This document shows, in pieces, positions 1 to 51,757 of a stretch of DNA of 51,757 nt; the stretch's first letter is position 1; each line of letters opens with the position of its first letter. This stretch comes from Paracoccaceae bacterium (GTDB lineage: Bacteria > Pseudomonadota > Alphaproteobacteria > Rhodobacterales > Rhodobacteraceae). Made by a program: the position numbers and the translations under genes. The notes beneath the pieces were generated by a model, which was given only the letters and a program-made list of their open reading frames with translations, searched no databases and was not told the DNA's origin. The DNA is taken from contig JAAEZB010000015.1 of the NCBI GenBank assembly GCA_018223085.1, forward strand, positions 1 to 51,757, written 5' to 3'.

Positions 1-1774
1 TCACCTGCAACAGGATGTTGTAGACATCCGGGTGCGCCTTTTCCATCTCGTCCAGAAGCAGGACGCAATGCGGGTGTTGGTCGACGCCATCGGTCAGCTG
101 TCCGCCCTGATCGAAGCCGACATAGCCCGGAGGCGCGCCGATGAGACGGGAGACGGCGTGTTTCTCCATATATTCGGACATATCAAAGCGCAGCAGTTCC
201 ACGCCCAGCGTCGAAGCCAGTTGCTTGGCCACCTCGGTTTTGCCGACACCGGTTGGCCCGGCAAAGAGGTAGTTGCCGATGGGTTTTTCCGGCTCGCGCA
301 GGCCCGCGCGGGCGAGTTTGATCGCCGAGGACAGCGCCTCGATGGCGGCATCTTGGCCAAAGACCACGCGTTTGAGCGATTTCTCAAGGTCTTTGAGGAC
401 CTCGGCATCATCGCGCGACACGTTTTTCGGCGGGATGCGGGCGATCTTGGCGACCACGGCCTCGATCTCCTTGACGCCAATGGTCTTGCGCCGCTTGGAG
501 GCGGCGACGAGATGTTGCGCTGCACCCGCCTCGTCGATCACGTCGATCGCCTTGTCGGGGAGCTTGCGATCATTCATGTAGCGCGCCGAAAGTTCCACGG
601 CGGTTTTGATCGCATCATTGGTAAATTTCACACCGTGATGCTCTTCAAAGTAGGGTTTGAGGCCCTTGAGGATCTTGATCGTATCGGGGACCGAAGGTTC
701 GGCCACGTCGATCTTCTGGAACCGACGGGAGAGGGCGCGGTCTTTTTCGAAATGCTGGCGGAATTCCTTGTAGGTGGTCGATCCCATGGTGCGCAGCTTG
801 CCGCCCTGAAGCGCGGGCTTCAGGAGGTTGGAGGCATCCATGGCGCCGCCGGAGGTTGCGCCTGCGCCGATCACCGTATGGATTTCGTCGATAAAGAGGA
901 CCGCATCGGGATGCGCCTCAAGCTCGGTCACCACGGCCTTGAGGCGTTCCTCGAAATCGCCGCGATAGCGGGTGCCGGCGAGAAGCGCGCCCATGTCGAG
1001 CGAATAGATGGTCGTGTTGGCCAGAACCTCGGGCGTGTCGCCCTTGACGATCTGATAGGCGAGGCCCTCGGCAATGGCGGTCTTGCCAACGCCGGGATCG
1101 CCCACGAGGAGCGGGTTGTTCTTGCGACGGCGGCAGAGCACCTGAATGCAGCGCTCAACCTCGGAATCGCGCCCGATGAGCGGGTCAATATCGCCCGCGC
1201 GGGCCTTGGCGTTGAGGTCGACGCAATATTTGGCAAGCGCGCTTTCCTTGTTTTCGCCCTCGGGGGAGGCGTCGACGGTGCTTTCGTCTTCAAGATCTGC
1301 GCCGCTTACGGGGCGGCTCTCGCCAAAGGCGGGATCCTTGGCCACGCCATGGGCGATATAGTTGACCGCGTCATAGCGGGTCATGTCCTGTTCCTGAAGG
1401 AAGAAGGCGGCGTTGCTTTCGCGTTCGGCAAAGATCGCGACAAGCACGTTGGCGCCGGTAACTTCGGTGCGGCCCGAGGATTGCACATGGATTGCGGCAC
1501 GTTGAATCACGCGCTGGAAGGCGGCGGTCGGGACCGCTTCGGAGCCTTCGATGTCTGTCACGAGGGTCGAGAGATCCTCGTCGATATATTCCACGAGACT
1601 GGCGCGCAGCTCATCAAGATCGACGCCGCAGGCCTGCATGACGCGCACGGCATCAGGTTCTTCGAGCAGGGCAAGAAGAAGGTGTTCAAGGGTCGCGAAC
1701 TCGTGCTTGCGTTCATTGGCCTGGGCCAGTGCCGCGTGGATTGCCTGTTCGAGCGTGGTCGAGAATGAAGGCAC
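1..1774 (-). CDS. clpA: ATP-dependent Clp protease ATP-binding subunit ClpA (partial, C-terminus off the left edge)
   Basis: ClpA is the AAA+ unfoldase that feeds substrates to ClpP in the cytoplasm. About 591 codons are visible. An N-terminal Clp-repeat domain (about residues 1-145) is followed by AAA domain D1 with Walker A GDPGVGKT at 225-232 and a Walker B ending FIDEIHT. D2 then begins, with Walker A GPTGVGKT, and the sequence runs off the window just after the D2 Walker B ([10 protein letters not shown]). I chose the GTG at 1774 because AAGGAGG lies 9 nt upstream and the product then starts like other ClpA proteins. The M-domain insert of ClpB is absent, which favours ClpA. It is read away from gloB, with a 177-bp gap. 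The missing C-terminus is only a window effect. Confidence 0.95.
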
Positions 1775-1951
1775 TGCTCTGGTCCTCCTTCGGGTTTTGG
1801 GTCGTTGGGGCGGGCAGCCTCTTCGACCATGGCCTTATGATATTAAAGTTTGGTCTATATTGCCCGGTCTTCAAGGGCTTTCTGCATTTTCCCGGTCACA
1901 TTTCCCACAAGACCCTGTGAAAAGGAGAGGGCTTAGGCGGCCCATCTGCCT

Positions 1952-2719
1952 TTAGAAGGCGTCCTTGCGGCGGCGGATTTCGGCGAATACCTCCACGTCC
2001 GGGGCGTTTTCCATGCCGAGATGGGCGCGAATACCCGGATCATCGGGGCGCAGGAAGGGGTTGGTGGCTTTTTCTTCGGACATCAGAGAGGGCACGGTGG
2101 GGCGGCCCTCTTTGCGGGCGGCCATGATCCCGGCTACGCGGGTCTGAAGCGCGGCATTGTCGGGGTCGATGGTGAGGGCAAAGCGGGCGTTACTCTCGGT
2201 ATATTCATGGCCGGAGCAGACGAGCGTATCACCCGGCAGGGCGGCAAGGCGCGACAGGCTCTGCCACATCTGGGCGGGCGTGCCCTCGAACAAGCGACCG
2301 CAGCCCAAAGCCATCAGGCTATCGGCGGTAAACACCATGCCGGTCTGGGGGAAGTGAAACGCCACATGGCCGACCGTATGGCCCGAGACATCCATGACCG
2401 CCATATCCTCGCCGCAGATCGTCAGCACGTCACCGTCCGACACGGCCACATCAAGCGGCGGAAGGCGGTGGGCATCGGCGGCCGCGCCAATGACGCGCGC
2501 CTTGTGCACCTCAAGGATCGCCGTCAGCCCGTCGATATGGTCCCAGTGGTGATGCGTCAGAAGCACCGTATCGAGCGACCAGCCAAGATCGTTCAGCGCG
2601 GTCAGGATGGGGCCGGATTCGGGCGCATCGACAAGCGCGGTTTCGCCGGTCTCAGAATTATGGACGAGAAAGGCGTAATTGTCGGCGAGGCAGGGAATGG
2701 TCACGGTCTCGAGGGGCAT
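1952..2719 (-). CDS. gloB: Hydroxyacylglutathione hydrolase (glyoxalase II)
   Basis: This metallo-beta-lactamase-fold enzyme hydrolyses S-D-lactoylglutathione to D-lactate and glutathione, the second step of methylglyoxal detoxification in the cytosol. The product is 255 aa, the usual size. The metal-binding [10 protein letters not shown] motif is visible in the N-terminal third, followed by SGHTVGH, a TADSL segment and SGHEYT, in the family's order. The C-terminus NPFLR...R belongs to the glyoxalase II substrate domain. The start at 2719 ([10 protein letters not shown]) was chosen over an upstream in-frame ATG because it matches the family N-terminus; the ribosome site is only a weak AAGGCG. 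It is divergent from the methyltransferase gene, 61 bp away. Confidence 0.95.
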
Positions 2720-2780
2720 GGATTTTCGCCTTTTCGTTGCTATGTTGGACCCAGATTTGCCGATCATGCGGATAGTTGCA

Positions 2781-3521
2781 ATGCATCTCGACGTGCAGGA
2801 CCTCAGGAACTTCTATTATCGCAGCACGCTTGGACGTGCGGCGCAGAAGGCGGTGCGTGAAGAAATGCGCGCGCTTTGGCCCGATGCCAAGGGTATGACC
2901 GTGGCAGGGTTCGGGTTCGCGGTGCCGCTGCTCAGGCCCTATCTCGAAGAGGCGCGCCGGGTCATCGGATTGATGCCCGCGCCGCAGGGGGTCATGCCGT
3001 GGCCTGCGGGAATGGCGAATGTCTCGGTCCTTTGCGAGGAAACCCTTTGGCCGATCGAAACGGGGCGGGTGGATCGGCTGGTGATGATGCACGGGCTCGA
3101 AACCTCCGAGAGCCCCGGCGACCTTCTGGCCGAGGCCTATCGCACGCTTGGTCCCGGTGGGCGGGCGCTTTTCGTGGTGCCGAACCGGGCCGGGCTCTGG
3201 TCGCGCAGCGATGCGACGCCGTTTGGCTATGGTCGCCCTTATTCCATCGGTCAGCTCGAAGTGCAGCTGCGCAGTGCCGGGTTTATGCCCGAGCGCAACC
3301 GCGCCACCCTCTATCAGCCGCCCTCGCATAAACGATTCTGGCGCAAGACTGGCGGGCTTTGGGAAGGTATCGGACGCTCCGTTGCGCCGGTTCTGGCGGG
3401 GGGCGTTCTTATGGTCGAGGCGTCCAAGCGTGTTCATGCGCCGGGCGGTCCGGGCGTCAACGTCAAGGTGCCCAAAACCCTCGGTGTCCTCAGCCCCAAA
3501 CCGGGCACGGCGCCGGTTTGA
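2781..3521 (+). CDS. Class I SAM-dependent methyltransferase
   Basis: The product is about 246 aa and has a Rossmann-like methyltransferase layout. [12 protein letters not shown] segment sits at the usual SAM glycine-loop place, an acidic [11 protein letters not shown] strand follows, and then [22 protein letters not shown], typical of the post-SAM strand in Methyltransf_11 proteins. The substrate cannot be read from sequence. It is divergent from gloB, a pairing I recall from Rhodobacterales. The start is uncertain: ATG 2781 fits the family start ([12 protein letters not shown]), and ATG 2766 is an in-frame alternative. The C-terminal tail is proline- and lysine-rich and probably disordered. 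Confidence 0.8.
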
Positions 3522-3907
3522 GGACGCACGAGGGGTACGGTTTTCGCCGTTCATCGGGGAAGACCGGACTGAAAATCGCCTCGAAACCGGGCATGGTCGG
3601 GGCGAAAAAAGTCTGTTGTCGCTAACATTTTCCCTCATGTCGCCTTTGGGAATCGCGAAAAAATAGGGAATCCGGGAATTTTTTTTGACGCAGGGTCGCG
3701 AGCAAAGGGTCGCACATTGGAAAACCCCTTGAAAATAAGGAATTTTCCCAAAAAAAGGAAAACGGCAAACAATGTTGCTAGGTGCGCTTGCCTCTGCTAC
3801 ATCCTCGCTGGATTTTACTGCCCCGCGCCATCGGGGCCATGAAACGCCCCCGAGTGCAGCATACCATGGTATGCCGAAATTCGGGGCCAGAACGCGGAAG
3901 GGTGGAC
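3522..3907 (+). other. 386-bp intergenic leader of the ATP synthase operon
   Basis: No convincing gene is present; short frames here lack ribosome sites and family resemblance. The stretch is AT-rich around 3650-3775, unlike its neighbours, with runs of T and A and a loose inverted segment near 3717-3765. This composition fits a promoter or upstream-activation region for the strongly expressed atp operon. Confidence 0.6.
3775..3803 (+). promoter_or_regulatory. Candidate sigma-70 promoter of atpHAGDC
   Basis: TTGCTA (3775-3780), a 17-bp spacer and TACATC (3798-3803) lie just downstream of the AT-rich tract. Transcription would begin about 98 nt before the atpH start. The -10 match is imperfect, so this is tentative. 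Confidence 0.35.
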
Positions 3908-4468
3908 GTGTCCGAACCAGCTTCGATCTCCTCCGGCATCGCCGAACGCTATGCCACCGCGGTCTTCGAGATCGCGAAAGAGACTAAGACGCTTTCCAAG
4001 CTGGAAAGTGGTCTTGACGACCTGAGCAGCACACTGGCCGATAGCGCAGAATTGCGCGACCTGATTTCTTCGCCGCTCTATAGCCGTGAAGAACAGGCAC
4101 AGGCCATCGCTGCAATTGCCGAAAAGATGAACCTTGAGCCGGTGCTCAAGAACGCGCTGGCCCTTATGGCCGACAAGCGCCGCCTGTTCGTCCTGCCTCA
4201 TCTCATCACGCGTCTGCGTGACATGATCGCTGAGGACAAAGGCGAGGTGACCGCAGACGTGGTAACCGCCAAGCCGCTGACCAAAGCGCAGAGCGAAAAG
4301 CTTGCCAAGACTCTTGCCGCGCGTGTCGGCAAAGATGTCAAAATCAATGCGGCCGTTGACAAGTCTCTTGTCGGCGGTCTTGTCGTTAAAGTGGGCTCCA
4401 AGATGATCGACACCTCGATCGCCTCCAAGCTCTCTTCCCTCCAGAATGCAATGAAAGAGGTCGGATAA
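3908..4468 (+). CDS. atpH: F1Fo ATP synthase subunit delta
   Basis: Delta (OSCP-type) links the F1 head to the peripheral b stalk at the inner membrane. The product is 186 aa, the normal length, if translation starts at GTG 3908 ([15 protein letters not shown] follows). The reading frame extends upstream, but that extension does not resemble the family. A GGAAGG ribosome site lies just before the start. The C-terminal motif [18 protein letters not shown] is the family signature. It is the first gene of atpHAGDC, and its stop overlaps the atpA start by one base (TAATG), so translation is probably coupled. Confidence 0.95.
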
Positions 4469-6006
4469 TGGGTATCCAAGCAGCCGAAATCTCTGCGATC
4501 CTTAAGGACCAGATTAAAAACTTTGGCCAAGAGGCCGAAGTGGCCGAGGTCGGTCGTGTGCTTTCCGTCGGTGACGGTATTGCGCGCGTCTATGGCCTGG
4601 ACAACGTTCAAGCCGGTGAGATGGTGGAATTCCCGGGTGGTATTCGGGGCATGGCCCTGAACCTTGAGAATGACAACGTCGGTGTCGTGATCTTCGGTTC
4701 TGACCGTGAGATCAAAGAAGGCGACACTGTCAAGCGCACCAACTCGATCGTGGACGTGCCCGCGGGTCCCGAACTGCTCGGCCGCGTGGTTGACGGTCTC
4801 GGCAACCCGATTGACGGCAAGGGCCCGATCAAAGCCTCCCAGCGTAACGTCGCAGACGTCAAAGCGCCGGGCATCATCCCGCGTAAATCGGTGCACGAGC
4901 CGATGGCAACCGGCCTCAAGTCGGTCGACGCGATGATCCCGATTGGCCGTGGCCAGCGTGAGCTTATCATTGGCGACCGTCAGACCGGTAAAACCGCCGT
5001 GGCGCTCGACGCGATCCTGAACCAGAAATCCTACAACGACGCCGCCGGCGACGACGAGAGCAAGAAGCTCTACTGCGTCTACGTGGCCATCGGCCAGAAG
5101 CGCTCGACCGTGGCGCAGCTGGTGAAGAAGCTGGAAGAAACCGGCGCCATCGAATATTCGATCGTCGTCGCAGCCACCGCTTCGGACCCTGCACCGATGC
5201 AGTTCCTCGCGCCCTACGCCGCAACCGCGATGGCCGAATACTTCCGCGACAGCGGCAAGCACGCGCTCATCATCTATGATGACCTGTCGAAACAGGCCGT
5301 GGCCTATCGTCAGATGTCGCTGCTTCTGCGTCGTCCGCCGGGCCGTGAAGCGTATCCGGGTGACGTTTTCTACCTCCACTCGCGTCTGCTTGAGCGTTCG
5401 GCCAAGCTGAACGAAGATTTCGGCGCTGGTTCGCTGACCGCTCTGCCGGTTATTGAGACCCAGGGTGGTGACGTTTCGGCCTTTATTCCGACCAACGTGA
5501 TCTCGATCACCGACGGTCAGATCTTCCTCGAAACCGAACTCTTCTATCAGGGCATCCGCCCGGCCGTGAACACCGGTCTGTCGGTGTCGCGCGTGGGGTC
5601 CTCGGCTCAGACCAAGGCAATGTCTTCGGTTGCGGGTCCGGTGAAACTGTCGCTGGCTCAGTATCGTGAGATGGCGGCCTTTGCTCAGTTCGGTTCCGAC
5701 CTCGACGCCGCAACCCAGCAGCTGCTGAACCGTGGTGCACGCCTGACCGAGCTGATGAAGCAGTCGCAGTACTCGCCGCTGACCAACGCGGAAATCGTCT
5801 GCGTCATCTTCGCCGGTGTGAACGGCTATCTCGACAAGGTCGACGTCAAAGACGTTGGTCGTTTCGAGCAGGGCCTCCTGCAACACCTGCGCGGCAAACA
5901 TGCCGACCTTCTTCAGTGGATCACCGACGAAGATCCCAAGATCAAGGGCGACGCCGCCGACAAAGTCAAAGCCGCGCTGGACGAATACGCAGCTGACTTC
6001 GCATAA
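4468..6006 (+). CDS. atpA: F1 ATP synthase subunit alpha
   Basis: Alpha forms the non-catalytic nucleotide-binding positions of the F1 hexamer. The product is 512 aa, the standard length. A beta-barrel domain (about 1-95) precedes the nucleotide-binding domain with Walker A GDRQTGKT at 169-176, and the family signature [17 protein letters not shown] follows. The C-terminal helical domain is complete. The start overlaps the atpH stop, and atpG follows after 12 bp. Confidence 0.99.
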
Positions 6007-6018
6007 GGGGCTCGGACA

Positions 6019-6894
6019 ATGCCTAGTCTGAAGGACCTAAAAAACCGGATCCAGAGTGTGAAAAACACTCGTAAGATCACCAAAGCCATGCAGATGGTTG
6101 CCGCGGCGAAACTTCGCCGCGCGCAGGATGCTGCCGAGGCGTCGCGCCCCTATACCGAGCGGTTCAATGCCGTTCTCGGCGGGCTTGCGGCTTCGGTCGG
6201 TGGCTCCGACTCTGCGCCCAAGCTGCTTTCGGGCACGGGAAGCGATCAGACCCACCTTCTGGTGGTTCTGACGGCTGAACGTGGCCTGTGTGGCGGCTTC
6301 AACGCGAACATCGCCAAACTGGCGCGTGTGAAAGCGGCGGAACTTTCTGCTGCCGGCAAAACGGTCAAGATCCTGACCGTCGGCAAGAAGGGCCGTGACG
6401 CGATCAAACGCGACCTTGGCGATTTGTTCATCGGCCATGTGGATCTGACCGAAGTGAAACGTGTCGGCTATGACAACGCGCAGGATATCGCGCGGGACAT
6501 TCTCGACCGTTTTGATGCGGCTGAATTCGACGTCGCGACGATCTTCTATGCGAAGTTCGTCAACGTCGTGACCCAGATCCCGACCGCACAGCAGATCATC
6601 CCGGCCTCTTTCGAGGGTGCCGAGGCCGATGGCGCAAGCACCCTGTATGACTACGAGCCCAGCGAAGAGGCGATTCTCGCCGATCTGCTGCCGCGCGGCG
6701 TCGCAACACAGATCTTCGCGGCACTGCTGGAAAACGGCGCTTCGGAGCAGGGTGCGCGGATGTCCGCAATGGACAACGCAACCCGCAACGCTGGCGACAT
6801 GATCGACAAACTGACCATCGAGTATAACCGCTCGCGTCAGGCCGTCATCACCAATGAGCTTATTGAAATCATCTCGGGCGCGGAAGCGCTCTAA
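6019..6894 (+). CDS. atpG: F1 ATP synthase subunit gamma
   Basis: Gamma is the central rotating shaft of F1. The 291-aa product starts with the conserved helix [17 protein letters not shown] followed by [18 protein letters not shown], and ends with the long C-terminal helix motif [17 protein letters not shown]. The Rossmann-like middle ([14 protein letters not shown]) is intact. It lies between atpA and atpD with 12- and 15-bp spacers, so it is cotranscribed with them. Confidence 0.98.
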
Positions 6895-8334
<1,440 letters not shown>

Positions 8335-8345
8335 GGAGGCCCGAA

Positions 8346-8741
8346 ATGGCAAACATGATGCAATTCGACCTGGTCAGCCCTGAGCGGAGCCTCGCTTCGC
8401 TTCAGGTGACTGCCGTGCAGATCCCGGGCGCAGATGGCGACATGACCGCCATGCCGGGACATGCGGCGACGCTGACCTCGCTGCGCCCCGGCGTGGTGAA
8501 GGTTCAGTCGCCGGAAGGCGAGAAAGCCTTTGTCGTCACCCGCGGTTTCGCCGAAATTTCGGCGGAGTCGGTATCCCTCATCGCGGAACACGCGCATGTG
8601 GGTTCGGAAGTGACTAAGGCGGACCTCGAAGACGTTCTCGTTGCGGCTCGCACCGCAGCCGAAAACGCTGGCGCGGAAGACAAGGACGCGGCGGAGAAAT
8701 TCGTCGCTGACATGGTTGACCTGCTCGACGCCATGGATTGA
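8346..8741 (+). CDS. atpC: F1 ATP synthase subunit epsilon
   Basis: Epsilon binds gamma and modulates ATPase activity. The 131-aa product opens with the typical beta-sandwich [15 protein letters not shown] and contains the signature [14 protein letters not shown], then a short alanine-rich helical C-terminus. An AAGGAGG ribosome site overlaps the end of atpD. It is the last gene of the F1 operon; a hairpin with a T-rich tail follows within 30 bp. The Fo genes are not in this window. Confidence 0.97.
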
Positions 8742-8766
8742 TCCATTGGCCCGACAGGACCGGAAC

Positions 8767-8802
8767 AAGGCCCCTTTCCATGCGGAAGGGGCCTTTTCTT
8801 TT
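8767..8802 (+). terminator. Rho-independent terminator after atpC
   Basis: A perfect stem (AAGGCCCCTTTCC-type arm, short loop, complementary arm) is followed by TTTTCTTTT, 25 bp past the atpC stop. Confidence 0.85.
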
Positions 8803-8916
8803 GGAGGGCTGGGCCCGACACCCGACTTCGCCTCGAAAACCCTCGGGAAGTAGCCGTATTTTATTTGCCAAACCCCACGGATTTCAGTTAGGTCAATGAG
8901 ACTACTGGAAGATGAA

Positions 8917-9267
8917 ATGAAAAGACTGCGCAATCACCTTATTGGGGTGGATCAGGGGGATGTTCCCCTTTTTTCGGAGTTTGAAGACGGTGGCGACATG
9001 TGGACCGGCACCGGCCCGCGCGAGCGCCGCAAGGCCGTGCTCTTCTCCGAAAGCTACCGTCACCCGCCTGCTGTGCAGGTCGGGATTTCCCTCTCGGACA
9101 TGGATAGCGCGCACAACACGCGGGCCGAGGTCAAAGCCGAGAACGTGACCGAGATGGGGTTCGATCTCGTGTTTCGCACTTGGGGCGATACGCGGATCGC
9201 GCGGGTGCGGATGAACTGGCTTGCGATTGGCGAATTGCACCACGCCGACGATTGGCAGATCGACTGA
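8917..9267 (+). CDS. H-type lectin domain protein
   Basis: The product is 116 aa, and almost all of it matches the H-type lectin fold: a GxMWTGTGPRERRK entry strand, then FSESYRHPPAVQVGISLSDMD, and a C-terminal strand with RVRMNWLAIGE. The fold is known from snail agglutinin and discoidin C-terminal domains, where it binds sugars. There is no signal peptide, so a cytoplasmic location is likely, which is odd for a lectin. I start it at ATG 8917, preceded by GGAAGA, although ATG 8896 is in frame. It lies behind the atpC terminator and converges on prs. The ligand is unknown. Confidence 0.8.
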   Translation: MKRLRNHLIGVDQGDVPLFSEFEDGGDMWTGTGPRERRKAVLFSESYRHPPAVQVGISLSDMDSAHNTRAEVKAENVTEMGFDLVFRTWGDTRIARVRMNWLAIGELHHADDWQID

Positions 9268-9274
9268 AACGAAA

Positions 9275-9300
9275 AAGGGCGCCCGCAACAGGCGCCCTTC
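9275..9300 (-). terminator. Terminator between the lectin gene and prs
   Basis: Arms at 9275-9283 and 9291-9299 form a perfect 9-bp stem. On the minus strand the stem is followed by TTTTTC, which serves prs best; on the plus strand the tail is weaker, so any plus-strand action is secondary. Confidence 0.8.
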
Positions 9301-9323
9301 GTATATTTCGATGATGTCCTTGC

Positions 9324-10346
9324 TCAGACGTTTTTGAACAGCCCTTCATAGGACGGCTCAAGCGTTTCGGTCTCGAACAGGGACGAGACGCTGGTACCGT
9401 TCCAGATATTGAGGATCGCCTGCGCAAATAGTGGCGCGGTGGGCAGGATGCGAATGTTCTGTGCCGCCTTCACGGCTTCGGTCGGCTGAATCGAATCCGT
9501 GATGACGAGGGATTTCATCACCGATTTGGTGATCCGCTCGACCGCCGGACCCGACATGACGCCGTGCGTGATGTAGGAATGCACCTCAGTCGCGCCATGC
9601 TCCATGAGCACTTCGGCAGCTTTGCAAAGCGTGCCTGCCGTGTCGCACATGTCATCGACGATGATGCATTTTTTGCCTTCCACGTTACCAATCACCGTCA
9701 TCTCGGCGACTTCGCCGGGTTTTTCGCGGCGTTTGTCGACGATCGAAAGCGGGGCGTTGATCCGCTTGGCAAGTTCGCGGGCGCGGGCCACGCCGCCCAC
9801 GTCGGGCGAAACGACCATGACATCGTTGAGGGCGTCACCGGGGAACTGGCTCATGATGTCGAGCGCGAAGATCGGCGAGGCATAGAGGTTGTCCACCGGG
9901 ATATCGAAGAAGCCCTGAATCTGGGCCGCGTGCAGGTCCATGGTCAGAACCCGTTCAATGCCCGCTTCGACGATCATGTTGGCGACGAGCTTGGCCGAGA
10001 TTGGCGTGCGAGCCTTGGCGCGGCGATCCTGACGGGCATAGCCGAAATAGGGGATCACGGCGGTGATGCGTTTGGCCGAAGACCGGCGTAGCGCGTCGGC
10101 CATGATGAGGAGTTCCATCAGGTTGTCATTGGCCGGACAGGAGGTCGATTGAACGATGAACATGTCCTCGCCGCGGACGTTCTCGAACACCTCGACAAAG
10201 ATTTCCTGATCGTTGAATCGTTCGACGCGGGCGTCGACAAGGCCAAGCGTTTTGCCGCGATGCATGGACATGCGGCGGGCGATGGCCATCGCAAGCGGTT
10301 TATTCGACGTGCCTGTGATAAGTTTGGGTTCGAGAATATGTGCCAT
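9324..10346 (-). CDS. prs: Ribose-phosphate pyrophosphokinase
   Basis: The enzyme makes PRPP from ribose 5-phosphate and ATP for nucleotide, histidine and tryptophan synthesis in the cytosol. The 340-aa product is slightly longer than the usual 310-320 aa. It has the N-terminal pyrophosphokinase motif [11 protein letters not shown], the flexible-loop segment [20 protein letters not shown], the [17 protein letters not shown] signature and the PRPP-binding loop [14 protein letters not shown]. All active-site parts are present. It is divergent from the isomerase gene at 10473. Confidence 0.97.
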
Positions 10347-10472
10347 TTAAGTGGTCCCCGGGGCGTACTGTCGCCGCGTCGTTTCCCTGCGGTGACAGAT
10401 TCGTGACATTGCACACCGCTTAACATGCGCATACCCTCGGGCAAAGCCATGCCGCGCGCGCGAAGAGGACAA

Positions 10473-11069
10473 ATGATACATATCGACTACTATTTTTCGA
10501 CGATTTCGCCCTATGCTTACCTTGCGAGCGATCGCCTCGAAGGGATTGCCGCCCGCCACGGTGCTGCGATTGCCTATAAACCCCTCGACGTGATCGCGCT
10601 TTTTGCGCGCACTGGCGGCACCGCGCCCGCCGACCGGCATCCCGCGCGCATGGAGTATCGTGCGCAGGATCTGCTCCGGCAGGCGAAAATGCTTGGCATG
10701 GAGTTCAATCTCAAGCCCGCCCATTGGCCGACCAATGCCGCGCCCTCGTCTTATGCGATCATCGCGGCGCAAAAGGCGGGCGGGGATACCGGCGCTCTGG
10801 TGCGGGCCATCATGCGGGCTTGCTGGGTCGAGGAAAAGGACATCGCCGAGGATGCGGTCATCCGCGCCTGCCTTGAGGCGACGGGTTTTGATGCGAGCCT
10901 TGCCGATAGCGGGTTATTGCTCGGCGCGGAAACCTATCCGCGCAACCTTGAAGAAGCGGTCGAGGCCGGGGCGTTCGGATCGCCCTTTTATGTCACGGAC
11001 GATGGGGCCCGGTTCTTCGGGCAGGATCGTCTCGACTATCTCGATCAGCATCTTGCCGGAGCGCTTTGA
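10473..11069 (+). CDS. DsbA-fold 2-hydroxychromene-2-carboxylate isomerase family protein
   Basis: The 198-aa product resembles HCCA isomerases, glutathione-dependent enzymes with a DsbA/kappa-GST fold. The first strand ends DYYFSTISPYAYLAS, where a Ser replaces the redox cysteines of true DsbA, and GAFGSPFYVTDDGARFFGQDRLDYL near the C-terminus is the family's last motif. No naphthalene or other aromatic degradation genes lie nearby, so the substrate is open. I start it at ATG 10473 with GAAGAGGA just upstream. It ends 3 bp before the alpha/beta hydrolase, so the two are one operon. Confidence 0.85.
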   Translation: MIHIDYYFSTISPYAYLASDRLEGIAARHGAAIAYKPLDVIALFARTGGTAPADRHPARMEYRAQDLLRQAKMLGMEFNLKPAHWPTNAAPSSYAIIAAQKAGGDTGALVRAIMRACWVEEKDIAEDAVIRACLEATGFDASLADSGLLLGAETYPRNLEEAVEAGAFGSPFYVTDDGARFFGQDRLDYLDQHLAGAL

Positions 11070-11072
11070 TCC

Positions 11073-11882
11073 ATGACGACCCAACAGACGGGCGCGCCGC
11101 TGGCGCTCTTTTCGCGCGATTTCGGCACCGGGCCGCGCAAGGCGTTGGCGCTGCATTGTTCGCTGGCCCATTCCGGGGCTTGGCGTGGTGTGGCCGCGCA
11201 ACTGGGCGATGAGCTGACGATCACCGCGCTCGATCTTCCCGGCCATGGCAAGAGCCCGTCGTGGAGCGGGCAGGGGGATTTGACGCAAGAGACGTTGGAG
11301 GCGGTTCTGCCCTTTGTGACCGAGCCTGTGGACCTCATCGGCCATAGCTTCGGCGGCGTGTTGTCGCTTCTCATCGCATTGCACCGCCCCGAGATGGTGC
11401 GCAGCCTGTCGCTTTTTGAGCCGGTGCTCATGGCTGTGGCGCGTGAGGATGCTCCGGACGCACATCAGTGGAACCGCGCCCATATGGACGAGGTGAATGC
11501 CCATATCGACGCGGGCGACCCGGCGATGGGGGCGCGGCTTTTCCTGCGGGTTTGGGGCGATGGGCGGCCTTGGGATACGCTGCCCGAAGAGCTGCGCCAA
11601 TCCGCAACTCGCCTCATTCCGTTCATCGGTGCAAGCCAGCCGGCGCTGGCCGAAGACAATGCCGGGATCATTGCGCGCCTTGGCGAGATTGATGTGCCCT
11701 GCGTGTTGATGGATGGGGGGCAATCGCCCGGCCTCATGCATGTGGTGCAGGACGGTCTCGCGGCGCGGATGCCACGTGCCCGGCGGGTGACTTTCGATGC
11801 GGCGGGGCATATGGGGCCGATCACGCACCCTGCCGAGGTTGCCGCCGAAATCCGCAAAACGCTGGCGGATGCCGACGCCTGA
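11073..11882 (+). CDS. Alpha/beta hydrolase
   Basis: The 269-aa product has the canonical hydrolase pattern: an HCSLAHSGAWRG oxyanion-region strand, DLPGHGKS, nucleophile elbow GHSFGG with Ser at residue 92, a lid region around 125-190, and a C-terminal AAGHMGPITHP with the likely catalytic His. It lacks a signal peptide. It follows the isomerase gene by 3 bp. The family is too broad to assign a substrate; esterase and C-C hydrolase are both possible. Confidence 0.85.
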   Translation: MTTQQTGAPLALFSRDFGTGPRKALALHCSLAHSGAWRGVAAQLGDELTITALDLPGHGKSPSWSGQGDLTQETLEAVLPFVTEPVDLIGHSFGGVLSLLIALHRPEMVRSLSLFEPVLMAVAREDAPDAHQWNRAHMDEVNAHIDAGDPAMGARLFLRVWGDGRPWDTLPEELRQSATRLIPFIGASQPALAEDNAGIIARLGEIDVPCVLMDGGQSPGLMHVVQDGLAARMPRARRVTFDAAGHMGPITHPAEVAAEIRKTLADADA

Positions 11883-11957
11883 CAGGTGGCATTGCTGCAT
11901 TGCGGCATCAGGTGATATTTCTTCTCTGACCGCAGGCCGGATTGGCCTAAGCGGGGC

Positions 11958-11986
11958 GTGACAAGGCGCGCCTGCGGGCCTATAAG
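11958..11986 (+). promoter_or_regulatory. Sigma-70-type promoter of the pyrophosphatase gene
   Basis: GTGACA (11958-11963), exactly 17 bp, then TATAAG (11981-11986). The start codon lies 40 bp downstream of the -10 box. Confidence 0.6.
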
Positions 11987-12025
11987 GCGCGAAAATTCTC
12001 CCCGTTCGATGAAGGACACTTGCGC

Positions 12026-12946
12026 ATGACCACCCTCGTTTTTGGCCACAAATCCCCTGACACCGATTCCACCGGCTCGCCCCTGATCTGGGCCTGGTAC
12101 CTGAACGAAATTAAAGGCACCGATGCCAAGGCTGCTCTTCTTGGCGAACCGAACACCGAAGCGGCCTACATGATCGAGAAGTGGGGTTTCGAGAAGCCCG
12201 AGATCATCGACGCCGTTGCCGCCGATACGCCCGTCGTCATCGTCGACACCAACAACCCGGCCGAGCTGCCGCAAGCGATCAACGACGCCGACATCACCGC
12301 CATCATCGACCACCACAAGCTCGTTGGCGGTCTTGAGACCAAAGGCCCGATCGACATCACCATCCGTCCGCTCGCCTGCACCGCGACCATCATGTATGAC
12401 CTGATGGGCGACGACGCCGACAAGATGCCCGACAACATCAAGGGCGCGATGCTCTCCTGTATCCTCTCCGACACGCTCGAATTCCGCTCGCCGACCACCA
12501 CCGATGTGGACAAGGCGCTGGCCGAAAAGCTCGCCTCGGAACTCAACATTGACCTCGGCACATATGCTTCGGAACTCTTCGAAGCCAAATCCGATATCTC
12601 GGCTTTCTCCGATGCCGAACTGATCCGTATGGACTCGAAAGAATACGAAGTTGACGGCACCAAGTTCCGCGTCTCCGTCCTTGAGACCACCGCGCCGAAA
12701 CTCGTCCTCGACCGTAAAGTCAGCCTGATGGCCTCTTTCGCCGATGTCGCCAAAGAGGACGGCGTTGATGAGGTTCTGCTTTTCGTCGTTGATATCCTCA
12801 ACGAAGAAGCAACCCTCTTCGTGCCGAATGACCTCGTCAAAGGTGTGGCCGAGAAGAGCTTTGGGGCCACCGTCGAGGGCGACGCCGTCGTCCTGCCCGG
12901 CATCATGTCGCGCAAGAAACAGATCATCCCGAACCTCAAGGTTTGA
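12026..12946 (+). CDS. ppaC: Manganese-dependent inorganic pyrophosphatase (DHH family)
   Basis: The enzyme hydrolyses pyrophosphate to phosphate. The 306-aa product starts with the family II signature FGHKSPDTDS and carries VDTNNPAELP, the DHH motif DHHKLVGG, and the C-terminal DHHA2 domain ending in PGIMSRKKQIIP. These are the metal- and phosphate-binding parts of family II, not of the common Ppa family I. ATG 12026 was chosen over an in-frame TTG six bases upstream. It is a single-gene unit with its own promoter and terminator. Confidence 0.95.
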   Translation: MTTLVFGHKSPDTDSTGSPLIWAWYLNEIKGTDAKAALLGEPNTEAAYMIEKWGFEKPEIIDAVAADTPVVIVDTNNPAELPQAINDADITAIIDHHKLVGGLETKGPIDITIRPLACTATIMYDLMGDDADKMPDNIKGAMLSCILSDTLEFRSPTTTDVDKALAEKLASELNIDLGTYASELFEAKSDISAFSDAELIRMDSKEYEVDGTKFRVSVLETTAPKLVLDRKVSLMASFADVAKEDGVDEVLLFVVDILNEEATLFVPNDLVKGVAEKSFGATVEGDAVVLPGIMSRKKQIIPNLKV

Positions 12947-12980
12947 TTCGGCACCGTATGGTGACAGTCAGTCCGAACAA

Positions 12981-13004
12981 AGGCGCCCTTAGGGGCGCCT
13001 TTTT
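12981..13004 (+). terminator. Rho-independent terminator after ppaC
   Basis: AGGCGCCC (12981-12988) pairs with GGGCGCCT (12993-13000) around a 4-nt loop, followed by TTTT. Confidence 0.85.
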
Positions 13005-13007
13005 GGG

Positions 13008-13022
13008 TTAACGATCCATTAA
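13008..13022. promoter_or_regulatory. CtrA-like box
   Basis: An exact TTAA-N7-TTAA, the full binding motif of the alphaproteobacterial cell-cycle/motility regulator CtrA, lies between the ppaC terminator and the outer-membrane barrel gene. It is 224 bp from the start codon, so its role is uncertain. Confidence 0.4.
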
Positions 13023-13106
13023 TTTCCCATTCAGTCATTTTACATTGTTGCGTTGAAGGCACACTCAGGGAAATACATTCCTGCGCAGCAATGTTTATCC
13101 GTCAGA

Positions 13107-13120
13107 TTGATCTGGATCAG
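13107..13120 (+). promoter_or_regulatory. FNR/Dnr-type box upstream of the outer-membrane barrel gene
   Basis: TTGAT-CTGG-ATCAG matches TTGAT-N4-ATCAA at 9 of its 10 fixed positions. A TAGTCT hexamer at 13143-13148 stands where a -10 box would be if the site were centred at about -41.5, the class II activator position. Confidence 0.5.
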
Positions 13121-13245
13121 GCCGGGTTACCCGGCAGATGAATAGTCTCTTCTTACTACAGTTTATTGGCGTTTATTGCCCGCAATGTTTGCTCCCTGCT
13201 CTCTGCTGTGGCGTGAGGCGGGTTTTCAAATGAAAGGAAAAGCAA

Positions 13246-14208
13246 ATGGTAAACCGCATTTTTACGGTCGCGGCGGTCGCGGCGTTCTGCGCTCCAGCAG
13301 CACAAGCCGAAGTGACTTTCGATGGTGTTTTGACTTTTGGGTATAGCATGGGTGAGCTGTCCAGTGGGGGCTTTGCGCTGGATGTCGACACAACGTCTTT
13401 GCGAATGGATTCGAAGCTCCGTTTCTCGGACAATTTTGACGTTGAATTCGGCCTTGGCACCCAAATCTATAGCCCGGATGGGACAAATGTTGATCTGAGC
13501 ACTTTGGCGATTGATGTCACCCCGCGCTATCATTTCGGCAACGGCTGGTCGCTCGGCGCATATTACGAAAACGCGGATTTCGACATCAACAATGCCGGTC
13601 TCCTCTCGGCTATTGGCATTGAGCTTGAATCCTACGGCCTGCTCGTTGGATATGGGCAGGATGCATGGGAAGTCGAAGGCTTTATCGGGTCGACCGAACT
13701 TGATCCGCTTGGCGCGCTTATTCCTTATGATGTGCTTAGCTACGGTCTGCGTGGCACCTACGCCATCAGCGACCGGTTCACGATGGGCGGCCATCTCCTT
13801 GCGACGGATATCTCTTCGCCGGCATTGCCGACTGACCTCAACGCCTATTCGGCCGGGCTGTCCGGGTTTTATGATGTGAACAACGAATGGACTGTCTTCG
13901 CCGGTGTCTCAAAGGCTTGGGCGAGCGAGTTTGGCGTTGATGTAGATGCGGTTGGCATCTCGATCGGTGGCTCCTATGACCTGACGAGCGTCATGTCATT
14001 CCCGGCAACTCTTAGCCTCGAATACGTGAATACAGACTTGAGCGCCTCCGCTGGTGGTCCGTCGGTCGGTGCTGATGTTGAAGAGTTCCGCTTTGGCATC
14101 ACGATCCCGCTGGGTGGCAAAGCAAATCCGCGTCCGCTCAACAGCCACGCCTATCAGGTCATGAAGGGTGGTCATAACATCGTGACCGCGCTGATCCCGC
14201 TGCACTGA
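13246..14208 (+). CDS. Outer-membrane beta-barrel protein (porin-like)
   Basis: The 320-aa product has a clear signal peptide (MVNRIFTVAAVAAFCAPAA, cleavage after AQA). It then runs as alternating amphipathic strands with aromatic girdles and ends in a strand carrying FRFGITIPL, followed by an unusual roughly 30-aa tail. Many Y-x-G and D/N-rich turns are typical of small porins. Specificity cannot be read. AAAGGA precedes the ATG. A 299-bp upstream region holds a CtrA-like box and an FNR-like box, suggesting control by oxygen or cell cycle. The C-terminal residue is His rather than the usual aromatic, because of the added tail. Confidence 0.75.
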   Translation: MVNRIFTVAAVAAFCAPAAQAEVTFDGVLTFGYSMGELSSGGFALDVDTTSLRMDSKLRFSDNFDVEFGLGTQIYSPDGTNVDLSTLAIDVTPRYHFGNGWSLGAYYENADFDINNAGLLSAIGIELESYGLLVGYGQDAWEVEGFIGSTELDPLGALIPYDVLSYGLRGTYAISDRFTMGGHLLATDISSPALPTDLNAYSAGLSGFYDVNNEWTVFAGVSKAWASEFGVDVDAVGISIGGSYDLTSVMSFPATLSLEYVNTDLSASAGGPSVGADVEEFRFGITIPLGGKANPRPLNSHAYQVMKGGHNIVTALIPLH

Positions 14209-14227
14209 TTAGGCTCTTTTGACACAA

Positions 14228-14259
14228 AAAGGCCCGGGGTTTTGTCCTCGGGCCTTTTT
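14228..14259. terminator. Bidirectional terminator between the barrel gene and acyl-CoA dehydrogenase
   Basis: AGGCCCG (14230-14236) pairs with CGGGCCT (14249-14255). T runs follow on the plus strand (TTTTT) and on the minus strand (TTTTTGTG), so it can serve both converging genes. Confidence 0.8.
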
Positions 14260-14274
14260 CATTGTGCCATTGCC

Positions 14275-15420
14275 TCATAGCCGTTTTGCCACTTCCTCAA
14301 GCATGACCTCGGTCGCCCCGCCGCCAATCGCCTGCACACGCGCATCGCGGGCCATGCGTTCGATGGCCATACCGCGCAGGTATCCTGCGCCGCCGTGGAA
14401 CTGGAGGCAGTCATACATGACGTCATTGACCAGCTCGCCACAGAGCGATTTGAGCATCGATACTTCGCGCACGACCTCTTCGCCATGGGCGTCGCGCGCC
14501 GCGACCTGATAGACAAAGGCTCGCGCCGCCGCGACCCGCGCGGCGAGCATTGCCATACGCTGGCGGATGGCCTGTTTCTGCCAGAGGGGTGCGCCAAAGG
14601 CCTGACGTTCCTTCACGTAGTCCAGTGTCAGATCGATGGCCGCCTGCGCCTCGCCCACGGCCATGGCGGCGATGACGATGCGCTCGTTCTGGAAATTCTG
14701 CATGATGGCGTAAAAGCCGCGCCCTTCCGCGCCAAGGGCGTTTTCGACCGGCACGCGCACATCCTGAAAGCTGAGCTCCGCCGTGTCGGACGAGCGCCAG
14801 CCGTGCTTGTCGAGGGCGCGGCTTACGGTGAAGCCCTCCATGCCTTTTTCAAGCAGGAACATGGTCACCGACTGGCTCGCAGGGCCGTCGCGGTCGGTCT
14901 TGGCGGCGACACAGTAGAGATCGGCGTGGACCCCGTTGGTGATGAACATCTTGGAGCCGTTGAGGATATAATGATCCCCCTCGCGGCGGGCGAAACTGCG
15001 GATGCCTTTGACGTCCGATCCGGCGCCCGGCTCGGTCACGCCGACGGCAACGATCTTCTTACCGGCAATCACGTCGGGCATATAGGTCGCGCGCTGCGCC
15101 TCATTGCCTGCGTTGAAGAGGTGAACCGAGGCCATATCCGTATGCACCAGCGCGGTGATGGCAAAACCGGAATAGGTCGACCGGCCAAGTTCTTCGGCAA
15201 GGACGGCGGTGGCGCGGGTGTCCATCTCGCTGCCGCCGTATTCCTCGGGGTAGCGGATGCCGAAGAATCCGAGGTCGCCCATCTCGCGCAGGATGGCGCG
15301 CGGGACCATGCCGTCTTCCTCCCAGGCGTCCGCCACGGGTTTGACGCGTTCATTTACAAAGCGGCGAATCTGATCGCGCAGGAGCGCGTGCTCTTCGCCA
15401 AGAAATAGATGCTGTTCCAT
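14275..15420 (-). CDS. Acyl-CoA dehydrogenase
   Basis: The enzyme is an FAD-dependent dehydrogenase of acyl-CoA thioesters. The 381-aa product is the normal size. The N-terminal helical domain (GEEHALLRDQIRRFVNERV) is followed by the signature VTEPGAGSDVKG and the C-terminal signature QFHGGAGYLRGMAIERMARDAR. Chain-length specificity cannot be set by eye; short-chain or isovaleryl-type is possible. The start at 15420 (MEQHLFL) fits the family, although the frame stays open upstream. It converges on the barrel gene and is divergent from the HAD gene. Confidence 0.9.
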   Translation of the reverse strand: MEQHLFLGEEHALLRDQIRRFVNERVKPVADAWEEDGMVPRAILREMGDLGFFGIRYPEEYGGSEMDTRATAVLAEELGRSTYSGFAITALVHTDMASVHLFNAGNEAQRATYMPDVIAGKKIVAVGVTEPGAGSDVKGIRSFARREGDHYILNGSKMFITNGVHADLYCVAAKTDRDGPASQSVTMFLLEKGMEGFTVSRALDKHGWRSSDTAELSFQDVRVPVENALGAEGRGFYAIMQNFQNERIVIAAMAVGEAQAAIDLTLDYVKERQAFGAPLWQKQAIRQRMAMLAARVAAARAFVYQVAARDAHGEEVVREVSMLKSLCGELVNDVMYDCLQFHGGAGYLRGMAIERMARDARVQAIGGGATEVMLEEVAKRL

Positions 15421-15614
15421 GATCGTCCTCCCTTGCGGGGGAGGGTTCCACGGCGGCGATCCCCCTGTCCAGCGCGACGTTGCGCCGCCGCGTTGCAGCA
15501 CAACCGCGATGCGTACGCGATACAGACGCGATGCAGACCCCTGTTTTCACTGGTATCGCTGCGCCTGCTTTGTCATACCTGCCCGCAACAGCGACAGGCC
15601 AACAGGACCCTCCC

Positions 15615-16490
15615 ATGACCGAGATCATCTCTGCCCTTTCCGACGTTTCCGACCGCTATGAGGCGCTTTTCGTGGACCTTTGGGGCTGTGTGCATAACGG
15701 CGTGACGGCCTATCCGGAGGCCGTAGCCGCGCTTCAGGCCTATCGCCGCAAGGGCGGTATCGTGGTGCTTGTGACCAACTCGCCCAAACCCCGCGCCGGG
15801 GTGGCGGTTCAGATGGCGAAATTCGGCGTGCCGGACGATGCCTATGACACCATCGCAAGCTCCGGGGATTCAGCGCGGGCGGCGATGTTTACCGGTGCCG
15901 TGGGCGAGAAAGTCTATTTCATGGGCGAGTGGGAGCGGGACGAGGAATTCTTTGAACCTCTTGAAGTTATTGAAGAACCCGTCGACATCACCCGCGTGCC
16001 TCTGGCCGAGGCCGAGGGCATCGTCTGTTGCGGCCCGTTTGATCCGATGGCCGATCCGGCGGTGAACCGATCCGACTTCCTCTATGCCAAGACCAAGGGG
16101 CTCAAGCTCCTTTGTGCCAACCCCGATATTGTCGTGGATCGCGGCGAGGTGCGGGAGTGGTGCGCCGGTGCTCTGGCGCGGCTTTATACCGAGATGGGGG
16201 GCGAAAGCCTCTATTTCGGTAAGCCCCATCCGCCGATCTACGACCTCGCCCGCCGCCGCCTTGCCGCGCTTGGCAAAGACATCCCGGCCGCCTCGATCCT
16301 CGCCATTGGTGACGGCGCCCAAACCGACATTCTCGGCGCCATGGGCGAAGATATCGATTCGCTCTTCATCTCCGGCGGCCTCGCCGCCCAAGACACCCAA
16401 ACCACCCACCAACCGGATCCAGAAGCGCTAAGTGCTTATCTGAAAAAGGAAAAAGTTGCGCCGAACTTTGCCATTGGACAGTTGCGCTAG
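15615..16490 (+). CDS. HAD-superfamily class IIA hydrolase (TIGR01459 type)
   Basis: The 291-aa product looks like the NagD-like class IIA HAD phosphatases. Motif I is VDLWGCVHNG: the nucleophile Asp is at residue 21, but the +2 position, usually the Asp general acid, is Trp (W23). I recall this as a trait of this alphaproteobacterial subfamily. Motif II VTNSPKPR, a Lys in YFGKPHPPIYD, and motif III GDGAQTDILGA are present. The substrate is unknown. ATG 15615 was chosen because upstream in-frame codons read through non-family sequence. Confidence 0.85.
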   Translation: MTEIISALSDVSDRYEALFVDLWGCVHNGVTAYPEAVAALQAYRRKGGIVVLVTNSPKPRAGVAVQMAKFGVPDDAYDTIASSGDSARAAMFTGAVGEKVYFMGEWERDEEFFEPLEVIEEPVDITRVPLAEAEGIVCCGPFDPMADPAVNRSDFLYAKTKGLKLLCANPDIVVDRGEVREWCAGALARLYTEMGGESLYFGKPHPPIYDLARRRLAALGKDIPAASILAIGDGAQTDILGAMGEDIDSLFISGGLAAQDTQTTHQPDPEALSAYLKKEKVAPNFAIGQLR

Positions 16491-16593
16491 GTCGATTGGG
16501 GGTTGATTTTCTGCGCCTGCAAAGTAATAAAGTTGCGAAACGCAGCGCATGTATGCGCGAAAATTACATGGCCAACCAAAACCGGAGGGCGGA

Positions 16594-17037
16594 ATGTTGG
16601 ATAACCTGCCACGCGGAACGATCTGCATCGAAGACATCGAGATGGGCATGTCGCGCTACCTGCGTAAGGTGGTGACGGACGAGGACATCAAGATGTTCGC
16701 TGAAGTTTCGACCGACCATAACCCGGTGCATATGGATGACGATTACGCCAATGACACGATCTTTGAGGGTCGTATCGCGCATGGGATGCTGACTGCGGGT
16801 CTGATCTCGGCGGTGATCGGCGAACAGCTTCCGGGTCATGGCACGGTCTACATGGGCCAAACCCTCAAGTTCCTCGCGCCGGTGCGCCCCGGCGACACGG
16901 TTTATGCCGAGGTCAAGGTGATCGATATCGAGCATGCTAAGCGCCGGGTGAAGCTTGATTGCCATTGCTCGGTTGATGGCAAGAAGGTTCTGATCGGTGA
17001 GGCGACGGTGCTTGCGCCCTCGCGTAAGTTCGACTGA
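16594..17037 (+). CDS. MaoC-family (R)-specific enoyl-CoA hydratase
   Basis: The 147-aa product has a hot-dog fold with the hydratase 2 motif: Asp41 and His46 in STDHNPVHMDDDYA, then FEGRIAHGML. Such proteins hydrate trans-2-enoyl-CoA to (R)-3-hydroxyacyl-CoA, for example to supply PHA synthesis (PhaJ), or act on other thioesters. No pha genes are nearby, so the pathway is not set. The ATG at 16594 has GGAGGGCGGA directly before it; an in-frame ATG at 16549 is less likely. A terminator follows. Confidence 0.88.
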   Translation: MLDNLPRGTICIEDIEMGMSRYLRKVVTDEDIKMFAEVSTDHNPVHMDDDYANDTIFEGRIAHGMLTAGLISAVIGEQLPGHGTVYMGQTLKFLAPVRPGDTVYAEVKVIDIEHAKRRVKLDCHCSVDGKKVLIGEATVLAPSRKFD

Positions 17038-17058
17038 TCCCCGCAACCTTGCGATTGT

Positions 17059-17088
17059 AAGGGCCGCTCCTATGGGGGCGGCCTTTTT
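17059..17088 (+). terminator. Rho-independent terminator after the MaoC gene
   Basis: A GC-rich, slightly imperfect stem (GGGCCGC arm against GGGCGGCC) is followed by TTTTT, 20 bp past the stop. Confidence 0.75.
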
Positions 17089-17155
17089 CGTTGTGACAAG
17101 GGCTTGCCGTTGCGCCCCTCTTGCAAGCTCCGGGCCAACGGGCTACCTCGGCTTC

Positions 17156-18088
17156 ATGCGGATCATTCGGGATTATCAGTTCGTGGCCGAGGAAGACCGG
17201 GGCGCCAGCGCGGCGATCGGGAATTTCGATGGCGTGCATCTGGGCCATCGCTCGGTGATCGACCTTGCGCGCGAGGCGGGACAGGGCGCGCCGCTTGGCG
17301 TCATGACCTTCGAGCCGCATCCGCGCGAATTTTTTGCCCCTGACTCCCCGCCTTTTCGCCTCACGAGTGCGGCAACACGTGCGCATCGGCTCGCAAAGAT
17401 CGGGGTGGAGCGGCTTTATGAACTGCCCTTCAATGCGACGCTTTCGTCGCTTAGCCCTGAGGCTTTTGCCCGCGACGTGATCTATGAGGGGCTTGGCCTT
17501 AGCCATGTGGTTGTGGGGGCGGATTTCTGTTTCGGCAAGGGGCGTGCGGGAAGCGCGGAAGACCTTGTCCGCTTTGGCCGTGAGATGGGCTTTGGTGTCA
17601 GTGTCGCGCCGCTTCTTAAGGGCGATAAGGAGCAGGTGTCCTCGACCGCCATCCGCAAGGCGCTTACCGATGGACGACCGCGTGATGCGGCGGCGATGCT
17701 GGGTCATTGGCATCGGATTGATGGACCGGTGATTGGCGGTGCGCAGCGGGGGCGCGACCTTGGCTTTCCAACGGCGAACATGTCCATTGACGGGCTGCAC
17801 CCGCCGAAATTCGGCGTCTACGCCGTTTTGGTGGATGTGCTCGAAGGGCCGCATAAAGGAAGCTATCAGGGGGCAGCGTCCATTGGCGTGCGCCCGATGT
17901 TTGGCCAGAACCGCGCCAATATCGAAACCCATATTTTCGACTTCTCCGGTGATCTTTATGGCACGCCCTTGTCGGTCGGGCTCATTGAGTTTTTGCGCCC
18001 GGAATGGAAGTTTGAGAGCCTTGAGGCGCTTGTGGCGCAGATCGATGCCGATTGCGTGCAGTGCCGTGATATTCTCGGGGCCCTATGA
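17156..18088 (+). CDS. ribF: Bifunctional riboflavin kinase / FAD synthetase
   Basis: RibF turns riboflavin into FMN and then FAD. The 310-aa product has the N-terminal nucleotidyltransferase domain with GNFDGVHLGH and SSTAIRKAL, and the C-terminal kinase domain with GRDLGFPTANM, IGVRPMFG and ETHIFDF. Length and order are normal. The start at 17156 follows the MaoC terminator. The ycgN start overlaps its stop (ATGA), so this is the first gene of a four-gene unit. Confidence 0.96.
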   Translation: MRIIRDYQFVAEEDRGASAAIGNFDGVHLGHRSVIDLAREAGQGAPLGVMTFEPHPREFFAPDSPPFRLTSAATRAHRLAKIGVERLYELPFNATLSSLSPEAFARDVIYEGLGLSHVVVGADFCFGKGRAGSAEDLVRFGREMGFGVSVAPLLKGDKEQVSSTAIRKALTDGRPRDAAAMLGHWHRIDGPVIGGAQRGRDLGFPTANMSIDGLHPPKFGVYAVLVDVLEGPHKGSYQGAASIGVRPMFGQNRANIETHIFDFSGDLYGTPLSVGLIEFLRPEWKFESLEALVAQIDADCVQCRDILGAL

Positions 18089-18561
18089 GCGACCGCGATC
18101 CCATCGAGAGAAAAGGACTCGCCTCCCGTTTCTGGGAGCGCAAGCCGCTGACCAGCCTTAATAAGGCCGAGTGGGAGGCGCTTTGCGACGGCTGTGGGCG
18201 GTGTTGTCTCAATAAGCTTGAGGATGGCGATTCGGGCGAAGTCGCGTTGACGCGGGTGGCGTGCCGGTTGCTTGATGATGAGACGTGTCGCTGTGCGCAA
18301 TATGACATCCGTCATCAGTTCGTGCCGGAATGTATCGTGATGTCGCCCAAAAATATCGCCGAACATGCCTATTGGATGCCGCGCACATGTGCATATCGCC
18401 TACTCTGGGAGGGTAAACCTCTCTATGAGTGGCATCCGCTTATTTCCGGCACCGCACAAAGCGTGCATGATGCGGGCATCTCGGTTCAGGGCTGGACGGT
18501 GTCCGAGTTCGAAACCCCCGAAGACGAGTGGGAAAATCATATTATCGAGGAGATCACCTGA
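18085..18561 (+). CDS. YcgN-family cysteine-cluster protein (UPF0260)
   Basis: The 158-aa product contains the Cys-rich core of the family: CDGCGRCCLNKLED, then a Cys in TRVACRLLDDETCRCAQYD, PECIVMS and PRTCAYRLL. Eight or more spaced cysteines suggest a metal or iron-sulfur site, but the function is not established. It overlaps ribF by 4 bp and the aldolase by 1 bp, so translation is coupled throughout. Confidence 0.88.
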   Translation: MSDRDPIERKGLASRFWERKPLTSLNKAEWEALCDGCGRCCLNKLEDGDSGEVALTRVACRLLDDETCRCAQYDIRHQFVPECIVMSPKNIAEHAYWMPRTCAYRLLWEGKPLYEWHPLISGTAQSVHDAGISVQGWTVSEFETPEDEWENHIIEEIT

Positions 18562-19604
18562 TGTATTTTGCCTCTGACAATGCGGGCCCGGCGCATCCGG
18601 CGATTATGGATGCGGTGGCCAAGGCCAATACGGGCTATGCGATGCCCTATGGCGCCGATCCGATCATAGACGAGGTGCGTGCCCAAATCCGCGAGATTTT
18701 TGAGGCCCCCGAGGCGGTGGTTTATCTCGTGGCGACGGGGACGGCGGCGAATTCGCTCGCGCTGGCGACGTTCTGTCAGCCGTTTGAAACGGTGTTTTGT
18801 GCCCCCGTGGCGCATATCCATGAGGATGAGTGTAACGCCCCGGAATTCTATTCGAGCGGGGCCAAGCTCACGCTGGTAGGCGATGCGCCCAAGATGACGC
18901 CGGACGCCCTACGCACGGCGATTGAGAATGAAGAAAGCCGGGGTGTGCATGGGCCGCAACGCGGTCCGGTCTCCATCACGCAGGTGACGGAACGCGGTAC
19001 GGTTTATAGCATCGAAGAGCTTACGGCGCTTTGTGATGTGGCCAAGGGGTTCGGTCTGCCAGTGCATCTTGACGGCGCGCGATTTGCCAATGCGCTTGTG
19101 ACGCTGGGCTGCACGCCGGCCGAGATGACCTGGAAAGCGGGCGTCGACGTGGTGAGCTTTGGCGGCACCAAGAATGGGTGTGTCGGGGTCGAGGCTGTGA
19201 TCCTGTTCGATCCGAAAAAGGCCTGGGAATTTGAACTGCGCCGCAAGCGCGGGGCGCATCTGTTTTCGAAGCATCGCTATCTTTCGGCCCAGATGAAGGC
19301 CTATCTCACCGATGATCTCTGGCTTGAGAGCGCACGGATGGCCAATGCCAATTGCGCGCGTCTGGTCGAGGGGCTGCGCGAGGCGGGGGTGACGTTTATG
19401 CACGAGCCGCAGGCCAACATGATTTTTTGTGCCTTCCCCCGCGCCGCGCATCAGCGCCTGCATGACGCAGGTGCGGCCTATTATGTTTGGTCCGGCTCGC
19501 TTGAGGGGGATGACCCGGAGGAAATGCTTGAGGCGCGGCTGGTTTGTGATTGGTCGGGGAGCGCGGAAGATATCGACCGCTTTGTCGGGCTGGTCAAAGG
19601 CTGA
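18561..19604 (+). CDS. Low-specificity threonine aldolase
   Basis: This is a PLP enzyme of fold type I that cleaves threonine or allo-threonine to glycine and acetaldehyde. The 347-aa product has FASDNAGPAHPAIM at its start, TGTAANSLAL, HLDGARFANA, and the Schiff-base lysine in FGGTKNGCVG. The family name ltaE is possible, but L or D preference is not readable. It overlaps ycgN (TGATG). Confidence 0.9.
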   Translation: MYFASDNAGPAHPAIMDAVAKANTGYAMPYGADPIIDEVRAQIREIFEAPEAVVYLVATGTAANSLALATFCQPFETVFCAPVAHIHEDECNAPEFYSSGAKLTLVGDAPKMTPDALRTAIENEESRGVHGPQRGPVSITQVTERGTVYSIEELTALCDVAKGFGLPVHLDGARFANALVTLGCTPAEMTWKAGVDVVSFGGTKNGCVGVEAVILFDPKKAWEFELRRKRGAHLFSKHRYLSAQMKAYLTDDLWLESARMANANCARLVEGLREAGVTFMHEPQANMIFCAFPRAAHQRLHDAGAAYYVWSGSLEGDDPEEMLEARLVCDWSGSAEDIDRFVGLVKG

Positions 19605-19607
19605 TCC

Positions 19608-20270
19608 GTGGCGGCCTTGCGCGAAACCGACCTCTACGCGCCGATCAAGGCGTGGCTTGAGGCGCAGGGGTTCGAGGTCAAGGCCGAGGTGGGCGCGGTA
19701 GATGTCATGGCGCGTCGTCCGAATGAGGACCCGGTGATTGTCGAGTTGAAAACCGGGTTCACGCTCAAGCTTCTGAAACAGGCCGTCGCGCGCCAGAGCA
19801 TGAGCGATTGGGTCTATGTCGCGGTGCCGCGCTGGTCGGGCAAACCGGCATGGCGGGTGTTCAAGGGCAATGTGGGGCTTTGCAAGCGGCTTGGTATCGG
19901 GGTGTTGTCGGTGCGGCTTGAGGACGGGCATGTGCAGGCCCATTGCGACCCGGTCGAATTTCGACCACGCAAATCGAAACCCCGCAAAGGTGCGCTTTTG
20001 AAAGAGTTTGACCGCCGCCGGGGCGATCCCAATGCGGGCGGCACACGGGGCGCGATTACCACGGCCTATAAACAGGAGGCCCTGCGCTGTGCCGCCTATC
20101 TCGCCGAGCATGGGCCCAGAAAAGGCGCCGAGGTTGCCAAGGGCGCCGAGGTCGCACAGGCCACGCGGATGATGCGGGACAATCATCTTGGGTGGTTCGT
20201 GAAGGTTTCGACCGGGGTTTATGACCTTGGGCCTGAAGGGCGGGCCGCCCTTGCTGCATCGCAGCAATGA
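19608..20270 (+). CDS. DUF2161-family protein with a PD-(D/E)XK-like core
   Basis: The 220-aa product starts with a helix (LYAPIKAWLEAQGFEV), then GAVDVMARR followed by VIVELKTG. The spaced Asp and E-x-K form a nuclease-like catalytic core, and QAVARQSMSDWVYVAVP follows. The C-terminal half looks like a winged-helix segment (AYLAEHGPRKGAEVAKGAEV...). This fits DUF2161, a family without a known role. GTG start 3 bp after the aldolase stop, so it is the last gene of the ribF operon. Whether it cuts DNA is unknown. Confidence 0.8.
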   Translation: MAALRETDLYAPIKAWLEAQGFEVKAEVGAVDVMARRPNEDPVIVELKTGFTLKLLKQAVARQSMSDWVYVAVPRWSGKPAWRVFKGNVGLCKRLGIGVLSVRLEDGHVQAHCDPVEFRPRKSKPRKGALLKEFDRRRGDPNAGGTRGAITTAYKQEALRCAAYLAEHGPRKGAEVAKGAEVAQATRMMRDNHLGWFVKVSTGVYDLGPEGRAALAASQQ

Positions 20271-20358
20271 GGGCGATCATAACCGTCTGAGTTTCAAGGA
20301 ATTTTACTGATCTCTCAGGGTCGCTCAAAATCGGCCTGCAAAAAGTCGGGCGATCTGG

Positions 20359-20387
20359 TTGACTCGGGTTTGAGGCCCTCCTAACTA
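20359..20387 (+). promoter_or_regulatory. Sigma-70 promoter of groESL
   Basis: TTGACT (20359-20364), a 17-bp spacer and TAACTA (20382-20387). The predicted transcription start falls on or beside the first bases of the CIRCE element. Confidence 0.7.
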
Positions 20388-20394
20388 TGCCCTG

Positions 20395-20421
20395 TTAGCA
20401 CTCGCCGATTGGGAGTGATAA
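20395..20421. promoter_or_regulatory. CIRCE operator (HrcA binding site)
   Basis: TTAGCACTC, 9 bp, GAGTGATAA: one mismatch from the CIRCE consensus. It sits at the predicted start of transcription and 52 bp before groES, so HrcA should repress groESL in the absence of heat stress. hrcA itself is not in this window. Confidence 0.92.
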
Positions 20422-20472
20422 CGACTCCGCTGAGGAGTCAGGGAGACAAATTTAGTTAGGGAAACCTAGACA

Positions 20473-20760
20473 ATGGCACTTACACCTCTGCATGATCGCG
20501 TGCTGGTTCGTCGCGTTGAAGGCGAAGAAAAAACCGCAGGCGGCCTCATCATCCCCGATAGCGCAAAAGAAAAGCCCGCCGAGGGCGAAATCGTTGCCGT
20601 GGGCGCTGGCGCGCGCGACGACGACGGCGACCGCATCGCCATGGACGTGAAAGCGGGCGACCGCGTTCTGTTCGGCAAATGGTCGGGCACCGAAGTTTCC
20701 GTCGACGGCGAAGAGCTGCTGATGATGAAAGAATCCGACATCATGGGCATCCTGTCCTGA
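20473..20760 (+). CDS. groES: Co-chaperonin GroES
   Basis: GroES caps the GroEL ring during ATP-driven protein folding. The 95-aa product shows [11 protein letters not shown] at the start, the mobile-loop region [17 protein letters not shown], and the conserved C-terminal [15 protein letters not shown]. It is the first gene of the CIRCE-controlled groESL operon. Confidence 0.98.
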
Positions 20761-20795
20761 TCGTCTGACCCAGATTTAGAATTTCAAAGAGGTAA

Positions 20796-22442
<1,647 letters not shown>

Positions 22443-22468
22443 TCACGCCGTTCCATCAGGAACACGGG

Positions 22469-22500
22469 AAGGGTCGCCTTTGGGCGGCCCTTTTCTTTTT
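22469..22500 (+). terminator. Rho-independent terminator after groEL
   Basis: AAGGGTCGCC pairs with GGCGGCCCTT (one G-U pair) around a 4-nt loop, followed by TTCTTTTT. Confidence 0.85.
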
Positions 22501-22577
22501 GACAGGCCCGTTCGGGTTGCACCCCGCGCCCGTGTCCCGCAGGTTGCGGGTTCTTGCTTTTATGACCCGGACCCACC

Positions 22578-23411
22578 ATGCGCCTTTTCCTGCTGACTGC
22601 CCTGACTATGGTGGCTTTTGCCGCCAATTCCGTTCTCAACCGGCTGGCGCTGACGGATGGCGGTATGGATGCCGAGTTGTTTGGTGTGTTGCGTCTTGGC
22701 TCGGGGGCAGCGATGCTCTTACTGCTGCTGGCCGTACAGCGGAGAGGCATTGCCCTTGGCGGTTGGCGCAGGGTTTGGCCGGTGCTCGCACTGTTGGCCT
22801 ATATCTTTGGGTTCTCCGGGGCCTATGCGGCTCTGGATCCCGGTTTTGGCGCGTTGATCCTGTTTTCAGTGGTGCAGGTGACCATGTTCGCCGGCGCAGT
22901 CATCACGCGCGAGACCGTGCCTGCGTCACGCTGGATTGGAGCGGGGCTGGCGCTGGCTGGGTTGGCATGGCTCTTGTGGCCTGATGGCGAGATCACCCGC
23001 TCTGTGGCTCATATCGTGGCGATGGCGGGGGCGGGTATCGGATGGGGGATTTATTCGCTGCTCGGTCGTAATGTCGGCGATCCGCTTCAGGCGACAGCGG
23101 TGAATTTTCTTCTCGCCGCGCTAGCCGGGGTGTTCTGGGTGATGCTTGTGGGGGCCTCCGGGCCGTGGTCTGTCCAAGGGATTGCGCTTGCCGTGATCTC
23201 GGGTGCGCTGACCTCGGGGTTGGGTTATGCGCTTTGGTATCATCTTCTGCCCATGCTGGGCGCTACACGCGCCGCTGTGGCACAGTTGAGCGTGCCGGTG
23301 ATTGCCTTGACGGGGGGTGCACTCTTCACAGGAGAAACCCTGACCCTGCGGTTTGCTCTGGCTTCGGCTCTCGTGATGGGGGGCGTGTTGGTGTCCCTGC
23401 GGCGGGGCTGA
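22578..23411 (+). CDS. EamA-family (DMT superfamily) transporter
   Basis: The 277-aa product is almost wholly hydrophobic, with about ten membrane segments arranged as two EamA repeats; the second begins near VAHIVAMAGAGIGWGIYSLLGR. The motif GLGYALWYHLLPMLGATRAAVAQLSVPVIA in repeat 2 is typical. Members export or import amino acids, sugars or other metabolites across the inner membrane; this one's substrate is unknown. It is followed 36 bp later by the GNAT gene. Confidence 0.88.
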   Translation: MRLFLLTALTMVAFAANSVLNRLALTDGGMDAELFGVLRLGSGAAMLLLLLAVQRRGIALGGWRRVWPVLALLAYIFGFSGAYAALDPGFGALILFSVVQVTMFAGAVITRETVPASRWIGAGLALAGLAWLLWPDGEITRSVAHIVAMAGAGIGWGIYSLLGRNVGDPLQATAVNFLLAALAGVFWVMLVGASGPWSVQGIALAVISGALTSGLGYALWYHLLPMLGATRAAVAQLSVPVIALTGGALFTGETLTLRFALASALVMGGVLVSLRRG

Positions 23412-23447
23412 CTTGTCGTGCTTGGCCGGAGAGCCTAGGGTCGCGTC

Positions 23448-23915
23448 ATGATTATTCGTGGATATGGACCCAAGGACGCGGCAAAAGTGCGCGATGTTGT
23501 CAAACGTGCCTTTGGGCAGGATGACGAAGCCGTGCTCGTAGAGGCGCTACGCGAAGGCGGGTATATGGCGTTGGAATTGGTGGCCGAGGACAGGGGGCGC
23601 ATTGTTGGACATGTGGCCCTGTCGCGGATGAGCGCGCCCGATGGGTGGCTTGCCTTGGCGCCGGTATCGGTTGATCCCAAGCGGCAGAAAAAGGGGATCG
23701 GATCGGCGCTGTGCCAGATGGCGGTCGATTACGCCAATGCGCCGGTGGTTGTTCTGGGCGATGCGGCTTACTACACGCGATTTGGGTTCGACTATTCCCG
23801 CGCGACGCGGCTCAAAACGCCTTTCCCGGTCGAGCATACGGGGCTCTATGCGCCCAAGCTTGACGTGGCGCAGCCCGCCGAAACCCTAACCTATGCGCCG
23901 CCCTTCGGGGCCTGA
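23448..23915 (+). CDS. GNAT-family N-acetyltransferase (YhbS-like)
   Basis: The 155-aa product has the GNAT core: motif A around APVSVDPKRQKKGIGSALCQ, the acetyl-CoA loop of the fold, then VVLGDAAYYTRFGF, as in the YhbS-type subgroup. The acceptor is unknown. Its last 25 bp overlap the end of the NUDIX gene on the other strand. Confidence 0.88.
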   Translation: MIIRGYGPKDAAKVRDVVKRAFGQDDEAVLVEALREGGYMALELVAEDRGRIVGHVALSRMSAPDGWLALAPVSVDPKRQKKGIGSALCQMAVDYANAPVVVLGDAAYYTRFGFDYSRATRLKTPFPVEHTGLYAPKLDVAQPAETLTYAPPFGA

Positions 23916-24361
23916 CGCGGTTTCACCAAAAGCTCCAGCGGATCGTAGGAAATCCCGCCCGTGCCCCATGCCACATCTGGCAGGCTATCGGGCTTGTGGC
24001 GGATATGGGTCATTTCGGCACGGCTAAAGAAGCGGCGACGGGTGACGATTGCCTCGGGATCTTGCCAGGTGTCGTCGAGCGTCCCTTCGAGAATGGTGCA
24101 GCGGAAATAGAGATCAACCTGATGAAACCGATCAGCGGGATTGTGAAACTCGTTCACAAGACAGGGCGCGCCAACGGCGATCCTGAGGCCCGTTTCTTCC
24201 CAAACCTCGCGGGCGAGGTTGTCAGGCAAGGAGGCGTTCTTTTCCACCCCGCCGCCCGGCGCACACCAAAGGTCATCCATGTCGCCCAGGAAGGCATTCA
24301 CGAGCAAAAGGCGATCATTCTGCATGATAAGGGCGCGCACGGCGAGGCGGGGAGAGGTCAT
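23891..24361 (-). CDS. NUDIX hydrolase
   Basis: The 156-aa product has a NUDIX box at GGGVEKNASLPDNLAREVWEE followed by TGL. The REVWEE core with its metal-binding glutamates is intact, but the first Glu of the G-x5-E part is Ala. The family hydrolyses nucleoside diphosphates linked to another group; the substrate here is not readable. ATG 24361, preceded by GAAGGAAA, gives a normal-length protein. The long open frame further upstream is not family-like. It is divergent from the lipase-like gene by 60 bp. Confidence 0.88.
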   Translation of the reverse strand: MTSPRLAVRALIMQNDRLLLVNAFLGDMDDLWCAPGGGVEKNASLPDNLAREVWEETGLRIAVGAPCLVNEFHNPADRFHQVDLYFRCTILEGTLDDTWQDPEAIVTRRRFFSRAEMTHIRHKPDSLPDVAWGTGGISYDPLELLVKPRQAPKGGA

Positions 24362-24421
24362 GGGGCTGTTTCCTTCAAGGCAGGGCTTTTGTAGGCGCCT
24401 CGCAGGGCTTATCTCAAGAGG

Positions 24422-25165
24422 ATGCGAGTTCTTGCCCTCATATTGGCCCTGATTCCCATACCGGCGGCGGCGGATTGCGTGATCCTGCTGCACGGCTTGG
24501 CGCGCAGCAAGGCAAGCTTTGTCGTTATGGAAGCGGCACTCCGGCGTGAAGGCTATGACGTGGTGCGCCCCGGATACCCCTCGACCAAGGCTGAGGTGGC
24601 GGCACTCATTGACCCACTCTTGCCAGGTGCGGTTGCCGACTGTGGCGAAGGTAAGGTGCATTTCGTGACCCATTCCATGGGAGGTATCCTGACCCGGCTC
24701 TGGCTTGCGCAGAATAAGCCAGACAACCTTGGCCGCGTGGTGATGCTCGGCCCGCCCAACAAGGGCACCAAGCTCGTGGATGAGATGACACAATGGGGCA
24801 AGGAGGTTGCGCTTTGGGGCGAGGCGTTTGAGTGGTTCAACGGGCCAGCGGGGGCGCAGCTTGGCACCGATGGCCTACCGTCACACCTGCCGCCGGTCGA
24901 TTTTGAGCTTGGCATCATCGCCGGGGGCCGTTCGCTCAACCCGATCACGTCGATGCTTGTGCCGGGGCCGGATGATGGCAAGGTTTCGGTTGAATCAACG
25001 CGTGTCGAGGGCATGGCCGATCACATCGTGTTGCCCGTGACCCATACCTTCATGATGAACAATCCGCATGTCATCGCCGAGACCGTCTATTTCCTTGCCC
25101 ATGGGCATTTTCACCACGATATGTCGGTGGGTGATGTGCTTTCCGGGGGACGGGGCGGAAAATGA
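24422..25165 (+). CDS. Exported alpha/beta hydrolase (lipase/PGAP1-like)
   Basis: The 247-aa product starts with a signal peptide ([17 protein letters not shown], likely cut near AAA/D). The mature part opens with [11 protein letters not shown] (oxyanion hole), has the nucleophile elbow HSMGG with Ser85, and [12 protein letters not shown], as in class 2 lipases and PGAP1-like proteins. The C-terminal THTFMM probably supplies the catalytic His. It should act on an ester in the periplasm or outside. Its stop overlaps the phnM start (ATGA), so the two are translationally coupled. Confidence 0.82.
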
Positions 25166-26292
25166 GATTGACAGGTGCGGAAATTCTTGGCCCCGACGGC
25201 TTTGCCAAGGGGGCGTTGAGCCTTGTTGAGGGGCGTATTTCTGAGGGCGTTGAAGGGCGTGAGGTCGACCTTTCAGGCCTTTGGATCCTGCCGGGGATGA
25301 TTGACCTGCACGGCGATGGGTTTGAACGCCATATCGCGCCGCGCCGTGGGGCGTTGAAAGACCTTTCTCCGGGCCTTCATGCGGCAGATGCTGAGCTGGC
25401 CTCAAGCGGGATCACCACGGCCATGTTGGCGCAGTTTTTCTCATGGGAAGGCGGGATGCGCGGGCCTGATTTTGCCGAACGTTTCGCCGCCGCCCTGCGG
25501 GAAGAGGCGGGGTTGTTGACGGATATGAAACTGCAATTGCGGTTTGAGACGCATCTTCTTGATGACTATGCCCGTTTTGAAACCCTCGTAGAGACAAGCG
25601 GCGCGCGCTATGTGGTGTTCAACGATCACGTGCCGCATGATGCCTTGGCCAAGGGCAAATGCCCGCCGCGCCTGACCGGGCAGGCATTGAAGGCCGGGCG
25701 TAATCCCGAGACACATCATGCGCTTCTGCAATCCATGCATGATCGGCGCGGCGAGGTGCCCGAGGCGGTGGCCGCGCTGGCCAGCCGTCTTGCCGCCAAG
25801 GGCATCTTTCTCGGTAGCCACGATGATCACACCGCCGCCCAGAGGGTCGAATGGCGCGAACGCGGGGCGCGGCTCTCGGAATTCCCTGAAACGCGCGAGG
25901 CCGCCTTGGCAGCGCGGGAAGCGGGCGATGCGGTGGTGCTTGGGGCACCGAATATCGTGCGTGGGTCGTCGCATAAGGGCAATGTCTCGGCGACCGATCT
26001 CTTGCGCGAGGGGCTCGGCGATGCCATCGCCTCAGATTACCATTACCCGGCCATGCGTCAGGCGGTCTCAAAACTGGTGGCTGAAGGGGGTCTGTCGTTC
26101 GAGGATGCCTGGAAGCTCGTCTCCGAAGGTCCGGCGCGGGTTCTGGGACTGACGGACCGGGGCCGGATCGAGACCGGCAAACGCGCCGATCTCGTGGTGA
26201 TGGACCCCGAAACTGGCCGTATCGGGGTCACATTAGTGGCGGGCCAAATCGCCTATATGGCGGGCCCCATCGCAGCGCGTTTTTTGAGCTAA
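25162..26292 (+). CDS. phnM: Alpha-D-ribose 1-methylphosphonate 5-triphosphate diphosphatase (PhnM family)
   Basis: PhnM removes pyrophosphate from the triphosphate intermediate of the C-P lyase route. The 376-aa amidohydrolase has the family's metal motifs: [45 protein letters not shown], and SDYHYPAM. All expected metal ligands appear present. However, no other phn gene lies in the window, and the partner is a secreted hydrolase. It may be a paralogue with another substrate. It ends 2 bp before the convergent purK stop. Confidence 0.85.
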
Positions 26293-26294
26293 GA

Positions 26295-27371
26295 TCAGTC
26301 CGCTTTCGGGTGGATGCGGTTTACATGCCCCATCTTGCGTCCTGGCTTGGCCTCGGCCTTGCCATAGAGATGCAGGGCAGTGTCACCGCTGCGCAGGAGT
26401 TCTGTGATTTGGTCGAGGTCATCACCGATCAGGTTTTCCATAACCACGTTGGCATGGCGCTGGCCATCACCAAGCGGTAGGCCGGTGACCGCGCGGATGT
26501 GTTGCTCGAACTGATCCACAGCACAGCCATTCTGTGTCCAGTGACCAGAGTTGTGCACACGCGGGGCGATCTCGTTGACGATAAGCCCGCGACCGGTCAC
26601 GAAAAGCTCGACTCCCATGACGCCCACGTAATCGAGCGCGTTGAGGATATTCGCCGCGAGAAGCACCGCATCCATGCGCTGCGAGGCAGTGAGGTTGGCG
26701 GGTACAGTGGTGGTGCGCAGGATGCCATCGCGGTGCACGTTCTCGCCCGGATCAAAACAGGCCACTTCGCCGGTGAGGCCACGCGCGGCGATGACCGATA
26801 CTTCGTGGCTGAAATCGACGAAGCCTTCGAGGAGGGCAGGGGCGCCCGCCATATCCTCAATCGCGCTGGAGAGGTCGTCCGCACTCTTGATGCGGGCCTG
26901 CCCCTTGCCGTCATAGCCGAACCGACGGGTCTTGAGGATCGCTGGAGTGCCGATTTCGGCCACGGCGGTCTCAAGCTCTTCGAGTGTTTCGACGGCGGCA
27001 TAAGGCGCGGTCTTGAGGCCGAGCCCTTGCAGGAAATCCTTTTCCGTCAGGCGATCCTGACTGACCCGGAGTGCTTCGCGGCCCGGACGGATCGGGCGAT
27101 GCGCTTCGAGGACATCGAGCGCCGAGGTCGGGATGTTTTCGAATTCATAGGTGATGACATCGACCGCTTCGGCAAATTTCATCAGCGCCTCGGCATCGTC
27201 ATATGACGCAGTGGTGACCCGATCTGCAACCTGTCCGGCAGGCGGGTTGGCACCCGGTTCAAAGATATGCGTGACATAGCCAAGACGCGAGGCCGCGACC
27301 GAGAGCATGCGGCCAAGCTGGCCACCGCCAAGGATACCAATGGTGCTACCGAGGGGGAGGGGTTCAGTCAT
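26295..27371 (-). CDS. purK: N5-carboxyaminoimidazole ribonucleotide synthase
   Basis: PurK makes N5-CAIR from AIR, bicarbonate and ATP in purine synthesis. The 358-aa ATP-grasp protein starts with [20 protein letters not shown] and has the ATP-grasp body ([26 protein letters not shown]) and the C-terminal [17 protein letters not shown]. The start at 27371 overlaps the purE end by 8 bp. The upstream in-frame extension overlies purE and is unlikely. Confidence 0.96.
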
Positions 27372-27852
27372 CTTGGGGCTCATCAGGAATGGAGGCGGAA
27401 AGGGCGTCGCGCCATGCGTCGAGGCGTGCGGCAAGGGCGTCATCGGAGGTCGCGAGGATTGCGGCGGCCATTAGGCCCGCATTGGCGGCACCGGCGGCGC
27501 CGATGGCCATGGTGGCAACGGGAAAGCCTTTCGGCATCTGGACGATGGAATACAGGCTGTCGACACCCGAGAGCGCCTTGGTCTGAACCGGTACGCCAAC
27601 AACTGGCACACGGGTCTTGGAAGCCATCATACCGGGGAGGTGCGCTGCGCCGCCTGCGCCTGCAATGATGACCTTGAGACCACGGCCTGCGGCCTCTTTG
27701 CCATAGGTCCAGAGGCGGTCCGGAGTGCGATGCGCCGAGACGATCTTGGCCTCATACGCGATGCCCAACTCGTCGAGAATATCTGCTGCGAGTTTCATGG
27801 TTGGCCAATCCGACTGGCTGCCCATGATGATTCCAACTGTGATGTCGCTCAT
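27364..27852 (-). CDS. purE: N5-carboxyaminoimidazole ribonucleotide mutase
   Basis: PurE (class I) rearranges N5-CAIR to CAIR. The 162-aa product has [13 protein letters not shown] at the start, VSAHRTPD, and GAAHLPGM, the active-site segments. It is upstream of purK and overlaps it, so the purEK pair is one translationally coupled unit with its own promoter. Confidence 0.97.
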
Positions 27853-27880
27853 ATCTGCCTCTGACGCCTTGAAAATAGGG

Positions 27881-27908
27881 TTTATAGACGATGCGGCGCA
27901 GGGCGCAA
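27881..27908 (-). promoter_or_regulatory. Sigma-70 promoter of purEK
   Basis: On the minus strand: TTGCGC, 16 bp, TATAAA, ending 28 bp before the purE ATG. The same TTGCGC-N16-TATAA layout precedes the Lrp-type gene at 34327. Confidence 0.55.
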
Positions 27909-27951
27909 TGCGGCAGGATAAGAAACCGTCATGGCGCGCGCCGGCCCGGGA

Positions 27952-28176
27952 TCAGGCGATGATATCGGGGGTCAGGCGATCCTCGATCTGGGCGATGATA
28001 TCCTTGAGGCGCAGCTTTTGTTTCTTGAGGCGCTGGATCGTCAATTGATCGCCGGTGCCACGCTCGATCAGAGCATGGATTGCCTCGTCGAGGTCACGGT
28101 GCTCCTGGCGGAACACTTCAAGCTCCACGTGCAACACGTCATCGGTTTTCATGGACAGATCACGAGGGGCGTTCAT
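27952..28176 (-). CDS. DUF465 (YdcH-like) small protein
   Basis: The 74-aa product is charged and helical: HVELEVFRQEHRDLDEAIHALIERG followed by IQRLKKQKLRLKDIIAQIEDRL. This matches DUF465, short coiled-coil proteins common in alphaproteobacteria with no settled role. Its stop lies 99 bp from the purE start on the same strand. It is divergent from hsp20. Confidence 0.82.
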   Translation of the reverse strand: MNAPRDLSMKTDDVLHVELEVFRQEHRDLDEAIHALIERGTGDQLTIQRLKKQKLRLKDIIAQIEDRLTPDIIA

Positions 28177-28240
28177 CGTTGGGATTTCCTGATATTCGTC
28201 AGGCCACTAACATAGCGAATAGCGTCTTGGCTGCAAAGCC

Positions 28241-28270
28241 CTTGCAGTCCTCGCGTGGCTTTCCCATATT
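28241..28270 (+). promoter_or_regulatory. RpoH (sigma-32) type heat-shock promoter of hsp20
   Basis: CTTGCAG (28241-28247), 15 bp, then CCCATATT (28263-28270), close to the sigma-32 pattern CTTGAAA/CCCATNT. It lies 62 bp before the hsp20 ATG, leaving a leader of about 55 nt. Confidence 0.65.
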
Positions 28271-28332
28271 TATCTCAACGGGTCGCCAAAACGGGGCCCA
28301 TGTTGGACTGTCGCTTATGCAAGGACGTGTCG

Positions 28333-28746
28333 ATGAGCAAACTGACTCTCAATGCCTACCCGAACATGCTCGGGTTTGAACAACTGGAACGCCTTTTGGA
28401 ACGCACCGCGAAATCGGGCAATGAAGGCTATCCGCCTTATAACATCGAACAGACGTCGGATTATTCCTACCGCATCACGCTAGCTGTGGCGGGATTTGGC
28501 GAATCGGATCTCTCGATCACGGTCGAGGATCGCCAGCTCGTGATCCGGGGCCGCCAGCAGGATGATGAGGAAGGCCGCGTTTTTCTTCATCGTGGTATTG
28601 CCGCGCGCCAGTTCCAGCGCAGCTTTGTTCTTGCCGATGGCGTCGAGGTGGGGGAGGCGATCATGGAAAACGGTCTGCTTCATGTCGACCTAAGCCGGAC
28701 CCGCCCGGAAACCGTTGTGCAGACGATTGAGATCAGGACCAAGTAA
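28333..28746 (+). CDS. Hsp20 small heat-shock protein (IbpA-like)
   Basis: The 137-aa product is an alpha-crystallin domain protein that holds unfolded proteins. PPYNIEQTSDYSYRITLAVAGF opens the domain, followed by VEDRQLVIRG and FLHRGIAARQFQRSF, with a C-terminal VQTIEIRTK containing the IxI motif. The family's aggregation-prone N-terminus is short. ATG 28333 has AAGGA upstream. It is followed at once by the DUF1150 gene and preceded by an RpoH-type promoter. Confidence 0.93.
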   Translation: MSKLTLNAYPNMLGFEQLERLLERTAKSGNEGYPPYNIEQTSDYSYRITLAVAGFGESDLSITVEDRQLVIRGRQQDDEEGRVFLHRGIAARQFQRSFVLADGVEVGEAIMENGLLHVDLSRTRPETVVQTIEIRTK

Positions 28747-28748
28747 CG

Positions 28749-28976
28749 ATGTATACAAAGTTTGATTTTGGCCACGAACACGAGAACCGGATTGTCTATA
28801 TCCGCGAAGTGTCGGTCGATGAGCTGCCCGAGGATGTGCGCGATCAGGCCGAAGGGGCAGAGGTTCTCTATGCTGTGCATTCTGCTGATGGTGAGCGGCT
28901 GGCGCTGGTGAAAGAGCGTAGCCTTGCTTTCATTCTGGCCCGCCAGAATGACTTCGCCCCGGTGACGGCGCACTAG
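28749..28976 (+). CDS. DUF1150 family protein
   Basis: The 75-aa acidic product reads IVYIREVSVDELPEDVRDQA, then LYAVHSADGERLALVKERSLAFILARQNDFAP, a match to DUF1150. The family has no known function but regularly sits behind hsp20 in Rhodobacterales. It starts 2 bp after the hsp20 stop and should be expressed in heat shock with it. Confidence 0.88.
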   Translation: MYTKFDFGHEHENRIVYIREVSVDELPEDVRDQAEGAEVLYAVHSADGERLALVKERSLAFILARQNDFAPVTAH

Positions 28977-29051
28977 GCGGGCCTTGCACTGGGCGCGTGG
29001 AGAGGTCACAGGTGCGGACCAGAGGTCTGATTGAGGCCGAGAGGAAACACC

Positions 29052-29918
29052 ATGAGCGAAACTGCACCTGCCATTGCGATCCTGCCCTATGGAACAAAGC
29101 TCGGCCCCCGGCCTGGGCGTATGCCGCTTGATGCGCTCAATTGGCCTTTGGGTCAGCCAGGGCGTCTGCGCGGCAAGGCCCTGCGCGATATGGCGCCCGA
29201 GGATCATCTCGTCATTTACCCGACCGGCACCGCCCATATTCGCCCCGGCTTTGGCACGCGGGCGCGGGTGTCGATGATGCTGGTTGAGCCGGAAGCAGTT
29301 CAAGCGCGTCATTTCCATCGTCTGCGCTGGTCGCATCGGCGGTTCTATCGGGTACTCTCGGCGCAGGAGGATTTCCTCGCCCGAATTCCCAACGGCCTGT
29401 TCCTGCCTTTCGGGAGTACATGGGTGCCGGAGTGGCGCGATCTCGATACGGCTAAACGGGCTGATGCCTCTCTGATCGCTTCGTCCAAGCGTGACCTTGA
29501 GGGGCATAAACTACGCCACGAGATTGTCGAATGGGCGGCGTCTGAGGGGATCGAGATGGATGTGATGGGGCGCGGCTATAAACCGTTCGATCGCAAATCC
29601 GACGGTCTTGCGCCTTATCGGTTCTCGGTGGTGATCGAGAATGTACGCGAGCCGAACTATTTCACCGAAAAGCTTGTCGATGCGATTCTTTGCGAGACGG
29701 TGCCGATCTATTGGGGCTGCCCGAATATCGACCGCTTCTTGGACACGGGCGGTATGATCCTGTGTGAAACGGCTCAAGAGGTTCAGGACGCTATTCGCAG
29801 TGCGGATGCGGCTGAATATGAGCGCCGTCTCCCCGCACTGCGCGGGATCAAGGACAAGGCGGCCCATTGGGGTGATCTCGAAACCCGCGCAGCTCAGGCG
29901 GTTCTCGACGCGGATTAA
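29052..29918 (+). CDS. GT10 (alpha-1,3/4-fucosyltransferase-like) glycosyltransferase
   Basis: The 288-aa product has the GT10 C-terminal signature at about 189-225: YRFSVVIENVREPNYFTEK then LVDAILCETVPIYWGCPNI, matching the FucT donor-binding block. The N-terminal part (LIASSKRDLEGHKLRHEIVEW before it) is as in bacterial GT10. Transfer of fucose or a related deoxysugar onto a surface glycan or small acceptor is expected. No deoxysugar synthesis genes are nearby. It converges on a second glycosyltransferase. Confidence 0.75.
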   Translation: MSETAPAIAILPYGTKLGPRPGRMPLDALNWPLGQPGRLRGKALRDMAPEDHLVIYPTGTAHIRPGFGTRARVSMMLVEPEAVQARHFHRLRWSHRRFYRVLSAQEDFLARIPNGLFLPFGSTWVPEWRDLDTAKRADASLIASSKRDLEGHKLRHEIVEWAASEGIEMDVMGRGYKPFDRKSDGLAPYRFSVVIENVREPNYFTEKLVDAILCETVPIYWGCPNIDRFLDTGGMILCETAQEVQDAIRSADAAEYERRLPALRGIKDKAAHWGDLETRAAQAVLDAD

Positions 29919-29930
29919 GCGCGGCAATCC

Positions 29931-30767
29931 TTATCGCCAGATGCCATATTCCTTCTGGAAAAACGCACAGCAGGCATGATCGGCCCCGGCACGATCCGCG
30001 CCGTCGATGATGGCTTTGTAAAGCGGGGCGGAGTCGTGAGCACGGGACACATCCGGCCCGGACCGAAGGTTTTCCGGAACCCAAATGGGCGTTCCCGCCT
30101 TGGCAAGCATGCCCGAAAGCCAGATGTCATCCACCGCCCAATAGACCGGCGGGATGTCAAAGACATCGTCATCGAAAAACTCGGGGCGTAGTAGAACGCC
30201 ACCATAGCCTTGGAAAAAATCCCGATAGCCGCCGGATTTTATGTGGCGGCGGTTGGGTGGTCCGTCTCCGATCTTCTTAAGCAGCCCAAGCCGCCAGAGC
30301 AGGGTCTCCCACCGTTGTCTCAGGTCGGTGCGCTCATTGCGCTCAATGGCGCGGGGGAGGTGAGTGCGCTCCATGCTGCTTTCGATAATCCAGTCATTTA
30401 CCTCGAATGCGATGGGCGCGATGGCGGCATCGGGATGATCGCGCCGGGCATTTATCAGGCCTTGGGCCCAAGCGGGGGGGTACAGGCGATCATCATCGCA
30501 AAACAGGATTTCACAATCCTGCCCCCGAAACTCCCGCACCGCGTGTAAGACCTTGCTGGCTGGGCCTAAATCTTCGTCAACGCGCCGAATTTCTATCCCG
30601 TCGGGAACATCGGGCAGACGGCCATCGTAGTCAGGAAAGCGGCGATAGCTTTGCGGTATGTAGAGCAAGATATGATCGAAATGCGCGGTCTGGTTCAGCA
30701 GGCATTCCAACATGGGGCCAATCTGCGCAAAGCGTGGCGGGATCGTTGTCAGCGATATGATGCGCAT
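29931..30767 (-). CDS. GT-A-fold glycosyltransferase
   Basis: The 278-aa product starts MRIISLTTIPPRF and has an acidic EILFCDDDRLYPP with a DDD at 91-93, a metal and sugar-nucleotide motif of GT-A enzymes, then GYGGVLLRPEFFDDDVF and WAVDDIWLSGML, where the second acidic cluster would act as catalytic or acceptor site. Donor and acceptor are unknown. It faces the GT10 gene with 12 bp between stops; the two probably work on related glycans. Confidence 0.7.
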   Translation of the reverse strand: MRIISLTTIPPRFAQIGPMLECLLNQTAHFDHILLYIPQSYRRFPDYDGRLPDVPDGIEIRRVDEDLGPASKVLHAVREFRGQDCEILFCDDDRLYPPAWAQGLINARRDHPDAAIAPIAFEVNDWIIESSMERTHLPRAIERNERTDLRQRWETLLWRLGLLKKIGDGPPNRRHIKSGGYRDFFQGYGGVLLRPEFFDDDVFDIPPVYWAVDDIWLSGMLAKAGTPIWVPENLRSGPDVSRAHDSAPLYKAIIDGADRAGADHACCAFFQKEYGIWR

Positions 30768-30827
30768 TGGGCCGCTCCGAAGGCAAAAGCTCGGGCGACT
30801 ATGGCATCTAAATGGTGCTGTGGGGAA

Positions 30828-30858
30828 AAGAAAAACGCGCCAGAGTGGCGCGTTTTCC
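30828..30858 (-). terminator. Terminator of the sat/cysC gene
   Basis: AAAACGCGCC (30832-30841) and GGCGCGTTTT (30847-30856) form a perfect 10-bp stem. On the minus strand it is followed by TCTTTTCC, 24 bp past the stop. Confidence 0.8.
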
Positions 30859-30881
30859 AGTGTTTTAGATGAGACTGAGCC

Positions 30882-32957
30882 TTAGCCCGCGATGAGGCCG
30901 AGGCTTTCCAGTTTGAGGATCACCTGGTGGGCGCAGTTATCCACGTCCACATTTTCGGTCTCGACGCTCAGCTCGGGATTGACCGGCACGTCATAGGGGT
31001 CCGAGATACCAGTGAATTCCTTGATCTTGCCTTCGCGGGCGAGCTTGTAGAGCCCTTTGCGGTCGCGGCGTTCGCATTCCTCGATGGAGGTTGCAACGTG
31101 CACTTCGATGAAGGCACCGAATTGTTCGATGTCTTCGCGCACGGCGCGACGGGTCGTAGCATAGGGTGCGATCGGGGCGCAGATGGCGATACCGCCATTC
31201 TTGGTGATTTCCGATGCGACATAGCCGATGCGGCGAATGTTGAGATCGCGATGTTCCTTCGAGAAGCCAAGCTCGCTCGAAAGGTTCTTACGCACGATGT
31301 CCCCATCCAGAAGCGTCACCGGACGTCCGCCCATCTCCATGAGCTTGACCATGAGCGCGTTGGCGATGGTCGACTTGCCCGAGCCGGAGAAGCCGGTGAA
31401 GAACACGGTAAAGCCCTGTTTTGAACGCGGCGGCTTGGTCTTGCGCAGCTCTTTGACCACCTCGGGGAAGGAGAACCATTCCGGGATTTCGAGCCCTTCG
31501 GCCAGACGGCGGCGCAGTTCGGTGCCCGAGATGTTGAGGATGGTGACATCATCCTTGTCCTTGATCTCGTCCATGGGTTCGTATTGCGCGCGTTCCTGCA
31601 CCCATACCATGTGTTTGAAGTCGACCATTTCGATGCCGATTTCATCCTGATGCGCGCGGAACATTTCCTGTGCGTCATAGGGGCCGTAGAAATCTTCGCC
31701 TGCCGAGTTTTTGCCGGGGCCAGCGTGGTCGCGACCAACGATGAAGTGGGTGCAGCCGTGGTTCTTGCGGATCAGGCCATGCCAGACGGCTTCACGCGGG
31801 CCAGCCATGCGCATTGCAAGGTTGAGAAGCGACATGGTCGTGGTCGACTGCGGATACTTGTCGAGAACTGCCTCGTAGCAGCGCACGCGGGTGAAGTGAT
31901 CGACATCGCCCGGTTTGGTCATGCCGACCACCGGATGGATGAGAAGGTTGGCCTGCGCCTCTTTGGCGGCGCGGAAGGTAAGCTCCTGATGCGCGCGGTG
32001 CAGCGGGTTGCGGGTCTGGAAGGCCACGATTTTGCGCCAGCCGAGCTTGCGGAAATAGGCGCGCAGTTCGTTGGGCGTATCACGGCGGGCACGGAAGTCA
32101 TAATGCACCGGCTGCTGAATGCCGGTCACCGGGCCGCCGAGATAGACCTTGCCCGCATGGTTATGCAGGTAGTTGACGGCCGGGTGGGCATCATCATCGG
32201 CACCAAAGACTTTCTCGGCTTCTTTCGCTTTGTTCGGCACCCAGTTGTCGGTCACGGTCATGGTGGCGAGAATGACGCCTTCCTGATCGCGCAGGGCGAT
32301 GTCCTGACCTTCCTTGAGGGAGGCTGCGAACTCTTCGGAGACATCAAGGGTGATCGGCATCGGCCAGAGCGCCCCGTCCGCGAGGCGCATGTTCTCAACG
32401 ACGCCGTCGTAATCCTCTTCCGACAGGAAACCCTTGAGCGGGTTAAATCCTCCATTCATGAGCAGTTCCAGATCGCAGATCTGACGCGGATTCAGGTCCC
32501 AGCTGACGAGATCGGCTGCTTCGACCTTGAGCTTTTGGGCGCTCTCGTAGGAGACGTAGAGTTCGGGGATGGGCGCGAGGTTATTCTGCATAAGTTTGGT
32601 CCTATACTTAAAGGGAACGAGGCCGCTGTTTGTGCCGGTTAATTCGGCGTGAAGCGCATCATATTCGTCGAATTTGCGGGCGAGGAACCTGTCGGTCAGG
32701 CGGATTTTTTCCGCCGCCCCGCGCGAAGTCAGGGCATAGGCAAAGCGCTGGCGCTTGTCCGGTCCGGCTCGTTCGCTAATTTTGATCAGACCGATCTCGG
32801 CGGCTGCGCGCAATTGCGCGTTCAGGCGCCCCAAAGAGACGCCCAATGCCGTTGCCGTCGCCCGTTGCGACGCGTCCGGCGCCAGGTCAAGCTGGCGCAG
32901 GAGGCGGAAGAGCTGATCTTCCTCGTCCGGGTTCAGGATCGCTTTGGGCAAAGCCAT
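30882..32957 (-). CDS. MarR-type regulator domain fused in frame to bifunctional sulfate adenylyltransferase / adenylylsulfate kinase
   Basis: The open frame encodes 691 aa. Residues 1 to about 108 look like a MarR-family EPS-associated regulator: a wHTH with QRATATALGVSLGRLNAQL, then a wing. From Met123 the sequence is a standard 569-aa Sat-CysC: ATP sulfurylase with QTRNPLHRAH at 314-323 and ISGTELRR, and APS kinase with Walker A GFSGSGKST at 522-530 and DGD. The enzyme makes PAPS from sulfate. An internal ATG at 32591 with AGGA 8 nt upstream could give the enzyme alone. I therefore cannot say whether one or two proteins are made. A 14-bp palindrome lies 19 bp before the start. Confidence 0.85.
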   Translation of the reverse strand: MALPKAILNPDEEDQLFRLLRQLDLAPDASQRATATALGVSLGRLNAQLRAAAEIGLIKISERAGPDKRQRFAYALTSRGAAEKIRLTDRFLARKFDEYDALHAELTGTNSGLVPFKYRTKLMQNNLAPIPELYVSYESAQKLKVEAADLVSWDLNPRQICDLELLMNGGFNPLKGFLSEEDYDGVVENMRLADGALWPMPITLDVSEEFAASLKEGQDIALRDQEGVILATMTVTDNWVPNKAKEAEKVFGADDDAHPAVNYLHNHAGKVYLGGPVTGIQQPVHYDFRARRDTPNELRAYFRKLGWRKIVAFQTRNPLHRAHQELTFRAAKEAQANLLIHPVVGMTKPGDVDHFTRVRCYEAVLDKYPQSTTTMSLLNLAMRMAGPREAVWHGLIRKNHGCTHFIVGRDHAGPGKNSAGEDFYGPYDAQEMFRAHQDEIGIEMVDFKHMVWVQERAQYEPMDEIKDKDDVTILNISGTELRRRLAEGLEIPEWFSFPEVVKELRKTKPPRSKQGFTVFFTGFSGSGKSTIANALMVKLMEMGGRPVTLLDGDIVRKNLSSELGFSKEHRDLNIRRIGYVASEITKNGGIAICAPIAPYATTRRAVREDIEQFGAFIEVHVATSIEECERRDRKGLYKLAREGKIKEFTGISDPYDVPVNPELSVETENVDVDNCAHQVILKLESLGLIAG
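32591..32591 (-). promoter_or_regulatory. Possible internal translation start for separate Sat-CysC
   Basis: The ATG at 32591-32589 (minus strand) begins MQNNLAPIPELY, the usual Sat start, and follows TATAGGACCAAACTT with an AGGA core. It is in frame with the upstream regulator, so both a fused and a free enzyme are possible. Confidence 0.55.
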
Positions 32958-32976
32958 GATCTACGACTCAAAGTGT

Positions 32977-32990
32977 GTTCACGGGTGAAC
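32977..32990. promoter_or_regulatory. 14-bp palindrome upstream of the regulator-Sat-CysC gene
   Basis: GTTCAC-GG-GTGAAC, perfect 6-bp arms, centred 26 bp before the ATG. This is a plausible operator for the MarR-like domain encoded just downstream. Confidence 0.45.
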
Positions 32991-33132
32991 GCATTACATA
33001 TTTTGCAGATGCAGAAAAGAAAAAACCTTGGCTATTTTGTGGAAATGATCAGGGTGGCATCAATGCCACAGGCCTTTGCACGGTGGTGAAAGGGGGCAAT
33101 CGACGCTTCGCGCCTCTTTGAAGGGGGAGAGT

Positions 33133-33158
33133 GTGGCCGCTGAAATTTCGGCGGCCAC
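33133..33158 (-). terminator. Possible stem-loop after trxB
   Basis: GTGGCCGC (33133-33140) and GCGGCCAC (33151-33158) form a perfect stem 9 bp past the trxB stop, but no T run follows on the minus strand. Confidence 0.4.
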
Positions 33159-33166
33159 GCGCAGGA

Positions 33167-34111
33167 TCAATCGTCCTGTTCAGCCAGCCAGCGTTCCGCA
33201 TCCAGCGCTGCCATACAGCCCATGCCAGCCGAGGTCACGGCCTGACGATACTTGTGATCGGTAAGGTCGCCCGCGGCAAAGACGCCGGGCACCGAAGTTT
33301 CGGTGCCGCCCGGTTTGACCGCCACATAGCCGCCATTGTGTAGTTTAAGCGTGTCTTTCACCAATTCGCTGGCCGGGGCATGACCGATGGCCACAAACAC
33401 GCCCGCGCAGGGGATTTCGCTGATCGCGCCCGTCTCGACATGCTTGACCTTTACGCCGGTGACGCCCTTGGGATTGTCGTCACCGACAACCTCTTCCAGC
33501 ACGTGATGCCATAGCGGTTCGATCTTTGGATTTTTCATCAGTCGGTCAATGAGGATCTTCTCGGCGCGAAGCTCATCGCGGCGATGGATCAAGGTAACCT
33601 TGGAGGCAAAGTTGGTCAGGAACAACGCCTCTTCCACGGCGGTGTTGCCGCCACCGATGACAACAATTTCCTGCCCACGATAAAAGAATCCGTCACAGGT
33701 TGCGCAGGCCGAAACACCAAAGCCCTTGAAGGCCTCTTCCGACGGTAGGCCGAGCCACTTGGCGCGCGCCCCGGTGGCGAGGATCACGGCATCGGCGGTG
33801 ATGGTGTTGCCACTATCGCCTTTGGCGGTGAAGGGGCGTTTGGAGAGGTCGAGATCGGTGATGATATCCGACACGATCTGACAGCCCATGGCGCGGGCAT
33901 GCTCTTCCATCTTGACCATGAGTTCGGGGCCTTGCACCTCGGTAAATCCGGGATAGTTCTCGACCTCGGTCGTGGTGGTGAGCTGGCCGCCCGGTTCGAT
34001 CCCTTGTACGAGAATCGGCTCAAGCATGGCGCGGCTGGCATAGACACCGGCCGTATAGCCCGCCGGGCCCGAGCCAATGATGAGAACCTTGGTATGTGTC
34101 GTGTCGGCCAT
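33167..34111 (-). CDS. trxB: Thioredoxin reductase
   Basis: This flavoprotein transfers electrons from NADPH to thioredoxin. The 314-aa product has the FAD motif [17 protein letters not shown] near the N-terminus, the redox CATCDG disulfide, the NADPH motif [15 protein letters not shown], and the final FAD contact [17 protein letters not shown]. Length is normal. GGAAAGG precedes the start. It is divergent from the Lrp-type gene across 215 bp, an arrangement I also recall for enteric trxB/lrp. Confidence 0.96.
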
Positions 34112-34248
34112 GAGGCACCTTTCCGTTCGTCAATCAGGGTTTCTCACAAGGATATAGCGATCCCGCTCTCCGGCGAAAACCCCGCCAGCCCCGCAAAAGC
34201 GCACCGCCTCTTTCATGGGCATTGCCATAAATAGGTGCAAAATGATGT

Positions 34249-34270
34249 TGCGCTAACGCGAAATAATATT
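34249..34270. promoter_or_regulatory. Repeated ATRTTGCGC elements in the trxB/lrp gap
   Basis: Two copies of an A-T-R-TTGCGC segment occur about 20 bp apart (near 34250 and 34267) in an AT-rich patch beside the lrp promoter. Two turns apart is a spacing seen for Lrp-family sites, so autoregulation is possible. Confidence 0.35.
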
Positions 34271-34296
34271 GCGCGTGCTTGGGGTGGTGCTATAAG
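34269..34296 (+). promoter_or_regulatory. Sigma-70 promoter of the Lrp-type gene
   Basis: TTGCGC (34269-34274), 16 bp, TATAAG (34291-34296), 30 bp before the ATG. The layout matches the purEK promoter. Confidence 0.55.
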
Positions 34297-34326
34297 AACC
34301 GCAAATCTGACAGTGAGAGTACCTTC

Positions 34327-34827
34327 ATGCCCGGGACACGGCTTGATCCGATTGATCGCAAAATTCTGGCTGAGCTTCAGGCCGACGGCCGCATGACCAA
34401 TGTTGAACTGGCCAGGCGTGTCGGAATTTCGGCCCCGCCCTGCCTGCGCCGGGTGCGCACGCTCGAAGAAGCGGGATATATTCGTGGCTACCACGCCGAT
34501 GTGGATGCGCGCGAGCTTGGCTTTGAAGTGCAGGTTTTCGCCATGGTTGGTCTTGTGAGCCAGGCCGAAGCCGACCTCGCCGCCTTTGAAGAGCGTTGTC
34601 GCAATTGGTCGCTTGTGCGCGAGTGCCACATGCTCAATGGCGAGGTGGATTTCATCCTCAAATGTGTCGCCCCCGATCTTTCGACGTTTCAGAGCTTCCT
34701 GACCGAGGACTTGCTCAAGGCCGATAACGTGGCCAGCGTCAAAACCTCGCTGGTGATCCGCGGGGCCAAAGACGAACCGGGGGTGCCGTTCGATGTTCTC
34801 GAAGAGCGCCTGAGCCGCGACGCCTGA
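34327..34827 (+). CDS. Lrp/AsnC-family transcriptional regulator
   Basis: The 166-aa product has the AsnC-type wHTH (LDPIDRKILAELQADGR then NVELARRVGISAPPCLRRV) and a C-terminal RAM/ligand-binding domain (VQVFAMVGL ... GEVDFILKCVAPDL). Such proteins sense amino acids. The helix-turn-helix APPCLRRVRTLEEAGYI is close to enteric Lrp-type proteins. It is divergent from trxB and ends before a bidirectional terminator. The true ligand is not known. Confidence 0.92.
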   Translation: MPGTRLDPIDRKILAELQADGRMTNVELARRVGISAPPCLRRVRTLEEAGYIRGYHADVDARELGFEVQVFAMVGLVSQAEADLAAFEERCRNWSLVRECHMLNGEVDFILKCVAPDLSTFQSFLTEDLLKADNVASVKTSLVIRGAKDEPGVPFDVLEERLSRDA

Positions 34828-34845
34828 GACCAGCGTTCGTACATG

Positions 34846-34883
34846 AAAAAGCCGCGCTCGGATCGCTCCGGCGCGGCTTTTTT
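34846..34883. terminator. Bidirectional terminator between the Lrp-type gene and the 47-aa gene
   Basis: AAAAGCCGCGC and GCGCGGCTTTTTT form a strong stem with T tails in both directions, serving the two converging genes. Confidence 0.85.
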
Positions 34884-34906
34884 ATGTGGTATGGTGTGGC
34901 TGAGGC

Positions 34907-35050
34907 TCAGGCGGCGTTGCGCTCAAGCTTGAGACCGGCGCGCTTGGCGATAAAGGCCTCGCGGCGGGCTCCGCGCGCCCAGGGCATCGCCGGAACGTCG
35001 GCTTTGGCTGCGTTGGTAACCGATTTGATGAAGCGGGTTTTACCTGCCAT
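34907..35050 (-). CDS. Small basic conserved protein (47 aa)
   Basis: The frame from ATG 35050 encodes 47 aa, MAGKTRFIKSVTNAAKADVP and onward to a Lys/Arg-rich tail, with net positive charge. AAAGGAGA is directly upstream, a strong ribosome site that fixes the start, although the frame is open further. I recall very similar small basic proteins in other roseobacters, but no function. It could be a nucleic-acid- or ribosome-binding protein; that is inference from charge only. Confidence 0.7.
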   Translation of the reverse strand: MAGKTRFIKSVTNAAKADVPAMPWARGARREAFIAKRAGLKLERNAA

Positions 35051-35192
35051 GGGATGTCTCCTTTGCTCCGTGTCCACGATTTCGCGGATCACTCTCCGTG
35101 TCTTGGTTAACATCAATGTCGCGGTGAAATGGGGCAGGGATGGGGCAGGAAAGGTCTGATTTTAGGAAAATGCCCGGATCATTTTGCGGCAC

Positions 35193-35948
35193 TCAGAGGC
35201 GGATCGTCGAGATCAGGCGCCCGTAATCGGCCTCTCCGGCATGGGTGGTGCGCCGGTACGAAAAGAACCGATCTGGATCGCCATAAGTGCAATGGCGTGT
35301 CCATTCGGCTTTACCGACTCCGGCTTTGCGCAGGCGGTGCAGCCCGTAGCCCTGAAGATCGAACAGCATCTTTTCGCCTTGGTCGTTGGCAAAGAAACGG
35401 CTGTTGTCCGTGTCCTCCATGAGGAAATCATCAAGGAATTCAGGTCCGACCTGATAGGCGCGCTGGCTGATCGAAGGGCCGATCACCGCAGCGGTGTTTT
35501 CTCGTTTTGCGCCAATAGCTTCCATCGCCTCAAGTGTGGCCTCAAGCACCCCGCCAAGCGCCCCGCGCCAGCCCGCATGCGCGGCTCCGATGACCCCGGC
35601 CTCGTGATCGGCAAAGAGCACTGGCTGGCAATCGGCCGTCAGAATGGCAAGCACAAGCCCCGGCACGTTGGTGACCATCGCATCGGCCTCTGGGCGCGGC
35701 GCGGCAAGTGGCGCTTTGACCGTGACCACGTCGCTCGAATGGGTCTGGTGCACGGTGACGAGGTCTTCGGGCGCGGCCTCCATGGCCTTGGCGACCCGGC
35801 TGCGGTTGATGCGCACGATCTCGGATTGGTCCGATGATCCGGCTCCACAGTTCAACCCCTCAAACACGCCCGAGGATGCGCCGCCCTTGCGGGTGAAAAA
35901 GCCGTGACGCAACGGCGTCAGGCGATCAGATGTGACGATTTCAAGCAT
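35193..35948 (-). CDS. pgeF: Peptidoglycan editing factor PgeF (polyphenol oxidase family, YfiH)
   Basis: The 251-aa product has the family metal-site segments: VHQTHSSDVV, TADCQPVLFADH and HAGWRGALGGV, then GPSISQRAYQVGPEF. YfiH/PgeF removes incorrect serine from peptidoglycan precursors in E. coli; laccase-like activity was reported for other members. Its start touches the stop of the methyltransferase gene (1-bp overlap), so it is coupled to it in an lgt-midA-pgeF unit. Confidence 0.9.
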   Translation of the reverse strand: MLEIVTSDRLTPLRHGFFTRKGGASSGVFEGLNCGAGSSDQSEIVRINRSRVAKAMEAAPEDLVTVHQTHSSDVVTVKAPLAAPRPEADAMVTNVPGLVLAILTADCQPVLFADHEAGVIGAAHAGWRGALGGVLEATLEAMEAIGAKRENTAAVIGPSISQRAYQVGPEFLDDFLMEDTDNSRFFANDQGEKMLFDLQGYGLHRLRKAGVGKAEWTRHCTYGDPDRFFSYRRTTHAGEADYGRLISTIRL

Positions 35949-37009
35949 CAGGCCTCGAATCCGGGGGGCGGGGTTGCTGTGGTCGGGTAGAACGCCAGCG
36001 TTTTGAACAGGTTTCCCATTTCGTCCGGGTGCGTCAAGCGGCGATGTGCAGCGATGTGGCTCTCAAGGGAAGCCCCTGAAAGGGTCTTGGCAAGTGCCTG
36101 TGCCCGCGCCGTGATGCCAAGCCGCTCAAGGAAAATCCCCTGTGGCGTCAATCGGCTATGGGCAGAGGGCGTGGCCTTGGCGAGGGGTTCGAAATCCACA
36201 TGCGCGGTGAGGTCGGCATGGCCCGGCACCTCTAAAGGGAAAACCGTTTCATGCGCGCGCATCGCTTGAAACGTATCCCCAAGCGAGTGCCAGCCCCCGT
36301 AATCTATCATGAGGGCCACGCCGCCCTGTGTCTCGATTCGCGCCCCGATGGTTTCGGCGATTGGGGCTGCCATGGGACAGATTTCTACCATGTCGCCATC
36401 TTTGGTGTCCGCCAGACGATCCGCCAGCGCCGGTTGCGCCAGAATCTCGCCGATCCCAAAAGCCAGCGCCTCGTTCTCAAGCCCCACAAGGCGTTCGGCC
36501 CATCCCGGTCCACTGCGCAGGAATTGTCGGATCGGCAGGGCATCGAAGAACTCATTCGCGACAAGGTACAGTGGCAGGTCTTCGGGAAGATCCGCCACGT
36601 TATCATACCATGTCACAGCGGTGCCAAGCCGTGTGCGCTGCGCCTCGCGTAGGGTCGGGGAGACCTCGACAAGGTGAAGCTCGGCAGCTTCGCAAAACCC
36701 CGGAACCGCGCGTGTGGCCCGCAGGATATCGGCCATCAGCGTGCCGCGTCCCGGTCCAAGCTCGGCAAGGGCAAAGCGGGTAGGGCGCCCCTGATCAAGC
36801 CACGTTTGAGCAAGGCAAAGCCCGATCATCTCGCCAAACATCTGCGATATTTCCGGAGCGGTGGTGAAATCCCCTGCGGCTCCGAGCGGGTCGCGCGTCG
36901 TGTAGTAGCCATATGTCGGATGCAAGAGCGCCTCGGCCATGAATTCCGAGATACGCATCGGTCCCCCGGCCCGGATGCGCGCCACGAGATGCGTCGTCAG
37001 ATCAGTCAT
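35948..37009 (-). CDS. SAM-dependent methyltransferase, MidA/NDUFAF7 family
   Basis: The 353-aa product has [18 protein letters not shown] near the start, the SAM loop [31 protein letters not shown] and ALMIDYGG, all signatures of COG1565. The eukaryotic relative NDUFAF7 methylates an arginine of complex I; a role in respiratory-complex assembly is plausible but not shown here. It overlaps the lgt end by 8 bp and precedes pgeF. Confidence 0.92.
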
Positions 37010-37904
37010 GACGCACGCGCCGCACGAGCCAAATCCCGAAAAGGATCATCGGTAGGGAAAGGAGTTGCCCCATGGTGAAGCCGTAACCGTCCAGATGCAG
37101 CGCAAGGCCAAGCGGATTGCCTTCCGTGACAAATTGCGCATCGGGCTGGCGGACGAACTCTACAAGGAAGCGGGCGATGCCATATCCGGCAAAAAACACC
37201 CCCGCGATGACGCCCGGCGTCTTCAAAGCACCGCGCCGAAAGGCGAGCAATATGAGAACCGCGCCAAGCAAAAGCCCTTCGAGAAGCGCTTCATAAAGCT
37301 GTGACGGATGACGCGCGCAGATTTCGCCCACGGCCTGCCCGCATTCCTGCGCGTAATAGCCGGGAAAGGCGACGCCCCAGGGCAGGTCTGTCGGACGCCC
37401 CCATAGTTCGGCATTGATGAAGTTGGCAATCCGTCCAAAGAAAAGCCCCGGCGCCACACCAAGCGCCATTGCATCAGCCAGCGACAGGCGCGCCACTTTA
37501 TGGCGCCCGGACCAGAGCCATGTTGCAATGACCACACCAAGAAAACCGCCATGAAAGGACATGCCACCCTGCCAGATCACAAGGATTTCCCCCGGATGTG
37601 CAAGGTAATAGGCGGGCTTGTAAAACAGGACATAGCCAAGCCGCCCGCCAAGGATCACACCAAGGATGACCCATGTGAGAAGGTCTTCGCATTGCCGCGC
37701 ATCCATTGGCGCGCCATTTGCCCCCCAAAGTGTCGGTCGCTTGAGCGCCGCCACCACAAGCCGCCAGCCGATCACGATGCCGACGATATAGGCCATCGCG
37801 TACCAGCGCAGGGCAAGGTCAAAGCCAAACAGGCTGATCGAGAAGATCTCGGGCGAAATATCGGGGAAGGGGATCATGGCGCGCATGGGCAGAGTTTTGT
37901 CCAT
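37002..37904 (-). CDS. lgt: Prolipoprotein diacylglyceryl transferase
   Basis: Lgt adds diacylglycerol to the lipobox Cys of prolipoproteins in the inner membrane. The product is up to 300 aa, with about seven membrane segments, [10 protein letters not shown], the [16 protein letters not shown] signature and [12 protein letters not shown]. The start is uncertain: ATG 37904 has no good ribosome site, and in-frame ATGs at 37886 and 37877 match the family start ([11 protein letters not shown]) more closely. Its end overlaps the midA start. It is divergent from ubiK. Confidence 0.95.
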
Positions 37905-37982
37905 GCCACGCAGGGGAAGTCAACCTTGTGCCGCGCCGCATCTGCCCCCATATAAGGGCCAAAGCAATTGCCGGAGACGATC

Positions 37983-38222
37983 ATGCAGACCCGCAACAAG
38001 ATCATGGACGATATTTCCCAGCTGATGACCAACGCCATGGGCGTGGCTCAGGGCGCCAAGGACGAAGCCGAAACCGCGATGAAATCCATCATGGATCGCT
38101 GGCTTGCCGATCGCGATTTCGTCACCCGCGAGGAATTCGACGCTGTGCGCGCTATGGCTCAGAAAGCCCGAGAAGAAAACGAGGCGCTCAAAGCTCGAAT
38201 CGAGGCACTTGAAGATAAGTGA
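37983..38222 (+). CDS. ubiK: Ubiquinone biosynthesis accessory factor UbiK family protein
   Basis: The 79-aa product is a small helical protein (BMFP domain): MDDISQLMTNAMGVAQGAKDE, then TREEFDAVRAMAQKAREENEALKARIEALE, a C-terminal trimeric coiled coil. UbiK associates with UbiJ in aerobic ubiquinone synthesis in E. coli and also promotes membrane fusion in vitro. ATG 37983 gives the typical size; an upstream in-frame ATG at 37968 is possible. A terminator follows. Confidence 0.85.
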   Translation: MQTRNKIMDDISQLMTNAMGVAQGAKDEAETAMKSIMDRWLADRDFVTREEFDAVRAMAQKAREENEALKARIEALEDK

Positions 38223-38227
38223 TGATA

Positions 38228-38253
38228 AGGGGCGCTTCGGGCGCCCTTTTTCA
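38228..38253 (+). terminator. Rho-independent terminator after ubiK
   Basis: A GC stem closed by a TTCG-type loop is followed by TTTTT, within 10 bp of the ubiK stop. Confidence 0.8.
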
Positions 38254-38331
38254 TGTTGAACATGGTCTTTGCGGGCGCAGAGGACCGATTGTTCTTGCCG
38301 CCTGCGCTGGGTCCGGTAGCCTTTGAACAGG

Positions 38332-39042
38332 ATGACCGAAGAGCACACATTCAGAACCGAGGGTCTGACGAAGACCTATGGCGAGGGCGTTGCTGCCGTG
38401 CACGCCCTGCGCGGTGTCGATCTTGATATTCCGCGTGGCGAGATTGTCGTCCTTCTTGGGCCTTCCGGCTCTGGCAAATCGACGCTGCTTAATATCCTTG
38501 GCGGTCTCGATCGCGCGACAAGCGGCGATGCCTTTTTCGAATCGGATAACCTGACCGAAATGTCGGATCGCGCCCTGACAAGGTATCGGCGCGATCATGT
38601 CGGCTTTGTCTTTCAATTTTACAATCTCATGCCCTCGCTGACCGCGCGCGAGAATGTCGAACTGGTGACCGAAATCGCCAGCGATCCGCTCGGTGTCGAA
38701 GAGGCGCTTTCGCTTGTTGGGCTTGAGGAACGCATGGACCATTTCCCGGCCCAGATGTCAGGGGGAGAGCAACAGCGCGTCGCCATCGCCCGTGCCATTG
38801 CCAAAAATCCCACGGTCCTCTTCTGCGATGAACCCACTGGTGCGCTCGATTCGACCACGGGGCGGGCGGTGTTGCATGTCTTGAATGATGTGAATGCCCG
38901 GCTGGGCGCGACGGTCCTGATCGTGACCCATGCCGCCGCGACAGCCAGTATGGCCCATCGCGTCATCCATTTTGCCGACGGCGCGATCCGTGAGGTTGTC
39001 GTCAACGAAACCCGCCTTAGCCCCGATGAAATCGAGTGGTAG
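38332..39042 (+). CDS. ABC transporter ATP-binding protein (MacB/LolD type)
   Basis: The 236-aa product is a complete nucleotide-binding domain: Walker [11 protein letters not shown]-loop [10 protein letters not shown], signature [14 protein letters not shown], Walker [13 protein letters not shown] and H-loop VTHAA. The [14 protein letters not shown] region is typical of the LolD/MacB/FtsE group that drives FtsX-like permeases. The permease starts 6 bp later, and a HlyD-type adaptor follows, so this is a tripartite exporter. Confidence 0.94.
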
Positions 39043-39048
39043 CGGCAG

Positions 39049-41412
39049 ATGCGGGCGCTCGATCATAAGTTGATGCGCGACCTCTGGCGTATTCGCGGAC
39101 AGGCCGGGGCCATCGCCCTTGTCGTTGCCGTGGGGGTGAGCTTGCTCATCATGATGTCGGGGATGCTGCAATCCCTGCGCGAAACGCGGGTGCAATATTA
39201 CGAAAGCTACCGCCTTGCCGAGGTTTTCGCCCCCGTGACCCGCGCGCCGGCTCGGGTCATTGAGCGCGTGGCTGATCTTCCGGGCGTAGCCGCCGCCGAG
39301 GGCCGTATTCAGGGCGCGGCGCTGCTCGATATGCCAGGGCAGGCGCTTCCGGTGCGCGCCATCGCCCTTTCTCTGCCGCGCTCAATGGAGCCGCGCCTAA
39401 ATGCGCTTTACCTCAAAGAGGGCCGGTTTCTCTCTGCCGGACATATGGATGAGGTTGTTGTTCTCGAAAGCTTTGCCCGCGCTCATGATCTTGCGCTGGG
39501 CGATCATCTGACTGCCACGATGCAGGGGAGCCGCCGCACGTTTCAGATCGTCGGTTTTGCCGCCGCGCCAGAATACCTTTTTACCACCGCGCCGGGCGAA
39601 TTTGTGCCCGATGATGCCCGCTTTGCCGCGCTCTGGATGCACGAGGAGGCCCTTGCCGCAGCTTTCGATCTTAAGGGGGCCGTGAATGAGGTCTTGATAG
39701 AGCTGGAGCGCGGCGCCAATGCGCAGGATGTCCTGACCCGTGTGGATCATCTTCTGGATCGGTATGGTGGGCAGGGCGCTTATGAGCGTAAGGACAGCAT
39801 GTCGGACCGCTTCATTTCCGAAGAAATCTCGGGCCTCGTGGCAACATCCGTCGTCGTGCCGCCGATTTTCCTCGGGGTCGCGGCCTTCCTGCTCTACATC
39901 GTCATCACCCGTCTCGTGCAGGCCGAGCGCGAACAGATCGGCCTCATCAAGGCATTCGGCTATACGGATTTCGAGGTCGCACTGCATTATTTCAAAATGG
40001 TGCTGGTCATCGCGGTCGTCGGTGCGGCGATGGGCTGTGCTATCGGTCTTTGGGGTGGACGGTTCATGGCGGGCCTATATCAGTCCGTCTACCATTTCCC
40101 TTTCCTTGTGTTTCGGGTGGAACCCTCTTCCCTCGTCACCGGTGTGATTACCTCGATCCTCGCGGCTTCGGCGGGGGGCATCTTTGTGCTGCGTGGGGTG
40201 TTTCGCCTGACACCTGCGGTTGCCATGCGTCCGCCCGCCCCGATGGATTTCTCTCGCACGGGGGCGCTCAACAACCGTCTGCGCCGTTGGCTCGATCAGC
40301 CGACCCGCATGGTCCTGCGCCGTATCCTGCGCAATCCGGGCCGCATTGGCGGCGCGGTTCTCGGGATTGCCGTCGGCATGGGTCTATCCTCGGCGCAGAT
40401 GTCGGTGATGTCGGGCTTTGACGACACACTTGATCTGACTTTCGGGGTCATTGACCGCTCGGATGTGGCCGTGTCCTTTTTTGAACCGATGCCCGCTGCG
40501 ACCGCCTATGCCATGGCGCATCTGCCCGGTGTGATTGAGGTTGAACCCATGCGCAGCGTCAGCGCCGTGTTGCGCAATGGCCGTGAGAGCTATCGCGGGT
40601 CGGTTACTGGTCTTGTCGAGAACGCGCGCCTTAACCGGGCCGTGCGCAAGGACATGAGCGACATCACCATGCCCGCGCAAGGCATCGTGCTGGCCCGCGC
40701 TTTGGCCGATACGCTGAATATCGGTCCGGGAGAGACGTTGCGCGTCGAAGTGCTCGACGGACGCCGACCGGTGATCGAGGTGCAGGTGGCCGAAGTGGCC
40801 CAAACCCTTCTCGGAGCCCCGGCCTATATGCGGTTCGAGGGGCTGAACCGTGCGTTGGGCGAGTGGGGGCGGGTCTCGGCGGTCTATCTGCGGGTCGACG
40901 CGGCTGAGATGGACGCGCTTTATGCTGCGCTCAAGGAAATGCCGACCGTCGCCGGGGTGACCCAGCGCGAAGACGCCCGCGCCGCGATGCAAAAGCTCAT
41001 GGATACCGGTGCTGGGGCAATGCGCTATGTGATGGCGGCAATCGCCGGAGTTATCACCTTTGGCATCGTCTATAATGCCGCCCGCATCGCCTTTGGCGAA
41101 CAATCCCGCGATCTGGCGAGCCTGCGGGTCATGGGATTTACCCGTGGCGAAACCTCTTATGTCCTGTTGGGGGAACTTGTGGTCGTGGTGCTATTGGCCG
41201 TGCCGCTCGGGATCGGCATTGGGTATTACCTGTCCTTCCTGATCGCCGCCGGGTTCAGCACCGACCTCTACCAGATCCCCACCGGCTTTCGCGCCGAGGC
41301 GTTCGGTTTTGCCGGGGTGGCTGTATTGCTGGCAACGGTGATTTCGGGTGCGTTGGTGCGGCGTGATATTGACAAGGTCGACCTCGTAGAGACCCTGAAA
41401 ACGAGAGAGTGA
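39049..41412 (+). CDS. ABC transporter permease with two FtsX domains
   Basis: The 787-aa product has an N-terminal membrane helix, a large periplasmic domain (about 50-250), a first FtsX block near VPPIFLGVAAFLLYIVITRLV with QIGLIKAFGYTD, then a short linker, a second periplasmic domain (about 440-640) and a second FtsX block ending FAGVAVLLATVISG. The two-FtsX layout is as in the large DevC/LolE-like permeases. Together with the adjoining ATPase and HlyD adaptor it should move a substrate out of the inner membrane rather than import one. Confidence 0.92.
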   Translation: MRALDHKLMRDLWRIRGQAGAIALVVAVGVSLLIMMSGMLQSLRETRVQYYESYRLAEVFAPVTRAPARVIERVADLPGVAAAEGRIQGAALLDMPGQALPVRAIALSLPRSMEPRLNALYLKEGRFLSAGHMDEVVVLESFARAHDLALGDHLTATMQGSRRTFQIVGFAAAPEYLFTTAPGEFVPDDARFAALWMHEEALAAAFDLKGAVNEVLIELERGANAQDVLTRVDHLLDRYGGQGAYERKDSMSDRFISEEISGLVATSVVVPPIFLGVAAFLLYIVITRLVQAEREQIGLIKAFGYTDFEVALHYFKMVLVIAVVGAAMGCAIGLWGGRFMAGLYQSVYHFPFLVFRVEPSSLVTGVITSILAASAGGIFVLRGVFRLTPAVAMRPPAPMDFSRTGALNNRLRRWLDQPTRMVLRRILRNPGRIGGAVLGIAVGMGLSSAQMSVMSGFDDTLDLTFGVIDRSDVAVSFFEPMPAATAYAMAHLPGVIEVEPMRSVSAVLRNGRESYRGSVTGLVENARLNRAVRKDMSDITMPAQGIVLARALADTLNIGPGETLRVEVLDGRRPVIEVQVAEVAQTLLGAPAYMRFEGLNRALGEWGRVSAVYLRVDAAEMDALYAALKEMPTVAGVTQREDARAAMQKLMDTGAGAMRYVMAAIAGVITFGIVYNAARIAFGEQSRDLASLRVMGFTRGETSYVLLGELVVVVLLAVPLGIGIGYYLSFLIAAGFSTDLYQIPTGFRAEAFGFAGVAVLLATVISGALVRRDIDKVDLVETLKTRE

Positions 41413-41419
41413 GGCAAAG

Positions 41420-42637
41420 ATGGCAACGCGGAAATCGAGAAACGGGCTGATGATCGGGGTCGCCGTGCTGGTTGCGGCGGCGCTGGCGGCGGCCTTCTGG
41501 CCGCAACCGGCCGAGGTTGATCTTGGCACGGTGGAACGCGGCGCTATGCGCCTGACCATCGACGAAGAGGCCCGCACCCAGGTGCGCGACCCCTATGTTG
41601 TCTCAACCCCCATTGCCGGGCATCTGCTGCGCGTCGATCTGCAATCGGGCGACCGCGTGGTGCAGGGAGAAACCATCGTGGCGCGAATGCTACCGACCAA
41701 CCCTGCTGCGCTCGACATCCGCACCCGCGAACAGGCCGGGGCCGCCATAGACGCCGCCAAGGCCGCATTGCGCGTCGCCGAGGCCGACCTCAAAAAGGCG
41801 CTCGCCGATCGTGACCTTGCCCAGACCGATCTTGACCGGGCCCGCAAACTCTTTGCACAGGGTAATGTCTCGCAGGCTTCCCTTGAACGCAGTGAGAGCA
41901 CGATGCGCACCGCACAGGCCGTGGTCGACACCGCCCGTGCTGCCATTTCCATGCGCGTGGCCGACCTCAACAATGCTGAGGCAAACCTCATCTCTTTTGA
42001 CAATATCGGCCACGCCCGAAGCGCCAGCGAAGCCATCAATCTGCCATCCCCGATTACCGGCGTGGTGTTGCAAATCCTTCAGGAGAGCGAGACCATCCTT
42101 GCCGCAGGCACGCCGGTTCTTGAACTCGGTGATACCGAGACCGACCTTGAAATCGTCGCCGAGCTCTTGAGTAGCGATGCCGTGCGTGTCTCGGTCGGTG
42201 ATCCGGTCGAGATCGACAATTGGGGCGGTGCAGGGGTGCTGCGCGGCGCCATCGAACGGATCGACCCCTTCGGCTTTACCAAGTATTCCGCCCTCGGCGT
42301 CGAAGAGCAGCGCGTCAATGCCGTAATCCGTTTCACCGATCCGCCCGAAACGCGCGCCGGTCTGGGCCATGGGTTCCGTGTCGAAGCGCGTATTATTGTC
42401 TGGCAGAACGACGACACGCTCATAGCGCCTTCCAGCGCCCTGTTCCGCCACGCGGATGGCTGGGCCGTGTTCGTCGCTCAGGAAGGACGCGCTGCTCTGA
42501 CGCCGGTCAGTGTTGGCGAGAATAACGGTTTTGAGGTTCAAGTTCTCGACGGCCTCTCGACCGCGGATGAGGTCGTCCTCTACCCATCGGCAACTCTTGC
42601 GGATGGAGCTCACATCGCCCCGCGTAGCGCCGATTGA
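41420..42637 (+). CDS. HlyD-family periplasmic adaptor (membrane fusion protein)
   Basis: The 405-aa product has an N-terminal membrane anchor (GLMIGVAVLVAAALAAAFW), a lipoyl/biotinyl half motif (STPIAGHLLRVDLQSGDRV), a coiled-coil hairpin of about 110 aa (AGAAIDAAKAALRVAEADLKK... to NAEANL), the second half motif (SPITGVVLQILQESETI), and a beta-barrel domain. It should bridge the FtsX transporter to an outer-membrane channel, not encoded here. It is the last gene of the three-gene unit. The substrate is unknown. Confidence 0.92.
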   Translation: MATRKSRNGLMIGVAVLVAAALAAAFWPQPAEVDLGTVERGAMRLTIDEEARTQVRDPYVVSTPIAGHLLRVDLQSGDRVVQGETIVARMLPTNPAALDIRTREQAGAAIDAAKAALRVAEADLKKALADRDLAQTDLDRARKLFAQGNVSQASLERSESTMRTAQAVVDTARAAISMRVADLNNAEANLISFDNIGHARSASEAINLPSPITGVVLQILQESETILAAGTPVLELGDTETDLEIVAELLSSDAVRVSVGDPVEIDNWGGAGVLRGAIERIDPFGFTKYSALGVEEQRVNAVIRFTDPPETRAGLGHGFRVEARIIVWQNDDTLIAPSSALFRHADGWAVFVAQEGRAALTPVSVGENNGFEVQVLDGLSTADEVVLYPSATLADGAHIAPRSAD

Positions 42638-42759
42638 TGCAGTAGAGGAGGGGCTTCTGCCCCTGCTTGGCCAGAGTTCATCCCCGAGGATATTTGCGGC
42701 AAGAGCAAGTCCGCTGGAACGGTCTCTCTCTGTGACAGTTTCTTGTGCCTTTGCCCGAG

Positions 42760-42788
42760 TAATCCACAACTTATTGCGTTATCCACAA
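42760..42788 (+). other. Two DnaA-box-like 9-mers
   Basis: TAATCCACA (42760) and TTATCCACA (42779) lie on the same strand 19 bp apart, the second an exact DnaA box, beside an AT-rich stretch. There is no dnaA, parAB or hemE here, so this is more likely a regulatory or titration site than an origin. Confidence 0.4.
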
Positions 42789-42928
42789 ATATTTTGCTTT
42801 ACAGCCGCCCCCCTCTGCCGCCACCATATCTAGTAAGGGAGGTGGAAATTTCCGCTGTCCCTAGAGCAGGCACCAAGCGCTAGGGGCGCTGCCATTCCCC
42901 TGGCGCAACAGAGAAAAGAGGTGGCGCC

Positions 42929-43429
42929 ATGGCATTGTCCGAACAATTTCTCGAAGAAGATATTCACCCAATCGACATCGTCGAACATATCGCAGAGCAC
43001 CATGATTGGAGCTTTGATCGATTGGGGGATGACCAGATCGCCATGGCGGTCGAGGGGCAGTGGCGCACCTATTCGATCACGCTGGCCTGGTCCGACTATG
43101 ACGAGACCTTGCGTCTTGTCTGTTCCTTCGAGATGGAACCGCCCGAAGAGAAATTGAGCGCGCTGCACGAGGCGCTCAATGCGGTCAACGATCAATGCTG
43201 GGCTGGGGCCTTTACCTTCTGGGACGAGCAGAAGCTGATGATCTATCGCTACGGCCTTGTCCTTGCCGGTGGCCAGATGGCCAGCCCCGATCAGGTCGAC
43301 ACGATGATCCGCGCCGCCGTCCTGAGCGCCGAACGCTTCTACCCGGCGTTTCAGCTCGTGGTTTGGGGCGACCGCGCGGTCAAAGATGCAATGCAGGTCG
43401 CCATTGCAGAGGCTTACGGTCGCGCGTAA
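42929..43429 (+). CDS. YbjN domain-containing protein
   Basis: The 166-aa product resembles the YbjN family: a short N-terminal helix (LEEDIHPIDIVEHIAEHHDW), a beta-sheet core with WRTYSITLAWSDYDE, then FWDEQKLMIYRYGLVLAGGQ and a helical end. YbjN proteins relate structurally to tetratricopeptide/secretion-chaperone-like folds and have no firm role in alphaproteobacteria. AGAGGTGG precedes the ATG. It lies 30 bp before proC. Confidence 0.8.
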   Translation: MALSEQFLEEDIHPIDIVEHIAEHHDWSFDRLGDDQIAMAVEGQWRTYSITLAWSDYDETLRLVCSFEMEPPEEKLSALHEALNAVNDQCWAGAFTFWDEQKLMIYRYGLVLAGGQMASPDQVDTMIRAAVLSAERFYPAFQLVVWGDRAVKDAMQVAIAEAYGRA

Positions 43430-43459
43430 CACTTCCCCCAAACGGCAAAGGGGGACATC

Positions 43460-44275
43460 ATGGATATGCAACATGTCGCCGAGCGGGGTCTGGTTCTGCT
43501 CGGTTGTGGGAAAATGGGATCGGCCATGCTCGAAGGGTGGCTCGCAGGCGGACTTCCGTCCACATCCGTCTGGGTGCAGGACCCGTATCCGAGCGAATGG
43601 GTCAAGGCCTCGGGTGTCCACGTCAACGAAACCCTGCCCGAAACCCCCGCCATCGTCCTTATCGCGGTCAAGCCACAGGTGATGGCCGAGGCTTTGCCGG
43701 TGCTCAAAGCGATGGGCAATGGCGAAACGCTGTTTATTTCGGTTGCTGCCGGGATCGGCTGTGCGAGTTATGAAGCCATGCTTGGGGACAAAACCCCGAT
43801 CATCCGCGCCATGCCAAACACACCTGCCGCTGTGGGTCGGGGTATTACGGCGATTATCGGCAATGCCATAGCCAGTGCCGAGATGATGGACCTCGCCGAA
43901 AGCCTGCTCAAGGCTGTGGGGCAGGTGGTCCGCCTTGAGAGCGAAGCACAGATGGATGCGGTCACCGGCGTAAGCGGTTCTGGCCCGGCCTATGTCTTCC
44001 ACATGATCGAAACCATGGCCGCCGCAGGCGAGGCACAGGGCCTTGCGCCGGACCTTGCCATGGCGCTCGCCAAGGCGACAGTCGCCGGGGCAGGGGCCTT
44101 GGCCGAAGCTGCCGATGAAACGCCCGCGCAACTGCGTGTCAACGTCACAAGCCCCAACGGCACCACGCAGGCGGGTCTTGAGGTTCTCATGAATGAGGAA
44201 ACCGGTCTTCCGCCCCTTATTCGCAAAACCGTTGCCGCCGCTGCGGATCGCTCGCGGGAGCTGGCCAATGGCTGA
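43460..44275 (+). CDS. proC: Pyrroline-5-carboxylate reductase
   Basis: ProC makes proline from pyrroline-5-carboxylate with NAD(P)H. The 271-aa product has the dinucleotide motif LLGCGKMGSAMLEGW, VLIAVKPQ, and the C-terminal signature VTGVSGSGPAYVFHMIE with NVTSPNGTTQAGLEVL. It is normal in length. Its stop overlaps the csaA start by 8 bp. Confidence 0.96.
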   Translation: MDMQHVAERGLVLLGCGKMGSAMLEGWLAGGLPSTSVWVQDPYPSEWVKASGVHVNETLPETPAIVLIAVKPQVMAEALPVLKAMGNGETLFISVAAGIGCASYEAMLGDKTPIIRAMPNTPAAVGRGITAIIGNAIASAEMMDLAESLLKAVGQVVRLESEAQMDAVTGVSGSGPAYVFHMIETMAAAGEAQGLAPDLAMALAKATVAGAGALAEAADETPAQLRVNVTSPNGTTQAGLEVLMNEETGLPPLIRKTVAAAADRSRELANG

Positions 44276-44606
44276 GATTTCCTTTGACGATTTCCTCAAA
44301 GTCGATATCCGCGTCGGCACCGTAACCCGCGCCGAACCCTACCCGGAGGCGCGCAAACCAGCGATCAAGCTTTGGGTTAACTTTGGCGATGAGATCGGCG
44401 AGCGCAAAAGCTCGGCCCAGATCACCAAGCATTACGACCCCGAGAGCCTTATCGGCAAACAGGTCATGGCCGTGGTGAATTTCCCGCCCCGCCAGATTGG
44501 CAAATTCATGTCGGAAATCCTTGTCCTCGGCCTGCCGGATGAAAACGGCGAGATTGTCCTCATCGGTCCCGATCAACCCGTGCCGGGCGGCGGGAGAATG
44601 CATTGA
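44268..44606 (+). CDS. csaA: tRNA-binding protein CsaA-like
   Basis: The 112-aa product has an OB-fold tRNA-binding domain: FDDFLKVDIRVGTVTRAEP, then KSSAQITKHYDPE, and NFPPRQIGKFMSEILVLG. CsaA from Bacillus is a chaperone-like, tRNA-binding protein; the role in alphaproteobacteria is unclear. The ATG at 44268 overlaps proC, and its stop overlaps the next gene's TTG start. Confidence 0.9.
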   Translation: MAEISFDDFLKVDIRVGTVTRAEPYPEARKPAIKLWVNFGDEIGERKSSAQITKHYDPESLIGKQVMAVVNFPPRQIGKFMSEILVLGLPDENGEIVLIGPDQPVPGGGRMH

Positions 44607-45556
44607 AAACCCTCTTCATAACCCGCCCCTTGCCAGAGCCCGTGCTGGCCAAAGCTCGCGAGACCTGGAACGTGACCGTGCGCGAAAGCAACGCGCCGCT
44701 CACGCCCGAAGAAATGCGCATGTCCTTGCGCGAATTCGATGCCGTGCTGCCAACGCTGGGTGATCTTTATAGCGCCGAAGTTTTTGCCGACGTGCCCGCG
44801 CCGCGTTGCCAAATCCTCGCCAATTTCGGGGTTGGGTATAACCATATCGATGTGGCCGCCGCCCGCACCACCGGAATCGCCGTGACCAATACGCCCGGCG
44901 CCGTGACCGACGCCACCGCTGATATTGCCCTGACACTCATGCTCATGAGCGCACGTCGCGCGGGCGAGGGCGAGCGCATGCTGCGCGCCGGGAACTGGAC
45001 CGGCTGGCACCCAACCCAAATGCTTGGCCTGCATCTCTCGGGTAAAACCGTGGGCATCGTTGGCATGGGCCGGATTGGTCAGGCTATCGCCCGGCGCTGT
45101 CACCTCGGGTTTGGCATGGCTGTACGCTATTTCAACCGTTCAGCCAAAGATCTTCCCTTTGATGCTATGCGTATCGAAAGCCTCGAAGACCTGGCCGGAC
45201 AGGTCGATGTTCTCGTCGCGGCCGTCCCCGGCGGGGCCGAGACCCGTCATTTGATCGCTTCCCACATCTTCGCCGCGATGCAGCCTCATGCCCATTTCAT
45301 CAATATCTCGCGCGGCGATGTGGTCGACGAAGCGGCGCTTATCACCGCGCTTGAGGCCGGTGCCATCGGCGGGGCCGGGCTTGATGTCTATGAGCAGGAA
45401 CCGCATGTTCCCGACGCGCTGAAGGCTTTGGAAAATGCCGTGCTATTGCCGCATCTTGGCACCGCAGCGCTTGAAGTGCGCACTGGTATGGGACTGATGG
45501 CGGTCGACAATCTTGCGGCCTTTGCTGCGGGCACACCGCTCCTCAACCCGGTCTAA
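44603..45556 (+). CDS. D-isomer-specific 2-hydroxyacid dehydrogenase (glycerate dehydrogenase type)
   Basis: The 317-aa product has the NAD motif GIVGMGRIGQAIARRC, and the catalytic Arg, Glu and His sites in INISRGDVVDEAALI, GLDVYEQEP and LPHLGTA. The family covers glycerate, glyoxylate/hydroxypyruvate and formate-type dehydrogenases; N-terminal EEMRMSLREFDAVLPTL suggests the GyaR-like glyoxylate/hydroxypyruvate reductase side. The start is TTG, overlapping the csaA stop (TTGA). It ends 4 bp inside the tdk end on the other strand. Confidence 0.88.
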   Translation: MKTLFITRPLPEPVLAKARETWNVTVRESNAPLTPEEMRMSLREFDAVLPTLGDLYSAEVFADVPAPRCQILANFGVGYNHIDVAAARTTGIAVTNTPGAVTDATADIALTLMLMSARRAGEGERMLRAGNWTGWHPTQMLGLHLSGKTVGIVGMGRIGQAIARRCHLGFGMAVRYFNRSAKDLPFDAMRIESLEDLAGQVDVLVAAVPGGAETRHLIASHIFAAMQPHAHFINISRGDVVDEAALITALEAGAIGGAGLDVYEQEPHVPDALKALENAVLLPHLGTAALEVRTGMGLMAVDNLAAFAAGTPLLNPV

Positions 45557-46134
45557 CGGTCGCCCATCGCCTCGCGCCAATGACGGCGGCAAAGCGAGAC
45601 GTAGCTCTCATTGCCGCCGATTTGAACCTGCGCGCCCTCATGTAGCGCTGCGCCGTCGGCCCCGAGCCGCACAACCATCGTCGCCTTCTTGCCGCAATGA
45701 CAGATCGTGCGGACCTCGCGCATCTCATCCGCCAGAGCCAGAAGCGCCGCCGAGCCGGGAAAAAGCTTGCCGCGAAAATCCACCCGCAGCCCGTAGCACA
45801 TCACCGGCACGCCGAGGTCGTCCACCACGCGCGCCAATTGCCAGACCTGTTCTTCGGTCATGAACTGCGCCTCGTCGAGAAACACACAAGCACAGGGCCC
45901 CTCTTCAAGCCGTGCCCGAATCATTTCGAAAAGATTGTCTTCGGGCTGAAACGCTCTGGCTGTGCTCTCGATCCCGATCCGCGAGGCGATCTTACCCGCG
46001 CCGCCCCGTGTATCCACGGCGGCGGTCATGAGATAAGCCTCCATACCACGTTCGCGATAGTTATACGCCGCCTGAAGAAGCACCGTCGATTTGCCGGCAT
46101 TCATCGTGGAATAGTGAAAGTAGAGCTTAGCCAT
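45553..46134 (-). CDS. tdk: Thymidine kinase
   Basis: The enzyme salvages thymidine to dTMP. The 193-aa product starts MAKLYFHYSTMNAGKST with the P-loop, then VDTRGGAGKI, a FLDEAQF Walker B, and the zinc site with HCGKKA. It is a type II TK. The ATG at 46134 matches the family start; the in-frame upstream part does not. Confidence 0.95.
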   Translation of the reverse strand: MAKLYFHYSTMNAGKSTVLLQAAYNYRERGMEAYLMTAAVDTRGGAGKIASRIGIESTARAFQPEDNLFEMIRARLEEGPCACVFLDEAQFMTEEQVWQLARVVDDLGVPVMCYGLRVDFRGKLFPGSAALLALADEMREVRTICHCGKKATMVVRLGADGAALHEGAQVQIGGNESYVSLCRRHWREAMGDR

Positions 46135-46407
46135 GAGCGGGTCATAAGACGGCTTTACGGTCGGATGCAAGAGGGGGGGATTGGGATCGGAGCTGGTTGA
46201 AAAAAACCGCTCCGAGCCTGTCGGCAGCTCATTAACTTGCTTTCCAGGAGACTGGGGTCTCTGGGGATGGCCGGAAAGCGCCACTCATTACCGAACTGAC
46301 AGGCCGTCATCCACGATAATGTCGCGAACGAACGTCCCCCCTGTTTTTCAGGCACGGTTCCGAGGGATTGTGCCTGATTGTCCGTTCACGCTCCGTAAGG
46401 AACCCGA

Positions 46408-46440
46408 ATGAACAATTTATCAATGACATTGAAACCGTAA
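46408..46440 (+). CDS. Candidate leader mini-ORF (10 aa)
   Basis: ATG at 46408 has AAGGA 7 nt upstream and ends at TAA 46440; it encodes MNNLSMTLKP. It sits just before a perfect 9-bp inverted repeat and the HTH-like gene. Such a small frame may be chance, and nothing in it suggests a known attenuation peptide. Confidence 0.25.
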   Translation: MNNLSMTLKP

Positions 46441-46447
46441 GTCTTTA

Positions 46448-46474
46448 AGGGGAAACGAATTGCATGTTTCCCCT
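46448..46474. repeat. Perfect 9-bp inverted repeat, possible operator or leader hairpin
   Basis: AGGGGAAAC (46448-46456), 9-nt spacer, GTTTCCCCT (46466-46474), 38 bp before the HTH-like gene. No T run follows, so it is more like an operator or leader hairpin than a terminator. Confidence 0.45.
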
Positions 46475-46512
46475 GCATCTTTGGGGGGATGTTCGTTTTA
46501 GGGGTGAAGCGC

Positions 46513-46968
46513 ATGAACGCGATCAGGTCGTACCTGAAAAAACATTCGGAGGCTTTGGTCAAAGATGTTGGCATCGAAGCCGCTTGCGAGCTGACGGGCA
46601 AATCCAAGGCCACACTCGGGCGTTATTATTCGCAACATCCCGAACACGAAGATCGCTTCATGCCGATCGACGCAGTGGCGCATCTCGAAGAGGCCGCCTC
46701 CTATCCGCATGTGACTGCTGCCCTGGCAGAGCTGAAACGCATCACGCTCTCTTATGACGATCGCCGCAAGAACGACCGCGAAGGCGGGGTGAATTCCGAT
46801 GTCGTCGCGCTAAGCCAGCGTTTTGCCATGCTGATGGCCGAGTATAGCCAGTCGATTGAAGACGGGATCATTACCGTGAATGAGGCCAAGCGCCTTCTGA
46901 AGGAAACCGTCGCGCTTCAGCAGGTTCTCATCGACATGAAGCTGCACCTCGAAGAAGAGACGACCTGA
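46513..46968 (+). CDS. Unrecognised HTH-like protein (151 aa)
   Basis: I do not recognise this product with certainty. Its N-terminal part (KDVGIEAACELTGKSKATLGRYYSQHPEHEDRF) reads like a helix-turn-helix with a recognition helix around residues 31-39, and the rest is helical and charged, with ELKRITLSYDDRRKNDREGG and a C-terminal LLKETVALQQVLIDMKLHLEE heptad-like helix that could dimerise. It has no membrane segment or signal. ATG 46513 fits best; 46489 is in frame. It may regulate itself through the inverted repeat just upstream. It faces the KAS III gene with 10 bp between stops. Confidence 0.6.
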   Translation: MNAIRSYLKKHSEALVKDVGIEAACELTGKSKATLGRYYSQHPEHEDRFMPIDAVAHLEEAASYPHVTAALAELKRITLSYDDRRKNDREGGVNSDVVALSQRFAMLMAEYSQSIEDGIITVNEAKRLLKETVALQQVLIDMKLHLEEETT

Positions 46969-46978
46969 CCTTCGCCGC

Positions 46979-48103
46979 TTAATCCGCGCGGCGCAGGATC
47001 ACCGACCCCACGGAATACCCCGCCCCGAAGGAACAGATCAGCCCAAGATCGCCGGGGGCGAAATCTTCGGAGTATTTCGCAAAAGCGATGATCGACCCTG
47101 CCGAGGATGTATTGGCATAATCCTGAAGGATATTGGGCTGTTCGCCCGGTGCGGGCGCCCGACCCATGACCTTCTTGCCGATGAAATCATTCATCGACTT
47201 GTTCGCCTGATGAAGCCAGAGACGGCGCAGGTTCTCGCCCTCAAGCCCTTCATCGCCAAGATGGGCAAGGATATGCGCTGACACCATCGGCACCACTTCC
47301 TTAAAGACCTTGCGCCCATTCTGCATGAACTGCATGTCCCGGCGGTCCGCTACGCCAGAGGGGCGCGAACGGCGCAGAAAACCATTGTTGTTGCGGATGT
47401 TGTTCGAAAACTCTGTCGCACAACGGGTCGACAAGATATCAAACCGTGCGCCCTTGGCGTCTTCGGCGCGCTCAATAACTGTCGCTGTAGCCACGTCGCC
47501 AAAGATGAAATGGCAATCCCGGTCGCGCCACTCAAGATGCGCCGAACAGATTTCCGGATTCACCAAGATGGCCTTTTTCGCCGATCCCGCGCGCACCATG
47601 TCTGCTGCGGCTTGAATGCCAAACGTGGCCGAGGAGCAAGCGACATTCATGTCAAAGGCAAAGCCCCCGGCACCAAGTGCCTTTTGAATTTCAATCGCCA
47701 CCGCCGGATAGGCGCGCTCCATGTTGGACGCGGCACAGATCACGAGGTCGATCTCTTCCGCGGCCACACCTGCCATGTCGAGCGCCTTCTGGCACGCATC
47801 TACTGCCATTTCCGCCATGAGAGAAAGCTCGTCATCACTGCGCTGACGCAAAAGCGGGTGCATCACCTCCGGATCAAGGATGCCGGTCTTGTCGATCACG
47901 TAGCGCCGCTCAATCCCCGAGGCCTTGAAGATGAACTCTGATGAGGAATGTTCCATTGGCGCCATCTCGCCCGCTGCGATGGCATCGGCGTTCTTTTCAT
48001 TCATCCGATCGGCATAGGCGTTGAAAGCCACGACAAGCTCGTCGTTCGTGATGACTTGTTCGGGGGTGAAAACACCGGTGCCGGTGATGGCGGGCTGATA
48101 CAT
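46979..48103 (-). CDS. Beta-ketoacyl-ACP synthase III-type protein (long form)
   Basis: The 374-aa product has the thiolase-fold triad: Cys156 in NVACSSATFG, His298 in LWLHQANKSM and Asn331 in NTSSAGS. Compared with FabH (about 320 aa) it carries about 50 extra residues, mainly near the N-terminus around residues 25-60. The family condenses an acyl-CoA with malonyl-ACP or similar. Not FabH of the fab operon: no plsX or himA is beside it. It may start a special fatty acid or polyketide. ATG 48103 was chosen since the upstream in-frame part is unlike the family. Confidence 0.85.
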   Translation of the reverse strand: MYQPAITGTGVFTPEQVITNDELVVAFNAYADRMNEKNADAIAAGEMAPMEHSSSEFIFKASGIERRYVIDKTGILDPEVMHPLLRQRSDDELSLMAEMAVDACQKALDMAGVAAEEIDLVICAASNMERAYPAVAIEIQKALGAGGFAFDMNVACSSATFGIQAAADMVRAGSAKKAILVNPEICSAHLEWRDRDCHFIFGDVATATVIERAEDAKGARFDILSTRCATEFSNNIRNNNGFLRRSRPSGVADRRDMQFMQNGRKVFKEVVPMVSAHILAHLGDEGLEGENLRRLWLHQANKSMNDFIGKKVMGRAPAPGEQPNILQDYANTSSAGSIIAFAKYSEDFAPGDLGLICSFGAGYSVGSVILRRAD

Positions 48104-48191
48104 GGCAAACCTCTTGCAAGCGGGTTTTCTAGCAATCCCCAACCCTGACCAGTTGGTCAAGGGGCGTGGAGCAAAAAACGCCCACCTGTCC

Positions 48192-48959
48192 CTAGGTAAA
48201 CGGGTCGTCCGGATAGCCCACCCCAGCCAGATAGAGCCCTTGCGGCGGGCAGACCGGCCCACAGGCGGCCCGGTCTTTGGCCTCCAGAGCCTCACGAACC
48301 TGCTCAGGAGCCCATGCACCTGCGCCGACGCGCTCTAGCGTGCCAACAAAGCTACGCACCTGATTGTGCAGGAAGGACCGCGCCCGGACATGAAACTGCA
48401 TCTCAGGCCCCCAGAGGGTCTCAACCGCCTCGACCCGAAGTTCATCGAGCGTCTTGACCGGACTCGCCGCCTGACAGATCGAACTGCGGAAGGTGGTGAA
48501 ATCGTGATGCCCGATAAGGAAATTCGCCCCCGCCTGCATCGCGTCTGCGTCAAGGTCATGGTTGATCTGCCAGACCAGCCCCGCCTGATGCGTCGCGGGT
48601 GCACGGCGCATGAGAATACGAAACAGATACCGCCGCTCCACCGCCGAGAACCGCGCGTGCCAGTCGTTGTCGACCTTTGCCGCGGCCACGATGGCAACAG
48701 GGTTCGGCTTCAGGTGATGATTGAGCGCCTCTGAAAGGCGGAACGGATCCCAATCCTTTTCCATGTCGCAATGCGCCACCTGCGCAAGCCCATGCACGCC
48801 CGCATCCGTGCGCCCGGCGGCAGCAATGGTATGCGGCCCCGGCTCAAGCCGCGCCAACGCCGCCTCAATCGCACCCTGCACCGAGGGCTGATCGGCCTGA
48901 CGCTGCCACCCGGCAAAGGGCGCACCATGGTATTCGACTTTGAGAGCATATCTGGGCAT
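48192..48959 (-). CDS. truA: tRNA pseudouridine synthase A
   Basis: TruA modifies U38-40 in the anticodon arm. The 255-aa product has [19 protein letters not shown] at its start, the catalytic Asp52 in [11 protein letters not shown], and [13 protein letters not shown] near the end. The ATG at 48959 begins [10 protein letters not shown]; the long in-frame extension upstream overlaps ycjX on the other strand and is spurious. Confidence 0.96.
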
Positions 48960-49080
48960 GGCCTGCGCATAGCCCATGTTGTGCGCCACGAAAAGAGGGG
49001 GAGCGCATCCCCCACACTCCCCCCTAGCAATGTTACGCCCCTGCACATAGCTTGAAGAAGAAGCAAACACAGGGGGCCGC

Positions 49081-50496
49081 GTGGTCATCTCAACCCTTGC
49101 CGACGGGCTGACGCGTAGCGTCGAATCTGTGGGCGATACGATTTCCGAAACCTTCTTCGAGCCGGTGATCCGGCTCGGCGTGACCGGGCTTGCGCGCTCG
49201 GGCAAGACGGTTTTCATCACTTCGCTGGTTGCCAACCTCCTTGATCGCGGCCGTATGCCGGGTCTCTCCGCCGTCTCCGAGGGCCGCATCACCGCCGCCC
49301 ATCTTCAGCCCCAGCCCGACGACACCATCCCGCGTTTTGACTATGAAATCCACCTTGCGGCCCTGACGCGCCCCGAGCCCCACTGGCCCGAAAGCACCCG
49401 CGCCGTGAGCGAGCTGCGCCTGTCGCTCAAGGTCCGCCCTTCGGGCCTTCTTGGCGGCATGCAAGGCCCGCGCACCGTGCATATCGACATCGTGGATTAT
49501 CCCGGCGAATGGCTGCTCGATCTCGCCTTGCTCGACAAGAGCTACGCCGAATGGTCCGCCGAAACCCTCGCCCGGCTGGAACATCGTGAAGAGGCGCTCG
49601 CCTTCCGCAGCCTTCTGCGTGAGGTCGACGCTCTTGCACCGCTTGACGAGCCCGCGGCGAAATCCCTCGCCGCCGCCTTTACCACCTACCTCAACGCCGC
49701 CCGCGATGCGGGAGCCTATGATTGCACACCGGGCCGGTTCCTCCTTCCTGGCGATCTCGAAGGCTCGCCCGTCCTCACCTTCGCGCCGCTCCCGCCCGAG
49801 GACCGTGCCCCCCGCCGCTGTCTCTGGCGCGAGATGGAACGCCGCTTCGAGGCTTACAAGACGCGCGTCGTCAAACCCTTCTTCCGCGATCATTTCGCCC
49901 GCATCGACCGCCAAATCGTCCTCGTCGACGCCCTCGGCGCGATCCATCGCGGCCCTCGTGCGGTCGAGGACATGCGCGGTGCCATGGCCGATATCCTCAC
50001 GGCCTTTCGCCCCGGTTCAAACGGCTTCCTCGCCCGCCTCCTGCGTGGACGACGCGTCGACAAAATTCTCTTTGCCGCGACAAAATCCGACCACCTGCAC
50101 CACACGCAGCACCCGCAGCTGGCGGCCATCATGCAGGCCCTGACCCGCGATGCCGCTGACCGCGCGCAATTCGCCGGGGTCGCGACCGAGGCGCTTGCTC
50201 TCGCATCGGTGCGCGCCACGACGGAAGATACGTTGCGCCATGACGGGCAGATGCTCGACTGCGTGCGCGGCACGCTTCTTGAGACGGGCAAACAGGCGGC
50301 CTTCTATCCGGGGCTTCTGCCCGAAGACCCCTCGCAAGTTCTGACCCCAGCCCGTGACGGGGCGGAAAAATGGCTCGACGGTGATTTTCAGGCGATGCAA
50401 TTCGCCCCAGCCCGGCTGTCGCTCAAACCCGGCGAGGGTCCGCCCCATATTCGCCTCGACCGCGCGGCGGAATTTCTTCTGGGAGACCGGCTATGA
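49081..50496 (+). CDS. YcjX family P-loop protein
   Basis: The 471-aa product is a putative nucleotide-binding protein of the YcjX/DUF463 group. It has the P-loop GLARSGKT (36-43), [13 protein letters not shown] resembling a G3-type DxxG segment and [14 protein letters not shown] resembling TKxD. In E. coli ycjX and ycjF are stress-linked neighbours; the role is not settled. GTG start at 49081. The next gene (ycjF-like) overlaps it by 4 bp. Confidence 0.9.
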
Positions 50497-51491
50497 CCAA
50501 TGGTCCCGTTTTGATCGATCTTGAAAACACCGCCGACACGCCCTCTGTGCAAGAGGCCGCGCCTGTTCCCGACCTTGCCGCGCCGCAGCCAGAAGGACAG
50601 GCCATGCTTATGGCCAGCCGCCTTGCCGCACGCCCAACCTCGCGTCTGGCGCGTTGGTTCTGGAGCCTGCTTGGGCTTCTCCTCGGTGCGGTGGTCTCGG
50701 TCGCGGCATGGGATTTCCTGACCAGCCTTGTGACTCGCTCGCCGATCCTCGGTTGGGTCGTGACGGGGCTTTTGGGCCTTTTCCTCTTGGTGGTCCTCGT
50801 GATCGTGCTGCGCGAACTGGCCGGGTTTGCCCGCCTGCGCCGTGTCGACAGTTTGCGCAAATCCGCCGAAGCCGCATTCGCCAGTGGCGAGACGAAACAG
50901 GCCCGCGATGTGGTGGAGACCCTTGACCGCTTCTACCGGGGCCGCCCCGATACCGAATGGGGCCGCGCTCGTCTCGCCGAACGCAAAGGTGAGGTCATGG
51001 ATGGAGATGCACTCCTGTCACTGGCCGAGGTTGAACTCCTGTCTCCTCTGGACAAGGCGGCAACTGTTGAAATTGAATCCGCCGCGAGGCAGGTCGCCAC
51101 GATCACCGCCCTTGTGCCCTTGGCCCTTGTTGATGTGGTCACGGCGCTCGGGGCCAATATCCGCATGATCCGCCGCATTGCCGAGATTTACGGCGGCCGT
51201 GCCGGCACCCTTGGAAGCTGGCGGCTTTTGCGCGCGGTGATGACTCACCTTGTCGCGACTGGTGCCGTGGCCATTGGCGATGACATGCTTGGCTCTCTCG
51301 CTGGGGGCGGGGTGCTTTCAAAGCTCAGCCGCCGTTTCGGCGAAGGCCTCGTCAATGGCGCGCTGACCGCCCGCGTTGGGGTTGCAGCGATGGACGTGTG
51401 CCGACCAATGCCTTTCATGCGGGCCAAACGGCCTTCGGTCAGCGGGCTTGTCAAACGCGCCCTGACCGGGCTTTTCGGCAGCGGGTCCTAG
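50493..51491 (+). CDS. YcjF-type (TIGR01620/UPF0283) membrane protein
   Basis: The 332-aa product has a charged N-terminus, two adjacent membrane segments (WFWSLLGLLLGAVVSVAAW and WVVTGLLGLFLLVVLVIVL) and a cytoplasmic DUF697-like helical domain (LVPLALVDVVTALGANIRMIRRIAEIYGG) typical of UPF0283. It overlaps ycjX by 4 bp, and the pair should act together. Its final 4 bp overlap the end of the hemoglobin gene on the opposite strand. Confidence 0.9.
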   Translation: MTNGPVLIDLENTADTPSVQEAAPVPDLAAPQPEGQAMLMASRLAARPTSRLARWFWSLLGLLLGAVVSVAAWDFLTSLVTRSPILGWVVTGLLGLFLLVVLVIVLRELAGFARLRRVDSLRKSAEAAFASGETKQARDVVETLDRFYRGRPDTEWGRARLAERKGEVMDGDALLSLAEVELLSPLDKAATVEIESAARQVATITALVPLALVDVVTALGANIRMIRRIAEIYGGRAGTLGSWRLLRAVMTHLVATGAVAIGDDMLGSLAGGGVLSKLSRRFGEGLVNGALTARVGVAAMDVCRPMPFMRAKRPSVSGLVKRALTGLFGSGS

Positions 51492-51757
51492 TCCAGAACA
51501 GGCGTAGCATCTGCGCGGTGGCGGACCTGCTGAAGCCCAAGGCGCAGCCCCTTGCCGATCCGGTGGGCCAGGGCGGAAAACTGGGTTGCGGTCGGTTCGG
51601 GCAAGGTTTCGGCGAGGGTCTCGTCAAAGAGAGCCAGCCAAAGCTTGAAATGCTCGGGTTGCACATGCGGGCTTTGCATATGGGCCATCATCGGGCTCCC
51701 GGAGTAACTCCGTTCCTTGAGGATTGCATTGCGCCAGAACCCGGCGATTTTGGCCTC
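51488..51757 (-). CDS. Group III truncated hemoglobin (partial, N-terminus off the right edge)
   Basis: About 89 residues from the C-terminal part are visible, translated from the window edge. They include FWRNAILKERSYSGSP, HMQSPHVQPEHFKLWLALFDETLAE, and ALAHRIGKGLRLGLQQV, which match group III truncated hemoglobins. HVQPEHFKLW probably carries the proximal (F8) His and the Trp of the G helix. The family binds oxygen or NO. The start lies outside the window. Confidence 0.85.
   Translation of the reverse strand, partial: EAKIAGFWRNAILKERSYSGSPMMAHMQSPHVQPEHFKLWLALFDETLAETLPEPTATQFSALAHRIGKGLRLGLQQVRHRADATPVLD

Follow-up and report, generated by a model that had tools for sequence, protein, structure and literature searches.

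A conserved fusion of a MarR-type winged helix to ATP sulfurylase-APS kinase suggests an autoregulatory sulfate-activation gene in Rhodobacteraceae

Results

The window, a 51,757-nt stretch of Paracoccaceae DNA, carries a MarR_EPS-Sat-CysC fusion gene (30882-32957, minus strand) of 691 amino acids, whose frame is open from an ATG at 32957 to a stop at 30882. A winged-helix DNA-binding domain, assigned from TIGR04176, AlphaFold2, Foldseek and dN/dS, occupies residues 12-107 (32637-32924) and closes with a long C-terminal helix at residues 78-107. On the same strand follow a linker (residues 109-122, 32592-32633), ATP sulfurylase (Sat; residues 123-508, 31434-32591; NF004040, TIGR00339, PF14306 and PF01747) and APS kinase (CysC; residues 509-691, 30885-31433; TIGR00455 and PF01583) with the P-loop GFSGSGKST. 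Residues 121-690 align with positions 4-571 of the 572 in the NF004040 Sat/APS kinase model (1052.8 bits, cut-off 669), and this predicted enzyme contains HRAH and GFSGSGKST, which we take to be Sat and APS kinase motifs. Against NCBIfam TIGR04176 MarR_EPS, residues 12-107 score 84.8 bits (E 3.8e-24) in a protein search and the domain scores 89 bits in a genome search, straddling the curated cut-off of 88, so automatic annotation may well give it no name. A preliminary description of this DNA had proposed that no stop separates the winged helix from Sat-CysC and that about 14 residues join them; the 691-codon frame bears this out, the linker is 14 residues long in 79 of 79 aligned fusions, and in each of the 91 genomes that hold a closely similar domain, residues 108 to 123 are read without a stop or frameshift.

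The fusion gene is flanked by a thioredoxin-reductase-type gene and two glycosyltransferase-like genes, and the reductase is also found upstream in four of the five unfused loci read. Convergent GT10 fucosyltransferase-like and GT2-like genes lie downstream of the fusion at 29031-30767. A pattern scan places a possible terminator hairpin after the gene (30832-30856, unstranded), one of 3 such sites in the region against 3.1 expected.

Coding constraint covers the fusion, with dN/dS of 0.104 in the winged helix, 0.194 in the linker, 0.089 in Sat and 0.062 in CysC (600 pairs from 79 aligned genes), values for which synonymous sites are near saturation. The dN/dS and codon-bias sets include the window's gene and leave out the truncated L204 and L225. 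Judged from its sequence, the fusion is built for translation as one chain. An AlphaFold2 model of residues 1-124 (pLDDT 85) ends in a long helix, and a Foldseek search with this model returned MarR-family structures at the top and also Sso10a (best E 1.3e-4; query TM 0.45-0.60 among 27 matches at E ≤ 0.001); the predicted fold of the N-terminal domain is thus a MarR-like winged helix. The full-length model was too poor to use (pLDDT 66, pTM 0.44, with pLDDT below 50 at residues 116-133) and was set aside.

The fusion is conserved among relatives, as the search of related genomes proposed in the preliminary description now establishes. It is present in 25 of 25 genomes of the genus (the window's own and 24 others), with matches starting at residue 10 or before; the same search of 60 genomes finds the family members G026, G034 and G035 matching from residue 11 or before. 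In a sample of 395 family genomes, mostly one per genus, a hidden Markov model of the N-terminal part identifies the fusion in at least 92, comprising 91 genomes at E ≤ 1.5e-45 and G320. Frames in those 91 run to 601 codons or more except in G079, and the G320 frame has 713 codons, whereas the other listed family matches (E 1e-30 or weaker) lie in frames of 111-335 codons. The G079 and G398 frames run off contig ends, yet both are readable across the junction. All 80 named loci are fused in frame, a biased sample in that a scan of named genomes returned 330 relatives, from which these best 80 were chosen by similarity to the fused domain. Named and unnamed fused sets share species and jointly hold 155 distinct N-terminal sequences; counts across genomes and loci ignore shared ancestry throughout. 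Within a class sample of 289 genomes the domain occurs in 61, and frames longer than 350 amino acids are confined to the window's own genome and one other of its genus, G004.

Up to 303 of the 395 family genomes are without the fusion, so the circuit it may form is dispensable. A Sat-CysC tree of 56 rows intermixes 34 fused and 22 unfused sequences (17 changes against 17.6 in shuffles; L054 and L057 labelled fused by hand, their in-frame fusion being shown by BLAST-based placement), with good support for 5 of 53 inner branches. On so intermixed and poorly supported a tree, gain, loss and transfer are indistinguishable and no single history is shown. In the G320 gene (L105) the linker is longer and unlike that of the other fusions, the winged helix has diverged, and AGGA again precedes the Sat start; this fusion may be an independent event. 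In a plasmid search, the best ten matches (15 of 37 records listed), all of Rhodobacterales type, begin at residue 113 or later and are therefore unfused. Such unfused Sat-CysC genes are borne by plasmids of Sulfitobacter (L278, NZ_CP049347.1), where the gene adjoins polysaccharide genes, and Roseobacter (L279, NC_008387.1). Two records titled Nocardioides marinus DP1N28-1 (L196) and Maritalea mobilis DP3N28-3 (L198) contain the Rhodobacteraceae fusion gene, and these titles are perhaps wrong.

Within the fusion frame, a putative internal Shine-Dalgarno (SD) sequence AGGA (32603-32600, minus strand), whose AGG is codon 119, lies 8 nt ahead of the ATG of Met123 (32591-32589), the candidate start of a free Sat-CysC. 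Counting back from the Sat start, the fourth codon is AGG in 80 of 80 named and 102 of 104 other fused genes, and the remaining two have a shifted AGG. Elsewhere in the named fusion genes AGG makes up 26 of 4061 Arg codons (0.6%), and no codon of the gene is as biased as AGG119 (log-likelihood 290, against 106 for the next). AGGA precedes the Sat start by 5-14 nt in 79 of 80 genes, against 7 of 1124 other in-frame ATGs. The start itself is ATG in 67 of the 80 named fusions, GTG in 11 and TTG in 2; where Val stands there it is always GTG (11/11, P 4e-5) and where Leu stands there always TTG (2/2, P 6e-3), with probabilities taken from the genes' own codon use and shared ancestry ignored. Across the distinct sequences a legal start occupies the Sat junction in 154 of 155, and the one left over has an ATG one codon earlier. 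In 79 of 80 genes the internal start pairs more strongly with the anti-SD sequence than the full-length start does (medians -3.7 and -2.2), and the full-length starts have a three-base SD in 71 of 80 and a four-base SD in 2 of 80.

This pattern places the internal SD and start codon under selection. It strongly supports the earlier suggestion that an internal ATG with AGGA could give two forms, and the stronger internal ribosome site implies that both are probably made, with the free enzyme in the larger amount. Ribosomes may be slowed by rare codons and SD-like sequences, and an unlikely alternative is that the full-length fusion is the sole product and AGG119 a slow codon or SD-like pause that aids folding at the domain boundary. 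The rarity of AGG in these genes and its location in the linker suit a pause. A pause would not, however, account for a legal start in all 80 named genes 9 nt past the AGG and in nearly all distinct sequences, for Val and Leu being encoded there solely by start codons, or for the scarcity of AGGA before other in-frame ATGs. RNA folding around the internal start is nothing unusual (z -0.17), and a term search of a Ruegeria pomeroyi proteogenomics study (PMC3305630) yielded nothing on this enzyme.

Directly before the start of the fusion gene stands a palindrome of consensus YGTTCA-N4-TGAACA, a candidate operator (32974-32993, unstranded) represented here by the 16-mer CGTTCACCCGTGAACA on the minus (coding) strand at 32991-32976. 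Between it and the gene, the upstream profile and anti-SD pairing define a short leader (32958-32973, minus strand) with a conserved CTTTGAGTC, a weak putative SD for the full-length start; a conserved CACTTTGAGTC stands after the palindrome in the named genes and the context profile. We scored the 600 nt preceding the Sat start for matches to the 12 defined positions of TGTTCA-N4-TGAACA. The 184 fused genes score 12 in 81, 11 in 98, 10 in 4 and 8 in 1, so that 183 have the site at 10 or better and 179 at 11 or better, and the sole miss, L041, ends at a contig edge. Among 39 unfused sat genes, which exclude L238 and L242 as not placeable by pattern, one scores 10, one 9 and 37 score 8 or less; none reaches 11. 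The operator-like site is thus tied to the fusion. GTTC and TGAAC are invariant in 149 distinct contexts preselected at 10 of 12 or better, and the site ends 15-19 nt ahead of the first in-frame start codon in 65 of 80 named genes. A sigma-70 scan of 30700-33180 gave no promoter match. In some genera (L051, L052, L053 and L056) a second operator-like palindrome, for example TTTGTTCTTGCGTGAACAAA, lies about 25-40 nt further upstream.

Copies of the site elsewhere are few, yet above control (3, 1 and 4 against 1, 0 and 2 in exact or one-mismatch searches). The window's own genome has four sites at no more than one mismatch (control pattern, 1), of which one is the candidate operator and three lie inside long frames that by eye are galE-, glpD- and ABC-binding-protein-like; these were rejected as a regulon. 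The exact site occurs in 14 of 25 genus genomes, 13 times at the fusion gene and once elsewhere (reversed control, 0), this last copy, in G005, being rejected as a target because it falls within a long open frame. Across 32 other fused genera the exact site was found 15 times, of which 11 are at the fusion gene and 4 elsewhere (control, 2): two within frames some 400 codons long, one within a frame of 131 codons in G125 and one in no frame longer than 120 codons in G035. The G035 copy, an exact second palindrome near position 1004 of its contig (L271, G035:C16) in a fused genome, is a possible second target; that in G125 is likewise not clearly inside a gene. In these exact and near-exact searches the site is nearly private to the fusion gene, which points to autoregulation rather than a regulon.

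These data bear on whether the N-terminal part itself acts at the site. Free Sat-CysC could be the sole important product and the N-terminal part a translated leader, with the palindrome bound by another regulator; the stronger internal ribosome site agrees with this, and like regulators exist, since the domain is matched in 45 of 395 family genomes that do not count as fused (among the matches listed). We nevertheless regard it as improbable: a mere leader would not be expected to hold a winged-helix dN/dS of 0.10, the window's own genome (a draft, 89% complete) shows no second domain match at E ≤ 0.001, and the site is absent before sat in G033, G118, G142 and the first copy of G438 (scores 7, 8, 8 and 7), which have a standalone paralog and no fusion. 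That the palindrome is instead an RNA hairpin in the leader, an attenuator or stability element, as its closeness to the start codon, its self-pairing and its listing as a hairpin by the pattern scan might suggest, is very improbable given an invariant GTTC/TGAAC core without compensatory changes in the 149 contexts, as protein recognition predicts, and given that the palindrome tracks the presence of the DNA-binding domain. Control of exopolysaccharide genes by the fused regulator, prompted by the MarR_EPS name, the two glycosyltransferase-like genes downstream in the window and the separate MarR_EPS gene of G438 among polysaccharide-type genes (named by eye) beside an unfused Sat-CysC, is equally hard to credit, as fused genomes have no recurrent second site.

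Discussion

From the conservation and coding constraint of the fusion, the operator-like site tied to it and the selected internal start, we infer DNA binding, repression, two cellular products and control by a ligand. In the reading we favour, with a probability of roughly two in three, the gene regulates itself and gives two products, free Sat-CysC and a less abundant DNA-binding form acting on its own promoter. A single promoter would drive the gene, with the full-length protein starting from the weak ribosome site and the stronger internal site yielding free Sat-CysC as the working enzyme. The N-terminal winged helix would bind YGTTCA-N4-TGAACA at the promoter and start region of its own gene, and the long helix of the model, together with the MarR-family and Sso10a folds, suggests that the full-length form would do so as a dimer. 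Repression is the most likely outcome, proposed solely from the position of the site right before the start. An enzyme-bound ligand (APS, PAPS or ATP) would most likely alter the grip on the operator, and the amount of sulfate-activating enzyme would thereby be set by the enzyme itself.

The preliminary description had gone further, proposing that sulfate flux or enzyme occupancy could control transcription directly. That idea narrows here to likely autoregulation, the only recurrent candidate operator being that of the fusion gene. We can suggest just tentatively that both products co-assemble through Sat-CysC and that promoter occupancy follows the subunit ratio and the bound APS or PAPS, which would make the complex at once flux sensor, repressor and regulated product, without a separate regulator.

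In the window's own genome (draft, 89% complete) we find one Sat-CysC and one PF01507 protein, which resembles a reductase rather than CysD, so the fusion gene is probably this genome's way of activating sulfate. CC and CxxC cysteines are typical of APS reductases; the PF01507 gene (L277, contig C89) has both and lies beside a sulfite-reductase-like gene. By its sequence features it is perhaps an APS reductase, in which case sulfate reduction may not need PAPS here. The genome also has two Sulfotransfer_3 genes above cut-off, and with the APS-reductase-like PF01507 protein they indicate that APS may be a branch point. We propose that PAPS could serve as a signal of APS that reduction has not consumed.

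PutA and BirA are enzymes that carry a DNA-binding domain and control the genes of their pathways; they differ from the present fusion in fold and pathway. With DNA-binding domain and predicted enzyme in one conserved chain, the locus belongs with such enzyme-regulator fusions. Its domain plan matches that of NadR in a different pathway, and by analogy it would be a variant of the class. According to one report, NadR of Enterobacterales joins a helix-turn-helix domain, NMN adenylyltransferase and ribosylnicotinamide kinase in one chain, and most NadR orthologs of other lineages are without the DNA-binding domain (PMC12421817). On that description the order of N-terminal DNA-binding domain, nucleotidyltransferase and kinase is the same in both. 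NadR differs in its pathway and enzyme families and acts as a repressor of genes other than its own, nadB, nadA and pncB among them, whereas the fusion has its only recurrent site at its own gene and, unlike NadR, a conserved internal start.

The closest solved structures by sequence are the ATP sulfurylases 1i2d and 1m8p (680 and 677 bits), from the fungus Penicillium chrysogenum, and the Aquifex aeolicus Sat-APS kinase structures 2gks and 3cr8 match the Sat-CysC part as well (576 and 516 bits); all four leave the winged helix unmatched. In fungal ATP sulfurylase, as PMC4220642 describes, a C-terminal APS-kinase-like domain confers PAPS-mediated allosteric control; the APS kinase of the fusion differs in having its P-loop present. 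A literature search in which subscription journals were largely absent returned no description of a DNA-binding domain on ATP sulfurylase, or of any regulator acting on the gene in this bacterial group. Our analysis suggests that many marine roseobacter-type bacteria have a sulfate-activating enzyme with a DNA-binding domain, one gene giving both the enzyme and the form that controls it. If true, a single gene and its 16-bp site would be enough for testing the control of sulfate activation in a large marine bacterial group, and the conserved internal start would offer a clean case in which an enzyme and its regulator come from the same gene.

The regulator was earlier described as a separate short gene in known arrangements, and such genes do occur in the family sample. 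These standalone MarR_EPS (TIGR04176) proteins belong to the same domain family, but are encoded in separate short frames, spanning about 107-175 codons among the examples inspected. By eye and post hoc, four of five such paralogs show CGCTCA-N4-palindromes roughly 125 nt upstream of the gene itself (L258 CGCTCAGAGTTGAACG, L259 CGCTCAAAACCGAGCG, L260 CGCTCACATGTGAACG and L261 CGCTCAAAATTGATCG), which match the fusion consensus at 7-9 of 12 positions, and L257 has CGTTCAGTTATGAACT at -141 (10 of 12, by eye). Palindromes of the CGYTCA-N4 type at 125-141 nt upstream in L257-L261 are perhaps the operator of the family. In G438 (L270, G438:C5, 2497-5489), a separate 107-aa MarR_EPS-type gene precedes by 258 nt a second Sat-CysC copy, itself unfused, in a locus that by eye sits among polysaccharide-like genes. 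About 70 nt before the 107-aa gene lies CGTTCAACTGTGAACG (10 of 12), with a divergent NusG-like gene nearby. This arrangement could resemble a possible pre-fusion state.
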